Below the pieces are notes generated by a model. It was not told the origin of the DNA. It worked only from the letters and a program-made list of their open reading frames with translations, and searched no databases. From Streptomyces sp. NBC_00370 (GTDB taxonomy: Bacteria > Actinomycetota > Actinomycetes > Streptomycetales > Streptomycetaceae), in assembly GCF_036084755.1 (NCBI RefSeq), contig NZ_CP107968.1, forward strand, positions 3,317,501 to 3,381,500: a stretch of 64,000 bases of DNA. The letters run 5' to 3'. The position numbers were made by a program, and so were the translations under genes. This document shows, piece after piece, positions 1-64,000 of this stretch. The number at the start of each line of letters is the position of its first letter. Position 1 is the first letter of the stretch.

Positions 1-140
1 GACACAAGAGCCGGAACCGTCAACCGGAATAAGGCTGACAGTTCACAGCGTCCTCGCTGTGTTTCTTCAAAGGAACCCAAACCCAACACCCAATCAAGGA
101 TGCAAGGCTCGGGGTATCAACATATCTGGCGTTGACTTTT
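1..140 (-). promoter_or_regulatory. rRNA operon leader, 5' of an off-window 16S gene
   Basis: Read on the minus strand, this matches the conserved Streptomyces pre-16S leader as I remember it. It has the block beginning CCTTGAGAACTCAACAG, then GCCAAAAGTCAACGCCAG, and later ACAGCGAGGACGCTGTG. The last block is a perfect 7-bp hairpin (arms 44-50 and 55-61) of the kind used in rRNA processing. The 16S gene itself would begin a few tens of bases beyond the left edge, so no mature rRNA lies in the window. Confidence 0.85.
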
Positions 141-238
141 GGCACACTGTTGAGTTCTCAAGGAACGGACGCTTCCTTCAAATCCCTCTCAGGACTCTCC
201 GGGCGCTTCCCTCCGGTACTGCGTACTTCGTGTTCCCG

Positions 239-350
239 ACTCTACCAGACTCAATTCGGCGTTTCCGCCTCATGAATTCCAGTGGCCTTTGGGAGTGGCC
301 TTTGCCTTTCGGCTGACTCGACTTTATCAGAGATATTCGGGCCGGATTTC
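239..350 (-). promoter_or_regulatory. two related rrn promoter-like elements
   Basis: Two minus-strand blocks about 82 bp apart share the same layout. One has TAGAGTCG with TAGAGT at 239-244, the other TAAAGTCG with TAAAGT at 321-326. Each follows a CTGRT core and is preceded about 18 bp upstream by a GGCGRAA-type block rather than TTGACA. Tandem promoters are the rule for Streptomyces rrn operons. The -10 calls are reasonable and the -35 calls are tentative. Confidence 0.5.
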
Positions 351-471
351 GCCGACCTTCGTCATCTGGATGTCGAATCGGGTGCTCCGAGGAAATTGAA
401 CTTCCTGTCCGGAGCTGCAATAGATGCTAACCACCGCACTCGATCATGTCCAGCTTCGAGGCAACCGTTCG

Positions 472-500
472 AATCTACCTCCCCACGCCGACCATGTCAA
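472..500 (-). promoter_or_regulatory. consensus promoter, probably distal rrn promoter
   Basis: The minus strand carries TTGACA (495-500), a 17-bp spacer, then TAGATT (472-477), close to the vegetative sigma consensus. It lies just past the 3' end of the SpoIIM-like gene and points leftward into the rRNA leader, so it is most simply the upstream-most rrn promoter. Confidence 0.7.
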
Positions 501-553
501 TGGTTTTTGTGGGGCGAAGAGGAGACTAACAGGTCCCGGACGCCCCATGCACA

Positions 554-1561
554 TCAGGCGGCGATCGGGAGCTCCGCGCTGCGGTCCGCCGCCTCCACGT
601 CGCCGATGTCGCCGGCTCGCGCGGCCCGGCCGCCGAGGACGTACACGTAAGTCAGGAAGGCGAGTTCGGCGGCGATGCCGATGGTGATGCGCGCCCATGT
701 AGGCAGGCCCGAGGGGGTGACGAAGGCTTCGATCGCGCCCGACACGCACAGGACCAGGGCCAGGCCGATGGCCATGCCCACGGCCGCTCGGCCCCGTTGG
801 GCCAGGGCAGTTCGCCGCGACTGCGGGCCGGGGTCGATCAGCGTCCAGCCCAGCCGTAGGCCCGTACCCGCGGCCACGAAGACCGCTGTCAGTTCGAGCA
901 GACCGTGCGGAAGGATCAGGCCGAGGAAGGTGTCCAGCCGGCCCGCCGACGTCATCAGCCCCGCTCCGACGGCCAGGTTGAGGACATTGGTGAAGAGGAT
1001 CCAGATCACCGGCAGGCAGAGGAACGCCCCCAGGACGAGGCACATGGCGGCTGCCTGGGCGTTGTTCGTCCACACCTGGGCCGCGAAGGACGCCGCCGGG
1101 TGGCTGGAGTAGTACGTCTCGTACTGACCGCCGGGACGGGTCATCTCGCGCAGCTCGTCCGGGGCGGCGATCGAGGACTGGACTTCCGGATGGGCGGCGA
1201 TCCACCAGCCCAGCACCGCCGTCATGACCGTCGACAGCAGTGCTGTCGGTATCCACCAGTGCCGTGCGCGGTACACGGCTGCCGGGAAGCTCGCCGTAAG
1301 GAAGCGCACGGCGTCACGCCAGCTGGCGTTGCGGGCGCCGGTGACCGTCGCGCGGGCGCGCGCCATGAGCTGGGTGAGGCGGGTCGTGAGCATCGGATCG
1401 GGTGCGCTGGACTGGAGCAGGGAGAGATGGGTCGCCGCGCGCTGGTAGAGGACGACGAGTTCGTCCGCCTCGGCGCCGGTGAGCCGGCGGCCACGGCGCA
1501 GCAGGTGGTCAAGGCGGTCCCACTCGGCCCGGTGCTTTGTCACGAAGACATCGAGATCCAT
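554..1561 (-). CDS. SpoIIM-like (stage II sporulation protein M family) membrane protein
   Basis: This 335-residue integral membrane protein has a soluble N-terminal part of about 100 residues. Five hydrophobic segments follow, near 103-122, 171-190, 212-235, 260-280 and 290-310. The segment ILPHGLLELTAVF near 216-228, with its PHG and the following Glu, is typical of the family. I chose the ATG at 1561, which has GGAG about 12 bases upstream; the open frame runs on to 1999 but that part has no family character. Relatives in actinobacteria are usually vegetative and of unknown function, so the sporulation name is only a family label. It is divergent from an RDD-family gene, a pairing common in Streptomyces. 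Confidence 0.8.
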   Translation of the reverse strand: MDLDVFVTKHRAEWDRLDHLLRRGRRLTGAEADELVVLYQRAATHLSLLQSSAPDPMLTTRLTQLMARARATVTGARNASWRDAVRFLTASFPAAVYRARHWWIPTALLSTVMTAVLGWWIAAHPEVQSSIAAPDELREMTRPGGQYETYYSSHPAASFAAQVWTNNAQAAAMCLVLGAFLCLPVIWILFTNVLNLAVGAGLMTSAGRLDTFLGLILPHGLLELTAVFVAAGTGLRLGWTLIDPGPQSRRTALAQRGRAAVGMAIGLALVLCVSGAIEAFVTPSGLPTWARITIGIAAELAFLTYVYVLGGRAARAGDIGDVEAADRSAELPIAA

Positions 1562-1684
1562 GGTCGGCTGCTGCTCCAGGCACTGGGTGCGTACGGTCGG
1601 TCCGTAGTACTGCGGCGCGCTGTGCGTCAGCTTGGCAGACTGACGGCCTGATGTGCAGAGCAGGTCGGCGAGGGGTGGGCACCG

Positions 1685-2587
1685 GTGGACGAGCTTGTGA
1701 CGGGCGACGCGGTCGTACTCGGGCTGCGCCCGGCGAGGCTGCCGAGCCGCGCGCTGGCGCTCGCGATCGACCTCGTGGTGATCTGGGTGGTCTATCTGAT
1801 CCTGACGATCGGTGTCGTCGTCGCGGCCGGTTCGCTCGACGACGCGGCCCTGGCTGCCATCTCCGTCGCGATGTTCCTGTTCGTGCTGGTCGGTGTCCCG
1901 ATCGCGGTCGAGACGCTCAGCCACGGACGCTCGCTGGGCAAGCTCGCCTGCGGTCTGCGGGTGGTACGGGACGACGGCGGCCCCATCCGGTTCCGGCACG
2001 CGCTGGTGCGGGGCGCGATGGGCGTGGTGGAGATCCTGATCTCGTTCGGGGTCATCGCCTGTATCGCGTCGCTCGTGTCGGCGCGGGGCCGGCGGATCGG
2101 TGATGTCTTCGCCGGGACCCTCGTCGTACGGGAGCGGGTGCCCGGAGCGCGGATGGAGAGCGTGCCGCCTCCCCCGCCGTGGCTGGTGGGCCGGTTCGCC
2201 GCGCTCGACCTGTCGTCGGTCCCCGACTCGCTGTGGCTGGCGATACGCCAGTACCTGACGCGTATGGGGCAGCTCGACCCGGCCGTGAACTGGTCCATGG
2301 CCATTCGGCTCGCGGACGATCTGGCGGCCCGTACGGGGGCGCCGAAGCCCGCGGACGTACCGCCGGCCGCCTACCTGGCCGCCGTGGTGAACGAGCGTCA
2401 GGCGCGTGAGGCCCGGCGGGGGTTCGAGGCTCCGGCCGGTGTCTCCGGCGGTGTCGCTGTCCCCCGTCTCCCCGTTGCCGACGTTCCCGCGGGTTCCGTG
2501 CCCGTGGCCGCTCCCACGCCCGCGCCTGCCACGCCGTCACCCTCCAAGCCGTCCGGACCCGCCACCGGATTCGCGCCGCCCGCCTGA
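1685..2587 (+). CDS. RDD family membrane protein
   Basis: The 300-residue product begins with the RDD-type start of the first helix (Arg22 and Asp29 in RALALAID). Hydrophobic spans lie near 24-48, 56-76 and 110-133. A positively charged loop (SARGRRIGDVFAGT, about 132-145) precedes the cytoplasmic tail. The last 60 residues are rich in Pro, Ala and Val. It starts at a GTG with a purine-rich ribosome site (GCGAGGGG). RDD proteins are often thought to be transporters or envelope proteins, but no substrate can be read here. Divergent transcription from the SpoIIM-like gene suggests shared control. Confidence 0.8.
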   Translation: MDELVTGDAVVLGLRPARLPSRALALAIDLVVIWVVYLILTIGVVVAAGSLDDAALAAISVAMFLFVLVGVPIAVETLSHGRSLGKLACGLRVVRDDGGPIRFRHALVRGAMGVVEILISFGVIACIASLVSARGRRIGDVFAGTLVVRERVPGARMESVPPPPPWLVGRFAALDLSSVPDSLWLAIRQYLTRMGQLDPAVNWSMAIRLADDLAARTGAPKPADVPPAAYLAAVVNERQAREARRGFEAPAGVSGGVAVPRLPVADVPAGSVPVAAPTPAPATPSPSKPSGPATGFAPPA

Positions 2588-2594
2588 GCCGCCG

Positions 2595-3209
2595 TCAGGG
2601 CAGCGTCGAGGGCGGGGTTTCCAGGTCTTCCAGCTCGATGCCGGGCGCCGCGAGCACCACGTCACCGCTGAGGTGGATCGTGTGCTGCTCACCGGTGTCC
2701 AGGGCGTTGACCTGGTACTCGTCCACCGTCAGGGGCCCGTTGTCAGTGGCATGCGCTTCACTTCTCAGCAGGGCCCAGGACTGGTCGAGGGTGCGGGGTG
2801 CGAGGACGGGGTCCGTGAAGGCGACGAGCCGGACACGGGTGGCGGGGGAACCGGGGGTGAGGCGCAGGAGACGGGCGACAGCGACGAGGAAGGCGGGGGA
2901 AGTGCCGGTGAAGGCGTGGGCGCGCACATTGCCTTCGGTGGCATGAGTGCCGGTGGGGTCGGTACGGACCCAGGTGACGCCGTCGAGTGCGCCGCCGCGG
3001 ATCTGCCAGCTGGCGGCGTTGAGTTCGAGACGGATGGGGCGGCCGAGTTCGTCGATGGCCAGATCGACGGAGCCCGCGTGGTCGCCGGCGGGGGTGGTGA
3101 TCTGGGAGACGTAGCGCCAACCGGAGGGGCCTGGCGCGCAGTGGAAGTGTTCGTCGCCGAGAGGGGTGTGATCGTGCGGGTCGTGGAGCGAATAACGGCC
3201 GCGGGGCAT
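2595..3209 (-). CDS. conserved hypothetical protein
   Basis: This is a 204-residue soluble protein with no signal peptide, membrane span or recognisable motif. The composition is ordinary for Streptomyces and the start at 3209 has GAGGATC upstream, so I consider it a real gene. It is convergent with the RDD gene (8 bases between stops). It follows ahcY on the same strand, but a strong hairpin at 3242-3278 separates them, so it probably has its own promoter. I recognise no function. Confidence 0.65.
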   Translation of the reverse strand: MPRGRYSLHDPHDHTPLGDEHFHCAPGPSGWRYVSQITTPAGDHAGSVDLAIDELGRPIRLELNAASWQIRGGALDGVTWVRTDPTGTHATEGNVRAHAFTGTSPAFLVAVARLLRLTPGSPATRVRLVAFTDPVLAPRTLDQSWALLRSEAHATDNGPLTVDEYQVNALDTGEQHTIHLSGDVVLAAPGIELEDLETPPSTLP

Positions 3210-3241
3210 GGGGGCTTTCGGATCCTCGGGGGTTGATACGG

Positions 3242-3278
3242 GGCAGGCCCCCCGGCACGGGGGTGCGGGGGGCCTGCC
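3242..3278 (-). terminator. terminator downstream of ahcY
   Basis: A perfect 12-bp inverted repeat (arms 3242-3253 and 3267-3278, 13-base loop) lies 60 bases past the ahcY stop. It has no clear T-run, as is usual for Streptomyces terminators. Confidence 0.7.
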
Positions 3279-3339
3279 TGGTACCGACTGGTGTCACGCG
3301 AGACTGAGTGTCACATCCGGCGCAGTGCCGGTGTGCGGC

Positions 3340-4797
3340 TCAGTAGCGGTAGTGGTCCGACTTGTACGGGCCGGCCACGTCGACGCCGATGTAGGCGGCC
3401 TGCTCCGGGCGGAGCGTCGTGAGCTTCACACCGAGCGCTTCGAGGTGGAGGCGGGCGACCTTCTCGTCGAGGTGCTTAGGCAGCACGTAGACGTCGGTCG
3501 GGTACTCCTCCGGCTTGGTGAAGAGCTCGATCTGGGCCAGCGTCTGGTCCGAGAACGAGTTCGACATCACGAAGGACGGGTGACCGGTCGCGTTGCCGAG
3601 GTTCAGCAGACGGCCCTCGGACAGGACGATGAGGGTCTTGCCGTCGGGGAACGTCCAGGTGTGGACCTGGGGCTTGACCTCGTCCTTGACGATGCCGTCG
3701 ATCTTGGCAAGGCCGGCCATGTCGATCTCGTTGTCGAAGTGACCGATGTTGCCGACGATCGCCTGGTGCTTCATCTTGGCCATGTCCGAGGCCATGATGA
3801 TGTCCTTGTTGCCCGTGGTCGTCACGAAGATGTCGGCGATACCGACGACATCGTCGAGCGTGGCGACCTGGTAACCGTCCATCGCGGCCTGCAGCGCGCA
3901 GATCGGGTCGATCTCCGTGACGATGACGCGCGCGCCCTGGCCGCGGAGGGACTCGGCGCAGCCCTTGCCCACGTCGCCGTAGCCGAAGACGACGGCGACC
4001 TTGCCGCCGATGAGGACGTCGGTGGCGCGGTTGATGCCGTCGATCAGCGAGTGGCGGCAGCCGTACTTGTTGTCGAACTTCGACTTCGTCACCGCGTCGT
4101 TCACGTTGATCGCGGGGAAGAGGAGGGAGCCGTCACGGTGCATCTCGTACAGCCGGTGCACACCGGTCGTGGTCTCCTCGGTGACACCGCGGATCTCGGA
4201 CGCGAGACGCGTCCACTTCTGCGGGTTCTCACCGAGGGTGCGGTTGAGGAGCGTGAGGATGTACGCGTACTCCTCGCTGTCCGCCGTGGCCGGGTCCGGG
4301 GCCTTGCCGGCCTTCTCGAACTCGACGCCCTTGTGCACCAGGAGCGTGGCGTCGCCGCCGTCGTCCAGGATCATGTTGGGGCCGCCGGTGGGGGTGTTGG
4401 GCCAGGTCAGCGCCTGCTCCGTGCACCACCAGTACTCTTCGAGGCTTTCGCCCTTCCAGGCGAAGACCGGGATGCCCTGCGGGTTCTCCGGGGTGCCCTC
4501 GGGGCCGACGGCGATGGCCGCGGCGGCGTGGTCCTGCGTGGAGAAGATGTTGCAGGACGCCCAGCGGACGTCGGCGCCGAGGGCGGCGAGCGTCTCGATG
4601 AGGACGGCGGTCTGCACCGTCATGTGCAGGGAGCCGGTGATCCGGGCGCCGGCGAGCGGCTTGGCCTCGGCGTACTCCTTGCGGATCGACATCAGGCCGG
4701 GCATCTCGTGCTCGGCGAGAGTGATCTCCTTGCGGCCGAACTCGGCAAGCGAGAGGTCGGCGACCTTGAAGTCCTGTCGGTTGGCGACAGTCGTCAT
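3340..4797 (-). CDS. ahcY: adenosylhomocysteinase (S-adenosylhomocysteine hydrolase)
   Basis: The 485-residue enzyme splits S-adenosylhomocysteine into adenosine and homocysteine. This closes the methyl cycle and relieves product inhibition of methyltransferases. It is full length for the family. The NAD-binding glycine motif (GYGDVGKG) lies in the middle, and the C-terminus ends KSDHYRY as in canonical members. I chose the ATG at 4797, which has GAGGAG 10 bases upstream, over an in-frame ATG 22 codons earlier. It is probably monocistronic, with a leader of about 170 bases and its own terminator. Confidence 0.97.
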
Positions 4798-4982
4798 AAC
4801 GAGCTGCTCCTCGTAAAGGGGTCGAGGGTGGGTACGTGCGGCTGGCTCTGCGGCGGCGGGCATACGAATGCCCGAGCACTCGCGGCTCAGTCCGTCGGAG
4901 GCCCTCTCTCCCTCGGCCGGTCCGCGGACGCGGGCCGCCCGACCGCCATCAGCAGCGACGTCTGGCTCTTCGGTCGAATCTA
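4798..4982 (-). promoter_or_regulatory. ahcY leader with hairpin and candidate promoter
   Basis: A minus-strand TAGATT (4977-4982) could serve as the -10 of ahcY; I see no good -35. The implied leader holds a 7-bp hairpin with a 4-base loop (CGGGCAT/ATGCCCG, 4857-4874) and a repeated AGAGCCAG octamer about 110 bases apart. I tried to fit the SAH riboswitch core and could not. Control by RNA structure is possible but unproven. Confidence 0.35.
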
Positions 4983-5064
4983 CACCGATCGGTCCAGCCG
5001 CCCACAGCCGACCGGTGAAAGGGGGCCGGAAACCGGCCGTGAACCGGCCGTGCGGGAGGGGGTG

Positions 5065-6180
5065 TCAGGCCTTGTCGGCAGGCGGGTCCGCAGGGGTCGC
5101 GGGCTTCGCCGGGTCGGCGGGATCGGCCGGGGCGGCAGGGTCGGCGGCCGCGTCGGCAGCACCGTCGTGAGTGTCGGCGGCGTCGGCGGCGTCAGGTCCG
5201 TCGGCGGCGTCCGGCGGGGTGAGCGGGCCGCCAGGGCCCTTTTCCGGGTCGGCGCCCGACGCTGCCCGCGACTCGCTGTAGATGTCCGGCTCCAGGTAGA
5301 TCACCCGGGCGATCGGGACGGCTTCCCTGATGCGCGCCTCGGCGGCGTTGATCGCGGAGGCGACCTCGTCGGCCGTGTCGTCGTGCCGCACCGCGATCTT
5401 CGCGGCGACCAGCAGTTCCTCGGGGCCGAGGTGGAGCGTCCGCATGTGGATGATGCCGGTCACGACGTCGCCGTCGACGACCGCGGCCTTGATCTTCTCC
5501 ACCTGGTCGGCGCCCGCCGCCTCGCCGAGCAGCAGGGACTTCGTCTCCACCGCCAGGACCAGCGCGATCAGGATGAGGAGGATACCGATGCAGAGGGTGC
5601 CGATACCGTCCCAGACGCCGTTGTCGGTGCCCAGGGCCAGGCCCACACCGGCGAGGGCGAGTACGAGACCGATCAGCGCGCCGAAGTCCTCCAGCAGCAC
5701 GACCGGCAGCTCGGGCGCCTTCGCGCGCCGGATGAACTCCGTCCAGGAGAGCGAACCGCGCGTGTGGTTCGACTCCTTGATGGCGGTGCGGAACGAGAAG
5801 CCCTCAGCGATGATCGCGAAGACGAGCACGCCGACCGGCCAGTACCAGGACTCCAGCGCGTGCGGGTGCTTGATCTTCTCGTAGCCCTCGTAGACGGCGA
5901 ACATGCCACCGACCGAGAAGAGCACGATCGAGACGAGGAACGCGTAGATGTACCGCTCGCGGCCGTAGCCGAAGGGATGCTGCGGGGTCGCCTCGCGCTG
6001 TGCCTTCTTGCCGCCGAGCAGCAACAGCCCCTGGTTGCCGGAGTCCGCGAGGGAGTGCACGCTCTCCGCCAGCATCGACGACGAACCGCTGAAGAGGAAC
6101 GCCACGAACTTGGCTACTGCGATCGCGAGGTTGGCGCCGAGCGCCGCGACGATCGCCTTGGTTCCGCCTGACGCGCTCAT
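5065..6180 (-). CDS. cation diffusion facilitator family transporter
   Basis: The 371-residue protein begins with the CDF core: a first helix, the metal-site helix with SVHSLADSGNQ, then further spans up to about residue 220. A cytoplasmic domain of about 80 residues follows. CDF proteins usually export Zn, Co, Fe or Mn in exchange for protons; the metal cannot be read here. After about residue 300 there is an Asp/Ala/Pro-rich tail of some 70 residues with repeated AADP-like units, which is not part of the fold. The start at 6180 has GAAGGGAC upstream. It lies between ahcY and manA on the same strand with sizeable gaps, so co-transcription is uncertain. Confidence 0.88.
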   Translation of the reverse strand: MSASGGTKAIVAALGANLAIAVAKFVAFLFSGSSSMLAESVHSLADSGNQGLLLLGGKKAQREATPQHPFGYGRERYIYAFLVSIVLFSVGGMFAVYEGYEKIKHPHALESWYWPVGVLVFAIIAEGFSFRTAIKESNHTRGSLSWTEFIRRAKAPELPVVLLEDFGALIGLVLALAGVGLALGTDNGVWDGIGTLCIGILLILIALVLAVETKSLLLGEAAGADQVEKIKAAVVDGDVVTGIIHMRTLHLGPEELLVAAKIAVRHDDTADEVASAINAAEARIREAVPIARVIYLEPDIYSESRAASGADPEKGPGGPLTPPDAADGPDAADAADTHDGAADAAADPAAPADPADPAKPATPADPPADKA

Positions 6181-6301
6181 GGGTCGCCTGGTGTCCCTTC
6201 CTCGGTGCGGGCTTCATGGGTTCGGGCCCGGTGGGTGGTGCGTGGCCGGACATTGTTGCAGCCGTGGCTGCCGTGAGACGGCTCAGGCCACTGCGGATGC
6301 C

Positions 6302-7471
6302 TCAGGCCACTACTGTTGCCCGGAAAACCGTTCCCGTACCGGACAGTTCGGCCTTGTCTCCCGCCGGGACGAACACCGAGTGCCCCGGCGCCAGTTCGAT
6401 GTCGCCCGCGTTGGGGGTTCCCGCCACGCACAGCAGGATCTGCGGGGTGTCAGCCGTGACGTCGCGTACGGCGCCGCCGGGCGCCAAGACGTAGCGGGAG
6501 AGCCGGAATTCGTCGATGGGGGTCTCGTAGACCTCCTCGCCCGACGTGGAGACCTCGGGGCGCAGCACACCCGGGTCGGTCGCCTCGAACCGTACGACGC
6601 GCAGCAGTTCGGGTACGTCCACGTGTTTGGGGGTGAGCCCGCAGCGCAGCACGTTGTCGGAGTTGGCCATGATCTCGACGCCCATGCCGTCGAGGTAGGC
6701 GTGCGGGACGCCGGCGCCGAGGAACAGCGCCTCGCCGGGGCGCAGTTGTACGTAGTTGAGCAGCATCGCCGCGAGGACGCCCGGGTCGCCGGGGTAGTGG
6801 TGGGCGATGCCGGCGTACGGGGCGTACTCGCCGCCGAGGCGTTCGGCTGCGGCTGCGACCTCGGTGACCGTCGCCGCCGTCTCGGCCGGGTCGCCGGAGA
6901 GCACGGCCGTAAGGACCTCGCGCAGCGCGGCCTCTTCGGGACGGGCCTGGAGGAGGTCGACGTACGGCTTGACGGAGTCGACGTCGAGTCCGGCCAGCAG
7001 CCTGGCCGCCTCGGCGGGGGCGCGGAAGCCGCACAGTCCGTCGAACAGGGTGAGCGCGCAGATCAGTTCGGGCTTGTGGTTGGCGTCCTTGTAGTTGCGG
7101 TGCGGGGCGTCGACGGGGACGCCCCTGCGCTCCTCGTCGTCGTAACCCTCTTTCGCCTGGGCGAGGTTGGGGTGGACCTGGAGGGAGAGCGGGGATCCCG
7201 CCGCGAGGATCTTGAGCAGGAACGGCAGGCGCGGGCCGAACTTGCCTACGGTGGCGGCGCCCAGCTCCGCCTCGGGGTCGGAGGCGATGAGGTCGGACAG
7301 GGCGCGCTCGCCGTCGGCGGTGGGGCGGGTGACGCGCGAAGGCGCGCCCGGGTGGGCGCCCATCCACATCTCGGCCTGGGGTTCGCCGGTCGGCTCGACG
7401 CCGAGGAGTCCGGGGATGGCGGTCGTGGAGCCCCAGGCGTAGGGGCGCACCGTATTGGCGAGGCGGTCCAT
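6302..7471 (-). CDS. manA: mannose-6-phosphate isomerase, class I
   Basis: This 389-residue zinc enzyme interconverts fructose 6-phosphate and mannose 6-phosphate, the entry to GDP-mannose. The N-terminal RPYAWGS block, the metal-binding LQVHPNLAQAKEG segment and the NHKPELICAL block are all typical. It sits 57 bases downstream of the SIS-domain gene on the same strand, and Trm112 is just before that, so the three likely form one operon. The phosphomannomutase that normally follows in this neighbourhood is absent (see findings). Confidence 0.95.
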   Translation of the reverse strand: MDRLANTVRPYAWGSTTAIPGLLGVEPTGEPQAEMWMGAHPGAPSRVTRPTADGERALSDLIASDPEAELGAATVGKFGPRLPFLLKILAAGSPLSLQVHPNLAQAKEGYDDEERRGVPVDAPHRNYKDANHKPELICALTLFDGLCGFRAPAEAARLLAGLDVDSVKPYVDLLQARPEEAALREVLTAVLSGDPAETAATVTEVAAAAERLGGEYAPYAGIAHHYPGDPGVLAAMLLNYVQLRPGEALFLGAGVPHAYLDGMGVEIMANSDNVLRCGLTPKHVDVPELLRVVRFEATDPGVLRPEVSTSGEEVYETPIDEFRLSRYVLAPGGAVRDVTADTPQILLCVAGTPNAGDIELAPGHSVFVPAGDKAELSGTGTVFRATVVA

Positions 7472-7528
7472 GAAGTCTGTGCTTCCTTGTGTGCGGGGGT
7501 GTGTACGGGGCGTCCGGGAGCGTCGGGG

Positions 7529-8683
7529 TTACGCGGCCGGCTGAGGAGTCGAGGCGAGCGCGAGGTAGACCGCGGCGAAGTCGGTAACGGCGACGAGTTC
7601 GGCGAGGGCTTCGAGCTGGCTGCCCTCTTCCGGCTCCAGTTCGCTGATGGGGGTGTCGGTGCCGAGGGCGAGCTCCCTGGCGGCGGGCGCCGCCGAGAGT
7701 CCGCCGGTGGGGCGGTCACGCAGCAGGACGACCCTGGCGCGCAGCGCCTGCGGGTCCTCGATCCGGTCGCGGAAGAAGTCGTCGGGGTCGCCCGCTCCGC
7801 CCGTGAAGTCACCGCTGAGGAGCGCGCCGTGGGCCGGGAGGGCGTCGGGCAGTTCGGCGGCGAGTGCGGGGCGGCCGGTCAACTCGGCCAGTACGGCGGC
7901 GAAGCGCCGCCCGGCCGGCGCGGCGGCTGCGCCCTCGGTCCAGATCAGCGGAAGGCTCTCGGCGAGTTCGGCGGCGAGGGTCTTGGCGGGGTTGCTGTAC
8001 GTCGCGACGGCGGGGCCGCAGCGTTCGGCGGTGCTGTCGAGCCGGTCGGCGACGAGATGCAGCGTCTCGACGGGGGCGGTGACCAGGCCGACGCGGTCGA
8101 GCAGCGCGAGCAGCGGCGTGAACAGCGCCCAGAGGGCGCCGGGGCCCGTGGCGGGCGTCGCGCCCTCGTACTCCTCGTACTCCTCGTTCGGTGGTTTCGC
8201 CATCGGTACGAGCAGGCCGTGCGAGCCGCCGAGGGCCTCGCCGAGCGGCGAGGGACGGGGCGCGACGGCGACGACGGTGCAGCCGCGGCGGTACGCCTGC
8301 TCGGTGAGCAGGGCGAGGCCGGGTTCGGAACCGTCGGTGGTGACGATCAGCAGCAGGTCGACCGGTCCCGCCCAGCCGGGCAGCGCCCAGCGGAGCGCAC
8401 CTGCCGCCGCGGCGACACCGGTCGGGTGCAGCCGCGCCACGGGGGCCGCGGCGCCGGCGAGCGCGCCGATCAGGTCGGCGACCCCGGCGGCGGCCGTGCC
8501 GGATCCCGCGATCAGCACGGCGCGGGGCCGGCCCTCCGGGTTCAGCTCGGTGATACCGGCCTCGGCGGTGTGCCGCAGGGCGGTACGCACCCGCGCGCCG
8601 GCCTCGGCTGCGCCGCGCAGCAAGCCGCGCCGGTCGGCGCGGGTGAGCGCGTCCGGTTCGTCGAGAAGCGACTCGTCGAGCAT
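7529..8683 (-). CDS. SIS-domain protein of the phosphoglucose/phosphomannose isomerase type
   Basis: The 384-residue protein contains a sugar-isomerase (SIS) fold. A glycine-rich phosphosugar loop (VLIAGSGTAAAG) lies near residue 55, and a second SIS-like half begins near residue 185. The equivalent gene next to manA in other actinobacteria is annotated as hypothetical or as a bifunctional phosphoglucose/phosphomannose isomerase. Catalysis is not proven by motif here. It lies between Trm112 (48-base gap) and manA on the minus strand. Confidence 0.75.
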   Translation of the reverse strand: MLDESLLDEPDALTRADRRGLLRGAAEAGARVRTALRHTAEAGITELNPEGRPRAVLIAGSGTAAAGVADLIGALAGAAAPVARLHPTGVAAAAGALRWALPGWAGPVDLLLIVTTDGSEPGLALLTEQAYRRGCTVVAVAPRPSPLGEALGGSHGLLVPMAKPPNEEYEEYEGATPATGPGALWALFTPLLALLDRVGLVTAPVETLHLVADRLDSTAERCGPAVATYSNPAKTLAAELAESLPLIWTEGAAAAPAGRRFAAVLAELTGRPALAAELPDALPAHGALLSGDFTGGAGDPDDFFRDRIEDPQALRARVVLLRDRPTGGLSAAPAARELALGTDTPISELEPEEGSQLEALAELVAVTDFAAVYLALASTPQPAA

Positions 8684-8731
8684 GGGACCTCCGATCGCCG
8701 GGCTTTACGTGCCTGCCGTGGGGTGACGGCG

Positions 8732-8914
8732 TTACGCGGGGCGGCGGGCCTCGTCGACCAGGAGGACGGGGATGTCGTCACGTACCGGGTACGCCAGGCC
8801 GCAGTCCGCACCGGTGCAGACCAGCTCGGGAACGTCGGCCGCCGTACGGTCACTCAGCGGCGCGTGACAGGCCGGGCAGGCGAGGATCTCCAGGAGGCCG
8901 GCTTCGAGCGGCAT
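8732..8914 (-). CDS. Trm112-like zinc protein
   Basis: The 60-residue protein has the Trm112 pattern: an N-terminal [10 protein letters not shown], a second Cys pair in CTGADCG, and the closing block [16 protein letters not shown]. In other organisms Trm112 proteins activate methyltransferases. In bacteria the role is mostly inferred. It is the first gene of the Trm112-SIS-manA run. Confidence 0.85.
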
Positions 8915-9120
8915 GGGGTGGGTGTCCCTTCGGGTGACGTGTCCCGTGCGAGTGCAAGCACACGGTCGTATCTGGCCACGTCAGCCTACCGCCGGGGGCG
9001 GTGGCACGGGGCGCCGGATTCACGGGGGCGCTGCGACGTCGCTGCGCTCGGCGGGTGGGCGCGGGGCGGTGGTCGTCCTAGGCATCGCTCCCTCAGCGCA
9101 GCCAGCGAGAACCGGCGGCG

Positions 9121-9764
9121 GGACGGGGCGTTCGCTGCGCGCGCCGGGGCGGCGGGCGGACACACAGCAACAACCGCTCCCTGCGCACAGGTCCCTGACC
9201 GCAGGCCAAGTACGGGGCCGACGCAGGCCGGACCAGCGGCGATCAAGGCGCTCGCCACGCGACGTGGGCAGGCCGTCAGCGCGACCGCCGCCTGAGCGGC
9301 GCCGTCCTGCGCGCAGGGACGCACCCCACGCGGGCCAGAGACCAAGTGCGGCAAGCAGCCGTTGGGCGGTGACCGTCCGAGCACACGGAGTCCGGCCGTT
9401 CCTTGGGCGGTGCCCCAGCACGCAGGCAAGCGGTGCCGGACGGGGCGGTCGCTGCGGGCTCAGGGCAGGGACCGCCCCTGAGCACAGGCCTCTTGCCGCA
9501 AGCGGGCACCGAGCGGACCCCGCTCGGGCGACGGCCGACGATGTGGGCAGGTCGTCAGCCGTGCCGTGCCGGCGCGCGGGCACGCCCGCGTGATGGTCGA
9601 TGCGCGCGCCGGGCGCCGGGCGCCGGGGTGGTGATGGGCGGAGGGCGGGGGCCGTCCCTGAGCACGGGCCCCTGGCCGCAGGCGGGGACCAAGCGGACCC
9701 CGCTCGGGCGGCGGCGGAGCAGGTGCCAGGCCGTCAGCCGTGCCGTGCCGACCGCGCGGGCACA
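9121..9764. repeat. degenerate GC-rich repeat region without a gene
   Basis: The 8915-9871 interval contains no gene I can support. It is built from diverged copies of a roughly 110-base unit. The clearest two start at 9477 and 9656 (offset about 180) and share CCCTGAGCAC, GAGCGGACCCCGCTCGGG and GTCAGCCGTGCCGTGCCG. A weaker third copy starts near 9178, and GACGGGGCG-TCGCTGCG recurs at 9121 and 9439. The GAGCGG-acc-CCGCTC core can fold into a hairpin. Open frames here have repetitive Arg/Pro-rich translations and no family character. Confidence 0.65.
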
Positions 9765-9871
9765 CGCGTGGCACGCGGGCACGGCGCGTGGCAGAGGGAG
9801 CGGTCGCTGGGGTCAGCTTGGGTGCCGTGCGGGGGCAGCTGTGGCCAACGCTGGGCGCGTCGTCGTCGGGG

Positions 9872-10240
9872 TCAGGGTTCCGGGGAGCGCAGGACTCGTA
9901 GGTGGCCTCTGCGGCCCACTTCCACCGGGTCCGCTCCTCGGCCGCCCTGGCCCGCCGCGCGTTCCTGGGGGCGGGCCGCTTCGCGTACTGCGTTGGCCAG
10001 CGCTTCCAGGTCGTCGCCGCTGGGCTGTGCCGGGGCCGAGCCGTCCGTCAGGCGGACGACCTCCCAGCCGCGTGGCGCGGTGAGCCGCTCGCTGTGTTCC
10101 GCACACAGGTCGTAGCAATGAGGCTCGGCGTAGGTGGCGAGCGGGCCGAGGACCGCGGTCGAATCGGCATAGACGTACGTCAGTGTCGCGACAGCAGGGC
10201 GGCCGCACGCGGTGCGCGAACAGCGACGTACAGGGCTCAC
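9872..10240 (-). CDS. DUF3499 family protein
   Basis: The 122-residue protein starts at a GTG (10240) with the family opening SPVRRCSRTACGRPAV. Two Cys pairs (RRCSRTAC and EPHCYDLC) followed by His suggest a zinc ribbon. It then continues ERLTAPRGWEVVRL. The C-terminal third is variable and charged. The function is unknown, but the gene is conserved at this spot across actinobacteria next to a metallopeptidase-like gene. The frame is open upstream to 10471, but that part is not conserved in character. Confidence 0.8.
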   Translation of the reverse strand: MSPVRRCSRTACGRPAVATLTYVYADSTAVLGPLATYAEPHCYDLCAEHSERLTAPRGWEVVRLTDGSAPAQPSGDDLEALANAVREAARPQERAAGQGGRGADPVEVGRRGHLRVLRSPEP

Positions 10241-10559
10241 GATGTTGGACGGTACCGCACTCTTGAGCGGGCCGCGACGACTCTCCCCGAGGTCACTCTC
10301 CCGTGTCGCCGGGCGAAACGGGGCGTACCAGCGCACCGCCTGACACCTCTGACCTGCGCGAACGGGCGCGTGTTCGGACGGATACCGTCCGTCATCATGT
10401 CTCGACTCGGGGCAAATCCAGTCAAGGAAGGCGAGAGCGGCGGTCTTCGATGCGTGGCTCATCGGGCGCAATCTTGGCTGGAATGCTCAAGATGCGACAT
10501 GGCGGCTCCGGCCACCGTGACCAGCAGCCCCGCATCGCCGGGAGAGCTACCCTGCGTCA

Positions 10560-10991
10560 GTGATGGACAGTCCTGTACCGCCCCGCCCGACCGAACCGCG
10601 GCCGCGCCGGCGCGACCGCCACGGCCGCGGCATGCGCGGGCCGGTCGCACCGCCGCAGGTGCCGCTCTCCGCCTCCCGTTCGGAGTCCTTCCAGGACCTG
10701 GTGCGGGATTCCGTCGACCGTTTGGAGCGGCGCTGGCCCCAGCTGGCCGACGTCGAGTTCATGGTCCTTGACGTGCCGGGCACGCAGGACGAGTCGGTGC
10801 CGCTCGGCCGCTCCGTGCCCGCCGCCAAGGACCGCCCGGCGCGGATCCTCGTCTACCGGCGCCCCGTGGAGATCCGGACGAAGAACCGCGACGAGCGGGC
10901 GTTGCTCGTGCACGAGGTCGTGGTCGAGCAGGTGGCCGAGCTGCTGGGTCTCGCGCCCGAGTCCGTCGATCCCCGTTACGGGCAGGAGTGA
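10560..10991 (+). CDS. zincin-like metallopeptidase family protein
   Basis: This 143-residue protein has a conserved core from about residue 40 to the end. The motif position reads VHEVVVEQVAEL (His118, Glu119), so the HExxH second histidine is missing and proteolytic activity is doubtful. It is divergent from DUF3499 across 319 bases. A TACCCT at 10548-10553 would place transcription start at or next to the GTG at 10560, so the message may be leaderless; an ATG follows immediately. The function is unknown. Confidence 0.75.
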   Translation: MMDSPVPPRPTEPRPRRRDRHGRGMRGPVAPPQVPLSASRSESFQDLVRDSVDRLERRWPQLADVEFMVLDVPGTQDESVPLGRSVPAAKDRPARILVYRRPVEIRTKNRDERALLVHEVVVEQVAELLGLAPESVDPRYGQE

Positions 10992-11010
10992 ACCGGACGG
11001 AGCGGCCGGG

Positions 11011-12585
11011 CTAGTCCAGGATCGACAGGTCCTGCTTCGCCTTCGGTACGGACACCGTGCCCTTGTCGTCCGGCAGCGTCTGCACCGTGAACATCGAGAC
11101 GCCGTCCTCCGGCACCGCGAGCGTGCGCGCCGCGTGGACCGGACCGCCCGACTCCCGTTCGACCGTCAGCGCGTAGGAGCCCTTCAGGCCTTCGGGCACC
11201 GGCGGGGCGACGGCCTGGGTCGTGCCGGCCTTGATGTCGTACGTCTTCACGGCCGGCTCACCGCCGCCCGTCCCCGCCGAAGCGGTGACCTTGACCTTCG
11301 CCGCGGCGCCCGGCGCCGTCAGGGACAGCGTGGAGCCCTTGGCGCGGTTGTCCGCGACCGTCGCGCGCGCGGCGACGGGTCCGGTCGCCGGGATGAAGGC
11401 GATCTCCTGCTTGTCGCCCTTGCCGCGCACGACGCGCAGCGCGGCGACCACCGGGCTCGCCTGGCCCTTCTGCGACTGGCTGAGAATCACCGATCCCGCC
11501 TCGCCCTTGGTGACGTCGGCGAGATCGACGGACGCGGTCATTCCGGACTTCACGGTCAGGCTCTCGTGACCGGCCGGGACGATCGTGCCGCCGGGGCCCG
11601 CCAGCTGCACCTTCAGGTCGGCGTCCTGCTGCCCGGGCGCGAACGCCACCAGCCGTACGTCGGTCGCGTCCGCCGGGATGCCCGGGAGGACCACCTTGGC
11701 GGCGGGGTCGGCCGAAGCGGGCAGCCAGTCGCTGCCGGCCTTCTCGTCGGCCGCGCGCACCACGGCGCCCACCCGGCCGGTGCGGGTGGTCACATGGACG
11801 GTCACATCGGCGACCGCCTCGGTGGTCAGGGTGGAGAGCAGGACGGGCACGCTGGAGTGGGCCGGTACCGGGATGCCCTCGCCGACCTCGGACTTGAGGA
11901 CGCCGGTCTTGCCGTACATCTGGATGTCGACGACGGCGGCCGTGTCGTCGGGGTTGGTGAGGTGGACGTAGTCCTGCCGCGCGTCCTCGGTGCTGGCGCC
12001 GGGGAACCAGAAGTCGGTGTCCGGCGGCGTGCAGGTCACACCGAGCAGCCCGCGCGCACCGCCCACGTCGACCGTGGTGGTCTGCTGGGTGGTCCAGCCG
12101 GGGGCGAGACGGCCGGTAGCCGTGCCGACGAGGGCCGGCGCGTCGGCGCCGCTCGCCTTGGCCGAAACCGGCTTGCCGGGCTCCTTGAGCGTGACCACCG
12201 GCTTCTTCTCGGCGGGCGCCTTGGGCGGCTTCGGCGACTTGGACTTGTCCTTCGGCTTGCCTTTCGTGTCGTCGTCCGAGCCGTCGGCGGGGGCCGCGTC
12301 CGTCGGCGCGACGGTGGTCGCCTTCAGCTCGGCCGAGCCCGCGGAGTCCGCCGCCGCCGTCGCGCCGTCGGCGCCCTTCGGGGTGATGGACGTGTACGTC
12401 GTGTCGGCGACGTCCGAGAGGCTGGGCGCCGGGCAGAGCGCGCTCGTGCGCTCCACGGGCATCCGGGCCGGCGCCAGGGCCACCGCCGGCTTGCCGTCGT
12501 CAGCGGGCCCGCTGAGCGAGGCGAATCCGGTCACGGCCGCGAGGGCGACGGCGGCGGCGATGAGGGAGAGGGTGGCTCGGTTCAC
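11011..12585 (-). CDS. DUF5719 family secreted protein
   Basis: The 524-residue product starts at a GTG (12585) that overlaps the stop of the upstream glycosyltransferase by four bases (GTGA), implying translational coupling. A hydrophobic N-terminal signal or anchor (LSLIAAAVALAAVTGF) is followed by a Lys/Pro/Asp linker at about 100-165. After that comes a beta-rich extracellular region made of repeated domains. No catalytic motif is visible. Coupling to a membrane glycosyltransferase suggests a shared envelope role. Confidence 0.8.
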   Translation of the reverse strand: MNRATLSLIAAAVALAAVTGFASLSGPADDGKPAVALAPARMPVERTSALCPAPSLSDVADTTYTSITPKGADGATAAADSAGSAELKATTVAPTDAAPADGSDDDTKGKPKDKSKSPKPPKAPAEKKPVVTLKEPGKPVSAKASGADAPALVGTATGRLAPGWTTQQTTTVDVGGARGLLGVTCTPPDTDFWFPGASTEDARQDYVHLTNPDDTAAVVDIQMYGKTGVLKSEVGEGIPVPAHSSVPVLLSTLTTEAVADVTVHVTTRTGRVGAVVRAADEKAGSDWLPASADPAAKVVLPGIPADATDVRLVAFAPGQQDADLKVQLAGPGGTIVPAGHESLTVKSGMTASVDLADVTKGEAGSVILSQSQKGQASPVVAALRVVRGKGDKQEIAFIPATGPVAARATVADNRAKGSTLSLTAPGAAAKVKVTASAGTGGGEPAVKTYDIKAGTTQAVAPPVPEGLKGSYALTVERESGGPVHAARTLAVPEDGVSMFTVQTLPDDKGTVSVPKAKQDLSILD

Positions 12586-15500
12586 TGGTTGCTGCTCCCG
12601 TCGGGACGGTGCTGGCTGTCGTGCTCGTCGCCGGTGCCGTCGGGACCGGTGGTGCCTTCGGGGTACGGCTGCTGCTGCCCGTAGCCGTACGGGTCGTACT
12701 GCGTCTGGTCGTACTGGGCCGGGTCGTACTGCGCGGGGTCGTACGGGGCAGCGGCCGGGTCGTAGGGGGCGGCGGACGGGTCGTACGGCTGTTGCTGGTA
12801 CGGCTGCTGGTACTGCTGCTCGCCGTACGCGTCGGGCTGGTACTGCGGGTCGCCCTGGTAGGGCTGCTGCTCGCCCTGGTAGGGCTGCTCGTTCTGGTAC
12901 TGGGTGTAGTCGGCGCCCACGTACGCGGCGCTGTCCCACTCCCCGTACGCCTGCTGCTGCGGGACCTGCGCGGTCCCGGCCTGCGCCGGCTGCCCGTACG
13001 GGTCGAGGTCCGGTGTCTGCGGCGCCTCGGGCTGCGCCGGGACCGCCTCCTGCTCTCCGGTGCCGAAGGCGTCGAAGCCGTCGTTCGCGGCCGTCCGTGC
13101 GGGTGCCTCCGCGGCGTCACCGTCGGCTTCTTCGGCCGCTTCCGGGTCGTACTCGGCGCCCTCCGCCTCGGCGGCGGCGCGCAGCCTGCGCGCCCTGCGG
13201 CCCTCGCCCGCGACCGGCTGCGCCGGGATCTCGACGTCCTCCTCGGGCAGGTCGTCGTCCACCTCGCGGCGGCGGCCGGGCAGGGCCAGCACGAGCAGCA
13301 CGAGCGCGAGCAGGCCCTGCGCCCAGACCCAGGCGGTGTGGGTGATCGGCTCGTCGTAGGTGAGATCCAGCCGGCCGCCTTCGGCGGGGAGTTCGAAGCC
13401 CTGCGCCCAGCCGTCGACGGTCTTCTTCCGCAGCGTCTTGCCGTCGAGCGTGGCCTGCCAGCCGGGGGCCGCGCTGTCCGCGATCCGCAGGATCCGGCCC
13501 GCGTCGCCCGCCGGGATCTTCGTGTGTGCCTCGACGGCGCCCGCAGCGACGGCGAGCGGTTCACCGCCCGCCTTGTCGCCGACGATGGTGGCGCGGGAGA
13601 TCTGCCGGTCCACGCGCCACAGCGCGCTGCCGTCGAGCTGGCTCAGCCGGCTGAGACCGGGGGTCGCGTCGAGCACGCGGCTCATCTGGCGCGGTGCGCC
13701 GTCCCGTACGAGGACGTAGCGGACGGCGAAGCCGCTGAGCTGGTCGGTCTGGTCGGCGCCGGAGCCGGCGACGAGATTCGCGACGACCTTGTCCAGCCGC
13801 TCGTCGCTGCCCGCCGCGCGGAGCAGTTCCGCGTCGCCCAGGCGGCTGCCCGAGCCGCGTACCAGGCTGTACGAGACCTCGGCGGGCGAGGTGCCGCCGA
13901 GGACGAGGGTGCGCGGCTGGTCGCGGGTGACGGACTCCTCGGCGACGAACGCGGGGACCTGCACCGGGTCGCGGCGCTCCAGCGGTCCCGCCGCTCCGGT
14001 GATCATCCAGCCGAACGCGGCGATCAGCGGGGCGAGTAGGGCGGCGATGCCGATGAGGCCGGCCACCGGCTGGCGCCAGCCGAAGCTCTGGCTGGCGACG
14101 CGTTCGCGCGCGCCGTCGGCGCCGATGGCGGCGACCGCGATCAGCGCGATTCCGTAGACCAGGGTGGCGGGGCCCGCCCAGTCCTTGTTGTTGGACAGCA
14201 CGGCGAAGATCAGGGCCACGACGGCGACGACCCAGCCGACCCGTACGGCGAACTGCCGCTCGCCGCGCAGCAGGGCGGCGAGCGCCGCGAGGACGATGCC
14301 GATGAGCAGCGCCCCGCCGACGGCCTTCGGGCCGCCGGGGCTCATGCCGAGCAGGTCGAGCGCGGAGGCGGAGCCGGTGCCGAAGTCCAGGCCCGCCTCG
14401 CGCAGGAAGCCGGCGGGGCCGGTCAGCAGCGAGAGCGACCAGGGGGCCAGCAGGATGACCGGGGTGGCGAGGGCGGCCAGCACACGCGGCGCGTAGGCGG
14501 TCAGCTCGTCGCGGCGCAGCGCCAGGGCGCCGATGCCGAGGACGAGCGCCAGTGGCCAGACGACCGGGGTGAAGGCCATCGCGAAGGTCAGCAGGAAGGC
14601 GTACGCCCAGGTGGCGCGCCAGCTGCCCCGGCCCTCGCCGCGCAGCCCGTACGCGGAGACGGCGGTCCTGGCGATCATCGGCAGCAGGATGGCGAGGACG
14701 GCCGTGCCGAGCCGTCCGGTCGCCAGTGCCCCGGTCGCGGCCGGCAGGAACGCGTAGGCGACGGAGGCCCAGGCGCGCAGCATGCGGGACGTGACGAGCG
14801 GCCGTGAGGCGAAGTACGCGGCGACCCCGGCCAGTGGCACGGAGCAGACGAGCAGCAGCGTCAGGGTGAAGCCGGTGGAGCCGAGGAAGATCACGGAGAC
14901 GGAGGCGAGCACCGCGAGGTAGGGCGGCGCCGTCTGCGTACCGCCCGTACCGACTGCGTGCCAGGCGTCGGCGTAGCGCGACCAGAGGTCGCCGACGCCG
15001 GGGGGCGCGGGCAGCAGGGCGCCGCCGGCCAGCGAACCGCCGCCGAGCAGTCCCCGGCAGGCGACGAGCGAGACGATCAGCAGGATCGCGAAGAGGACGG
15101 GTCCCGGCTTCTGCGCGATCTTCTTCAGCCGCGCGAACTGTTCGATCTCCAGGAAGTCGGCGTCGTCCCCGCCGGGTCCCGACTCGACGGCGCCGTGCCT
15201 GGATCCGCCGGACTCCGGTTCGCTGCCGGCGCCGAGGCTGCTCGCGACCTGTTCGACGGTGGCTCTGACCGTGGCGCCGGGCGGCGGGAACAGCGGACGC
15301 AGTTCGGCGGCGTCGACGACTCCCTTGCCGCGGTGGCGGCGGCCGCTGAGGATCCTGCCCGGCCGCAGCAGGGTGCCGAAGAGGCCCATGACCTCGTCGA
15401 CGGCCTGCCCTGGCACCTTGCCGACGACGTAAGCGACGGTACGCAGCAGGGTGCCGACGGTGAGCCGCAGCAGCACCCACGGCAGCACGGCGGAGCGTGC

Positions 15501-16415
15501 GTTGACGAGCATGGTGTAGACGGCACCGGCCTTGTCGACGCGGTGCGGGTTGACGACGGAGCGCCCGGCGCAGTCGACGGTACGGCGCTCACGCGCGGCG
15601 GCCTCCGCGTGCCGCAGGACGGCGTCGGGCGCGACGAGCACCCGGTGTCCCGCGGCGTGGGCGCGCCAGCACAGGTCGACGTCGTCACGCATCAGGGGCA
15701 GCCGGCGGTCGAAGCCGCCCAGCTCCTCCCACACGTCACGCCGTACGAGCATGCCGGCGCTGGAGACGGACAGCACGCTGCGCACCTGGTCGTGCTGGCC
15801 CTGGTCCTGTTCGCGCCGGTCCAGACCGGTCCAGCGGCGTCCGCTGTTGGCGATCGAGACGCCGACTTCGAGGAGCTGCTTGCGGTCGTACCAGCCGCGT
15901 AGTTTGGCACCGACGACGGCGGCGTACTCGTCGGCGTCGGCGACGCGCAGCAGTTCGGCGAGGGCTTCGGGGTCCGGCGCGCAGTCGTCGTGGAGGAGCC
16001 ACAGCCACTGCACCGGTTCGCCGTGCGGCAGTTCGGGCATGTCGTACGCGTCGTCGCGCCAGCTCCGGGTCTCCGGGTCCCAGCTGCTCGGCCGCTTGAG
16101 GTACGGCAGGTCGTCGGGGGTGAGCACCCCGGCGGTGCGGACCGCCTCTTCGACGGCCGTGCCGAAGCCCGACCTGCGGGCCAGATGCAGCACGCGGTCG
16201 GCGCCGAGCGACTCGGTGAGGAGTCTGGCCGAGTCGTCGGCGCTGCCGGTGTCGGCGGCGATGACGTTCTGGACGGGGCGTTCCTGACCGAGCAGGCCCG
16301 CGAGGGCGTCGGGCAGCCAGCGCGCACCGTCGTGGGAGACGAGTACGGCGGTCACGACGTGCCGCGGGTACTCGGGTGCGGTGGCGGGAACGAACGCGGC
16401 TGTGGGTACGGACAT
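12582..16415 (-). CDS. very large multidomain family 2 glycosyltransferase
   Basis: The 1277-residue protein opens with a GT-A domain: VTAVLVSHDGARWL near 21, ADTGSADD near 55, HDDCAPDPEAL near 141 and RDDVDLCWRAH near 242. About a dozen hydrophobic spans follow from roughly 440 to 850, then an extracytoplasmic domain to about 1060 and a last span. The final 170 or so residues are a cytoplasmic Tyr/Gln/Pro/Asp-rich tail with repeats such as YDPAAAP, YDPAQ and QPYQG. The same gene sits beside whiB in other streptomycetes. Polyprenyl-linked sugar transfer into an envelope polymer is likely; donor and acceptor are unknown. Confidence 0.85.
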   Translation of the reverse strand: MSVPTAAFVPATAPEYPRHVVTAVLVSHDGARWLPDALAGLLGQERPVQNVIAADTGSADDSARLLTESLGADRVLHLARRSGFGTAVEEAVRTAGVLTPDDLPYLKRPSSWDPETRSWRDDAYDMPELPHGEPVQWLWLLHDDCAPDPEALAELLRVADADEYAAVVGAKLRGWYDRKQLLEVGVSIANSGRRWTGLDRREQDQGQHDQVRSVLSVSSAGMLVRRDVWEELGGFDRRLPLMRDDVDLCWRAHAAGHRVLVAPDAVLRHAEAAARERRTVDCAGRSVVNPHRVDKAGAVYTMLVNARSAVLPWVLLRLTVGTLLRTVAYVVGKVPGQAVDEVMGLFGTLLRPGRILSGRRHRGKGVVDAAELRPLFPPPGATVRATVEQVASSLGAGSEPESGGSRHGAVESGPGGDDADFLEIEQFARLKKIAQKPGPVLFAILLIVSLVACRGLLGGGSLAGGALLPAPPGVGDLWSRYADAWHAVGTGGTQTAPPYLAVLASVSVIFLGSTGFTLTLLLVCSVPLAGVAAYFASRPLVTSRMLRAWASVAYAFLPAATGALATGRLGTAVLAILLPMIARTAVSAYGLRGEGRGSWRATWAYAFLLTFAMAFTPVVWPLALVLGIGALALRRDELTAYAPRVLAALATPVILLAPWSLSLLTGPAGFLREAGLDFGTGSASALDLLGMSPGGPKAVGGALLIGIVLAALAALLRGERQFAVRVGWVVAVVALIFAVLSNNKDWAGPATLVYGIALIAVAAIGADGARERVASQSFGWRQPVAGLIGIAALLAPLIAAFGWMITGAAGPLERRDPVQVPAFVAEESVTRDQPRTLVLGGTSPAEVSYSLVRGSGSRLGDAELLRAAGSDERLDKVVANLVAGSGADQTDQLSGFAVRYVLVRDGAPRQMSRVLDATPGLSRLSQLDGSALWRVDRQISRATIVGDKAGGEPLAVAAGAVEAHTKIPAGDAGRILRIADSAAPGWQATLDGKTLRKKTVDGWAQGFELPAEGGRLDLTYDEPITHTAWVWAQGLLALVLLVLALPGRRREVDDDLPEEDVEIPAQPVAGEGRRARRLRAAAEAEGAEYDPEAAEEADGDAAEAPARTAANDGFDAFGTGEQEAVPAQPEAPQTPDLDPYGQPAQAGTAQVPQQQAYGEWDSAAYVGADYTQYQNEQPYQGEQQPYQGDPQYQPDAYGEQQYQQPYQQQPYDPSAAPYDPAAAPYDPAQYDPAQYDQTQYDPYGYGQQQPYPEGTTGPDGTGDEHDSQHRPDGSSNQ

Positions 16416-16507
16416 TGAGTTAGCGGGCCCTCCGGCCGGGGGGGGGTCGCCCCGTAGGGGCGTGGACTGCGTCTCGGACGGGGCCCCACACTAACGGCTG
16501 GACCACA

Positions 16508-16548
16508 ACGGTCCGCCGCCTGCGGGGATGGGGCAGGCGGCGGACCGT
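16508..16548 (-). terminator. terminator of whiB
   Basis: A perfect 16-bp inverted repeat (arms 16508-16523 and 16533-16548, 9-base loop) lies 145 bases past the whiB stop and before the glycosyltransferase start. Confidence 0.7.
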
Positions 16549-16693
16549 GCGTTACGTACGGAGTTGTACCGATTGGTGCGACCGGGCGGGCGTAACGAGA
16601 TGCCCGGGGTCCGGCGGAACAGTCGGGCCTGGCGTCTGGTCGGGCGCCGGACCGGGCGCCGTATCGGACGTCGGGTCAGGCGCGACCGTCCGA

Positions 16694-16957
16694 TCAGATC
16701 GCGGCTTTCTTCAGCCGCCGGCGCTCGCGCTCGGACAGGCCGCCCCAGATGCCGAATCTCTCGTCGTTGGCGAGAGCGTATTCGAGGCACTCGGAGCGGA
16801 CTTCGCAGGCGAGGCAGACCTTCTTGGCCTCGCGGGTGGAACCGCCCTTCTCGGGAAAGAAGGACTCGGGATCTGTCTGGGCGCACAAGGCGCGCTCCTG
16901 CCAGCCGAGTTCCTCGTCCGCGTCCTCGACCAGCAGTTGCTGGAACAGCTCGGTCAT
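16694..16957 (-). CDS. whiB: WhiB sporulation regulator (Wbl family)
   Basis: The 87-residue protein has the four cluster cysteines Cys25, Cys48, Cys51 and Cys57 (spacing C-X2-C-X5-C), the GIWGG turn near 69-73 and a basic C-terminus (RERRRLKK). It is nearly identical, as I recall, to S. coelicolor WhiB, which acts with WhiA at the onset of sporulation septation. The cysteines bind a 4Fe-4S cluster. The ATG at 16957 has GAGGGG upstream. The promoter at 17031-17060 gives a leader of about 65 bases. Confidence 0.95.
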   Translation of the reverse strand: MTELFQQLLVEDADEELGWQERALCAQTDPESFFPEKGGSTREAKKVCLACEVRSECLEYALANDERFGIWGGLSERERRRLKKAAI

Positions 16958-17030
16958 GTGCGCCCCTCGTCTGTCTTTGCGTCCCCGTGATGCGGCCGCT
17001 GGAGATTTTCGGCCGAACGACACGAGTGAA

Positions 17031-17060
17031 ATTACAAGTGTGTAGCTCCGGGGCAGTCAA
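17031..17060 (-). promoter_or_regulatory. whiB promoter
   Basis: The minus strand has TTGACT (17055-17060), an 18-bp spacer and TGTAAT (17031-17036). Transcription would start near 17024. A GACAC word, the core bound by WhiA, lies at 17019-17023 at the predicted start, but a single pentamer is weak evidence. Confidence 0.6.
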
Positions 17061-17087
17061 GCCGAGTTCTGCTATTGGGCCCGGTAT

Positions 17088-17100
17088 TCACTCTGCGGAA
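17088..17100. promoter_or_regulatory. BldD-like box upstream of whiB
   Basis: TCACTCTGCGGAA matches the BldD consensus TNACNCWGNGTNA at all fixed positions but one. It lies about 28 bp upstream of the whiB -35. BldD with cyclic di-GMP is known to repress developmental genes, whiB among its reported targets. Confidence 0.4.
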
Positions 17101-17421
17101 CCAAGGCTATGCGGAAAGTGTTCAAATCACCAAAAACCTGACACATGCCACTGGCCTGTCCCGCGCGCACGCTCGCCTGTCCCACTCGTCCCGTTCGCCA
17201 CATGTCCCTCTGCGATCTCTTGTCCGAGAGACGACAGGGAGTCCGGTCTTGTTTCACATCCGGCCGGGGAAGCGATCTGGATCACAGCCCGGACACGGGC
17301 GTGCGCGGGTGTTTACGTGCGCGGTTGCTGCGCCATGTCTCCGCAGGCGGCACCGCACAAACCTTTCTCCGACCGCTTTAACCGGATGAGGTGAAACATT
17401 GCCGCCAAACCGGTCACCGAG

Positions 17422-17450
17422 TTGACAGCGCGCGAGGGGTTCGCCACCTT
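17422..17450 (+). promoter_or_regulatory. promoter of the polycysteine leader and cysteine dioxygenase
   Basis: TTGACA (17422-17427) is followed 17 bp later by CACCTT (17445-17450). Transcription would start about 7 bases on, at or next to the ATG at 17458, which makes the leader ORF leaderless. The -10 is imperfect. Confidence 0.5.
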
Positions 17451-17457
17451 TGACCCC

Positions 17458-17553
17458 ATGCCAGCGACCTCCGCGCACACCGCGACCCACCTCCGTGGAT
17501 ACCGCAGCGTTGCCCTGGTCAGCTGTTGCTGTCGCTGTCACGCCGGCCGCTGA
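17458..17553 (+). CDS. putative polycysteine leader peptide upstream of cysteine dioxygenase
   Basis: This is a 31-codon reading frame from ATG to TGA whose end reads VSCCCRCHAGR, with four Cys codons among five. Three of the four are TGT, which is rare in such a GC-rich genome. The start coincides with the expected transcription start, leaving no room for a ribosome site. Leaderless polycysteine frames of this kind are known in mycobacteria as cysteine-responsive attenuators of sulfur genes. Here it stands 86 bases before cysteine dioxygenase, a cysteine-degrading enzyme. The peptide itself probably has no function; the act of translating it would be the signal. Confidence 0.65.
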   Translation: MPATSAHTATHLRGYRSVALVSCCCRCHAGR

Positions 17554-17639
17554 GGCCCGCCTCCCGCGAGGCCCGGCCCACTCGGTGACCGATCTTCTCT
17601 CCGCATCTCTGCTTTCCGCACTCCTGCCGAGGAACACCT
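17554..17639 (+). promoter_or_regulatory. leader segment between polycysteine ORF and cysteine dioxygenase
   Basis: Just after the leader stop lies a small hairpin (GCCTC-CCGC-GAGGC, 17559-17572), flanked by GGCC-rich blocks that allow alternative pairings with the Cys-codon region. No T-run follows, so a classical intrinsic terminator is not obvious. Control could act on translation of the dioxygenase or through Rho. Confidence 0.35.
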
Positions 17640-18152
17640 GTGAACAGCGACAGCGATCTCCAGATCGCCGGCGACATCCTTGAGGTGCCGCACCTTCTCC
17701 AGCCCGCACGTGAGCACCCCGCGACCGTGGCCGAATTCGCCGGCCTCGCGCGGACCCTCGCCGCCGACACCGCGCAGTGGGCGCCGCTCGTCGCGTATGA
17801 CGCCACGAGCCGGTGGTACCACCGGCTGCGCACCGGGCCCGGTTACGAGGTCTGGCTGCTCTCCTGGGTACCGGGCCAGGGCAGCGGCCCGCACGACCAC
17901 GGCCCTTCCTCCGGCGTACTGACCGTGCTGCGGGGCGAGCTGACGGAGCGTACGAAGCGCGGCAACCTCACGCTGACCCCGGGGGCGCTGCGGGTCTTCG
18001 CGCCGGGGTACGTACACGACGTCGTCAACGACGCGCTGGAACCGGCCGTGAGCCTGCATGTGTACTTCCCTGGGCTGACGGAGATGCCGATGCACCCCGC
18101 TCGCACGGCTCCCGCGAAAGCAACCGCCCCACAACGATCAGCCTGCGGCTGA
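17640..18152 (+). CDS. cysteine dioxygenase family protein
   Basis: The 170-residue cupin carries the iron ligands expected of cysteine dioxygenase: His85 and His87 in GPHDHGPSSG and His126 in GYVHDVVND. The enzyme oxidises cysteine to cysteine sulfinate with dioxygen and is the first step of cysteine catabolism. The GTG start has GAGGAA 8 bases upstream. It is preceded by a cysteine-rich leader ORF and followed by cofD. A 24-base sequence spanning its stop recurs before cofD. Confidence 0.88.
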   Translation: MNSDSDLQIAGDILEVPHLLQPAREHPATVAEFAGLARTLAADTAQWAPLVAYDATSRWYHRLRTGPGYEVWLLSWVPGQGSGPHDHGPSSGVLTVLRGELTERTKRGNLTLTPGALRVFAPGYVHDVVNDALEPAVSLHVYFPGLTEMPMHPARTAPAKATAPQRSACG

Positions 18153-18207
18153 CAGCCCCACCCGTCGCCCGACCACCACCCCTCAACGATCATCCTTCGG
18201 CTGACAG
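18132..18207 (+). repeat. 24-bp direct repeat flanking the cysteine dioxygenase stop and the cofD leader
   Basis: CAACGATCA-CCT-CGGCTGACAG occurs at 18132-18155 and again at 18184-18207, with only two G/T differences. The first copy includes the end of cysteine dioxygenase and the second ends 9 bases before the cofD ATG. In the second copy, GACAG-A-CTGTC forms a short palindrome. Confidence 0.7.
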
Positions 18208-18216
18208 ACTGTCCCC

Positions 18217-19173
18217 ATGCGCATTGTGGTTCTGGCCGGCGGTATCGGCGGCGCCCGCTTCCTCCGCGGCCTCAAGCAGGCCGCGCCCGACGCGGACGTC
18301 ACGGTGATCGGCAACACCGGTGACGACATCCATCTGTTCGGGCTGAAGGTCTGTCCCGACCTCGACACGGTGATGTACACCCTCGGCGGTGGCATCAATG
18401 AAGAGCAGGGCTGGGGGCGTACGGACGAGACGTTCCAGGTCAAGGCGGAACTCGCGGCGTACGGCGTCGGACCTGACTGGTTCGGCCTGGGCGACCGCGA
18501 CTTCGCCACCCACATCGTCCGTACGCAGATGCTGACGGCCGGCTATCCGCTGAGCGCCGTCACCGAGGCGCTCTGCACCCGCTGGCAGCCGGGGGTGCGG
18601 CTGCTGCCGATGTCCGACGACCGGATCGAGACGCATGTCGCCGTCGATGTGGACGGTGAGCGCAAGGCGGTGCACTTCCAGGAGTACTGGGTGAAGATGC
18701 GCGCCTCCGTGCCCGCCCACGCCGTCGTCCCCGTCGGCGCCGACCAGGCGAAGCCGGCGCCGGGGGTGCTGGAGGCCATCGCCGCGGCCGACGTCATCCT
18801 CTTCCCGCCGTCCAACCCCGTCGTCAGCATCGGCACGATCCTGGCCGTGCCCGGCATCCGCGAGGGCATCGCCGAGGCGGGCGTGCCCGTCGTCGGCCTC
18901 TCCCCCATCGTCGGGGACGCGCCGGTGCGCGGGATGGCCGACAAGGTGCTCGAAGCGATCGGCGTCGAGTCGACGGCCGCTGCCGTCGCCCAGCACTACG
19001 GCTCCGGGCTGCTCGACGGCTGGCTCGTCGACACCGTGGACGCCGGGGCCGTGGCGGAGATCGAGGGCGCGGGCATCCGCAGCCGGGCCGTCCCGCTGAT
19101 GATGACCGACGTCGAGGCGACAGCGGCCATGGCGCGTGAGGCGCTGACGCTCGCCGAGGAGGTACGGGCATGA
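18217..19173 (+). CDS. cofD: 2-phospho-L-lactate transferase (F420 biosynthesis)
   Basis: The 318-residue enzyme joins the phospholactate or phosphoenolpyruvate guanylyl donor to Fo, giving F420-0 or its dehydro form. It is also called FbiA in actinobacteria. The N-terminal glycine-rich start ([14 protein letters not shown]) and the GNTGDD block near 39-44 are signatures. It overlaps cofE by four bases (ATGA) and forms an operon with it. Confidence 0.93.
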
Positions 19174-20516
19174 CGTCGTACCGGGTGCGCGCGCTGCCAG
19201 GACTGCCGGAGGTACGGCAGGGCGACGATCTGGCGAAGCTGATCGCCGCCGCCGAACCGGGGCTCGCCGACGGCGACATCGTGCTCGTCACCTCGAAGAT
19301 CGTCTCCAAGGCCGAGGGCCGGATCATGGAGGCGACCGACCGCGAGGCGGCCATCGACGCGGAGACGGTACGGGTCGTGGCGCGGCGCGGTCCGCTGCGG
19401 ATCGTCGAGAACCGGCAGGGGCTGGTGATGGCGGCGGCCGGCGTCGACGCGTCCAACACCCCCGCGGGCACGGTGCTGCTGCTGCCCGAGGACCCGGACG
19501 CGTCCGCGCGCACGATCCGCGACGGGCTGCGCGACGCGCTCGGGGTGAACATCGGGGTGCTCGTCACGGACACCTTCGGCCGGCCGTGGCGCAACGGACT
19601 CACTGACGTGGCGATCGGCGCCGCCGGGGTGCGGGTGCTGGACGATCTGCGCGGCGGCACAGACGCGCATGGCAATCCGCTGAGCGCGACGGTGGTGGCG
19701 CTGGCGGACGAATTGGCCGCCGCGGGTGATCTGGTGAAGGGGAAGTCGGCGGGGCTGCCGGTGGCGGTGGTGAGCGGTCTGCCGCAGTTGGTGGCGGACG
19801 CCGCCTCGGGTTCGGGTTCGGGGTCGGGTTCAGCCTCAGGTTCGAACTCGGCCTCGGAAGAGGGCGCGCGGGCGATGGTGCGGGTCGCGGCCGACGACAT
19901 GTTCCGGCTCGGTACGTCGGAGGCGGTACGCGAAGCGGTCACCCAGCGCCGTACCGTCCGCGACTTCACCGACGAGCCGGTCGACCCGGGCGCGGTGCGC
20001 CGCGCCGTCGCAGCGGCCGTCACGGCACCGGCCCCGCACCACACCACGCCCTGGCGCTTCGTCCTGCTGGAGTCCGCCGAGTCGCGGACGCGACTGCTCG
20101 ACGCGATGCGGGACGCGTGGATCGCGGACCTGCGGGCCGACGGCAAGTCGGAGGATTCCGTGGCCAAGCGGGTCAAGCGCGGTGACGTGCTGCGCAGGGC
20201 GCCGTATCTGGTCGTGCCGTGCCTGGTGACGGACGGCGCGCACAGCTACGGGCACGAGCGGCGTGACCTGGCGGAGCGCGAGATGTTCGTGGTCGCCATG
20301 GGCGCCGGTGTGCAGAACCTGCTGGTGGCCCTCGCGGGCGAGCGGCTCGGTTCGGCGTGGGTGTCGTCCACAATGTTCTGCCGCGATGTCGTACGGGACG
20401 TGCTCGACATCCCGGCCGGCTGGGACCCGATGGGCGCGGTGGCGGTCGGGCACGCGGCGACGGCGCCGGCGGAGCGTCCTGGCCGGGACCCGGAGAGCTT
20501 CGTCGAGGTCCGCTGA
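19170..20516 (+). CDS. cofE: coenzyme F420-0:L-glutamate ligase fused to a nitroreductase-type domain (FbiB)
   Basis: The 448-residue protein has two domains. Residues 1-215 are the glutamate ligase that adds the poly-glutamate tail, with the block [15 protein letters not shown] near 130-145. Residues about 240-448 are an FMN-binding nitroreductase fold ([15 protein letters not shown]). In mycobacterial FbiB this domain reduces dehydro-F420-0. The linker is a Gly/Ser run (about 212-232). The start overlaps the cofD stop. Confidence 0.92.
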
Positions 20517-20542
20517 GTCTTTGCCGGGCTGATCCACACGAC

Positions 20543-21520
20543 CTAGAGGTGGGCGATGTTCCCGACGGGCATGCGGGGGGCGCGGCGCTTCGGCGAACGG
20601 CCGCTGAGCATGATGAGCCGGGCGGCGCGGTGGCGCTGCCCGGCGTAGGGCGCGAGGAGTTCGAGCATCAGGGCGTCGTCGGCGTCGCGGTCGCCGCCGA
20701 GCACGTGGCCGATGATGCCGGGCAGATGGAGATCGCCGACGGTGACGGCGTCGGGGGCGCCGTTCGAGCGCTGGATCACCTCCGCGGCGGTCCAGGGGCC
20801 GATGCCCTGCACCAACTGGAGCCGCGCCAGGGCCTGTTCGGGCTCCATGGCGGCGGCCTCCTCCAGCCGGCGGGCGACCCGTACGGCGCGCAAGACGGTC
20901 GAGGAGCGCTTGGCGTCGACGTTGGCCTTGTGCCACTCCCACGACGGGATGAGCGCCCAGGTCCTGGCGTCGGGCATGACGTACATCCCGACGGCGGGTC
21001 CTGGGGCGGGCTCGCCGTACTTGCGCACGAGTGTGCGCCAGGCGCGGTACGCCTCGATGGTGGTGACCTTCTGCTCCAGGATCGACGGAATCAGCGATTC
21101 CATGACGAGGCCTGTGCGGCACAGCCGTAGTCCTGGGCGGCGGCGCAGTGTGTCGAGGACGACGCGGTGGCGCGGGGTGAAGGCGTCGGGCGCGTCGGCG
21201 GCGCCGAGCAGCTCGGGCAGCTGCTCCAGCAGCCACTCGGCCCCGGGCCCCCAGGCCTCGGCCTCCACGCCGCCGACGCGGGCGACGGCCCGCACCCGCA
21301 GCGTGCCGGGCCCGTCGGGCGTCCTGACGGCCCGCCACACGGCCCCGTCGGCCTCGGCCCGAAACGTCGGGTCCCCGGGCCCGCGCCGCAACGGCCCGAG
21401 CACGAGCCCAAGGTCGTAGGGCCCGACGGGCGGCACCCACACGCGCTGCGCGCCGGGGGTGGTGGAGGCGGTGAGGGCGGTGGGGTGGTTACGGGGACGG
21501 GGAGCGAAGCGGCCTGCCAC
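20543..21520 (-). CDS. AlkA-like DNA-3-methyladenine glycosylase (HhH-GPD)
   Basis: The 325-residue protein has the helix-hairpin-helix of this superfamily (LVQGIGPWTAAEVI, about 231-244). The catalytic Asp follows in VTVGDLHLP near 260. The N-terminal half resembles the beta domain of AlkA. Members excise alkylated bases in base-excision repair. It is convergent with cofE (26 bases between) and is preceded by a geneless stretch of palindromic repeats. Confidence 0.85.
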   Translation of the reverse strand: MAGRFAPRPRNHPTALTASTTPGAQRVWVPPVGPYDLGLVLGPLRRGPGDPTFRAEADGAVWRAVRTPDGPGTLRVRAVARVGGVEAEAWGPGAEWLLEQLPELLGAADAPDAFTPRHRVVLDTLRRRPGLRLCRTGLVMESLIPSILEQKVTTIEAYRAWRTLVRKYGEPAPGPAVGMYVMPDARTWALIPSWEWHKANVDAKRSSTVLRAVRVARRLEEAAAMEPEQALARLQLVQGIGPWTAAEVIQRSNGAPDAVTVGDLHLPGIIGHVLGGDRDADDALMLELLAPYAGQRHRAARLIMLSGRSPKRRAPRMPVGNIAHL

Positions 21521-21590
21521 GGGCGGGGTCCTCGGGGGTCGGGGTCACGGAAGAGGTTACGGGTTCGTGTGCGGGCGGGCTTCTCCCCCA

Positions 21591-22015
21591 CCCCGCCCCT
21601 TCCCGAAACCGGGGCGAGCCCCGGACCCCACGGCCGGGGAGCCGCCCGGGGCGCGGTTGGCTTTCCCCCCGCCCCTTCCCGAAACCGGGGCTCCGCCCCG
21701 GACCCCGAGGCGCGAGCTTCGCCGCGCCAACGGCGTAACGGCCGGCGAGACCGGCCGCGGCCGGTCTGCCACCGGCCCAAGGCTCGGCTTGCCGGAGCCG
21801 AACAACAGCCGACCCGGCCCGGGTCAGGCAAGCCGCCACCAGCGGCGAACCGCCGAAGCGGCAGCCGCGTGCGCGAGCTTCGCCGCGCGAACGCACGCAC
21901 CAGCCCGCGAGAACCCGCCCTGGCCTGTCCGTTGACCGGCTCGACGGAGCCGCACCCCGGCGAAGTTCGCGCCCGCGGGGTCCGGGGCCGGCCCCGGTTT
22001 CGGGAAGGGGCGGGG
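21591..22015. repeat. three copies of a 39-bp REP-like palindromic repeat
   Basis: The 21521-22061 gap has no credible gene. CCCCGCCCCTTCCCGAAACC followed by a CCGG/CCGG hairpin and GGACCCC occurs at 21591-21629 and 21667-21706. It occurs again inverted at 21977-22015, with the loop bases varying. A second motif, GCGCGAGCTTCGCCGCGC, occurs at 21710 and 21871. Such intergenic elements are common in Streptomyces genomes. Confidence 0.75.
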
Positions 22016-22061
22016 TGGGGGAAGACAACGGGCCCAAGCCCACCGCCCCACCCCGCGGCCG

Positions 22062-23144
22062 CTACTCGTCCGACGAGAAGCGGATCGACGCCGCAGGGAG
22101 GTTCGCGTCGCACCAGACGCGGGCTCCCTCCCTCAGTTCGTTGTCCGCACCCACACGCGCGCCGTCGCCGACCACCACCCCCGACAGCACCGTCCGCGCC
22201 CCCACGTACGACGCCGCGCCGATCAGGGAGTCGGTGACGACCGCGCCCGGTTCGACCACCGCGTTGTCCAGGATCGTGCTGCCCGTGATGCGGGCGCCCG
22301 CGCCGATGTGGGCTCCCTCGCCCACCACCGTGCCGCCCGTCAGTTTCGCGTCCGGGGCCACCGACGCCGTCGGGAGGATCAGGCGGTCGCCGCAGCGGCC
22401 CGGGACCGCGGGGGACGGGGCGCGGCCCAGGACCAGGTCGGCCGAGCCCTGCACGAAGGCCTGGGGGGTGCCCAGGTCCAGCCAGTACGTGGAGTCGACC
22501 ATGCCCTGCAGATGCGCGCCCGCCGCCAGCAGGTCGGGGAACGTCTCGCGTTCCACCGAGACCGGCCGGCCCGCCGGGATCGCGTCGATCACCGAGCGGC
22601 GGAACACGTAAGCGCCCGCGTTGATCTGGTCGGTGACGATCTCCTCCGGCGTCTGGGGCTTCTCCAGGAACGCCGTCACCCGGCCCGCCGCGTCCGTCGG
22701 CACCAGACCGAAGGCGCGCGGGTCCTCGACCCGGGTCAGGTGCAGCGAGACATCCGCGCCGGACGTCGCGTGGGTACGGACCAGCGCGCCGATGTCGAGG
22801 CCGGTCAGGATGTCCCCGTTGAAGATCAGGACCGGTTCGTCGGGGCCCGACGTCAGCCGGGAGGCGACGTTGCGTATCGCGCCTCCCGTACCGAGCGGCT
22901 CGCGCTCGGTGACGTACTCCAGGCTCAGTCCGAGCGCCGAGCCGTCACCGAAGTACGGTTCGAACACCTCCGCCAGGTACGACGTCGCGAGGACGATGTG
23001 TTCGACGCCGGCCGCGCGCGCCCGCGCCAGCTGGTGCGTGAGGAACGGCACGCCCGCCGCCGGCAGCATCGGTTTGGGGGTGCGCACCGTGAGCGGCCGC
23101 AGCCGGGTGCCCTTGCCGCCGACCAGGAGGATCGCTTCTGTCAC
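22062..23144 (-). CDS. NDP-sugar synthase (mannose-1-phosphate guanylyltransferase type)
   Basis: The 360-residue protein has the nucleotidyltransferase start LLVGGKGTRLRPLT with the KPM lysine. The sugar-binding FNGDIL lies near 110, and a C-terminal left-handed beta-helix of hexapeptide repeats begins after about 250. The S. coelicolor gene in this position (SCO3039) is described as manC, supplying GDP-mannose; the sugar is not readable from motifs. I chose the GTG at 23144 over an upstream in-frame start, because the family begins at TEAILLVGG. Confidence 0.85.
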   Translation of the reverse strand: MTEAILLVGGKGTRLRPLTVRTPKPMLPAAGVPFLTHQLARARAAGVEHIVLATSYLAEVFEPYFGDGSALGLSLEYVTEREPLGTGGAIRNVASRLTSGPDEPVLIFNGDILTGLDIGALVRTHATSGADVSLHLTRVEDPRAFGLVPTDAAGRVTAFLEKPQTPEEIVTDQINAGAYVFRRSVIDAIPAGRPVSVERETFPDLLAAGAHLQGMVDSTYWLDLGTPQAFVQGSADLVLGRAPSPAVPGRCGDRLILPTASVAPDAKLTGGTVVGEGAHIGAGARITGSTILDNAVVEPGAVVTDSLIGAASYVGARTVLSGVVVGDGARVGADNELREGARVWCDANLPAASIRFSSDE

Positions 23145-23243
23145 GTGTCGTCTCTCTGCTTCCTGCCGGGGCCGGGACCGAGGCCGGGGCGGTGCGTGCG
23201 CGCAGCCGCCTTCACATATCCGTACAGCCGTACATTCGCACAA

Positions 23244-24536
23244 TCAGCGACCCTGGTCGGCCGCCGCCAGCTTCCTGATCTCGCCGAGCTTCTTGTAGAG
23301 CTGGGTCCCCGGGCATTCGGTGATGAACCCGTCCCGGTGGCCCGAGAGGGTGTTGAGGCTGACCTGCTTCCCCTTCGCGTACTTGCCGCCGCCCTGGGAA
23401 GTGACGGTCACCTCCCCCTCAGGGTTGCCTCCGTACAGTCCGAGCTTCCAGGCGGTGAGCTTGGCCAGGGCGGTCGTGACGGCGGCGGGCGGCGCCGTCG
23501 TGTCGTACGAGCCGAGGACCGCGATGCCCGTGCTGTCGCTGTTGAAGCCCAGCGTGTGCGCGCCCATGACCGCCTTGGCCACCCCGCCCGACCGGCCCTC
23601 GTAGATGGTTCCGCACTTGTCGACGGCGAAGTTGTAGCCGATGTCCCGCCACCCGCTGCTCTTCACGTGGTAGCGGTAGATGCTGCGCAGCACCGTCGGC
23701 GCCTCTTCGCAGGTGTAGTTGTCGCCGGTCGCGCTGTGGTGCACGAAGGCCACCTTCACCGGGCCCGTGTAGCCCGCGCCCTTCTCGCGCAGCGTCTCGT
23801 CCGCGCCCCACCCCTTGCGGGTGACGATGCGCGGCCGCGGGCCCAGGTACGGCCTGACGACGTCGGACGGCGCGTCACCCGACACCTTCGCGTCGGCCTC
23901 CGTCTGCGCCTTGGTCAGCGCGGGCAGTTCGGTCACGCCGGGACCCGCGTTCTCCTCGGGGGCGGGCTCCTTGCCCGGGTCGACGAGTTCCAGGCGCAGC
24001 CCCTGCGGCAGCACGGTGTGCGCGCCGATCGTGCCGTCGGGGCCCTCCGCCCGCGGCTCCTCCTCGGCCAGTACCCGGATCTGGACGCCGTCGGAGTCGC
24101 CGACCCAGAGCGGCGCCGTCGAGCCGTGCACGTCGGGTGCGCCGCGCTCCGGTGTGCCGACGTCGGCACCGTGTTCCTGGTTGTGCGTCTCCAGGTCCTG
24201 CCAGGCGGACCAGCGCTGCGTCCCGGCCGCCCGGGTGCGGATCTGGACCGTGCCGTTGAGCGGTGCGTCCGCGTCGTCCCAGACCACACCGACCAGCGAG
24301 AACGGCTTGACGTTGTCGCGGGCGAGCCCCTGCTCGGAGGCCGTCGCCAGCGAGCGGGCGCCGCCGAGCGGGCGCAGCGGCAGCGACCGTGTCGAGCCGG
24401 GGATCGCAGCCTCCGCAGCCTTCGTGGTGGCGGCGGGCGCGGACGCGGCTGTGGCGGAGCCGGGCGTCATCGAGAGGGGCAGGACCAGGGCGGCGGTGCA
24501 GGCGACGCCGAGCGGGGTTGCAAGGTAGGCACGCAT
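23244..24536 (-). CDS. secreted N-acetylmuramoyl-L-alanine amidase / PGRP-like protein
   Basis: The 430-residue protein has a signal peptide (cleavage near residue 30). A beta-rich region of about 180 residues follows, then a type 2 amidase/PGRP domain from about 215. Zinc-ligand candidates are His in VHHSATG, His in GAHTLGFN and the Cys/His pair in GHRDGFITECPG. It would cleave the bond between muramic acid and L-alanine in peptidoglycan. It lies upstream of the NDP-sugar synthase on the same strand, 99 bases away. Confidence 0.9.
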   Translation of the reverse strand: MRAYLATPLGVACTAALVLPLSMTPGSATAASAPAATTKAAEAAIPGSTRSLPLRPLGGARSLATASEQGLARDNVKPFSLVGVVWDDADAPLNGTVQIRTRAAGTQRWSAWQDLETHNQEHGADVGTPERGAPDVHGSTAPLWVGDSDGVQIRVLAEEEPRAEGPDGTIGAHTVLPQGLRLELVDPGKEPAPEENAGPGVTELPALTKAQTEADAKVSGDAPSDVVRPYLGPRPRIVTRKGWGADETLREKGAGYTGPVKVAFVHHSATGDNYTCEEAPTVLRSIYRYHVKSSGWRDIGYNFAVDKCGTIYEGRSGGVAKAVMGAHTLGFNSDSTGIAVLGSYDTTAPPAAVTTALAKLTAWKLGLYGGNPEGEVTVTSQGGGKYAKGKQVSLNTLSGHRDGFITECPGTQLYKKLGEIRKLAAADQGR

Positions 24537-24581
24537 GTGAATGATCTTGGGGGCCTCCCGCCGTCGCCGCCGCCCGGAAAA

Positions 24582-24611
24582 TTGACGGTCCGTCGGTCCA
24601 ACCGGTGTATG
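24582..24611 (+). promoter_or_regulatory. candidate promoter of the TIGR03089 gene
   Basis: TTGACG (24582-24587), an 18-bp spacer and TGTATG (24606-24611) point toward the gene at 24664. An alternative is TACCCT at 24651-24656, which would make the GTG start leaderless. Confidence 0.35.
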
Positions 24612-24663
24612 CCGTCACCGGTACGGCGGTGGGGCCGCCCGCGCGCGGCGTACCCTTTCCCGG

Positions 24664-25416
24664 GTGAACGCCAGCGACCGTACCCCTGCCGACCTGCTGC
24701 GATCCGCTCTCGCCACGGACCCGGCCCGCCCCTTGGTCACCTTCTACGACGACGCCACCGGTGAACGCGTCGAATTGTCCGCCGTCACGCTGGCCAATTG
24801 GGTGTCCAAGACCGCCAATCTGCTGCAAGGCGATCTCGCCGCCGGGCCGGGCGACCGGCTCGCGCTGCTGCTCCCGGCGCACTGGCAGAGCGCCGTCTGG
24901 CTGCTCGCCTGTTCGTCCGTCGGGGTGGCCGTCGAGATCGGCGGCGATCCGGCCGACGCCGACCTCGTCGTCACCGGCCCCGACTCGCTGGACGCGGCCC
25001 GCGCCTGCCGCGGCGAGCGGGTGGCGCTCGCCCTGCGCCCGCTCGGCGGCCGGTTCCCGCAGCCCCCCGAGGGGTTCGTGGACTACGCGGTCGAGGTCCC
25101 GTCCCAGGGCGACCGCTTCGCGCCGTTCGCGCCGGTGGACCCGGCCGGCGTCGCGCTCGTCGTCGCCGGCGGGGAACTCACCGCGGCCGGACTGGTCGAA
25201 CAGGCCCGCGCCGACGCCGAAGCGCTCGGCCTGACAGCCGGCTCACGGCTGCTGTCGGGGCTCTCGTACGACACCTGGGAAGGACTGTCGGCCGGACTGT
25301 TCGCCCCGCTCGCCGCCGGAGCCTCCGTCGTGCTCTGCCGCAACGTCGCCGAACTGGGCGCCGAGGGCCTGGAGAAGCGGGTCGAGAGCGAGCGGGTCAC
25401 CCATCGCGCGCTGTGA
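24664..25416 (+). CDS. TIGR03089 family protein
   Basis: This 250-residue protein resembles the N-terminal part of acyl-CoA synthetases (VELSAVTLANWVSKTANLL and GDRLALLLPAHWQSAVWLLA) but stops before the AMP-binding and C-terminal signatures. That is normal for this actinobacterial family. The function is unknown. It sits directly before the LCP cluster, as its mycobacterial counterpart does beside the CpsA-type LCP gene. Confidence 0.85.
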   Translation: MNASDRTPADLLRSALATDPARPLVTFYDDATGERVELSAVTLANWVSKTANLLQGDLAAGPGDRLALLLPAHWQSAVWLLACSSVGVAVEIGGDPADADLVVTGPDSLDAARACRGERVALALRPLGGRFPQPPEGFVDYAVEVPSQGDRFAPFAPVDPAGVALVVAGGELTAAGLVEQARADAEALGLTAGSRLLSGLSYDTWEGLSAGLFAPLAAGASVVLCRNVAELGAEGLEKRVESERVTHRAL

Positions 25417-25562
25417 CGTGCACCGCAGGGTTTGCCGGTGCGCGGTGGGGCAACACGAAGGTCCGCCTGAGAGATACGTGTGGTCAGCCGCACAACCAAG
25501 CGCGGGATTCGACCGTCTACCCCAGCAACCGGCGGCCCAGCGCGCCACCGACGCATTGAAGG

Positions 25563-27299
25563 ATGGACGCAGACGTGAGCGACAGTGCCGGCACGCCCGC
25601 CCGGCCGGAGACCCCGGCCGACGTCGAGTCGCAGACGGACGCGCCCGGGGCGGATGACAACGGTGCCACCTCGGACGATGCCCGTTCGGGCGCTCCCGCC
25701 TCCGGCGAGGCCGGGGACGGCGAATCCACCGAAGACGGCAAGGCCGAGGGCGCGGACACCTCGGCCGCCGAAAGCCCTGCCGCGGCAGACAGCGAAGACG
25801 GCAAGGGCGTCGAGACCCCGGCCACGGACGGCGAGACCGCCGAGACCGCCGAGACCGCCGAGACCGCCGAAGACTCTGACGAAGACGGTGCGGCCGTCAC
25901 GCCCGACGACGACGACAGCCCGGCCACCGACGGCAAGGCGGCAGACGCCCCGGCCGACGGAGACGCAGCCACCGAAAGCCCAGCCGACGCCGACGCCGAC
26001 GCCGAGAACGTAGCCGCAGCCACGACCTCGACCGCCGCCACCGCCGGCGGCCCCGGCAGCCCCGGCGGCGGTCACACCGACACACCGCCGACCCCCGCCG
26101 GCCCCGCCAACCCCCGCCGCCGCTGGATGCGTTGGGCCGCGCTCGGCACCTCCGTGGTGGTCCTCGCCGCCGCCGGTACCGGCTGGTGGCTCTACAACAA
26201 GCTCGACGGCAACATCACGACGGACACCAAGGCCGCCGCCGAGTTGCAGACGTACGAGAAGGACCGCCCCAAGCCCGTCGCGCTCGACGCCCTGAACATA
26301 TTGCTCATAGGCTCCGACAGCCGCGCGGGCGACAACGGGAAGTACGGCCGCGACGACGGCGGCTCGTCCCGCTCGGACACCACGATCCTGCTGCATCTGG
26401 CCGCCGACCGGAAAAGCGCGACGGCCGTCTCCCTGCCCCGTGACCTCATGGTGGACATCCCCGCCTGCGGCAAGCCGGACGGCTCCCGCACCAGGGCGCA
26501 GTTCGCGCAGTTCAACTGGGCGTACGAGTTCGGCGGCACCGCCTGCACCATCCGCACGGTCGAGAAGCTCACCGGCGTGCGGATAGACCACCAGATGGTC
26601 ATCGACTTCCACGGTTTCAAGGGCATGGTGGACGCCGTCGGCGGCGTCGAGGTCTGCCTCAAGGACCCGGTGGACGACACGGACGCCCAGCTGAAGCTGC
26701 CGGCCGGGCAGCAGACCCTCAACGGCGAGCAGGCGCTCGGCTTCGTACGGGCGCGGCACGGCATCGGCGACGGCAGCGACACCCAGCGCATGGACCGGCA
26801 GCAACGTTTCCTCGGGGCCCTTTTCAAGAAGGTGCAGAGCAACGGTGTGCTGCTGAATCCGACCCGGCTCTACCCGGTGCTGGACGCGGCGACGAAGTCG
26901 ATCACGACCGATCCGGGGCTCGCCAGCCTGAAGGATCTGTACAACCTGGTGCGTTCCATGCGCAGTGTGCCGACGGAGCAAGTGCAATTCCTCACAGTGC
27001 CCCGGCAGCCGTACTCGCAGGACCGGAATCGTGACGAACTCGTCCAGCCCGAGGCGGACAAGCTCTTCAAGCAGCTGCGGGACGACCTGCCGGTCTCGGT
27101 GACGTCGGGGGACGAGAAGTCGGACGGTCCTTCGGACAGCCCCTCGGCAGGAGATCCCGGCGACAGGGCCTCTGCCAGCACGAATTCGCCCGGCCCCACC
27201 GGAAGCCCGACGGGGAGCCCCGACGGAAGTCCGAGCGGAAGTCCGGCACCGACCCCCACATTCACCGGCTCGAATGCCGCAGCCGGGATGTGCGAGTAA
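25563..27299 (+). CDS. LytR-CpsA-Psr (LCP) family protein 1
   Basis: The 578-residue protein has an acidic, Ala/Thr/Glu-rich cytoplasmic arm (residues 1-180) and one membrane span (about 191-211). The extracellular LCP domain runs from about 240 (LNILLIGSDSRAG; RSDTTILLHLAADRKSATAVSLPRDL near 270-295). LCP enzymes move glycopolymers such as teichoic acids from lipid carriers to peptidoglycan. It lacks the LytR_C domain of its neighbours and ends in a Ser/Gly/Pro tail. First of five LCP genes within 10 kb. Confidence 0.92.
   Translation: MDADVSDSAGTPARPETPADVESQTDAPGADDNGATSDDARSGAPASGEAGDGESTEDGKAEGADTSAAESPAAADSEDGKGVETPATDGETAETAETAETAEDSDEDGAAVTPDDDDSPATDGKAADAPADGDAATESPADADADAENVAAATTSTAATAGGPGSPGGGHTDTPPTPAGPANPRRRWMRWAALGTSVVVLAAAGTGWWLYNKLDGNITTDTKAAAELQTYEKDRPKPVALDALNILLIGSDSRAGDNGKYGRDDGGSSRSDTTILLHLAADRKSATAVSLPRDLMVDIPACGKPDGSRTRAQFAQFNWAYEFGGTACTIRTVEKLTGVRIDHQMVIDFHGFKGMVDAVGGVEVCLKDPVDDTDAQLKLPAGQQTLNGEQALGFVRARHGIGDGSDTQRMDRQQRFLGALFKKVQSNGVLLNPTRLYPVLDAATKSITTDPGLASLKDLYNLVRSMRSVPTEQVQFLTVPRQPYSQDRNRDELVQPEADKLFKQLRDDLPVSVTSGDEKSDGPSDSPSAGDPGDRASASTNSPGPTGSPTGSPDGSPSGSPAPTPTFTGSNAAAGMCE
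25833..25868 (+). repeat. four tandem GAGACCGCC repeats inside LCP 1
   Basis: The 9-bp unit encodes Glu-Thr-Ala four times (residues 91-102) in the disordered cytoplasmic arm. The perfect DNA-level repeat makes this a likely site of length variation between strains. Confidence 0.85.
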
Positions 27300-27519
27300 A
27301 GCAATGGCCAAGGGAAGCGTGGCAGTCCATGAGGATTGGGTGGATTGCCCACTTGTAAGGGAGGACAGATTCCCCGGCGACGTCGCCCGTCGCTGAACTG
27401 GACAGATAGTGTGTCGCGATCCGGTACTTCAGGCCGAGAGGTCACGTACGGCCGGATCGAATGACCGAGCGTCTTGGGGGAGGCGCTTCGCGTGGCACCG
27501 ACGGAGGATTCAAGCAACC

Positions 27520-29295
27520 GTGGATGCGCAAAACCGTGGGCAGGCGGACGACATGGATCCCGCCGACCAGTGGGTACTCAACCCGCAGACGGGCAACTAC
27601 GAACTGCGACTGGACAACTCCGCAGGGCAGTCGTCCACGCCCGGTCCGGCGAAGCCGCGCGACTCCTCGCGCAGAGCCGACCCCGACAGGCCGGCCTCCC
27701 GCCAGGACGCCCGCCCCGGCTCCCGGTCCGAATCACGCTCGGAGTCCCGCTCGGCCTCCCGGTCGGGACGTTCCGACGTACCCGGGCCGCGTGCCAGCCG
27801 CCGGAAGGGCCAGGCCGCCGAGGCGACCGCCCAGGGCCGGCGGAAGCGCAAGCAGAAGAAGTCGGGCAAGAAGAAGGCCCTGCTGTGGACGGGCGGCACG
27901 CTGGCGTTCCTGCTCGTCGCCGGTTCGGTCGGCGGTTACGCGTACTACCAGCACCTGAACAACAACATCACGTCGTACGACGTCGGCACGAGCGACAAAC
28001 CCGTCACCGCCGACAAGCCCATAAACATCCTGATCATCGGTACGGACAAGCGCACCGGTAAGGGCAACGAGGGCTACGGCGACAAGGGCAGCGTCGGCCA
28101 CGCCGACACCAACTTCCTGCTGCACGTCTCCAAGGACCGGACGAACGCGACGGCGCTCTCCATCCCCCGTGACCTGATCACCGACATCCCGGACTGCGAG
28201 ACCAAGCAGCCCGACGGCAGCACCAAAATCATCCCGGGCACCGAGCAGCAGCGGTTCAACACCAGCCTCGGCCAGGACGGCCGCGACCCCGGCTGCACGA
28301 TGAAGACCGTCCAGGAGATCACCGGACTGAAGGTCGACCACTTCATGATGGCCGACTTCAACGCCGTCAAGTCGCTGACGACGGCCGTGGGCGGCGTGGA
28401 CATCTGTCTCGCCCACCCCGTGGACGACCCGGACTCGCACCTCAAGCTGCCGGCGGGCGAGGCCAACGTGCAGGGCGAGCAGGCGCTGGCCTTCGTCCGT
28501 ACCCGGCACAGCTTCGGCAACCAGGGCGACCTCGACCGGATCAAGGTCCAGCAGCAGTTCATGGCATCTCTGGCGCGCAAGATCCAGTCCAAGGGGACGC
28601 TGACCAGTCCCAGCAAGATGTTCAAGCTCGCCGAGGCGGCGACGAAGGCGCTCGCCGTCGACTCGGGCATCGGCTCCATCACCAAGCTCACATCGCTCGC
28701 GACGCAGCTCAAGGGCATCGACCCGAAGAACATCTCGTTCATCACGCTGCCCGTGCTCGACAATCCGAACGAGATCGTGCACGCCACGGTCGTCATCAAC
28801 AAGACGCAGGCCGACCCGCTGTTCTCGATGCTGCAGAGCGACACCTCGCTCACCGAGGTGAAGAAGGAAGCGGCCGCCAAGAAGTCCCAGCAGGCAAAGG
28901 CGCTGAAGGGACCGAAGGCACCGGCGGCCGACGTACGGGTCGACGTGTACAACGGCGGCGGTCCGCAGGGCTCGGCCCAGGAGACCCTTTCCTGGCTGCA
29001 GAACGACAAGGGTGCGCCGAAGACCACCAACAAGGGCAACGCGCCCGCGAACGTGGCCAAGACGACCCTGGAATACGCCCCGAACCAGGCCGACATGGCC
29101 CGTACGGTGGCGTCCTGGATGGGACTGCCCGCGACATCGCTGAAGCAGGGGACCGAGGACGCGGTGGGACTCGAAGCGATGACACTGACACTGGGCAAGG
29201 ACTTCAAGGGCGCGGGGGTGCCCATCACCGGACCGGCAAAGGTGCCGGACGGTGTGCAGAAGGTGGAAGCCGACAAGCAGGTCTGCGCGAAGTGA
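27520..29295 (+). CDS. LCP family protein 2 with LytR_C domain
   Basis: I place the start at the GTG at 27520, with GGAGG 12 bases upstream, giving 591 residues. The N-terminal arm is Ser/Arg-rich (repeated SRSES-like units) and ends in a Lys cluster before one membrane span near 125-145. The LCP domain follows (INILIIGTDKRTG, DTNFLLHVSKDRTNATALSIPRDL). Residues about 475-590 match a LytR_C region (VRVDVYNGGGPQGSAQ). It probably attaches envelope polymers, with partial redundancy among the paralogues. Confidence 0.9.
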   Translation: MDAQNRGQADDMDPADQWVLNPQTGNYELRLDNSAGQSSTPGPAKPRDSSRRADPDRPASRQDARPGSRSESRSESRSASRSGRSDVPGPRASRRKGQAAEATAQGRRKRKQKKSGKKKALLWTGGTLAFLLVAGSVGGYAYYQHLNNNITSYDVGTSDKPVTADKPINILIIGTDKRTGKGNEGYGDKGSVGHADTNFLLHVSKDRTNATALSIPRDLITDIPDCETKQPDGSTKIIPGTEQQRFNTSLGQDGRDPGCTMKTVQEITGLKVDHFMMADFNAVKSLTTAVGGVDICLAHPVDDPDSHLKLPAGEANVQGEQALAFVRTRHSFGNQGDLDRIKVQQQFMASLARKIQSKGTLTSPSKMFKLAEAATKALAVDSGIGSITKLTSLATQLKGIDPKNISFITLPVLDNPNEIVHATVVINKTQADPLFSMLQSDTSLTEVKKEAAAKKSQQAKALKGPKAPAADVRVDVYNGGGPQGSAQETLSWLQNDKGAPKTTNKGNAPANVAKTTLEYAPNQADMARTVASWMGLPATSLKQGTEDAVGLEAMTLTLGKDFKGAGVPITGPAKVPDGVQKVEADKQVCAK

Positions 29296-29354
29296 CACCG
29301 GAGCATCAGCGGTGTCGACCCGTGCGCGCGACGACCTGAGCAAGGGGGATCAGG

Positions 29355-31040
29355 GTGGGTCAGAGCAGTGCGCACCGGGAGGGGACGCGATCACGCGTCC
29401 CGCACGCCCGTGAACTCGGCTGGGACGACAGCCTGTACGAGGGGGACGGCGGCGGTCCGGACGGCGCGGGGGCCGGCCGGGGCAGGAACGGTCACAAGTC
29501 AGGTCATGGCGGCAGCGGCCGCAGGCACGGTCCTCCGCGCAAGCGCACCCGCCCCGGCGGGTGGCGCCGCGCGCTGCGCTGGACCGCCGCAGGACTGGCG
29601 TTCCTGATCCTCGGGACCGCCGGCGCCGGCTATCTGTACTACCGCCATCTCAACGGCAACATCCGCAGCGACGCCCGCGCGGGCTCCGACAGCGGTCTGA
29701 AGCCCAAGGCCAACGGGGCGGGCCAGACCCCGCTGAACATCCTGCTGATCGGCTCCGACAGCCGTAACAAGCCGGAGAACGTCAAGCTCGGCGGCGGCAA
29801 GAACGAGGTGGGCAACAAGCCGCTCGCCGACGTCCAGATGCTGCTGCACGTGTCGGCCGACCGTAAGAACGCGTCGATGCTCTCCATACCGCGCGACACC
29901 CGGGTCGACATACCGGAGTGCAAGGACGCGAAGACCGGCGAGACGTACCCCAAAACCAACGGGATCATCAACGAGTCGCTGGGCCGTGGCGGCCCCGGCT
30001 GCACGCTCAGTACGTGGGAGAAGCTGACCGGCGTCTACATCGACCACTGGATGACGATCGACTTCTCCGGTGTGGTGTCGATGGCCGACGCGATCGGCGG
30101 TGTCGACGTCTGCGTCAAGCAGAACATCTGGGACCGCTCGACGCCCGCGGCGCACGGCGGCTCAGGGCTGAAGCTGACGGCGGGCACGCACGCGGTCAAG
30201 GGCAAGCAGGCCCTCCAGTGGCTGCGTACCCGGCACGCCTTCGGCAGCGACCTGGGCCGCGCCGAGGCCCAGCACATGTACCTCAACTCGATGATCCGCA
30301 CGCTGAAGGAACAGAACGTCTTCACCGACACCGGCAGGCTGACCGGGCTCGCCGAGGCGGCGACGAAGTCGCTGGAGGTGTCGAAGGAGATCGGCACGGT
30401 CAAGAAGCTCTTCGACCTGGGCATGCAGCTCAAGTCGGTGCCGACGAACCGTATGACGATGACGACGCTCCCGACGCTGCAGGACCCGACGAACATCAAC
30501 CATCTGGTCATCAACACCCCCGACGCCGACAAGCTGCTGTCGCTCCTGCGCGACGACGTCGCCTTCGACAAGAACGGCGGCAAGGACGACAAGAAGCCGT
30601 CGACGAAGGTCTCCAAGGACCCGGCCGCTGCGCCCGGTGAGACGTCGGTGAAGGTGCTCAACGGCACCGGCGGCGACCAGGCTCCGGTGTCGGGGCGGGC
30701 GGGCGCCGTCGCGGGGCTGCTGGGCGAGAAGGGGTACGACAAGGCCGAGGCCGACCAGCGGCAGAGCCCGCAGCCGGAGACGACGGTCACCTATCCGCGC
30801 GCGGCTCTGGAGGGCGACGCCCAGGCGGTCGCGAAGGCCGTCGGTATCCCGGTGAGCGCGGTGAAGAAGTCCGCCGACGTCTCGGAGATCACGGTGGTCG
30901 TGGGCGCCGACTGGCGCGAAGGCGGCGTGTACCCGAAGAAGGACGTGCCGAAGGCGGGCGACATCCCCGACACGGCGAACGCCATCAACGGCGACAAGAA
31001 GGACGCGTGCATGGACGTCTACGCGCCGTACCGCTGGTAG
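29355..31040 (+). CDS. LCP family protein 3 with LytR_C domain
   Basis: The 561-residue protein starts at a GTG with AAGGGGGAT upstream, 59 bases after LCP 2, so the two probably share a transcript. A basic Gly-rich arm leads to a span near 77-97. The LCP domain has LNILLIGSDSRNK and the block ASMLSIPRDTRVDIP. The C-terminal segment begins SVKVLNGTGGDQAPVSGRAG. A strong hairpin follows the stop. Confidence 0.92.
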   Translation: MGQSSAHREGTRSRVPHARELGWDDSLYEGDGGGPDGAGAGRGRNGHKSGHGGSGRRHGPPRKRTRPGGWRRALRWTAAGLAFLILGTAGAGYLYYRHLNGNIRSDARAGSDSGLKPKANGAGQTPLNILLIGSDSRNKPENVKLGGGKNEVGNKPLADVQMLLHVSADRKNASMLSIPRDTRVDIPECKDAKTGETYPKTNGIINESLGRGGPGCTLSTWEKLTGVYIDHWMTIDFSGVVSMADAIGGVDVCVKQNIWDRSTPAAHGGSGLKLTAGTHAVKGKQALQWLRTRHAFGSDLGRAEAQHMYLNSMIRTLKEQNVFTDTGRLTGLAEAATKSLEVSKEIGTVKKLFDLGMQLKSVPTNRMTMTTLPTLQDPTNINHLVINTPDADKLLSLLRDDVAFDKNGGKDDKKPSTKVSKDPAAAPGETSVKVLNGTGGDQAPVSGRAGAVAGLLGEKGYDKAEADQRQSPQPETTVTYPRAALEGDAQAVAKAVGIPVSAVKKSADVSEITVVVGADWREGGVYPKKDVPKAGDIPDTANAINGDKKDACMDVYAPYRW

Positions 31041-31068
31041 CGGATCGCCCCGCACCAAGGCGTACAGC

Positions 31069-31110
31069 AGAGCGCCGCCTGACGGATGAGGATCCGTCAG
31101 GCGGCGCTCT
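31069..31110. terminator. bidirectional terminator, 19-bp perfect stem
   Basis: The arms 31069-31087 and 31092-31110 pair perfectly around a 4-base loop. It lies between the convergent LCP 3 and the glycosyltransferase, each ending within 30 bases, so it probably terminates both. Confidence 0.9.
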
Positions 31111-31135
31111 TACGTCGTGTACGGGCGTCAGCCGG

Positions 31136-32185
31136 CTACGCGTCCTGCTGCGCCTCGTCGACCCGCCGTACGGCCGGCCTGCGGCTCGCGATGACCCGCT
31201 TGGCCAGTGAGCGCGGACTGGTCAGGAAGCCGTAGCCCCACGTCATGTGCATCGTGGCGAGCGCGACCGGGATCCGCAGCCGCGCCTTGAGCGACAGACC
31301 CTTGCCCGCGGGGACCGACCCGGCGACGATCGCCGCGAGGTAGCCGCCGGGCACGAGCAGCGCCCAGGGGGTCACCACGGCGCCCACGACGATGCCCGCG
31401 GCGATCGCGCAGACGGCGACCGGCGGCGCGAGGTAGCGCAGGTTGATCGAGCCCGAGTGGTAGCGGGCGACCACATGGCGCCAGCGTCCGTAGTCCTTGT
31501 ACTGCTTGGCGAGCGCCCGTATGGAGGGCCGCGGCCGGTACTGCACCCGCAGCTCGGGCGAGAACCAGATCGCGCCGCCCGCCTCGCGGATCCGGAAGTT
31601 CAGCTCCCAGTCCTGGGCGCGGATGAACTCCTCGTTGTAGCCGCCCTGCCGCTCCAGCGCGTCGCGCTTGAACACCCCGAGGTACACGGTCTCGGCCGGG
31701 CCCGCCTGGCCGCCGGTGTGGAAGGCCGCGTTGCCGACGCCGATCTTCGAGGTCATGGCGGCCGCGACCGCTTCCTCCCAGGCGTTCTCGCCCTCGGCGT
31801 GCATGATGCCGCCGACGTTGTCCGCGCCGGTCTCGGCCAGCAGCCTGACGGCGGTCGCGATGTAGTTCTGCGACAGCATGCCGTGGCCGTCGACCCGTAC
31901 GACCACGGGGTGGCTCGACGCCTTGATCGCCGCGTTCAGCGCCGCCGGTGTGCGGCCGGTGGGATTGGGGACGGTGTGGACGCGGGCGCGCGGGTCGGCC
32001 GCGGTCTCCCGCACCAGCTCGGCGGCGATCTCGTCCGTACGGTCCGTGGACGGGCCGAGGGCGATCACCACCTCCAACTCGCCGTCGTACTCCTGCTCCA
32101 GGATGTGCCGGACGGAGTTCCTCAGATGGCGTTCCTCGTTGAGCACCGGCATGATCACGGAAACCGGGGGCGACAGGGCAGGCAT
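31136..32185 (-). CDS. family 2 glycosyltransferase, membrane-associated
   Basis: The 349-residue protein starts with SVIMPVLNEERHLRNS. It has the acidic motif RVDGHG near 97, RAQDWELNFRIREAGG near 200 and Q/R-rich YRPRPS near 222. Two hydrophobic spans follow near 255-300. It is probably a polyprenyl-phosphate or cell-wall sugar transferase. It sits among LCP genes, which fits a role in building the polymer those enzymes attach. Confidence 0.88.
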   Translation of the reverse strand: MPALSPPVSVIMPVLNEERHLRNSVRHILEQEYDGELEVVIALGPSTDRTDEIAAELVRETAADPRARVHTVPNPTGRTPAALNAAIKASSHPVVVRVDGHGMLSQNYIATAVRLLAETGADNVGGIMHAEGENAWEEAVAAAMTSKIGVGNAAFHTGGQAGPAETVYLGVFKRDALERQGGYNEEFIRAQDWELNFRIREAGGAIWFSPELRVQYRPRPSIRALAKQYKDYGRWRHVVARYHSGSINLRYLAPPVAVCAIAAGIVVGAVVTPWALLVPGGYLAAIVAGSVPAGKGLSLKARLRIPVALATMHMTWGYGFLTSPRSLAKRVIASRRPAVRRVDEAQQDA

Positions 32186-32338
32186 GTGTTCCTTCGGAGT
32201 CCTTCAGGAGGCGGGATTATCGGCGCAACGTTACCGCGAACGGGGGACAGCGACGCGCGCCGCCCGGTCGTAGCAGGGTGCCGCTGATCGTATGGGCCTA
32301 CGGTTTCGACCATTCCCTGTCACCGCGGAGGTGCCCCA

Positions 32339-33886
32339 GTGCCCACGTCGCCCCGCTCCTCCCGCTCCTCCCGCTCCTCTCGATCCCCCCGTCCCGCCGG
32401 GATCGCCACCCGGCCACGGCCGCGTGCCGGGGGCCGGGGCGCCGGGAGACGGGACGGACGGCCGCGCTGGGGCATGCGGATGGCGACGACCTTCTCGGTC
32501 CTGGTCCTGGGCGCCGGCGGTATCGGGCACGCCGTGGTCACCAGCCTGGACACCGGCATCGACCGGGTCGACCCGTTCAAGGACATGAAGAACCGGCCGG
32601 GCGCGGGTCACGGCATGAATCTGCTGCTCGTCGGCACCGACGGCCGCGACAAGATCACCAAGGCCGAGAAGGCGAAGTACAAGCTCGGCGGCGCACCCTG
32701 CCACTGCACCGACACGATCATGCTGGTGCATCTCTCGGAGGACGGTAAGCGGGCCAGCGTCGTGAGCCTGCCGCGCGACAGCTACGCCGAACTGCCCGCC
32801 CATGTCGACCAGACGACGGGGCAGCACCACAAGCCGCATCCGGTGAAGCTGAACGCGGCGTACGCGGAGGGCGGGCCCAATCTGACGGTGCGCACGGTCG
32901 AGCACATGACGGGGGTGAAGATCAGCCACTACCTGGAGGTCGACTTCACCAGCTTCATGAAGACGGTCGACGCGCTCGGCGGGGTGCAGATCTGCACCCC
33001 GCGCCCGCTGAAGGACTCGTACACCGGGCTGAACCTGACGGCGGGCACGCACAAGCTGGACGGCGGCCAGGCGCTGCAGTACGTACGCGCCCGGCACGTC
33101 GACGCGACGTCCGACCTGGGCAGGATGCAGCGCCAGCAGCGCTTCATCGCGGCCCTGATCAACCAGGCAACCAGCAGTGGTGTGCTGCTGAACCCGGTGA
33201 AGTTCCGCGCCGTCACCTCGGCGATGCTCAGCTCGGTCAGGGCCGACGCGGGCTTCGGCGCGCAGCAGTTGCTCGCGCTCAACGAGGCGATGCACGGCTT
33301 CTCGCCGTCGTCGTCGGAGTTCACGTCCGTGCCGCTGAGCGGGTCGGGGATCGCGATCAAGGGTGTCGGGTCGACGCTGAAGTGGGACCCGGTCAAGTCG
33401 AAGAAGCTGTTCCAGGCGCTGCGCGCGGACAAGCCGCTGGCGCCGCCGCGCAAGGCGGCCCCGGCGGCGCCTGGCGCGCCCGCGGCGCCCGCCGCTCCCG
33501 CGAAGGCGCCCAAGGGGACGCTGGTCGATGTGAGGCCGCAGCAGATCCGGGTGCAGGTCTACAACGGGACGCCGACCGACGGGCTCGGCAAGCAGGTCGA
33601 CGACGCGCTGCACGCCACCGGGTTCCGCACCACCCGGGCCCCGCTGACGGCCGCGCAGCTGAAGGTGAAGCGCACGATCGTCATGTACGACCCGCGCTGG
33701 GACCGGTCGGCGAGGTCGCTGGCCGCCGCGCTGCCCGGCAGTGTGCTGCGCGCGGTGAAGCGGCAGGGCGCGACGCTCAAGGTGATGGCGGGGAGCGACT
33801 TCAAGGCGGTGCGGCCGGTACGGGTGGAGGAGGCCCCCGAGGGCACGTTCGGCACGATGACGGGCGACCAGGTGGTCTGCCCGTAG
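32339..33886 (+). CDS. LCP family protein 4 with LytR_C domain
   Basis: The 515-residue protein starts at a GTG with GGAGG about 9 bases upstream. A Ser/Arg-rich arm is followed by a span near 45-67 and the LCP domain from about 93 (MNLLLVGTDGRDK, DTIMLVHLSEDGKRASVVSLPRDS). After an Ala/Pro linker (about 360-385), the LytR_C part reads IRVQVYNGTPTDGLGK. It is divergent from the glycosyltransferase, with 153 bases between them. Confidence 0.92.
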   Translation: MPTSPRSSRSSRSSRSPRPAGIATRPRPRAGGRGAGRRDGRPRWGMRMATTFSVLVLGAGGIGHAVVTSLDTGIDRVDPFKDMKNRPGAGHGMNLLLVGTDGRDKITKAEKAKYKLGGAPCHCTDTIMLVHLSEDGKRASVVSLPRDSYAELPAHVDQTTGQHHKPHPVKLNAAYAEGGPNLTVRTVEHMTGVKISHYLEVDFTSFMKTVDALGGVQICTPRPLKDSYTGLNLTAGTHKLDGGQALQYVRARHVDATSDLGRMQRQQRFIAALINQATSSGVLLNPVKFRAVTSAMLSSVRADAGFGAQQLLALNEAMHGFSPSSSEFTSVPLSGSGIAIKGVGSTLKWDPVKSKKLFQALRADKPLAPPRKAAPAAPGAPAAPAAPAKAPKGTLVDVRPQQIRVQVYNGTPTDGLGKQVDDALHATGFRTTRAPLTAAQLKVKRTIVMYDPRWDRSARSLAAALPGSVLRAVKRQGATLKVMAGSDFKAVRPVRVEEAPEGTFGTMTGDQVVCP

Positions 33887-33895
33887 AACGGTCCG

Positions 33896-34462
33896 CTACG
33901 CGCCGTGCTCCGGGCCGGCCTCGGGCGCGCGGCTCTCCCGCAGCTCCTTGATCGCGCGGCGCCGGGCGAGCCGGTGCGTACGCCGGATCTGCGCCTCCTG
34001 GTAGCGCCGCTTGTCACGTTCGGTCTGCGGCAGCACCGGCGGCACCGGGCGCGGCTTGCCTTCGGCGTCGACGGCGGCGAAGACCAGATACGCGCTGCCG
34101 ACCTGGGTGGCCGGGGTCGACTCGTTCCAGCGCTCGGCCAGCACCCGTACGCCGACCTCCATCGAGGACCGGCCCGTCCAGTTCACCTGTGCCTTCACAT
34201 GCACGAGATCGCCGACGCGCACCGGTTCGAGGAAGACCATCTCGTCCATGGACGCCGTCACCGCGGGCCCGCCCGAGTGCCGTCCCGCCACGGCGCCCGC
34301 GGCGTCGTCGACCAGCTTCATGATCACGCCGCCGTGCACCGTACCCAGCAGATTGGTGTCGCTGCCCGTCATGATGTGGCTCAGCGTCGTACGGGACGCG
34401 GAGGTGGGCTTGCCCGGAATATCGGTCTCCGGGCGGTCCGGGCGGTCGGCCTGATCTGTCAT
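33896..34462 (-). CDS. acyl-CoA thioesterase, hot-dog fold
   Basis: The 188-residue protein has the hot-dog thioesterase pattern: GTVHGGVIMKLVDDAAG, then ASMDEMVFLEPVRVGD and the QVNWTGRSSMEVGVRV strand. It hydrolyses acyl-CoA, substrate length unknown. I prefer the ATG at 34462 (GGTGGGG upstream) to the one four codons earlier. The C-terminus is Arg-rich. It is convergent with LCP 4 (9 bases between stops). Confidence 0.88.
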   Translation of the reverse strand: MTDQADRPDRPETDIPGKPTSASRTTLSHIMTGSDTNLLGTVHGGVIMKLVDDAAGAVAGRHSGGPAVTASMDEMVFLEPVRVGDLVHVKAQVNWTGRSSMEVGVRVLAERWNESTPATQVGSAYLVFAAVDAEGKPRPVPPVLPQTERDKRRYQEAQIRRTHRLARRRAIKELRESRAPEAGPEHGA

Positions 34463-34580
34463 GTGCCCCACCATATGCGGGGGTCACAGGAGCGGCGCAT
34501 TGCATCAGCTTGGCAACAGCCCCGCCCCTATTTCCTACGCGGCAGTATGGCGCCCCGCCGGGCCCGGCACACTGGAGCAC

Positions 34581-35858
34581 ATGAGCGATGGATGGACCGG
34601 TGACCGTAACGAGCGCGGCGAGCGCTACGGGCGCGGCAGCGCGGGTTCGCAGCCCGAGGGTGCCCAGGTGATGCCGCACGTGCAGCGGCAGCGGCGCGGT
34701 GTCCCCCAGCAGCAGCCGCAGGGGTACGGCGTGCCCCCGCAGTCCCAGGGCTACGACGACTACGGCTCGGGTCCCGGCTACAACAGCGACTACAACACGG
34801 GCCAGGTCTACGGCGGCCCTCCCGGCGGCGGCCACGGCGGCCAGCAGCCGCCCGGCGGCGCTCCCGGCCCCCGGCAGGCCCCGAACTGGCGCAAGCGGAT
34901 CAAGATCGGCGCGCTGGCGCTGGTCGTCGTGGTGCTGGCCGTCTCCATCGGTACGTACTTCTGGGCCGACTCCAAGCTCCGGCGTGAGGTCGACCTCTCG
35001 AAGGTCATCGACCGGCCCGACGGCGGCGACGGCACGAACTACCTGATCGTCGGTTCGGACAGCCGTGAGGGCATGTCGGCCGAGGAGAAGAAGCAGCTCC
35101 ACACCGGCTCCGCCGAGGGCAAGCGCACCGACTCGATGATGATCCTGCACGACGGGTCGAACGGGCCGACGCTGATCTCGCTGCCCCGCGACTCCAACGT
35201 GACGGTCCCCTCGTTCCGCGGCTCGGAGTCGGGCAAGCTCTTCCCGAACACCGGCAAGCAGACGAAGCTCAACGCCGCCTACGCGACCGACGGGCCCACG
35301 CTGCTCGTCCGTACCGTCGAGGCCAACACCGGCCTGCGGATCGACCACTACGTCGAGATCGGCTTCGCCGGCTTCGCCAATGTCGTGGACGCGATCGGCG
35401 GGGTCGAGATGAACCTGCCGAAGGGGTTCAAGGACAAGTACTCCGGCGCCGACTTCAAGGCCGGCAAGCAGACCCTCAACGGCCAGCAGGCCCTGGCCTT
35501 CGTCCGCACCAGGCACGCCTTCGCGGCGAGCGACCTGGAGCGCACGAAGAACCAGCAGAAGTTCCTCGCCTCACTGGCCTCGCAGACGGCGACGCCGGGC
35601 ACGATCCTGAACCCGTTCAAGCTCTACCCGACGATGAGCGCGGGCCTCGACACCGTCATCGTCGACAAGGACATGTCGCTCTGGTCGCTCGGCCAGATGT
35701 TCTTCGCGATGAAGGGCGTCACCAGCGGGGACGGCGTCTCGATGAACATGCCGATCTCGGGCAGCACGGGCGGCAACCTGGTCTGGGACAAGGCGAAGGT
35801 GACCCAGCTCGTCGACCAGCTCAACAAGGACGAGAAGGTCACCGTCACCGGCAACTAG
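34581..35858 (+). CDS. LCP family protein 5
   Basis: I place the start at the ATG at 34581 (GGAGCAC upstream), giving 425 residues. The arm is Gln/Gly/Tyr/Pro-rich. A span lies near 115-135, followed by an LCP domain (NYLIVGSDSREG, RTDSMMILHDGSNGPTLISLPRDS). It is the shortest of the five and lacks a LytR_C domain. It is convergent with the acyl-CoA dehydrogenase, with 2 bases between stops. Confidence 0.92.
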   Translation: MSDGWTGDRNERGERYGRGSAGSQPEGAQVMPHVQRQRRGVPQQQPQGYGVPPQSQGYDDYGSGPGYNSDYNTGQVYGGPPGGGHGGQQPPGGAPGPRQAPNWRKRIKIGALALVVVVLAVSIGTYFWADSKLRREVDLSKVIDRPDGGDGTNYLIVGSDSREGMSAEEKKQLHTGSAEGKRTDSMMILHDGSNGPTLISLPRDSNVTVPSFRGSESGKLFPNTGKQTKLNAAYATDGPTLLVRTVEANTGLRIDHYVEIGFAGFANVVDAIGGVEMNLPKGFKDKYSGADFKAGKQTLNGQQALAFVRTRHAFAASDLERTKNQQKFLASLASQTATPGTILNPFKLYPTMSAGLDTVIVDKDMSLWSLGQMFFAMKGVTSGDGVSMNMPISGSTGGNLVWDKAKVTQLVDQLNKDEKVTVTGN

Positions 35859-35860
35859 GG

Positions 35861-37033
35861 CTACGGCAGGTTCCGCGCCATGACGATGCGCTGGACCTGA
35901 TTCGTACCTTCGTAGATCTGCGTGATCTTCGCGTCGCGCATCATGCGCTCCACCGGGTAGTCCCGCGTGTAGCCGTAGCCGCCGAGAAGCTGCACCGCGT
36001 CCGTCGTGATCTCCATCGCCGCGTCGGACGCGTAGCACTTCGCCGCGGCGCCGAAGAACGTCAGGTCCTCCTTGGCCGAGCCCAGGGAGACGCGCTCCGA
36101 CCGGGCCGCCGCCGCGTAGGTGAGCTGACGGGCGGCCTCCAGCTTCATGGCCATGTCGGCGAGCATGAACTGCACGCCCTGGAAGTCGCCGATCGGCTTG
36201 CCGAACTGCTTGCGCTCCTGGACGTAGCCCTTCGCGTAGTCCAGCGCGCCCTGGGCGATGCCGAGGGCCTGGGCGGCGATCGTGATGCGCGTGTGGTCCA
36301 GGGTCTTCATCGCCGTGGCGAAGCCGGTGCCCTCGGCGCCGATCAGCCGGGACGCGGGGATGCGGACGTTGTCGAGGTACACCTCGCGGGTCGGGGAGCC
36401 CTTGATGCCCAGCTTGCGCTCCGGGGCGCCGAACGAGACGCCCTCGTCGCCCTTCTCGACGACGAACGCCGAGATGCCCTTGGTGCGCTTGTCGGGGTCG
36501 GTGACCGCCATGACCGTGTAGTACTCGGACACGCCCGCGTTGGTGATCCAGCGCTTCACGCCGTTGAGTACGTAGTCGTCGCCGTCCCGCACGGCCCTGG
36601 TCTTCATGCCGCCCGCGTCGGAGCCCGCGTCCGGCTCGGAGAGGCAGTACGAGAACATCGCGTCGCCCTTGGCGAGCGGGGCCAGGTACTTCGCCTTCAG
36701 CTCCTCACTGCCCGACAGGATCACCGGCAGCGAGCCGAGCTTGTTCACGGCCGGGATCAGGGACGACGAGGCGCAGACCCGGGCGACCTCCTCGATCACG
36801 ATGACCGTGGCCAGCGCGTCGGCGCCGGTGCCGCCGTACTCCTCGGGGACATGTACGGCGTGCAGCTCGGACGCGACCAGCGCGTCCAGGGCCTCCTGCG
36901 GGAAGCGCGCCTCCTCGTCGACCGCTGCGGCGAACGGCGCGATCTTCGCCTCGGCGAGTCCCCGCACGGATTCACGGAGCATCTCGTGCTCCTCGGCGGG
37001 GCGGTACAGGTCGAAATCAGCCGGTCCGGCCAC
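35861..37033 (-). CDS. acyl-CoA dehydrogenase
   Basis: The 390-residue flavoenzyme introduces a trans double bond into acyl-CoA. The signatures are present: FSYCLSEPDAGSDAGG near 127-142, and the C-terminal QLLGGYGYTRDYPVERMMRDA with IYEGTNQVQRIVMARNL. The GTG start has GGGAG upstream. A TAAC/GTTA operator-like cluster lies 23-40 bases before the start. In mycobacteria the corresponding gene near purE/purK is fadE25, so this is probably the equivalent; chain length is not readable. Confidence 0.95.
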   Translation of the reverse strand: MAGPADFDLYRPAEEHEMLRESVRGLAEAKIAPFAAAVDEEARFPQEALDALVASELHAVHVPEEYGGTGADALATVIVIEEVARVCASSSLIPAVNKLGSLPVILSGSEELKAKYLAPLAKGDAMFSYCLSEPDAGSDAGGMKTRAVRDGDDYVLNGVKRWITNAGVSEYYTVMAVTDPDKRTKGISAFVVEKGDEGVSFGAPERKLGIKGSPTREVYLDNVRIPASRLIGAEGTGFATAMKTLDHTRITIAAQALGIAQGALDYAKGYVQERKQFGKPIGDFQGVQFMLADMAMKLEAARQLTYAAAARSERVSLGSAKEDLTFFGAAAKCYASDAAMEITTDAVQLLGGYGYTRDYPVERMMRDAKITQIYEGTNQVQRIVMARNLP

Positions 37034-37055
37034 GGTCTTTCACTCCCCAAGATGC

Positions 37056-37073
37056 TAACTACCGTTAAGTAAC
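37056..37073. promoter_or_regulatory. operator-like cluster before the acyl-CoA dehydrogenase
   Basis: Three alternating half-sites TAAC-tacc-GTTA-ag-TAAC form two overlapping inverted repeats in an AT-rich patch just upstream of the start. The spacing suits a TetR-type lipid-responsive repressor, but no cognate regulator is adjacent. Confidence 0.45.
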
Positions 37074-37228
37074 CCAATTTTAGAGGCCACCGCCGCAGCG
37101 GGCATACGTGAGTTTGCCGACAGCTGACACGGAGGCCCACCACGCCCGCCGAAGTGCGCCTGCGAACGCCCGGTGGCCCGCGGCTATGCTCGGGCACCGC
37201 ACCCCGTCCGCAGCCCCTTGGAGCACCC

Positions 37229-38575
37229 ATGGCCCTCAAGATCACCGTGATCGGCACCGGCTACCTCGGCGCCACGCACGCCGCGGCCATGGCGGAGCTG
37301 GGCTTCGACGTGCTCGGGCTCGACGTGGTGCCCGAGAAGATCGACATGCTCTCGGCCGGGCGGGTGCCGATGTACGAGCCGGGTCTTGAGGAGCTGCTGC
37401 ACAAACACGTCGTCGGCATCGAGGGCTCGTCGGGACGGCTGCGGTTCACGATGGACTGGGCGGAGCTGGCCGAGTTCGGCGATGTGCACTTCATCTGCGT
37501 GAACACCCCGCAGAAGCACGGCGAGTACGCGTGCGACATGAGCTACGTCGATTCCGCCGTGGAGAGCCTCGCCAAACACCTGGCCAAGCCCGCGCTGGTC
37601 GTCGGCAAGTCGACCGTACCCGTCGGCAGCGCCGAACGGCTGGCCGGGCGCATCGCCGAACTGGCGCCCGCGCGCGACGAGGTGGAGCTGGCCTGGAACC
37701 CGGAATTCCTCCGGGAGGGCTTCGCCGTCCAGGACACCCTGCACCCCGACCGGATCGTCATCGGCGTCCACAGCGAGCGCGCCGAGCGCATCCTGCGCGA
37801 GGTGTACGCCACCCCCGTCGGCGAGGGCTCGCCCTTCGTCGTCACCGACTTCCCGACCGCCGAGCTGGTCAAGACGGCGGCGAACTCCTTCCTCGCCACG
37901 AAGATCTCCTTCATCAACGCGATGGCCGAGGTCTGCGAGGCGGCGGGCGGCGACGTACAGAAGCTCGCCGAGGCGCTGGGCCACGACGAGCGGATCGGCA
38001 AGAAGTTCCTGCGCGCCGGGATCGGCTTCGGCGGCGGCTGTCTGCCGAAGGACATCCGTGCGTTCATGGCGCGCGCCGGCGAACTGGGCGCCGACCAGGC
38101 CCTGACGTTCCTGCGCGAGGTCGACTCGATCAACATGCGCCGCCGCGGCCACATGGTGGAGCTGGCGCGCGAGGCGGTCGGCGGCGACGGCTCGTTCCTC
38201 GGCAAGCGGGTCGCCGTGCTCGGCGCGACGTTCAAGCCGGACTCGGACGACGTACGCGACTCCCCCGCGCTCAATGTCGCCGGCCAGATCCATCTCCAGG
38301 GCGGCCAGGTCACCGTCTACGACCCGAAGGGCATGGAGAACGCCAAGCGGCTCTTCCCGACGCTCGGGTACGCGGAGTCGGCCGTGGACGCGGTACGCGG
38401 CGCCGACGTCGTCCTGCACCTCACGGAGTGGCGCGAGTTCCGCGACCTCGACCCGGCGGTGCTGGGCGCTGCCGCGTCCCGCAAGCTGATCCTGGACGGC
38501 CGCAACGCCCTCGACCCCCAGCTCTGGCGCGCCGCCGGCTGGACGTACCGCGCGATGGGCCGGCCCCGCGCCTAG
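37229..38575 (+). CDS. UDP-glucose 6-dehydrogenase
   Basis: The 448-residue enzyme oxidises UDP-glucose to UDP-glucuronate with NAD. The Rossmann start (ITVIGTGYLGATHA), the PEFLREG block near 157 and the catalytic Cys in GFGGGCLPKD near 270 are all present. I chose the ATG at 37229 with GGAG upstream. A TATGCT at 37185-37190 may be its -10. UDP-glucuronate could feed the surrounding envelope glycopolymer pathways. Confidence 0.95.
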   Translation: MALKITVIGTGYLGATHAAAMAELGFDVLGLDVVPEKIDMLSAGRVPMYEPGLEELLHKHVVGIEGSSGRLRFTMDWAELAEFGDVHFICVNTPQKHGEYACDMSYVDSAVESLAKHLAKPALVVGKSTVPVGSAERLAGRIAELAPARDEVELAWNPEFLREGFAVQDTLHPDRIVIGVHSERAERILREVYATPVGEGSPFVVTDFPTAELVKTAANSFLATKISFINAMAEVCEAAGGDVQKLAEALGHDERIGKKFLRAGIGFGGGCLPKDIRAFMARAGELGADQALTFLREVDSINMRRRGHMVELAREAVGGDGSFLGKRVAVLGATFKPDSDDVRDSPALNVAGQIHLQGGQVTVYDPKGMENAKRLFPTLGYAESAVDAVRGADVVLHLTEWREFRDLDPAVLGAAASRKLILDGRNALDPQLWRAAGWTYRAMGRPRA

Positions 38576-38874
38576 GTCGTGTCCGCGACCCGCCGGGCTG
38601 CGGTCGTAATACGCCCACCGGCAGGTCTCGGCCTCGCACGCCTTGAGACGCGACCACGTACCGTCGGCAGCCGCGGTGGCAACGGCCAACGCGACGCGGG
38701 ACAGCAGCGCGCAGCGCTACACGCAGCTCACGAGCGTGGGCGACACCATCGCGCGCCAGCCCGAACTCGGCCCGGCCCTCGGCCGTGTCCAGCCGGTCGG
38801 TGGCACCATGCAGTAACCGTTATCAGTTAAGAAGACCTACCAGTAACGAAGAAGCCGAAACGAAGGAGAACCAG
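38576..38874 (+). other. intergenic stretch with possible gene remnant and CAGTAAC repeats
   Basis: An open stretch ending with a TAA at 38814-38816 translates to a plausible protein tail (RYTQLTSVGDTIARQPELG). It has no supportable start and is at best a remnant. It is followed by CAGTAAC at 38811 and 38841 and CAGTTAA at 38824. These AT-rich repeats may be regulatory for the VOC gene. Confidence 0.3.
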
Positions 38875-39225
38875 ATGCCTACCGCCACACTGGGCGCCAT
38901 CGTCCTGGACTGCCCCGACCCGGTCGCGCTGGCCGGCTTCTACGCCGAACTCCTGGGCGGCGAGATCAAGCAGGAGGACGGCTGGGTCGAACTGGACGGC
39001 ACCGCACTCGCCTTCCAGGCCGCACCCGGCTACGTACCGCCGACGTGGCCCTCGGACGACGGGTCGCAGCAGTTCCATCTCGACCTGGCCGTCGAGGACT
39101 TGGACGCGGCCGAGAAGCAGGTCCTGGCGCTGGGCGCGAAGCCGCTGGACACGTCGGACCGGGAGCGCACGTTCAGGGTCTACGGCGACCCGGCGGGCCA
39201 CCCGTTCTGCCTGTGCGCCTGTTAG
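38875..39225 (+). CDS. VOC (glyoxalase/bleomycin-resistance) superfamily protein
   Basis: The 116-residue protein has the betaalphabetabetabeta half-module pair of the VOC fold (IVLDCPDPVALAGFYAELLG and FHLDLAVEDLDAAEKQVLALG). It ends RVYGDPAGHPFCLCAC, with likely metal-ligand positions. AAGGAG precedes the ATG at 38875. Substrate and reaction are not predictable; small members may be dioxygenases, lyases or binding proteins. Confidence 0.85.
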   Translation: MPTATLGAIVLDCPDPVALAGFYAELLGGEIKQEDGWVELDGTALAFQAAPGYVPPTWPSDDGSQQFHLDLAVEDLDAAEKQVLALGAKPLDTSDRERTFRVYGDPAGHPFCLCAC

Positions 39226-39237
39226 TCGCGGACTGAA

Positions 39238-39353
39238 GGGGGTCGTGCAGGGGTGGTGTCCGGAGCGTAGAGCGTGATTTGTGGCGCATCTTTGCGGTGG
39301 CTCCGCGTCAGGCGAGTACGCGCCGTAAATCATGCAGCGCAGGACACGACCCC
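39238..39353. repeat. large nested inverted repeat between convergent genes
   Basis: GGGGTCGTG (39239-39247) pairs with CACGACCCC (39345-39353). Inside, 39272-39287 pairs with 39320-39335 at 13 of 16 positions, and a small hairpin lies at the centre. It is between the VOC gene and the dipeptidase. It may be a compound terminator or a decayed miniature element. Confidence 0.45.
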
Positions 39354-39444
39354 GGAACGACACCCGGCAACCACCGCAACCAAAACCCGCAACCCCGAAC
39401 CCGCACCGACCACCGGCCGAACAGAAAACCCCGAACGAACCGAC

Positions 39445-40668
39445 CTACGCCTCGTCCAGCGCCAGCGTCGCCCGTGACGGCTCCCGCGAGCTCAACGACG
39501 CCGCGACCGACTCGGCCGCCCGCAGTACCCGTACCGCGTTCTGCCAGGTCAGTTTGGAGACGTCCTCCGTCGACCACTTGCGTGACAGCAGCTCGGCGAT
39601 CAGGTTCGGGTAGTCCGCCACGTCGTGCAGGTCCGTCGGCGTGAACGCCGTCCCGTCGAAGTCGCCGCCGATGCCCACATGGTCGATGCCCGCGACCTCG
39701 CGCATGTGGTCGAGGTGGTCCGCGACCGTCGAAGCCGTCGCCGCCGGGCGCGGGTTCGCGGCTTCGAAGGCCTCGTGCAGCTTCATCGCCTCGGCCTTGG
39801 TGTCCAGGTGGTGGAAGCCGTGCGCGCGCAGGTTCTCGTCCGCCGCCTTCGTCCAGGCCACCGCCTCGGGAAGGATGAACTTCGGTACGAACGTGGCCAT
39901 CGCGACGCCGCCGTTCGCCGGCAGCGCCGCCAGCACGTCGTCGGGGATGTTGCGCGGGTGGTCGCAGATCGCCCGGGACGACGAGTGCGAGAAGATCACC
40001 GGCGCCTCGGTCGCTTCGAGCGCGTCGCGCATGGTCGTCGCCGCGACGTGCGAGAGGTCGACCAGCATGCCGAGCCGGTTCATCTCCCGTACGACCTCGC
40101 GGCCGAACGCGGAGAGGCCGCCGACCCCCGGCTCGTCCGTGGCCGAGTCGGCCCACCGCAGGTTGTCGTTGTGGGTGAGCGTCATGTACCGCACGCCCAG
40201 CGTGTACAGCGCGCGCAGCGTGGCCATCGAGTTGTTGATCGAGTGGCCACCCTCCGCGCCCATGAGGGACGCGATCCGGCCCTCGCGGCGCGCGGTCTCC
40301 ATCTCGTCCGCGGTGCGGGCGCGCGCCAGGTCATGGGGGTAGCGGTCGATGAGCCGGCCGACGACGTCGATCTGTTCCAGCGTCGCGCTGACCGCGTCGT
40401 CACCGGCCATGTCGGACTGGACGTACACCGACCAGAACTGGGCCCCGACACCGCCCTTGCGCAGCCGCGCGATGTCGGTGTGCAACTGGCCGGTCTGGTC
40501 GTCGGCGATGTCGAGGCGGTCCAGGTCGTACCAGACGTGTTCGCGCAGCGCCCACGGCAGGTCGTTGTGTCCGTCGACGACCGGGAAGTCGTCGAGGAGG
40601 GCGCGGGCCCTGTCGAGGTACTCGCCCGCCGTGCTGTCCATACCGCTCACCGAGTTCACTTCGCTCAC
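39445..40668 (-). CDS. membrane dipeptidase (renal dipeptidase family, M19)
   Basis: The 407-residue zinc peptidase has its metal ligands in order: DGHND near 35, Glu in GAEGGHS near 138, His in DLSHVA near 204, His in SHSSSRAI near 228, and GIGGDFDG near 341. Family members cleave dipeptides, including D-amino-acid dipeptides. No signal peptide is seen, so it is probably cytoplasmic here. The GTG start overlaps the purE stop by four bases, so it is coupled to purine biosynthesis genes. Confidence 0.92.
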
Positions 40669-41189
40669 TTTCCGAATCCGAAGGAGGCGGGGCCCTCGAC
40701 CTTGGCGCGCAGACGCTTGCCCTTCTGCGTCGCCTGGTCGTTCAGCTCCTGCTGGAACTCGCGCATCCGCGCCTGCAGTTCGGGGTCGTGCGCGGCGAGG
40801 ATCCGGGCCGCGAGCAGCCCCGCGTTGCGCGCGCCGCCCACCGAGACCGTGGCGACGGGGACACCGGCCGGCATCTGGACGATCGACAGCAGCGAGTCCA
40901 TGCCGTCGAGGTACTTCAGCGGTACGGGGACGCCGATCACCGGCAGCGGTGTGACGGAGGCCAGCATGCCGGGCAGATGGGCCGCGCCGCCGGCGCCCGC
41001 GATGATCGCCTTGAGGCCGCGGCCCGCCGCCTGCTCGCCGTACGCGATCATCTCGCGCGGCATCCGGTGCGCGGAGACCACGTCGACCTCGTACGGGACG
41101 GAGAATTCGCCGAGGGCGTCGGCCGCCGCCTCCATGACGGGCCAGTCCGAGTCGGAGCCCATGACGATGCCGATGAGGGGGGAGGTCAT
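40665..41189 (-). CDS. purE: N5-carboxyaminoimidazole ribonucleotide mutase
   Basis: The 174-residue enzyme has the class I PurE signatures [18 protein letters not shown] and [11 protein letters not shown]. It moves the carboxyl group of N5-CAIR to make CAIR. It overlaps purK by four bases (ATGA) and the dipeptidase by four bases. The C-terminal extension is slightly longer than in E. coli. Confidence 0.97.
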
Positions 41190-42349
41190 TCGGTGATTGT
41201 TCCTCTGAGGTAGCCGGCGGCGTGGCGGGCGCGCTCCAGCACGTCGTCCAGGTCGTCGCCGTACGTGTTGACGTGCCCGACCTTACGGCCCGGTTTGACG
41301 TCCTTGCCGTACATGTGGATCTTCAGCTGCGGGTCCCGTGCCATGCAGTGCAGATACGCCGCGTACATGTCGGGGTAGTCCCCGCCGAGCACGTTGCACA
41401 TGACCGTCCACGGTGCGCGGGCGCGCGGGTCGCCGAGCGGCAGGTCGAGCACGGCCCGTACGTGGTTGGCGAACTGCGAGGTGATCGCGCCGTCCTGGGT
41501 CCAGTGGCCGGAGTTGTGCGGGCGCATCGCGAGTTCGTTGACGAGGATGCGGCCGTCCCGCGTCTCGAAGAGTTCGACGGCGAGGTGCCCGACGACACCC
41601 AGCTCGGCGGCGATCCGCAGGGCGAGCTGCTGGGCCTCCCCCGCCAGCGCGTCGGACAGCCCGGGGGCGGGGGCGATGACCGTGTCGCACACGCCGTCGA
41701 CCTGCTGCGACTCGACGACGGGGTAGGCGACGGCCTGGCCGTGCGGGGAGCGGACGATGTTCGCCGCCAGTTCCCGTACGAAGTCGACCTTCTCCTCGGC
41801 GAGGACGGGCACGCCCGCCTTGAAGGGCTCCTCCGCGTCCTTGGCCGAGCGTACGAACCAGACGCCCTTGCCGTCGTAGCCGCCGCGCACGGTCTTGAGG
41901 ATGATCGGGAACCCGTCGCCCGCGACGCCGCCACCGACGACGCCCTCCGCCGCGAAGGCCACCGCGTCGGCCGGGTCGGCGACGATGCGGTGGCGTGGGC
42001 AGGGCGCGCCCAGCTCGGTGAGCCGGGCGCGCATCACGCCCTTGTCCTGGGCGTGGATCAGCGCGTCGGGGCCCGGCCGTACGGGAATGCCGTCGGCCTC
42101 CAGCGCGCGGAGGTGTTCGATCGGCACATGCTCGTGGTCGAACGTGATCACATCGCAACCGCGGGCGAAGTCACGCAGCGTGTCGAGGTCGTGGTAGTCC
42201 CCCACGACGACATCGTGCACGACCTGGGCCGCAGAATCCTGCGCCGTGTCGCTGAGCAGCTTGAATCTCAGGCCGAGGGGGATACCCGCCTCGTGGGTCA
42301 TGCGGGCGAGCTGGCCGCCGCCGACCATGCCGATTACCGGGAACGTCAC
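41186..42349 (-). CDS. purK: N5-carboxyaminoimidazole ribonucleotide synthase
   Basis: The 387-residue ATP-grasp enzyme makes N5-CAIR from AIR, bicarbonate and ATP. The start [11 protein letters not shown], the ATP-grasp block [11 protein letters not shown] near 156 and the metal-site [13 protein letters not shown]-type segment (here [11 protein letters not shown]) are present. I chose the GTG at 42349 with GGAAGGG upstream. It is the first gene of purK-purE-dipeptidase. Confidence 0.96.
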
Positions 42350-42420
42350 CCTTCCAGGGTATCCGCCGATGAGGCGGTGGTTAGCATGGTGGGAATTCGA
42401 CGGACGGGGCTGACGAGCAT

Positions 42421-42924
42421 ATGAGCGAACGGAACGCACTCCGCGTGCGGCTGGACCGCCTCGTGCGTGAGGTGGTCAAGTTCGGCGCGGTGGGCGCTGC
42501 GGGCCTGCTGGTCAATCTGCTGGCGTTCAACCTCGTCCGGCACACGACCGATCTCCAGGTGGTGCGGGCCAGTGTGGTGGCCACCGTCATCGCCATCGTC
42601 TTCAACTACGTCGGCTTCCGGTACTTCACCTACCGGGACCGCGACAAGGGCGGGCGCACGAAGGAACTGTCGCTGTTCCTGCTCTTCAGCGCGGTGGGGC
42701 TGGTCATCGAGAACGGTGTGCTGTTCGTCGCGACGTACGGCTTCGGCTGGGACTCGCCGCTGCAGAGCAATGTGTTCAAGTTCATCGGCATCGGTGTCGC
42801 GACGCTCTTCCGCTTCTGGTCGTACCGCTCGTGGGTGTTCCGCGCGGTGCCGGCGGCGGCCGAGGAGATCACCGCACAGGCCGCTCCGGTTCCTTCGGCA
42901 GGCCGATCCGGGCCTCGCGGCTGA
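42421..42924 (+). CDS. GtrA family membrane protein
   Basis: The 167-residue protein has four hydrophobic spans, with the GtrA hallmarks FGAVGAAGLLVNLLAF, NYVGFRYFTYR and RFWSYRSWVF. Members are thought to flip or help transfer polyprenyl-linked sugars. It is divergent from purK. Its last 56 bases overlap the end of the histidine kinase gene on the other strand. Confidence 0.9.
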   Translation: MSERNALRVRLDRLVREVVKFGAVGAAGLLVNLLAFNLVRHTTDLQVVRASVVATVIAIVFNYVGFRYFTYRDRDKGGRTKELSLFLLFSAVGLVIENGVLFVATYGFGWDSPLQSNVFKFIGIGVATLFRFWSYRSWVFRAVPAAAEEITAQAAPVPSAGRSGPRG

Positions 42925-44140
42925 GGAAGAGCGCGAAGACCGGCGGGTGCTGCTGGAGCAGTTCGAGCCTGCCGCCGTCCGCCTCCGCGAGGTCGCGGGC
43001 CACGGCGAGGCCGATCCCGGTGGAGTTGCGGCCGCTGATGGAGCGCTCGAAGATCCGCGCCCCGAGGTCGGGCGGCACGCCGGGCCCTTCGTCGGTCACC
43101 TCGATGACGGCCTGGTTCCCGGTGACCCGGGTGCGCAGCGCGACCGTACCGCCGCCGTGCATGAGTGAGTTCTCGATCAGCGCCGCCAGCACCTGTGCGA
43201 CGGCTCCCGGCGTACCGACGGCCCGCATGCCCTGCCGGCCCGAGCAGACGATGGCGCGGCCCGCGCTGCGGTAGGCGGGGCGCCACTCCTCGATCTGCTG
43301 CTTGACGACCTCGTCCAGGTCGAAGGCGACGGCGGAGCCGGTGCGCGGGTCGCGGGCGTTGGTCAGCAGCCGCTCCACGACGTCGGTCAGCCGCTCCACC
43401 TGGGTCAGCGCGATCGTCGCCTCTTCCCTGACGGTGGTGAGGTCGTCGGTGACGGTGATCTCCTCCAGCCGCATGGACAGGGCCGTCAGCGGCGTACGGA
43501 GCTGGTGGGACGCGTCGGCCGCCAGCCGGCGCTCGGCGGTGAGCATCCGGGCGATGCGCTCGGCGCTGGAGTCGAGCACGTCGGCGACCCGGTCCAGCTC
43601 GGGGACGGCGTACCGCTTGTGGCGGGGGCGCGGGTCCCCCGAGCCGAGGCGTTCGGCGGTCTCGGCGAGGTCGGTGAGGGGCGAGGCCAGCTTGTTGGCC
43701 TGCCGTACGGCGAGCAGGACGGCGGCGATGACGGCCAGCAGCGCCACGGCGCCGATGATGAGCAGGGTGCGGCCGACCTCACGCGTGACGGAGGAGCGGC
43801 GCTCCTCGACGGTGACGGTCTCGCCCTCCTCGCCGCGCGCCGTGCCGCGGATCACACTGCCCGTGGGGTGCTCGCCGATCTCGACGGGCGGCCGTCCTGG
43901 CATCTCGATCCGGCCGTAGCGCTCGGCGCCGATCTGCTGGCGCAGCACACCGGCCGTGATGTGTTCGCCGCCGAGCAGCCGGCTGTCGACGATGCTCACC
44001 AGCCGCAGCGCCTCGGAGTCCACGCTCTCCTGGGCGCTGCTGCTGATGGTGCGGGTCTCGACGATGACGAGGGATACGCCGAAGACGGCGATGACGACGA
44101 GCACCACGGCGAGCGTGGAGCTGATCAGGCGACGTCGCAA
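42869..44140 (-). CDS. sensor histidine kinase of a two-component system
   Basis: The kinase has two membrane spans (near 7-28 and about 150-172) enclosing an extracellular sensor of about 120 residues. A HAMP segment follows, then the H-box (ADASHQLRTPLTALS), an N-box (LIENSLMHGGG), and the G-boxes DEGPGVPPDLG and STGIGLAVARDL. I propose the TTG at 44140, 7 bases after the regulator stop, giving 423 residues. A GTG at 44218 would overlap the regulator and add a tail that looks like shadow coding. The signal is unknown. Confidence 0.9.
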   Translation of the reverse strand: MRRRLISSTLAVVLVVIAVFGVSLVIVETRTISSSAQESVDSEALRLVSIVDSRLLGGEHITAGVLRQQIGAERYGRIEMPGRPPVEIGEHPTGSVIRGTARGEEGETVTVEERRSSVTREVGRTLLIIGAVALLAVIAAVLLAVRQANKLASPLTDLAETAERLGSGDPRPRHKRYAVPELDRVADVLDSSAERIARMLTAERRLAADASHQLRTPLTALSMRLEEITVTDDLTTVREEATIALTQVERLTDVVERLLTNARDPRTGSAVAFDLDEVVKQQIEEWRPAYRSAGRAIVCSGRQGMRAVGTPGAVAQVLAALIENSLMHGGGTVALRTRVTGNQAVIEVTDEGPGVPPDLGARIFERSISGRNSTGIGLAVARDLAEADGGRLELLQQHPPVFALFLSREARIGLPKEPERPVR

Positions 44141-44147
44141 GGTGCCG

Positions 44148-44825
44148 CTAGCTCTTCTCGAAGCGGAAGCCGACGCCCCGGACCGTGGCGATGTAGCGCG
44201 GGTTGGCCGCGTCGTCACCGAGCTTCTTGCGCAGCCAGGAGATGTGCATGTCCAGTGTCTTGGTCGAGGACCACCACGTGGTGTCCCAGACCTCGCGCAT
44301 CAGCTGGTCACGGGTGACGACCCGGCCGGCGTCGCGGACCAGGACCCGCAGCAGGTCGAACTCCTTGGCGGTGAGCTGCAGCTCCTCCTCGCCCATCCAG
44401 GCACGGTGCGACTCGACGTCGATCCGTACGCCGTGGGTGGCGGGCGCCGGCGCGGGCTCGGTGGCGCCGCGCCGCAGCAACGCCCGTACCCGGGCGAGCA
44501 GTTCGGCGAGACGGAAGGGCTTGGTCACGTAGTCGTCGGCGCCGGCGTCGAGGCCGACGACGGTGTCCACCTCGTCGGCGCGCGCCGTCAGCACCAGGAT
44601 CGGCACGGTGTGTCCGTCGGCGCGGAGTCTGCGGGCCACTTCGAGGCCGTCCATGCCGGGCAGCCCCAGGTCGAGTACGACGAGGTCGACACCTCCCTGG
44701 AGGCCGGCGTCGAGGGCGGTGGGACCGTCTTCACGGACCTCGACCTCGTACCCCTCCCGCCGCAGGGCGCGAGCCAGCGGCTCCGAGATGGAAGCGTCGT
44801 CCTCGGCGAGCAGTACACGGGTCAT
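44148..44825 (-). CDS. OmpR-family response regulator
   Basis: The 225-residue regulator has a receiver domain (acidic pair at 9-10, phosphoryl-accepting Asp52 in VVLDLGLPG, Lys in VTKPFRL). A winged-helix DNA-binding domain follows from about 130 (LTAKEFDLLRVLVRDAGRVVTR and RGVGFRFE). It is followed immediately by its kinase. The upstream ribosome site is weak. Confidence 0.94.
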   Translation of the reverse strand: MTRVLLAEDDASISEPLARALRREGYEVEVREDGPTALDAGLQGGVDLVVLDLGLPGMDGLEVARRLRADGHTVPILVLTARADEVDTVVGLDAGADDYVTKPFRLAELLARVRALLRRGATEPAPAPATHGVRIDVESHRAWMGEEELQLTAKEFDLLRVLVRDAGRVVTRDQLMREVWDTTWWSSTKTLDMHISWLRKKLGDDAANPRYIATVRGVGFRFEKS

Positions 44826-45015
44826 GGGGTGATGGTAGTCCGCACGGGGCAGGCGTCGGGCAATGATCGTCAATGCCTGCGGGTTCGGGTGCGATCCGAT
44901 GATCCACCTTTGAATATGAGCAGCAGATCCGATGAGCGCCTGTGTTTCATCTCTCAAGTCCTTCCATATGGCGCTCTGTCGTGTCGTAGGGTGGCAAGCC
45001 GTTCGTTGCGCTACT

Positions 45016-45053
45016 GAGGGACCTTTGGCCCGATACACGCCAAGGGTCCTTTT
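45016..45053 (+). terminator. terminator-like hairpin in the leader of the peptide transporter
   Basis: GGACCTTTGGC (45019-45029) pairs with GCCAAGGGTCC (45039-45049) with one G-U pair, followed by TTTT. It lies 48 bases before the transporter ATG. A possible -10 (TAGGGT, about 44986) is upstream, so it may be an attenuator rather than the end of another transcript. Confidence 0.6.
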
Positions 45054-45100
45054 CATGTGCCACGGCAGCTCCAACCCCCCACGCACGCAAGGATCGATCC

Positions 45101-46633
45101 ATGGCGTCCAGCCTGACGAAGGACTCGCCCCGCACCCCGGGTCCTGAGAAGACCTTCTTCGGCCACCCCCGCGGCCTCGCCACTCTCTTCATGACCGAGA
45201 TGTGGGAACGCTTCAGCTTCTACGGCATGCGGGCTCTGCTGACGATCTATCTGATCTCCGGCGGGCCCGACGCCACGAAGGGGCTGCAGGGCGGCGGCCT
45301 CGGGATGGACCTGGCCACCACGACCGCCATCTACTCGATCTACCTGTCGATGGTCTATCTGCTGGCCATGCCGGGCGGCTGGCTCGCCGACCGGCTGTGG
45401 GGTCCGCGCAAGACCGTCGCCATCGGCTCCTGCACCATCATGGTGGGCCATCTCACCCTCGCGGTGCCGGGCCAGGGGACGTTCTTCGGCGGGCTCGTGC
45501 TGGTGGCGCTCGGTTCCGGGCTGCTGAAGGCCAACATCTCCACGATGGTCGGCCATCTCTACAAGGGGACCGACGACCCGCGCCGCGACGGCGGGTTCAC
45601 GATCTTCTACATGGGCATCAACATCGGCGCCTTCTTCGCCCCGCTGATCATCGGCACGGTCGGCGAGACGTACAACTGGCACCTCGGCTTCGCGCTCGCG
45701 GCCGTGGGCATGGCGCTCGGCCTGGTCCAGTTCCTGATCGGTACGAAGAGTCTGAGCCCGGAGAGCAGCCGCGTACCGACCCCGCTGTCGGCGGAGGAGC
45801 GCGCCTCGTGGCTGCGCAAGGGGCTCGGCTGGCTGCTGGTCGCCGTCCTCGTCTACGGCTTCGTCGGGCTCAGCGGCCACTTCACCCTCAACTGGGCGAT
45901 GATCCCGCTGACGGTGGCGGGGCTGGTGATTCCGGCCGGCGTGCTGGTGCGGATAAAGCGCGACAAGGACCTGTCGCGGGCCGAGCAGACGAAGATGTCC
46001 GGCTACATCTGGTTCTTCGTCGCGGCTGCCGTCTTCTGGATGATCTACGACCAGGGCGGCTCGACGGTCCAGGCCTTCGGTACGAACAAGGCGGCGGGCG
46101 AGGTGCTGGGGATCGGCTTCCCCTCGTCCTGGTACCAGTCGCTGAACCCGGTGTTCATCATGGCGCTGGCGCCGGTCGCCGCGTGGTTCTGGCTGTGGCT
46201 CAACCGCAGGGGCAAGGAGCCGGCGACCGTGGCGAAGTTCGCGGCCGGGCTGTTCCTCGTGGGCGTCTCGTTCTTCTTCTTCCTGATCCCGCTGGCGATG
46301 GCGGCCGGCGGGACGGGCGACGGACACCTGGTCAGCCCGATGTGGCTGGTGGGGATCTATCTGATCCAGACCGTCGGGGAGCTGTGCCTCTCGCCGGTCG
46401 GCCTGTCGGTGACGACGAAGATGGCGCCGGCGAAGTACGCGAGCCAGATGATGGGCGTGTGGTTCCTGGCGGTCACGGCGGGCGACTCCGTCACCGGGCT
46501 GCTGTCGATCGGCGGGGTCGATCTGGGCCGTACGGGAGTGGTGACCCTGGAGGGGCTGCTGGCGGCGCTGGCCGGGGTGGCGGTGTTCATGTACCGCAGG
46601 CGGGTGCGGGAGCTGATGGGCGACATCCACTGA
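45101..46633 (+). CDS. POT/PTR2 family peptide transporter
   Basis: The 510-residue membrane protein has the family signatures WERFSFYGMRALL near 31-43 and FYMGINIGAFFAPLI near 168-182, with about 14 spans. POT proteins take up di- and tripeptides with protons. The leader contains a T-tailed hairpin, so expression is probably controlled after initiation. A bidirectional terminator lies downstream. Confidence 0.93.
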   Translation: MASSLTKDSPRTPGPEKTFFGHPRGLATLFMTEMWERFSFYGMRALLTIYLISGGPDATKGLQGGGLGMDLATTTAIYSIYLSMVYLLAMPGGWLADRLWGPRKTVAIGSCTIMVGHLTLAVPGQGTFFGGLVLVALGSGLLKANISTMVGHLYKGTDDPRRDGGFTIFYMGINIGAFFAPLIIGTVGETYNWHLGFALAAVGMALGLVQFLIGTKSLSPESSRVPTPLSAEERASWLRKGLGWLLVAVLVYGFVGLSGHFTLNWAMIPLTVAGLVIPAGVLVRIKRDKDLSRAEQTKMSGYIWFFVAAAVFWMIYDQGGSTVQAFGTNKAAGEVLGIGFPSSWYQSLNPVFIMALAPVAAWFWLWLNRRGKEPATVAKFAAGLFLVGVSFFFFLIPLAMAAGGTGDGHLVSPMWLVGIYLIQTVGELCLSPVGLSVTTKMAPAKYASQMMGVWFLAVTAGDSVTGLLSIGGVDLGRTGVVTLEGLLAALAGVAVFMYRRRVRELMGDIH

Positions 46634-46715
46634 GGTCCACCGCGCTGGGTCCCGCCGCCGTCGAGTCCCGCCACCGCTGAGTCCCGGCGCCGGCCGGGAC
46701 GTCGAGCGCGCGGAG

Positions 46716-46750
46716 GCGCCCGCGTAGCCGTTGTGTTGCTACGCGGGCGC
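46716..46750. terminator. bidirectional terminator overlapping a stop codon
   Basis: A perfect 13-bp stem (46716-46728 with 46738-46750, 9-base loop) lies between the convergent transporter and anti-sigma-type gene. Its right arm includes the stop codon of the latter (46739-46741). A second, smaller hairpin is at 46681-46700. Confidence 0.75.
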
Positions 46751-47326
46751 TGCCAGCTCCGCCCACACCGTCTTGCCCGTCGCGCCGGGCGCCCGTACGA
46801 CGCCCCAGTCGAGGCAGAGCCGCTGCACGATGAACATGCCGTGTCCGCCGGGGCGGCCCGCCCGGTGGGGAGTGCGTGGTGAGGGCTGTCCCGCACCACG
46901 GTCCGTGACTTCGAGCCGCAGGACCTTGGCGTTGTGCGAGACGCGCAGTTCCTCGGGCCCCTCGGCGTGCAGGCACGCGTTGGTGACGAGTTCGGAGACG
47001 ACCAGCAGGACGTCTTCGGCGGCGGCGCGCCGGTCGGCCGTCGCGGCGGGGAGCCATCCCCAGTCGTACAGCGCCTGCCGGGTGAAGTCACGGGCGAGCG
47101 GAACGACGCCGCTGGCGCTGCTCAGCGCGAGCGTGCGGGTCACCCCGTCGGGCACGCCGGACGTACCGGCGGTGCCAGGCGTACCGGCCGCGGCGGGCGC
47201 GGCGGCTGTGCTGGACGCCGCGGCCGGGGCGGACGTCGCGGGCGGAGCGGACGTGGCAGCCGAAGGTCCGGCGCCGTCCGGCTCGGGGCCGAGGTCGCCC
47301 GGCGGAGGCTGCCGGGTGGTGCTCAT
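46739..47326 (-). CDS. GHKL ATP-binding protein, RsbW-like anti-sigma kinase
   Basis: The 195-residue protein has an Ala/Pro/Ser-rich N-terminal 60 residues. A single HATPase domain follows, with N-box (LLVVSELVTNACLHA), G1-type TDRGAGQP and GGHGMFIVQRLCLDWG. There is no kinase histidine domain, which fits an anti-sigma factor or switch kinase. It lies downstream of an anti-sigma antagonist and divergent from a SigB-type sigma factor. By synteny it may correspond to the S. coelicolor sigI regulator ArsI. Confidence 0.85.
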   Translation of the reverse strand: MSTTRQPPPGDLGPEPDGAGPSAATSAPPATSAPAAASSTAAAPAAAGTPGTAGTSGVPDGVTRTLALSSASGVVPLARDFTRQALYDWGWLPAATADRRAAAEDVLLVVSELVTNACLHAEGPEELRVSHNAKVLRLEVTDRGAGQPSPRTPHRAGRPGGHGMFIVQRLCLDWGVVRAPGATGKTVWAELAAPA

Positions 47327-47505
47327 CAGCGCTTCACCTCACCGATTCACCAATTGCCAGTGGGTCTTTACAGAGAGTGCAGAGTCCTGTGCGGCCTGCG
47401 GGGAGTCTTCTGCCCCTCCGAGTCGTGACAACACCCACTCCGGCGGTGCGGAAGTGTGAGGGGTCAGTGTCCGAGAGGTCGTCGGTCGGAGCTTGCCGCA
47501 CCTGG

Positions 47506-47874
47506 TCAGTCCACCAGTGCGTCGTCGAGCGATTCATGGACGGTGAAGACCGCGTCGGCGCCGGTGATCTCGAAGACCCTCGACACCACGGGCAGCATGC
47601 CGGCCAGATGGACGGCGCCTCCCGCGGCTTCCGCCTTGAGCCTGGCACCGAGCAGCACGTTGAGTCCGGTCGAGTCGCAGAACTCCAGCTGCGAGCAGTC
47701 GATCACCAAGCGTGACCGTCCTTGCTCAAGCGCTTCTTCCAGCGGGGCTCGCAACAATTCGGCCGTGTGGTGATCCAACTCACCGGCCACTGTTACGACC
47801 TCACTCCGACCCTCGGTCCGAACCTCGACCCTGAGCCGGCCCCGGTTCGTGCTGCCGACCGTCTGGCGGTCCAT
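47506..47874 (-). CDS. STAS-domain anti-sigma factor antagonist
   Basis: The 122-residue protein carries the STAS core with the phosphorylatable serine in FCDSTGLNVLL (Ser68). In partner-switching systems the unphosphorylated form binds the anti-sigma kinase and frees the sigma factor. The upstream site GAAGAGGGA fits the ATG at 47874. It is divergent from the sigma gene and upstream of the kinase on the same strand (179 bases). Confidence 0.9.
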   Translation of the reverse strand: MDRQTVGSTNRGRLRVEVRTEGRSEVVTVAGELDHHTAELLRAPLEEALEQGRSRLVIDCSQLEFCDSTGLNVLLGARLKAEAAGGAVHLAGMLPVVSRVFEITGADAVFTVHESLDDALVD

Positions 47875-48026
47875 GCCCGTCCCTCTTCGCCGTGTTGTAT
47901 GCCGTCGTCAGATGGTTTCGCCTGCTTGTCGTCATACGTCATTGACGCCGGTCGAACATTACGCCTTTCGAACGCCGGCCGGTAGCCGAACTCTCCAACA
48001 ATACAGACATACCTCACAATTAACAC

Positions 48027-48056
48027 TTGCAACTGTCCGTGTCTACCGGGTAGGGC
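48027..48056 (+). promoter_or_regulatory. candidate promoter of the sigma-factor gene
   Basis: TTGCAA (48027-48032), an 18-bp spacer and TAGGGC (48051-48056) lie about 100 bases before the start. A GGGTAG embedded here resembles the -10 of SigB-type promoters, but the matching -35 is not found at the right distance. Confidence 0.3.
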
Positions 48057-48160
48057 TAGTAGGGACACATCCAAGACAGCCGGCTTCGGAGGCGCCCGCA
48101 CACCGCAGCAACGCGTATTGGCATCGGCAGCCATATGCCGAAAATGATGGAGGAGACCCC

Positions 48161-49099
48161 ATGTCACCCCGGCTCGACGAACCGCGTACCCCGATCGCGA
48201 CGTCGGCAGCTCCCCCCGTACCGACCATCCCCGCACCGACCGCCGCCGGCCCCACTCCGGCATCCGGCGCGCAGGGCCTGTCCGGCGCCGAGGCGCTGGC
48301 GGACCTGCCCGAGATCCCGCCCTACGACGAGGTCGGGGCGCTGGACGCACGGGCGCTGTCGAAGACCTTGTTCGCGCGGCTGGAGTCCGTCGAAGAGGGC
48401 ACGTACGAGCACGCGTACGTCCGCAACACCCTGGTCGAGCTGAATCTCGCCCTGGTCAAGTTCGCGGCCTCCCGGTTCCGCTCCCGCAGCGAGCCGATGG
48501 AGGACATCGTCCAGGTCGGCACGATCGGCCTGATCAAGTCCATCGACCGCTTCGAGCTCAGCCGAGGCGTCGAGTTCCCCACCTTCGCGATGCCAACCAT
48601 CATCGGCGAGATCAAGCGCTTCTTCCGCGACACGTCGTGGTCGGTGCGCGTGCCGCGCAGGCTCCAGGAACTCCGCCTCGACCTGGCGAAGGCGACGGAC
48701 GAACTGTCCCAGCGCCTCGACCGCTCCCCCAGCGTCGCCGAACTGGCCGAAGCGCTCGGGATCAGCGGCGAAGAGGTCATCGAGGGCATGGCGGCGAGCA
48801 ACGCCTACACGGCCAGCTCGCTGGACGCGCAGCCCGAGGAGGACGACACCGAGGGCGCGCTCTCGGACCGGATCGGCTACGAGGACCACAGCCTGGAGGG
48901 CATCGAGTACGTCGAGTCCCTCAAGCCCCTGATCGCCGGCCTCCCGTCCCGCGACCGCCAGATCCTCTCGCTGCGCTTCGTCGCGAACATGACGCAGTCG
49001 GAGATCGGCGAGGAACTGGGCATCTCGCAGATGCACGTCTCCCGCCTGCTCTCGCGCACGCTGACAAGGCTCAGAAAGGGCCTGACAGTGGAGGAGTGA
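48161..49099 (+). CDS. SigB/SigF/SigG-family RNA polymerase sigma factor
   Basis: The 312-residue protein has region 2 (ALVKFAASRFRSRSEPMEDIVQVGTIG-type block, about 101-128, with FPTFAMPTIIGEIKRFFRD), region 3 and a region 4 helix-turn-helix (MTQSEIGEELGISQMHVSRLLS). The ATG at 48161 has GGAGGAG upstream; the frame is open further back but without a good start. The first 55 residues are Pro/Ala-rich. With the STAS and kinase genes beside it, this is a partner-switch module. The location before the hut genes resembles S. coelicolor sigI (SCO3068). Confidence 0.92.
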   Translation: MSPRLDEPRTPIATSAAPPVPTIPAPTAAGPTPASGAQGLSGAEALADLPEIPPYDEVGALDARALSKTLFARLESVEEGTYEHAYVRNTLVELNLALVKFAASRFRSRSEPMEDIVQVGTIGLIKSIDRFELSRGVEFPTFAMPTIIGEIKRFFRDTSWSVRVPRRLQELRLDLAKATDELSQRLDRSPSVAELAEALGISGEEVIEGMAASNAYTASSLDAQPEEDDTEGALSDRIGYEDHSLEGIEYVESLKPLIAGLPSRDRQILSLRFVANMTQSEIGEELGISQMHVSRLLSRTLTRLRKGLTVEE

Positions 49100-49141
49100 C
49101 CACCCCCACCCACGCCCCACCAGCGCCACCGCCCCGCCGGC

Positions 49142-49783
49142 TCACTCCCCGGCGGGGCTTCTGTCTCCCAGGAGTGTGCGTTCGCACTGGATCAGCAGCC
49201 ACTTCTCCGCCTGCTGAAGCGGCCAACCGTTGTCCTCGGTGAGCGTGAGATAGCCGGCGTACCCGAAGTAGAACCACAGGACATCGGTCGCGTGCCGAAC
49301 ATCGACACCGTCGGCGAGACCACCGAGACCGTGCAGGTGCTCGGCGACGGCGGCCAGTGTGCCCCGGTAGCGCTCGGTGGACTCGCGCAGGCCCTCGGCC
49401 GCGGTCTCGTCGTGCGGCGCCGTGTGCAGCAGAACCCGCATGACGGCGCCGTGGTCCTCGCGGACCCTTCGGCTCGACGAGGCCACGAGCGCCAGCACCT
49501 CCCGGGGATCGCGCAGCCCGCGCATCCGCTCCAGGCTCTCCTTCAGCAGCGGCGCCTGCGCCCACTCGTCGACCATGATCCGCAGCAGCCCCTGTTTGCC
49601 GCCGCCGACCGCGTAGACCGTGCCCGGCGCCACATGGGCGAGTTCGGCGATCTCGTCGATCTTGCTGCCGAAGAACCCGCGTTGGACGAAGAGGGTGCGG
49701 GCCGCGTCGATGATCGCCTGACGCGTCTGCTCCGCGTAGTCGGCGCGACGGCTGGGGGTACGGGGGGTCACGTTTGGCATCAT
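49142..49783 (-). CDS. TetR-family transcriptional regulator
   Basis: The 213-residue protein has the TetR N-terminal helix-turn-helix (QAIIDAARTLFVQRGFFGSKIDEIAELAHV region, about 20-50). The start is MMPNV, and I use the first ATG (49783). It is divergent from a GMC oxidoreductase across 127 bases with an inverted repeat between, so that gene is its likely target. The ligand is unknown. Confidence 0.9.
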   Translation of the reverse strand: MMPNVTPRTPSRRADYAEQTRQAIIDAARTLFVQRGFFGSKIDEIAELAHVAPGTVYAVGGGKQGLLRIMVDEWAQAPLLKESLERMRGLRDPREVLALVASSSRRVREDHGAVMRVLLHTAPHDETAAEGLRESTERYRGTLAAVAEHLHGLGGLADGVDVRHATDVLWFYFGYAGYLTLTEDNGWPLQQAEKWLLIQCERTLLGDRSPAGE

Positions 49784-49818
49784 ACAAACTCTATTCGGAC
49801 GACCTGGCATACGTTCAC

Positions 49819-49840
49819 CTGAGTCCAGCTCAGATAAGAT
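49819..49840 (+). promoter_or_regulatory. inverted-repeat operator next to a -10 for the GMC oxidoreductase
   Basis: CTGAG-TCCAG-CTCAG (49819-49833) abuts TAAGAT (49835-49840), a good -10. The repeat would sit between -35 and -10, the classic place for TetR-type repression. Confidence 0.5.
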
Positions 49841-49910
49841 GAGCCCACATATACGAGACGTGCCGCAGACGCTTCCGCGCAGACGCCGGCGCGGAGATGG
49901 GTGGACCGAG

Positions 49911-51500
49911 ATGACGCACGTGGCAACGTCGCTGCCGGCCGAGGCGGACTTCGTGATCGTGGGGGCCGGGGCGGCCGGCTGCGTACTGGCCGCACGGCTG
50001 AGCGAGGACCGCGACTGCCGCGTACTGCTGCTGGAGGCAGGCACGACCACCGGCGCGGAACCGGAGGCCCTGATCCCGGGAAACGCCTTCCAGCTCCTCG
50101 CGGGACCGCGCTCCTGGGGCGACCTGACCACACCTCAACAGGCCGTCGGCGGACGCCGGGTAGGGCTGCCGCAGGGGCGCGGGCTCGGCGGTGGCAGCAG
50201 CATGAACATGATGGCGTGGTTCCACGGGCGTCCGGAGGACTACGACACCTGGCAGGCGCGCGGCGCGACGGGCTGGGGCTGGTCCGACGTACGTCCCGCT
50301 CTGCGCGACGTCGAGGACAGTGACCGTGGTGGCGACGAGCGGCACGGCGTGGGCGGCCCGATGTCCATCAGCTCGATCCGGGACGCCGGGCCCCTGCCCC
50401 TCACCTTTGTCGCGGCCGGCGTCGAACACGGACTGCCGCTGGTCGACGACTTCAACGGGCCGGCCGGCGAGGGGGTGGGCCTGGTCCAGAGCAACATCCG
50501 GGACGGCCGGCGGCACAGCGTGGTGGACGGCTATCTGGCACCGGCAGCAGGCCGGGACAACCTCACCGTCGCCACCGGGCAGCAGGTCACCTCCGTGCTG
50601 TGGGACGGCGTGCGGGCCGTCGGCGTGCGGGTGGGAGACACGGAAGTCAGCGCCGGGCGCGGGGTGGTGCTGTGTGCCGGCGCCCTGCGCAGCCCGCAGT
50701 TGCTGATGCTCTCCGGAGTCGGCCCCGCCGACCACCTGGGCGGCCTCGGGGTGCCTCTGGTGCGCGATCTGCCGGGGGTGGGCGCCAACCTGCGGGACCA
50801 CCCGATGGTCACCCCGGTGTGGCCGGTGACCGACGGCAGTCCGCTCTGGAATTCGCTGACCGCGGACGACGTACGCGACTACCAGCTGCTGCGCCGCGGC
50901 CCGCTCGCCTCGCTCACCCAGGCGGCGGCCGTGCTGCGCAGCGACGACACGCGCCCGGTGGCCGATCTCCAGTTCACGCTGACACTGCTGGGTATGACCG
51001 CGGAGATGACCCTCATGGAGGAGCCGGTCGTCACCTGCGCGATCAGCGTCCTGGACCCGGACAGCCACGGCACCGTACGACTGGCCGGCCCGGATCCGAC
51101 CCGGGCGCCGCTCGTCGACCCGGGGTATCTCACCGACGAGGGCGACCGCGCCCGCCTGCGCTCCGGCCTCCGCCGAGCCCGCGACCTCTTCCGCACCCCG
51201 ACCCTGGCGAAGGCCACCGGCGGTGAACCGCTGACCCCCCAGGACTGGTCGGGCGAGGGCCTCGACGCGTGGATCGACGGCAACGTGATCAGCGAATGGC
51301 ACCCGGTCGGCACCTGCCGGATGGGCACCGACCACACGGCGGTGGTCGACCCGGCCACGATGGCGGTGCACGGTACGGAGGGCTTGTACGTCGCCGACGC
51401 CTCGGTCATGCCCACCATCACCCGAGGCAACACCCAGGCCCCCACGATCATGATCGCCGAACGAGCGTCCACACGCATCGCACGCGCGACCGTCGCATAG
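49911..51500 (+). CDS. GMC-family FAD oxidoreductase
   Basis: The 529-residue flavoprotein starts with the FAD-binding DFVIVGAGAAGCVLAARL. It has the GMC signature GRGLGGGSSMNMMAWFHGR near 92-110 and SGVGPADHL near 252. It ends with HPVGTCRMG and GNTQAPTIMIAER. Family members oxidise alcohols (choline, glucose, other). The start at 49911 is preferred to an ATG 24 codons upstream. It is the probable target of the divergent TetR regulator. Confidence 0.92.
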   Translation: MTHVATSLPAEADFVIVGAGAAGCVLAARLSEDRDCRVLLLEAGTTTGAEPEALIPGNAFQLLAGPRSWGDLTTPQQAVGGRRVGLPQGRGLGGGSSMNMMAWFHGRPEDYDTWQARGATGWGWSDVRPALRDVEDSDRGGDERHGVGGPMSISSIRDAGPLPLTFVAAGVEHGLPLVDDFNGPAGEGVGLVQSNIRDGRRHSVVDGYLAPAAGRDNLTVATGQQVTSVLWDGVRAVGVRVGDTEVSAGRGVVLCAGALRSPQLLMLSGVGPADHLGGLGVPLVRDLPGVGANLRDHPMVTPVWPVTDGSPLWNSLTADDVRDYQLLRRGPLASLTQAAAVLRSDDTRPVADLQFTLTLLGMTAEMTLMEEPVVTCAISVLDPDSHGTVRLAGPDPTRAPLVDPGYLTDEGDRARLRSGLRRARDLFRTPTLAKATGGEPLTPQDWSGEGLDAWIDGNVISEWHPVGTCRMGTDHTAVVDPATMAVHGTEGLYVADASVMPTITRGNTQAPTIMIAERASTRIARATVA

Positions 51501-51501
51501 C

Positions 51502-51802
51502 CGCCGCGTCTACCTCGACCAGACCGCGCTGCCTCCCGGCTGGCTGCGGCTGCTGACCGACGAACGGCTGCGCGCTGCCGTCACCCTGATGCACGCCCAG
51601 CCGGGCACCGCCTGGCAACTGGAGACCCTGGCGCATGCTCCTCGCACAGCGCGCCCTCCGGGACGGGAACGACCCCGTGGGCGCGCTGGCGTCCGCCCTG
51701 GGTTACGCGTCGGAGAGTGCCTTCAGCACCGCATTCAAACGCGAGACCGGCGAACCGCCGCTGCGCTACCGGAAACGCGTGCGCGACGAAGCCGCGAGGT
51801 AG
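51502..51802 (+). pseudogene. AraC-family regulator remnant, internally deleted and frameshifted
   Basis: Two pieces of one AraC protein are in different frames. In the frame from 51502, GWLRLLTDERLRAAVTLMH continues to WQLETLA at about 51633. From 51635 the next frame gives MLLAQRALRDGNDPVGALAS, then ASALGYASESAFSTAFKRE and a stop at 51802. Intact relatives have about 30 more residues (the first recognition helix) between these pieces, so a deletion removed them and shifted the frame. The N-terminal sensor domain is also missing. Confidence 0.8.
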
Positions 51803-51853
51803 AGGCTAGGGATCAAGCAGGAAACGAACGGCCAGGCAGGAACGGAGTTCATC

Positions 51854-52765
51854 GTGCGTATCGGGTTCACGTTGCCGCAGATGGGTGCCCTCGCCCACTT
51901 CCCCCGCGACGTCGCGCGCTTCGCGCGGCAGGCTGAGGAGCTGGGCGCTGACAGTCTGTGGGTGGGCGACCGGCTGCTCGCCCCGGTCAGTCCGACGGTC
52001 GGGTACGGCGGCGGCAGTACGATCCCGGCGGCCTTCCACGCGCTCCTCGACCCGTTCGCGCTGCTGACGATCGCGGCGACCGCCACCGAGCGGGCACTGC
52101 TCGGCACCAACGTCCTGAACGCGCCCTGGTATCCGCCGGCCCTGCTCGCCAGGTCGCTGACCACCATCGATCTGGTCAGTGGCGGCAGGCTGCTGCCGGG
52201 CTTCGGCGTCGGCTGGTCGCCCGAGGAGTACGCGGCCGTCGGCGTACCGATGAAGGAGCGCGGGGCGCGGCTGGACGAGTGCCTCGACGCGTTGGACGTC
52301 TACTGGTCGGACAACCCCGCCGAGTACCACGGCGCCCACTGGACGATCCCCGCGACGTACGCCGACCTGAAGCCGGTGCAGCGCCCGCGCCCGCCGGTCT
52401 ACCTGGGCGGTTACTCACCGGCCGCGATGCGCCGCGCAGCCCGGCGGGCCGACGGGTGGCTGCCCGTCGTCCGGCCGGGATCGGCGGCGGGGTGGGCGTT
52501 CGACGCGGCGCAGATCAACGTACCGGCGGACGAGGTGCGGCGGCTCGCTGCGGAAGAGGGCCGGGACCCCGCCGGCCTCGGCCTGATCCTGCGGGTCTAC
52601 CCGACGGAGGAGGCCACGGTCGAGCAGGTGGCCGAGGCCATCGCCGGGGCGGAGCGGGAGACCGCCGTCGACCACGCCTTCGTGGACCTCATGGAGATCG
52701 CCACCGACATCGACCAGGCGCTCGACATCGTCGGCCGGGTGCTGGAGCTGTCCAGGGGGCGATGA
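51854..52765 (+). CDS. LLM-class F420-dependent oxidoreductase
   Basis: The 303-residue protein has the luciferase-like barrel: MRIGFTLPQMGAL, ELGADSLWVGDRL, LVSGGRLLPGFGVGW and RPPVYLGGYSPAAMRRAA. It starts at a GTG with GGAG upstream. Flavin versus F420 use cannot be settled from motifs, but family members of this type mostly use F420, and F420 synthesis genes are present in the window. The substrate is unknown. Confidence 0.85.
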   Translation: MRIGFTLPQMGALAHFPRDVARFARQAEELGADSLWVGDRLLAPVSPTVGYGGGSTIPAAFHALLDPFALLTIAATATERALLGTNVLNAPWYPPALLARSLTTIDLVSGGRLLPGFGVGWSPEEYAAVGVPMKERGARLDECLDALDVYWSDNPAEYHGAHWTIPATYADLKPVQRPRPPVYLGGYSPAAMRRAARRADGWLPVVRPGSAAGWAFDAAQINVPADEVRRLAAEEGRDPAGLGLILRVYPTEEATVEQVAEAIAGAERETAVDHAFVDLMEIATDIDQALDIVGRVLELSRGR

Positions 52766-52807
52766 CGAGCGCCCGCGTCGCGTACGTACGGGCCTGAGGG
52801 CTTACGG

Positions 52808-53485
52808 TCAGGCGTCCTGAAGGGTTCGCTTGGCCAGTTCGTACGCCGGGAGCATCGCGTCGTGCTCCGCGGAGTCGAGGCCACCGAGGTGCAGGACGAC
52901 GACGCCCTTCGGTGTGGCCAGGGCGAGGGCGCGTTCCTTCTTCGGGGCGTCGAGTGCGTCGCTGGTGTTGACGTACACGATCTCCGCCGCATCGAGGCCG
53001 TCCACCGTGAGGTCGGTGTAGGTCTCTTGGTCGCGGTGGGCCGCCTCTTCAGCGACGAACGCCTTCAGGTCCGCGCGGACGTCCGCGCTCTTCTCGCTGC
53101 CCGTCCAGACGCGCAGGAAGCCGATGTTGCCTGCGGGCTTGGCGTCGATCTCGCAGCTCAGCGTCACCGGACCCTGCGTCAGGGCGCCGAACTCACCGTC
53201 CGTGTCGACGGCCTCCGGCTGCCAGCCGGCCGCGAGGTCGAAGGTGACCGGCAGGGCGCACGGCGAGCCGGCGCCACCGACCGAACCGCCCTTCTTCGCG
53301 ACGGCGACGGCGCCGGCGTCCGCGCTCCCGGCGCTGTCCGCCTTCTTCGCCGGACTCGCGGCGGAGCCCGCCCGCTTGTCCTTCCCGGGCTCGCCCGAAC
53401 ACCCCGTCACGGCCGTCAGCAGCAGCGCCGCCGGCACCACCCCGAAGCCCACGCCCCGTATCAAGCCCCGCATCGCACTGCGCAC
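52808..53485 (-). CDS. secreted lipoprotein of unknown function
   Basis: The 225-residue protein has a lipoprotein signal with lipobox LTAVTGC (lipidated Cys near 29). A Lys/Ala/Gly linker leads to a domain of about 150 residues containing two Cys. The GTG start at 53485 has GGTGGGG upstream; an ATG four codons later is possible. It is convergent with the LLM gene. No catalytic motif is visible. Confidence 0.8.
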   Translation of the reverse strand: MRSAMRGLIRGVGFGVVPAALLLTAVTGCSGEPGKDKRAGSAASPAKKADSAGSADAGAVAVAKKGGSVGGAGSPCALPVTFDLAAGWQPEAVDTDGEFGALTQGPVTLSCEIDAKPAGNIGFLRVWTGSEKSADVRADLKAFVAEEAAHRDQETYTDLTVDGLDAAEIVYVNTSDALDAPKKERALALATPKGVVVLHLGGLDSAEHDAMLPAYELAKRTLQDA

Positions 53486-53528
53486 TTATGGATCCCCACC
53501 CGGTGAACGTCGTTGTGCTGTCGCGCAA

Positions 53529-54764
53529 TCATAGGGAGCGCGGCGAGACCCACGCGTCGTACACCCGCCGGCCGCCGCGCCACACCGTGGAGACCAGCGG
53601 GACGCCCGGCCGGTAGGCGAGGTGGACGTGGCTCGGGGCGTCGAGGAGCGTGAGGTCGGCGCGGGCGCCGGGGGTCAGGTGGCCGATGTCGGTGCGGCGC
53701 AGGGCCGCAGCGCCGCCTGCCGTCGCCGACCAGACCGCCTCGTCGGGGGTCATGCCCATGTCCCGTACGGCGAGCGCGACGCAGAACGGCATGGACGAGG
53801 TGAAGGACGAGCCCGGGTTGCAGTCCGTGGAGAGTGCGACGGTGGCCCCCGCTTCGAGCAGCCGGCGGGCGTCCGGCCAGGTGGCGCGGGTGGAGAACTC
53901 CGCGCCGGGGAGCAGCGTCGCGACCGTACGGCTGTGGGCGAGCGCGTCGATGTCCGCGTCCGTGAGGTGGGTGCAGTGGTCGGCCGACGCGGCGTCGAGT
54001 TCGACGGCGAGCTGGACGCCGGGGCCGTACGAGAGTTGGTTGGCGTGCACGCGGGGGTGCAGACCCTTGGCCTTGCCCGCGGTGAGGACCGCTCGGGCCT
54101 GGTCGCCGTCGAAGGCGCCCTTCTCGCAGAAGACGTCGATCCAACGGGCGTACGGGGCGCAGGAGTCGAGCATGTCGCCGGTGACCAGTGCGACGTAGGC
54201 CGCGGGGTCGTCGGTGTGCTCGGGCGGGACGATGTGGGCGCCGAGGTAGGTGACTTCGTCAGTGTGCCGGCCCGCGATGCGCAGGGCGCGCGACTCGTCG
54301 GCGACGGTCAGGCCGTACCCCGACTTGGTCTCCTGGGTGGTGGTGCCCTGGCGCAGCGCCTCGGCGATGTACCGCGCGACGTTGGCGTCGAGTGCGGCGT
54401 CGGACGCGGCGCGGGTGGCGGCGACGGTGGTGCGGATGCCGCCGGCCGAGTAGGCGCGGCCCGACATGCGGGCGTTGAACTCCTGGGTGCGGTCGCCGGC
54501 GAAGACGAGGTGGGAGTGGGAGTCGACGAAGCCGGGGAGCGCGGCCCTGCCGCCCGCGTCGAAGGCGTTGTCAGTGGCGGGTGCTTTGCTTGACTCACCG
54601 ACCCAGACGACGCGGTCGCCGTCGAAGACGACCGCCGCGTCCTGGATCAGACCGATGGGGGATCCGTCACCGAGGGAGGGGTCGTTGGTGACCAGGCTTG
54701 CGATGTTGGTGATGGCGGTTGTGCCGGTGTTCGGCACAGCCGTGGCCGGGCTCGGCTTGTTCAT
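53529..54764 (-). CDS. hutI: imidazolonepropionase
   Basis: The 411-residue metal-dependent amidohydrolase opens the imidazolone ring to give N-formimidoyl-L-glutamate, the third step of histidine breakdown. Metal and substrate motifs are clear: [21 protein letters not shown] near 154, [10 protein letters not shown] and STDCNPGSS. It is the last gene of hutU-M20-hutF-hutI, 17 bases after hutF. Confidence 0.95.
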
Positions 54765-54781
54765 GTCGGGGGTTCGCTCCT

Positions 54782-56215
54782 TCAGCCTCGTAGCGCGGCG
54801 ATCGACTCCGCCAGCGCCCTCGGCACATCGGGTACGAGCGCGTGGGCACCGTCCCGTACGACATGACGGCCGCCGACGACCGTATGGCGCACGTCGGCCG
54901 CTGACGCGGCGAATACGGCTGTCTCCGCACCGAGCCGGGGCAGTGGCCCCGCTGTTCTGACGGAGTCCAGCGCGACGGTGACGAGGTCAGCGAGGGCGCC
55001 CTGTTCGATACGGCCTGCCTCGGGCCAGCCGAGCGCTTCGTGACCGTTGGCGGTCGCGGCGTTGACCAGGGCCGCCGCCGTCCAGTGGCCTCGGCTGCGG
55101 GAGCGCAGGCGCTCGTTGAGTTCGAGGGCGCGGGCCTCCTCGAAGAGGTCGATGACGGCGTGGCTGTCGCTGCCGAGCGAGAGCGGCGAGCCCGCGTGCT
55201 GGAGGCGGGCGGCCGGGCCGATGCCGTCGGCCAGGTCGCGTTCGGTGGTGGGGCACATGCAGGTGCCGGTGCGGGTCGACCCCAGCAGGGCGATGTCGTC
55301 GTCGGTGAGATGGGTGTTGTGGATGCCCGTGGTGCGGGCGCCGAGTACGCCGTGGTCGGCGAGGAGACGGGTGGGGGTGCAGCCGTGTACGGAGAGACAG
55401 GCGTCGTTCTCGGCGGTCTGCTCGGACAGATGGACGTGCAGCGGCGCCTGCCGCTGCCCGGCCCATTCGGCGACGGTGGCCAGCTGTTCGGCGGGCACGG
55501 CGCGTACGGAGTGGATGGCCGCGCCGATCCTGGCGTGGTCCGCCCCCTTGAGTGCGGAAGTCCGCTCGGCCCAGGCCGTGGCGGAGCCGTCGGAGAAGCG
55601 GATCTGGTGGCGGTCCGGCGGTGCGCCGCCGCGCCGCTCGGTGATGCCGGACGCGAGATAGGCGGTGTCGAGCAGGGTGATACGGATGCCGGCCTCGCCG
55701 GCGGCGGCGATCAGGGCCTCCCCCATGGCGTTCGGGTTGTCGTAGGGCGTGCCGTCCGGCGCGTGGTGGAGATAGTGGAACTCTCCGACGGCCGCGATGC
55801 CGGCCAGCGCCATCTCGGCGTACACAGCGCGGGCGAGCGCGTGGTACGTGTCGGGGGTGAGCCGGCCGGCGATGCGGTACATGACGTCGCGCCAGGTCCA
55901 GAAGGTGCCGGAGCCGACCTGGGCCGTGGAGCGCAGGGCGCGGTGGAAGGCGTGCGAGTGCGTGTTGGCGAGGCCGGGCAGGGTCAGTCCGCGCAGCGCC
56001 GTCGCGCCGGGCGGCGGGGTCTCGACGCCGGTGCGGATCTCGCTGATCCGGCCGTCGGCGACCTCGACCGCCACCCCGGGTTCGACGTGGTTGTCGAGCC
56101 AGGCGTGCTCCAGCCAGTAGACGGCGCCGGGCGCGCGCCCGGCTCCCCCGGGCTGTGGTTCCTGCGATGTCTGTGGTTCCTCGGCTGCCTGCGGCGCCTG
56201 CGGTGGCTGTGTCAT
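54782..56215 (-). CDS. hutF: formimidoylglutamate deiminase
   Basis: The 477-residue amidohydrolase converts N-formimidoyl-glutamate to N-formylglutamate and ammonia. Typical blocks are [17 protein letters not shown] near 75, [13 protein letters not shown] near 143, [12 protein letters not shown] and [16 protein letters not shown]. The ATG at 56215 overlaps the stop of the M20 gene by four bases. The product would need a formylglutamate hydrolase, for which no HutG is present here. Confidence 0.93.
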
Positions 56216-57471
56216 CCGCACGCCAGTCCTTCCAGTACGTCGGCGAGTGCCAGGACCCCCGCGGCGCAGTCGTCCTCCTCGGCCGATTCGGCCGGGGAGT
56301 GCGAGACACCGGTGGGGTTGCGTACGAACAGCATGGCGGTGGGGATCGATCCGGACAAAATACCCGCGTCGTGTCCCGCGCCGGTCGGCAGGACGGGCAC
56401 GGGACGGGCGTCGGTGCCCAGCAGCCTCGCCAGTTCCTCGCGCAGGGCGTGGTCGAAGTCGACCACGGGGGTGAACGACTCCCGTACGACGCTCAGCTCG
56501 ATACCGGCGGCCTCGGCGCTCTCCCGGGCGGCGGCCTCGATACCGGCGACGACCATGTCCAGCGACGCCTGGTCGGCGGCGCGGGAGTCCAGCCAGCCAC
56601 GGACGAGGGAAGGGATGGCGTTGACGCCGTTGGGTTCGACGGAGACCTTCCCGAAGGTGGCGAGGGCGCCGACGATCGCCGCCTCGCGGCGGGCGGCGAG
56701 CACGGTCTCGGCGTAGCTCAGCATCGGGTCGCGGCGGTCGGCGAGGCGGGTGGTGCCCGCGTGGTTGGCCTCGCCCCGGAAGTCGAACCGCCAGCGGCCG
56801 TGCGGCCAGATCGCCGAGGCGACCCCGACGGCGTCGCCCGACAGGTCGAGGGCGCGCCCCTGCTCGACGTGCAGCTCGACGAACGCGCCGATGCGGGCCA
56901 GCCGTTCGGGGTCCGCGCCGATGGCGGCCGGGTCGTGTCCTGCGGCTTCCATGGCCTGCGGCAGGGTGACGCCGTCGGCGTCGCGCAGGGCGTGCGCCTG
57001 GTCGAGGGTGAGCTGCCCGGCGGTCAGGCGTGAGCCGACGCAGGCCAGGCCGAAGCGCGCGCCTTCCTCGTCGCCGAAGTTGGCGATGGCGAGCGGCTTG
57101 CTGAACGTCGCTTCCCTGGCGCGCAGTTCGTCCAGCGCGGCGAAGGAGGAGACGACACCGAGCGGGCCGTCGAAGGCGCCGCCGTCGGGTACGGAGTCCA
57201 AGTGCGAGCCGGTCGCGACGGCGTCACCGGCCAGGGGGTCGCCGAGCCAGGCCCACTGGTTGCCGTTGCGGTCCAGCTCGTAGGCCAGCCCGCGCAGTTC
57301 GGCCTGTTCGCGGAACCAGGCGCGGCAGTCGGTGTCGGCCGGGGTCCAGGCGTAGCGGCGGTAGCCGTGCGAGCCGGAGTCCCGGCCGACCGGGGCCAGT
57401 TCGCGCCACATCTGCTGGAAGGAGGGCACATTCGGAGAGGGGGTCACGCTCGGGGCGGAGGGCACGCTCAT
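56212..57471 (-). CDS. M20-family amidohydrolase (annotated type: allantoate amidohydrolase)
   Basis: The 419-residue protein has the M20 di-metal ligands: His and Asp in [15 protein letters not shown] near 90, the Glu pair in [11 protein letters not shown] near 130, and His in ELHVEQG near 196. Similar genes are named allantoate amidohydrolase or N-carbamoyl-amino acid hydrolase. Here it is coupled by 4-base overlaps to hutU upstream and hutF downstream. A role in histidine breakdown, perhaps on N-formylglutamate, is more likely than purine breakdown. Confidence 0.88.
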
Positions 57472-59147
57472 GCCGGGTCCTCCTCGCGCATCGGGACGCG
57501 GACGCCACGCTCGTCGGCGACGCGCTCGGCGATCTCGTACCCGGCGTCGACATGGCGGATGACGCCCATGCCGGGGTCGTTGGTCAGGACGCGGCGGATC
57601 TTCTCGCCCGCCAGGGCCGTGCCGTCGGCGACCGTGACCTGTCCCGCGTGGATGGAGCGGCCCATGCCGACCCCGCCGCCGTGGTGGATCGAGACCCAGG
57701 AGGCGCCGGACGCCACATTGACCATGGCGTTGAGCAGCGGCCAGTCGGCGATGGCGTCGGAGCCGTCCAGCATGGCTTCGGTCTCGCGGTACGGGGAGGC
57801 GACGGAGCCCGCGTCGAGGTGGTCGCGGCCGATGACGACCGGCGCGGCCAGCTCGCCACTCGCGACCATGTCGTTGAACCGCTCGCCCGCCTTGTCGCGC
57901 TCGCCGTAGCCGAGCCAGCAGATCCGGGCCGGCAGGCCCTGGAAGTGGACCCGCTCGCCGGCCATCTTGATCCAGCGGTGCAGGGACTCGTTCTGCGCGG
58001 AGTCGCCCGCAGGGAACAGTTCCAGGATCGCCTGGTCCGTCTTGTGGATGTCCGACGCCTCGCCGGACAGGGCGGCCCAGCGGAAGGGGCCCTTGCCCTC
58101 GCTGAACAGCGGCCTGATGTAGGCGGGGACAAAGCCGGGGAAGGCGAAGGCGCGCTCGTAACCGGCCAGTTGGGCCTCGCCCCGGATGGAGTTGCCGTAG
58201 TCGAAGACCTCGGCGCCCGCGTCCATGAAGCCGACCATCGCCTCCACGTGCCGGGCCATCGACTCGCGGGCCCGCGTGGTGAAGTCGGCGGGCTTCTCCG
58301 CCGCGTAAGCGGCCATGTCGTCGAAGTCGACGCCGAGCGGCAGATAGGCGAGCGGGTCGTGCGCCGACGTCTGGTCGGTGACGATGTCGACGGGGGCGCC
58401 TTCGGCGAGCATCCGGGGCAGCAGCTCCGCCGCGTTGCCGAGCAGCCCGATGGAGAGCGGCCTGCGGGCGTCGCGTGCCTCGACGGCGAGCTGGAGCGCC
58501 TGCTCCAGGCTGTCGGCCCGTACGTCGAGGAAGCGGTGCTCGATCCGGCGCTCGATGGCGCGCGGGTCGCAGTCGATACAGATGACGACGCCGTCGTTCA
58601 TGGTCACGGCCAGCGGCTGCGCGCCGCCCATGCCGCCGAGCCCCGCGGTGAGGGTGATCGTGCCGGCGAGGGTCCCGCCGAACCGCTTGGCTGCGACGGC
58701 CGCGAACGTCTCGTAGGTGCCCTGGAGGATGCCCTGGGTGCCGATGTAGATCCAGGAGCCGGCCGTCATCTGGCCGTACATGGTGAGGCCGAGGGCTTCG
58801 AGGCGGCGGAACTCCTCCCAGTTCGCCCAGTCGCCGACCAGGTTCGAGTTGGCGATGAGCACCCGGGGCGCCCACTCGTGAGTTTGCAGCACACCCACCG
58901 GACGGCCGGACTGGACGAGCATCGTCTCGTCCTGCTTCAGCGTGCGCAGCGTACGGACCATCGCGTCGAACGAGCGCCAGTCGCGGGCCGCCTTGCCCGT
59001 GCCGCCGTACACGACGAGCTTGTCGGGATGTTCGGCGACCTCGGGGTCGAGGTTGTTCTGGAGCATCCGCAGAGCGGCTTCCTGCGGCCATCCCAGGGCG
59101 CTCAGTTCCGTACCGCGCGGGGCCCGTACGGGGCGGGGACCTGACAT
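57468..59147 (-). CDS. hutU: urocanate hydratase
   Basis: The 559-residue enzyme adds water to urocanate using tightly bound NAD as electrophile. It is full length. The family blocks are clear ([34 protein letters not shown], and the Cys-containing [15 protein letters not shown]). The ATG at 59147 has GGAGG upstream. It is the first gene of the operon and is read from the promoter at 59191-59219. No histidine ammonia-lyase lies in the window. Confidence 0.97.
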
Positions 59148-59190
59148 GGCGATGCCTCCTCCAGGATGGAATGTTCAGCTGTTCATTCAC

Positions 59191-59219
59191 ATCCTTGCCG
59201 CTTGAATAGTTGTAGTCAA
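59191..59219 (-). promoter_or_regulatory. hut operon promoter with overlapping dyad
   Basis: The minus strand has TTGACT (59214-59219), a 17-bp spacer and AAGGAT (59191-59196). A dyad TTGA-N10-TCAA (59202-59219) with GTTG-N4-CAAC inside overlaps the -35. It may bind a hut repressor or the regulator of the divergent gene. Confidence 0.6.
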
Positions 59220-59251
59220 CAGCGGCCGCGGCCATCAGGGATGATTGGGTC

Positions 59252-60619
59252 ATGCACTCGAACACCGCAGAACCCGCAGCCCACCACGCCACAGCCGCCG
59301 CAGCCCGCCGCGACCTGGCCGTGCGCGCCGCGGTCGAACAAGGCCTGATCAACGATGCCGAGCCGGTCGTCGCCCTGCTGGACGTGGCGGGGGTACGCGC
59401 GTCGGCCGACGCGCTCCGTACGGCCTTCGCCGACGCGACCGCCGAGGGCACGGCCGTCCTGCACGCCTTCGCCGTGAAGGCGGCCCCGCTCGTGCCCGTA
59501 CTGCGGCTGCTCGACCGGCAGGGCATCGGCGCCGAGGTCGCGAGCCCCGGCGAGCTGGCCCTCGCCCGCGCGGCCGGCGTCCCGCCGCGGCGCACCGTGC
59601 TCGACTCCCCCGCCAAGACCCTCGGCGAGCTGCGCGAAGCCCTCGCGCTCGGCATCGCGGTCAACGCCGACAACCCGCAGGAGCTGGCCAGGCTCGACGG
59701 TCTCGTCAGCTCGGCCGCCACCCGCTCCCCGCTCGGCCTGCGGGTCAACCCGCAGACCGGCGGCGGCTCCATCGGCGCGCTGTCCACGGCGACCGCGACG
59801 TCCAAGTTCGGCGTAGCGCTGCGCGACGAGGGCGCCCGCGCCTGGGTCCTGCGGGCCTTCGCCGAGCGGCCCTGGCTGTCCCGGCTGCACATCCACTCCG
59901 GCTCCCAGGGCGTCGCGTTCGCCCGCATGGCGCAGGGCGTGCGCGAGGTGTACGAGCTGGCCGAGGAGATCAACGCGGCGGCGGGCCGCCGGCAGATCGA
60001 CACCCTCGACATCGGCGGCGGCCTCCCGGTCAACTTCGCCTCCGACGAGGAGACGCCGACCTACGCCGACTACGCCCGGCTGCTGAAGGAGACCGTCCCC
60101 GGGCTGTTCGACGGCCGGTACGGGCTCGTCACCGAGTTCGGCCGCTCCCTGCTCGCCAAGCACGGCACCGTCCTCGCCCGCGTCGAGTACACCAAGTCGG
60201 CGGGCGGCCGGCCGATCGCCGTCACCCACGCGGGCGCGCAGATCGCCACCCGCACCGTCTACGACCCGGCCTCCTGGCCGCTGCGCATCGCCCCGTACGA
60301 CGCGAAGGGCCGGCCCAGGACGGGCGCGGCCGTGGCGCAGGACGTCGCGGGCCCCGCCTGCTTCGCCGGCGATCTGCTCGCCGAGAACCGGGAGCTGCCG
60401 CTGCTGGCGCAGGGCGATCTCGTGGCGGCCCTCGACACCGGCGCGTACTACTTCTCGAACCACTACGCGTACAACAGCCTTGCCAGGCCCGGTATCTACG
60501 GCTTCAGCACGGCGCAGGACGGGTCGGTGCGGTTCGCCACCGTACGGGCGGCGCAGACGGTCGCCGAGATCGTGGCGGAATCGGGCGGCGCGCTGGCGGA
60601 CGCCCTGCTGACGGACTGA
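59252..60619 (+). CDS. group III PLP-dependent decarboxylase, DapDC/ornithine type
   Basis: The 455-residue protein has an alanine-racemase-like barrel with the PLP lysine in HAFAVKAAPL near 73. The HIHSGSQG motif lies near 213 and GGGLPVNF near 254. The C-terminal cysteine block ACFAGDLLAENREL is near 370, with GAYYFSNHYAYNS near 400. This is the diaminopimelate/ornithine/arginine decarboxylase fold, but it departs from LysA at several signatures, so substrate is uncertain. It is divergent from hutU and may share its control region. Confidence 0.82.
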   Translation: MHSNTAEPAAHHATAAAARRDLAVRAAVEQGLINDAEPVVALLDVAGVRASADALRTAFADATAEGTAVLHAFAVKAAPLVPVLRLLDRQGIGAEVASPGELALARAAGVPPRRTVLDSPAKTLGELREALALGIAVNADNPQELARLDGLVSSAATRSPLGLRVNPQTGGGSIGALSTATATSKFGVALRDEGARAWVLRAFAERPWLSRLHIHSGSQGVAFARMAQGVREVYELAEEINAAAGRRQIDTLDIGGGLPVNFASDEETPTYADYARLLKETVPGLFDGRYGLVTEFGRSLLAKHGTVLARVEYTKSAGGRPIAVTHAGAQIATRTVYDPASWPLRIAPYDAKGRPRTGAAVAQDVAGPACFAGDLLAENRELPLLAQGDLVAALDTGAYYFSNHYAYNSLARPGIYGFSTAQDGSVRFATVRAAQTVAEIVAESGGALADALLTD

Positions 60620-60664
60620 CCCCCTCCGGAACAGACCGGGCGCGCCCGGAACACCCCCGGCCTC

Positions 60665-60707
60665 GGGACATGCGCGGGGCGGACTTTATCTCCTAAGCGC
60701 ATGTTCC
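60665..60707. terminator. hairpin between the decarboxylase and roadblock operon
   Basis: GGGACATGCGC (60665-60675) pairs with GCGCATGTTCC (60697-60707) with one G-U, around a 21-base loop. It probably ends decarboxylase transcripts. The symmetric sequence could instead be an operator for the next operon. Confidence 0.45.
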
Positions 60708-60815
60708 GATGGAAAATGCCACAACTTCCTCTCCCCTTGCGAACGTTGCGTAATCTCACGGTCACAGCTCCGTACGACTGTGCGCCTGCGCGACCGACTT
60801 GGGAGGGGAGTCCGC

Positions 60816-61238
60816 GTGCCCGGAATCGACGCATGCCTGGAAGAGGCCATGGGCCTGCCGGGGGCGCGCGGAGCGGCCGTCGTCGACTGGACGAGCGGCC
60901 TCGCGCTCGGCACCGTGGGGGAATCCCCCAACGGCGACCACGAGGCCACGGCGGCCGAGACGGCCGAACTGGCCAGGGCCGCCGCCGAGTACACCGCGTT
61001 CGCGCCGCTCCCCTCGCTCCACCAGCCTGACCGGGGCGCGGCGGCCGACGGCGACAAGGGACCGCCGGTCGAGGACCTGATCGTCACGACCCGCACGGGC
61101 TACCACATCCTGTGCTTCGTCGAGACGACGTTCGACAGCAGTGTGTTCCTGCACCTCTGGCTCGACCGGGACACGGGCAATCTCGCCCTGGCCAGGCTGC
61201 GGTTGCAGCAGCTCGCCGAACGGATGGTGCTCGGATGA
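60816..61238 (+). CDS. roadblock/LC7-like protein, paralogue A
   Basis: The 140-residue protein starts at a GTG with GGGAGGGGAG upstream. GARGAAVVDWTSGLALGTVGE and EDLIVTTRTGYHIL, with the closing LARLRLQQLAERM, match the protein at 62736 in order and spacing. The two are therefore paralogues of a small alpha/beta fold like roadblock proteins. An insertion at about 65-88 is specific to this copy. It overlaps the next gene by four bases. Confidence 0.75.
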   Translation: MPGIDACLEEAMGLPGARGAAVVDWTSGLALGTVGESPNGDHEATAAETAELARAAAEYTAFAPLPSLHQPDRGAAADGDKGPPVEDLIVTTRTGYHILCFVETTFDSSVFLHLWLDRDTGNLALARLRLQQLAERMVLG

Positions 61239-62074
61239 CCCCGAACACCGCAAGCCCGAACACCGCCGCCGCGCCGAACACCGCAGCGCCGAACACCTCG
61301 ACGGCCACGGCAAGTTCCACCGTCTCCCCCATGCTCCTGCGGCTCGCGGACGAGCGGGCCACCGGCGCGCTGCTGCGCGACCACGGCACGCTCTATCTCG
61401 TCGACGGACTCGTCGTCCACGCCGAGAGCCCGTCGGCGCCCGGTATCGACGTCCTGCTGACCGCGGGCGGGCGGCTCGCCCGGTCGGGCTGGGAAGAGGC
61501 GGTCGACCAGGCGGGCGCCCGCCGCGAGGTCGGCAGATATCTCGTCGACAGCGGCCGGATCGGCGGCGGCGAGCTGGAGATCTGCCATCTCGGCGCGCTC
61601 TTCGACGCGGCGTTCTTCGCGCTCGCGCCGGGCAGCGGACCCACCAGGTTCCGCTACGGCGTCGCGCACTGGATGGGTACGGTACGGCCCGTGGCGGCCG
61701 CCGCCGTCGAACGCGAGACGCTGCGCCGCCGCGAACTCCTCGACCAGGTCTGGCCGTACGCGGCCGTCGACACCGCACCCGTCGTGGCGCGCGGCCCCGC
61801 CCCCGGGCAGCTGGTCACCCGCAGGCAGCGCGCCCTGCTGGAGCTGGCCGACGGGGTGCGGACCCCGGCGGCCATCGCCTGGACGCTGGGCAGGCCGGCC
61901 TTCCACACCCTCCTCGACGTACGCAGGCTGGCGGCGGCCGGTCTGGTCGACACTCCCGACGAACCGGTGACCACCTCACCGGGGACGGTTCCCTCCTGGG
62001 TCGCGACGCTCTCCGCCGACCCGGACATCGCCCTGTTACGCCGGCTACGCGACGCCCTGGAGGCAAGCCTGTGA
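61235..62074 (+). CDS. DUF4388-like protein with winged-helix C-terminus
   Basis: The 279-residue protein begins with a Thr/Asn/Pro-rich stretch containing repeated PNTA units. A segment like the DUF4388/PATAN domain follows (ERATGALLRDHGTLYLVDGLVVHAES). Residues about 195-250 look like a helix-turn-helix (RRQRALLELADGVRTPAAIAWTL and VRRLAAAGLVDTP). Such proteins often work with roadblock proteins in two-component and gliding-type systems. The ATG overlaps the upstream stop. Confidence 0.65.
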   Translation: MTPNTASPNTAAAPNTAAPNTSTATASSTVSPMLLRLADERATGALLRDHGTLYLVDGLVVHAESPSAPGIDVLLTAGGRLARSGWEEAVDQAGARREVGRYLVDSGRIGGGELEICHLGALFDAAFFALAPGSGPTRFRYGVAHWMGTVRPVAAAAVERETLRRRELLDQVWPYAAVDTAPVVARGPAPGQLVTRRQRALLELADGVRTPAAIAWTLGRPAFHTLLDVRRLAAAGLVDTPDEPVTTSPGTVPSWVATLSADPDIALLRRLRDALEASL

Positions 62075-62184
62075 CCGCCCGCCCCGATGACACGGCGTGT
62101 CCCCCCGACCCGGCGAGCCCCAAGGACCCCGCATGCTCCAAGGACCCGGCATGCCCCGCCGAAACAGCAGCGACGCCGTCATGA
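62071..62184 (+). CDS. possible 37-residue coupling ORF
   Basis: A GTG overlapping the previous stop (GTGA) opens a 37-codon frame. Its TGA overlaps an ATG at 62181 in frame with the next roadblock gene. The peptide is repetitive (KDPACSKDPACP) and has no family. It may only carry ribosomes across the gap, or be chance in a GC-rich sequence. Confidence 0.25.
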   Translation: MTARPDDTACPPDPASPKDPACSKDPACPAETAATPS

Positions 62185-62222
62185 GGCGCACCCTGCGGCA
62201 GCGTGCCGAGAGGAGACAGCTG

Positions 62223-62615
62223 ATGACCGCGGAAGCCGACGTACTCGGCGAACTGAGACGGCTGAGGGCCCGGCTCCCCCAGCTCACCGGCGCACTCGCG
62301 GCGAGCGCCGACGGCCTCGTACTCGCCCAGGAGACGGCCGGCACCGAGGCCGAGAGCGTGGCCGCGCTGACCGCGGCGGCCCTGGGCGTCGCGCAGCGGC
62401 TGACCGAGACCACGGGACAGGGCGGCTTCCGCGAGCTGCTCGTCCGTGGCGAGCTGGGTTACGTCGCCACGTACGCGGCGGGCTCGACGGCGGTCCTGAC
62501 GCTCCTGGCCGAGCCACGCATCAATGTGGGCCGGCTCCATCTGGAGGCCCGCAGGTCGAGCGCCCGCATCGGCGAGCTGGTCGACGGCGCCCTCGACCGA
62601 TTGGAGAACGCCTGA
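62223..62615 (+). CDS. roadblock/LC7 (MglB-like) protein
   Basis: The 130-residue protein has a clear roadblock core: ALAASADGLVLAQETAG near 21-37, AALTAAALGVAQRL and LLVRGELGYVATYAAGSTAVLTLLA. I chose the ATG at 62223, which has GAGGAG upstream; an in-frame ATG at 62181 overlapping the small ORF is possible. In MglB and CvnB, this fold regulates a small GTPase. None is encoded here. Confidence 0.8.
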   Translation: MTAEADVLGELRRLRARLPQLTGALAASADGLVLAQETAGTEAESVAALTAAALGVAQRLTETTGQGGFRELLVRGELGYVATYAAGSTAVLTLLAEPRINVGRLHLEARRSSARIGELVDGALDRLENA

Positions 62616-62735
62616 CCCATGACTCCTCCCGCCCCACCGACACCCTCCACGCCCTCCCAACCCCCCGCGTCAGCTCCCACCCGAACAGCCCGGCCGTCCC
62701 GGGCATCCACCAGACGGAAAGGCAGTGCGACATTC

Positions 62736-63110
62736 ATGGCGAACACAGAAGCCGCCCTCAAGGAAGCCACCACCACCATCGACGGCGCCCTGGGGGCCGC
62801 CCTCGTCGACTACACGAGCGGTATGGCGCTCGGCACGGTCGGCGGCGGCAAGGACCTGGATCTGACGGTGGCGGCAGCGGGCAACACGGACGTGGTGCGC
62901 GCCAAGGTCCGCACCATGGAGATGCTCGGCCTCAAGGAGGAGATCGAGGACATCCTGATCACCCTCGGCACCCAGTACCACCTGATCCGGCTGCTCAAGG
63001 GCCGCGGGAACAACGGCCTGTTCCTCTATCTGGCGCTGGACAAGAGCCGGGCGAACCTGGCGATGGCCCGGCACCAGCTCGGGAAGATCGAGAACGAGCT
63101 GGAAGTCTGA
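62736..63110 (+). CDS. roadblock/LC7-like protein, paralogue B
   Basis: The 124-residue protein is acidic and compact, with GALGAALVDYTSGMALGTVGG and EDILITLGTQYHLIRLL, then LALDKSRANLAMARHQL. It is a paralogue of the first gene of this operon. The ATG at 62736 gives the family-like start MANTEAALKEA; the ribosome site is a distant GAAAGG. The 120-base gap to the previous gene has a Pro/Ser/Thr-rich open frame that could be an N-terminal extension. Confidence 0.78.
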   Translation: MANTEAALKEATTTIDGALGAALVDYTSGMALGTVGGGKDLDLTVAAAGNTDVVRAKVRTMEMLGLKEEIEDILITLGTQYHLIRLLKGRGNNGLFLYLALDKSRANLAMARHQLGKIENELEV

Positions 63111-63161
63111 ACAGCTCCGACGGCCAGGGCCTCACCAGCCACGGCCTCGGTGGCTACGGCC

Positions 63162-63743
63162 TCACCGGCCGGCGCGGCGCCGTGCCCCACCGGGCACGGC
63201 GTCGCCGGCGCCGACCCCCGTCGTCCGGTACCCCTTGACCTGCTTGCCGACCGGGCGCCCCGACCCCGCCCAGTCGGTACGTACCCACAGCAGCGCGTCG
63301 TCGCGGCGCTCCAGCCGGCCCAGCCAGGCCGTCTTGAGCCACAACCCGACACCGGCGCCCGCCAGCATCCCGCCACCGGCCCCGGGTACGGCGAAGGCGC
63401 TCGCCAGCGCGGCGACGAACCCGCCGGCCAGCCACCACCGATGGGCCTTGCGCCAGTTCCGCAGGGTCACGGCCCGGTCCTGGAGGTAGTCGAACTTCCC
63501 CGCCCGCGAGGCCCGTCCGGCCCAGGCGGTGTACCTGCCGCGTCTGATCAGCAGCACGGCGCCCGCGCACACCACGAACAGCGCGGCGCCCGCGTACACC
63601 CCGACCCTGCGGCCGGTCAGACCCGGGACCAGCAGCCCCAGCCCGGCCGCCGCCACCCCCAGCCACCACAGGGGAGCCGCGCCCGCCCGTACGATCACCG
63701 CCACCCGCACCAGCGACTGCCCGCCGCGTCCCGCCCGCCCCAC
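63162..63743 (-). CDS. hypothetical membrane protein
   Basis: The 193-residue protein has hydrophobic segments near 24-42, 47-67 and 100-135 with basic loops between (RRGRYTAWAGRASRAGKFDY, RNWRKAHRWW), typical of a small inner-membrane protein. No family motif is visible. It is convergent with the roadblock operon. The first codons are uncertain because the N-terminus is Gly/Arg-rich. Confidence 0.6.
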   Translation of the reverse strand: MGRAGRGGQSLVRVAVIVRAGAAPLWWLGVAAAGLGLLVPGLTGRRVGVYAGAALFVVCAGAVLLIRRGRYTAWAGRASRAGKFDYLQDRAVTLRNWRKAHRWWLAGGFVAALASAFAVPGAGGGMLAGAGVGLWLKTAWLGRLERRDDALLWVRTDWAGSGRPVGKQVKGYRTTGVGAGDAVPGGARRRAGR

Positions 63744-63795
63744 GATCTGTCTCCTCCGCCTCGACGTCTCGACGTGGCGGGGAGATTAATAGCGC

Positions 63796-63824
63796 TCTCT
63801 GAACTTTCTCTGAGCATTCTCTGA
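63796..63824. repeat. three TCTCTGA direct repeats at 11-bp spacing
   Basis: TCTCTGA occurs at 63796, 63807 and 63818 with 4-base spacers, inside an 8-bp inverted repeat (GCGCTCTC at 63792-63799 with GAGAGCGC at 63823-63830). The 11-bp period is one helical turn. It lies upstream of the minus-strand membrane protein. Confidence 0.6.
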
Positions 63825-63858
63825 GAGCGCCATCAGTCGACGGACAGACCGGGCGGCG

Positions 63859-64000
63859 TCAGTCGACGAACAGTCCGCGCGCCGCCGCCCCCGCGTCGAA
63901 CTCCTCCAACCGCGCCTGCGCCTGCGGCAGGTCGTCGCACATCGCCTCCAGCAGCACCCGCCCCAGCAGCATCGGCGCGCACGCCGTGTCGAAGGCGAGG
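63859..64000 (-). CDS. 3' end of a gene continuing past the right edge
   Basis: The minus strand encodes a protein end beginning LAFDTACAPMLLGRVLLEA and closing EEFDAGAAARGLFVD before a TGA at 63859. The window cuts off the rest. The tail resembles the last part of SIS-domain (MurR/RpiR-type) regulators, but 46 residues are too few to be sure. Confidence 0.55.
   Translation of the reverse strand, partial: LAFDTACAPMLLGRVLLEAMCDDLPQAQARLEEFDAGAAARGLFVD

Follow-up and report, generated by a model that had tools for sequence, protein, structure and literature searches.

The window analysed here, a stretch of 64,000 nt from Streptomyces sp. NBC_00370, contains a putative cysteine dioxygenase (CDO) gene whose GTG start codon at 17640 lies 86 nt past the stop codon of a short upstream open reading frame (uORF) that carries a run of Cys codons near its end. 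The initial annotation of this region had listed promoter elements, a 31-codon ORF, a Cys codon tract, a hairpin, and the 86-nt gap, and all of these are present. The features considered below are as follows.

17422–17427, + strand: −35 element TTGACA of the putative uORF promoter; its first T lies 35–37 nt upstream of the ATG in 98 of 98 Streptomyces leaders
17445–17450, + strand: weak −10-like element CACCTT (nAnnnT, 7 nt from the ATG), from which the transcript start would fall at or beside the ATG
17458–17553, + strand: probable leaderless uORF, MPATSAHTATHLRGYRSVALVSCCCRCHAGR, 31 codons, with its TGA ending at 17553; a conserved Cys-tailed uORF
17524–17538, + strand: Cys codon tract TGT TGC TGT CGC TGT (codons 23–27), the presumed stall site; 3–7 Cys in 98 of 98 distinct uORFs
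17528–17542, + strand: anti-start arm, predicted in the MFE fold to pair with 17639–17654 over 15 bp with A17643 bulged
17543–17591, + strand: stem region after the tract, including the 17559–17572 hairpin; not conserved as a hairpin
17629–17634, + strand: Shine-Dalgarno (SD) sequence GAGGAA of CDO; SD-like motif in 97 of 98 leaders
17639–17654, + strand: CDO initiation region GTG AAC AGC GAC AGC, target of the tract in duplex and fold predictions
17640–18152, + strand: CDO, Arg-type cupin, the presumed regulated gene (Pfam CDO_I, 3.5e-18)

Judged from its sequence, the product of the downstream gene looks like an Arg-type CDO. In an alignment to solved structures the residues of the three-His iron site (H85, H87, and H126) are invariant, as are S138, H140, and Y142, and the Y-x-R motif, read by eye because the automatic alignments are shifted by two residues, is YHRL here and YTRN in mammalian CDO. 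The closest solved structures, the 8qfl group, bear the label cysteine dioxygenase. We take this group to be ergothioneine dioxygenase, an identity that we rejected for the window enzyme because the group is without the Arg present here. Two CDOs of S. coelicolor have reportedly been shown to oxidise cysteine. On the CDO_I match and the Arg-type alignment, the gene is a member of cysteine metabolism that is catabolic rather than biosynthetic.

To follow the uORF among relatives, CDO loci were gathered from genome collections. A Cys-tailed uORF precedes CDO in all 109 Streptomyces loci having upstream sequence in a first set; because this set was ranked by similarity, an evenly sampled set of Streptomyces was also examined, and the uORF is present in 20 of its 21 loci. 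It is likewise found in the 16 other genera of the family Streptomycetaceae that were sampled (24 of 24 loci), and all 24 of these loci have TTGAC at the matching place. Among 45 CDO loci from beyond the Streptomycetaceae, about 8 carry a different type of uORF that contains Cys, and a search for plasmid relatives of the locus found none. Within the 98 distinct Streptomyces uORFs, 515 Cys residues fall in the last 13 positions and 7 in the first 18, and the remainder of the peptide is highly variable (MPATxxxxATHxRGFR... or MLANLALTSTRTAGS... in Streptomyces, and quite different sequences in other genera). The proposal that a probably leaderless Cys-codon ORF, most likely an attenuator, stands ahead of CDO is supported, with conservation across the genus and the family. 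Six Streptomyces loci are without the uORF (L241, L242, L246, L247, L250, and also L159); the first five of these keep TTGAC 64–137 nt upstream of the CDO match, and in all six the N-terminus of CDO is changed (MDNDN, MYSDNE, and MNNDNE). These loci constitute a natural experiment for lost control.

The distance from the first T of TTGACA to the uORF ATG at 17458 is 36 nt in the window, and an SD-like motif was found in none of the 98 uORFs versus 97 of the 98 CDO genes. The constant spacing and the missing SD are as expected of a leaderless start, and we infer that transcription of the uORF begins at its ATG. TTGACA and CACCTT are separated by 17 nt (N17); a strict sigma-70 scan of the leader gave no promoter match. 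In S. lividans about 17% of transcripts are leaderless, and leaderless promoters have TAnnnT approximately 6 nt from the start site (PMC8079986). In most of the family positions −16 to −8 relative to the uORF ATG read CGGTSTCCT, with no TAnnnT −10 (the region 17442–17450 of the window), and in leaders of the MLAN class positions −24 to −5 are nearly all invariant; this might reflect an unusual promoter or the site of a regulator. A WhiB-family regulator gene (16694–17023, − strand) is divergent from the CDO leader and shares its intergenic region. An Rfam search of the leader returned no match above the gathering score.

Four of the five codons in the tract (codons 23–27) encode Cys, and three of these are TGT, a rare codon that accounts for 10 of the 112 Cys codons of 31 long high-GC3 ORFs in the window. 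In the MFE fold of the window leader, for which the whole-leader z score is −2.39, the tract pairs with the CDO start such that CAC at 17539–17541 lies opposite the GTG start codon. Duplex predictions over the 98 leaders suggest that in Streptomyces the Cys codons come close to being an antisense copy of the CDO start: the tract–start duplex has an energy of −23.9 kcal/mol compared with −17.5 kcal/mol for synonymous tracts matched in codon usage, and 75 of the 98 leaders lie at or under the 5% level of their synonymous-tract duplex energies. Shuffling the order of TGT and TGC within tracts, which leaves the peptide and the codon counts intact, costs 2.42 kcal/mol at the CDO start, whereas the same shuffle at seven decoy targets changes the energy by −0.55 to +0.25 kcal/mol. 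In the predicted duplexes ACA is the invariable partner of TGT, and GCG lies opposite TGC or CGC (Cys or Arg); this register was picked by the duplex program and the count is therefore descriptive. Changes on both sides of the helix occur as well, with GTG and CAC in the window where relatives have ATG, and with C-G replaced by U-A at position 13. Altogether, both the use of rare TGT codons and the order in which they stand agree with the predicted pairing with the CDO start.

This complementarity has bounds. The CDO start is not the best energetic target, as on average 17% of nearby windows pair equally well or better, and matched and mismatched species duplexes do not differ in binding because the CDO start hardly varies. 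All counts are in addition inflated by kinship among the leaders. In other genera of the family the complementarity of tract and start is generally no better than that of synonyms, with pairing only sporadic, yet the TGT bias stays (57:24), which shows that pairing only partly explains the choice of TGT. A few tracts from other genera can, by eye, pair with the SD instead (e.g., L217, CAGCAAGGAC).

To model the effect of a translating ribosome, we represented it as a 32-nt mask and took as the readout the energy needed to open the CDO initiation region, which is a crude treatment based on equilibrium folding. Over the 98 leaders the mean opening cost is 14.4 kcal/mol for the naked leader, 7.6 and 6.9 kcal/mol with the A site on the first and second Cys codon, respectively, and 9.2 kcal/mol with the ribosome at the stop. 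The corresponding values for the window are 20.2, 11.9, 11.8, and 16.9 kcal/mol; a ribosome at codons 22–30 gives 10.8–12.5 kcal/mol. A ribosome placed at codon 6 leaves the modelled CDO start closed, and silent recoding of TGT to TGC reduces the switch from 7.7 to 1.4 kcal/mol. The unpaired probability of the SD shows almost no change with ribosome position and is uninformative, since the SD is engaged in local pairing with spacer sequence; the informative readout is instead the opening cost of the whole initiation region. Thus, in Streptomyces the initiation region is predicted to be masked by RNA structure and opened by a ribosome on the Cys codons. Replacing Cys codons by Ser codons would disrupt pairing as well as stalling and could not tell the two effects apart.

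With a probability of roughly 0.6, and resting on these models, we propose that the leaderless Cys-codon uORF controls CDO by translational attenuation in which the tract itself is the lock and CDO is ON at low Cys-tRNA. With no ribosome on the uORF, the Cys tract would pair with the CDO start codon and codons 2–5 and block initiation; when Cys-tRNA is scarce, a ribosome would be held on the Cys codons, presumably stalling there in vivo, and would cover the tract and free the CDO start; and when cysteine is ample, the ribosome would pass and terminate and the lock would re-form. Because the mask model opens the CDO start with a ribosome on the tract, the anatomy of the leader indicates that a held ribosome would leave CDO open. 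Such polarity is the ordinary one for translational attenuation and is the opposite of that in the initial annotation, which had stalling lower CDO expression, a view drawn from the function of the enzyme and not from the sequence. With the ribosome on the Cys codons the modelled start is open, and it is shut once the ribosome has finished or when none is present.

The region between the uORF and CDO was also searched for structures. The 17559–17572 hairpin has a perfect 5-bp stem in the window, and it had been suggested that this hairpin and flanking GGCC blocks could act as a switch and that the Cys codons and the hairpin should be aligned across Streptomyces. In such alignments the Cys codons are kept and the hairpin is not; relatives have in its place a block, GCTCCRGC, approximately 9 nt past the uORF stop that can pair with the uORF end. 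We consequently dropped the hairpin and GGCC switch, the conserved partner of the tract being the CDO start. Helices between the block and the SD and between the block and the uORF end were also set aside, their counts being suggestive and confounded by kinship. No intrinsic terminator was found between the leader and CDO, which speaks against a classical terminator attenuator, and a consensus fold of the whole leader showed hardly any signal, given spacer lengths of 74–277 nt. The spacer (17554–17639 in the window) is C-rich and G-poor, with a mean C/G skew of +0.36 and a skew of at least +0.22 in all 98 leaders over this range of lengths, and that of the window is in the top 1.5% for the region. 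Spacers of this composition resemble Rho-loading sites.

Leaderless polycysteine short ORFs of mycobacteria reportedly act as attenuators. Papers citing the original work describe translational attenuation of mycobacterial cysteine genes by such ORFs (Canestrari et al. 2020, as cited in PMC13236596, PMC9094748, and PMC9031893). Like these, the Streptomyces uORF is a short, probably leaderless ORF and has contiguous Cys codons near its stop ahead of a cysteine-metabolism gene, and its stalled ribosome is predicted to free a masked initiation region; unlike them, as far as the citing papers describe them, its target is CDO, its family is the Streptomycetaceae, and the lock is the Cys tract itself, antisense to the start codon. 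On these predicted structural features, the Streptomyces leader appears to resemble the mycobacterial polycysteine attenuators. The candidate Cys leaders of Mycobacterium, Propionibacterium, and Bifidobacterium (Seliverstov et al. 2005; PMC1262725) share the Cys runs near the stop, have no terminator hairpin, and have possible Rho sites, but their targets are biosynthetic cys and cbs genes, and Streptomyces and CDO are not reported there. In S. lividans, leaderless leader ORFs of amino-acid genes are also known, but the eight leaders in that survey (for Leu, Trp, Ala, Ile, Met, and Thr) include none for cysteine or CDO (PMC8079986, Table 4), and the uORFC-8-2 motif of Rhodobacterales, a uORF with Cys codons before cysS, differs in that its Cys codons are in tandem, an intrinsic terminator is present, and the gene that follows encodes an aminoacyl-tRNA synthetase (PMC8632094). 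We rate the Streptomyces leader as a known kind of device, here with a catabolic target and with sensor codons that would double as the lock. Control of an amino-acid catabolic gene by a leader peptide is also seen in tnaC of the E. coli tryptophanase operon, where surplus free tryptophan acts through arrest of the nascent peptide and Rho to turn expression on; the window uORF differs from it in that no peptide conservation or intrinsic arrest is evident.

Other leader ORFs were noted as well. The second CDO-type gene of the window's genome (L174, G000:C1:6307700-6309600) is accompanied by a Cys-ending uORF at 744–830 on the − strand, VTDTDVRLWRRVHVDLLRYAGCVCRPSC, the peptide of which is nearly identical in 16 of 16 other Streptomyces (L253–L268; TDTxVRLWRRVHMDLVRYAGCVCRPSC); this conservation, unlike the divergence of the window uORF, may indicate a nascent-peptide role. 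At L175 a short ORF (877–960, − strand; MSRAGIALVSRRHVDLGRMSSAICRVS) lies upstream of sulfite reductase and PAPS reductase genes and has an RRxHxDLxR core in common with the second CDO leader, but only a single Cys.

The polarity of the proposed switch is odd, as a cysteine-consuming enzyme that rises in cysteine shortage makes little metabolic sense. Furthermore, in the accessible part of a report on Streptomyces SCUT-3 grown on cystine-rich feather medium, in which orthology to the window CDO is unstated and cysteine supply is not set apart from other effects, cdo1 and cdo2 mRNA are up 50- and 8-fold (PMC7181669), a rise that could point against stalling turning CDO on. Either the role of CDO is a different one, or the polarity is set at an additional level, or our model has the direction wrong. 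An attenuator of reversed logic would make metabolic sense and would fit the SCUT-3 mRNA levels: in it CDO would fall upon a stall at low cysteine and rise with complete translation of the uORF at high cysteine, either because the RNA rearranges or because the region is kept clear as ribosomes terminate. The GCTCCRGC block can pair with the end of the uORF and perhaps close to the SD as well, with correlated changes (Fisher p of 5e-5 and 0.0025, both confounded by kinship), which leaves room for a second switch. We nevertheless consider this reading unlikely: in 42 leaders the modelled start opens more readily, by over 2 kcal/mol, with a ribosome on the tract than with one at the stop, in 7 it opens less readily, and in the window it re-closes with the ribosome at the stop.

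Transcriptional attenuation of the Rho type, with a translating ribosome controlling access to the C-rich, G-poor spacer, agrees with the skew found in every leader whatever its length and with the lack of an intrinsic terminator, and Rho sites after mycobacterial cys leaders have been weakly suggested (Seliverstov et al. 2005; PMC1262725). However, no more than approximately 30 nt separate the stall site from the stop, and both lie upstream of the spacer, which would therefore be exposed in both states, and the match of codon order to the CDO start would be left unexplained, so that we consider this reading quite improbable. We give similarly little weight to the uORF as a plain sensor of cysteine starvation in which TGT codons are simply slow, the match to the start arises incidentally, and another structure exerts control. 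The persistence of the TGT bias in genera with weak start pairing and the restriction of family-wide conservation to the Cys tail and the leaderless promoter are what such a sensor would predict, but the order of TGT and TGC, and not just their number, fits the CDO start and no decoy, and silent recoding abolishes the predicted switch. Finally, a Cys codon run is not improbable on its own, the pattern TGYTGYTGYNNNTGY having 118 sites in the genome compared with 131 for a reversed control, and a short ORF with no regulatory role could have been retained by chance. The uORF stands above chance because it is conserved and not because of the codon run itself: its presence at a fixed promoter distance in nearly all evenly sampled Streptomyces and in the other genera, with C-terminal Cys kept while the rest of the peptide diverges, makes retention by chance hardly credible.

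More tentatively, we suggest that CDO of the Streptomyces family is switched on at low Cys-tRNA through codons antisense to its own gene start. If so, translational attenuation by Cys codons would extend to a catabolic gene in a large family of antibiotic producers, and the pairing would give a reason for at least some of the rare-codon use in the leader ORF; three silent TGT-to-TGC changes (codons 23, 25, and 27) are predicted to unlock CDO with the peptide unaltered. On this view the main task of CDO would be other than the removal of toxic excess cysteine, and the enzyme would take part in a response to starvation, for example by acting on another thiol or supplying sulfite; or else the ribosome would read a signal other than cysteine scarcity. 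The polarity of the switch thus bears on what CDO is for in these bacteria.
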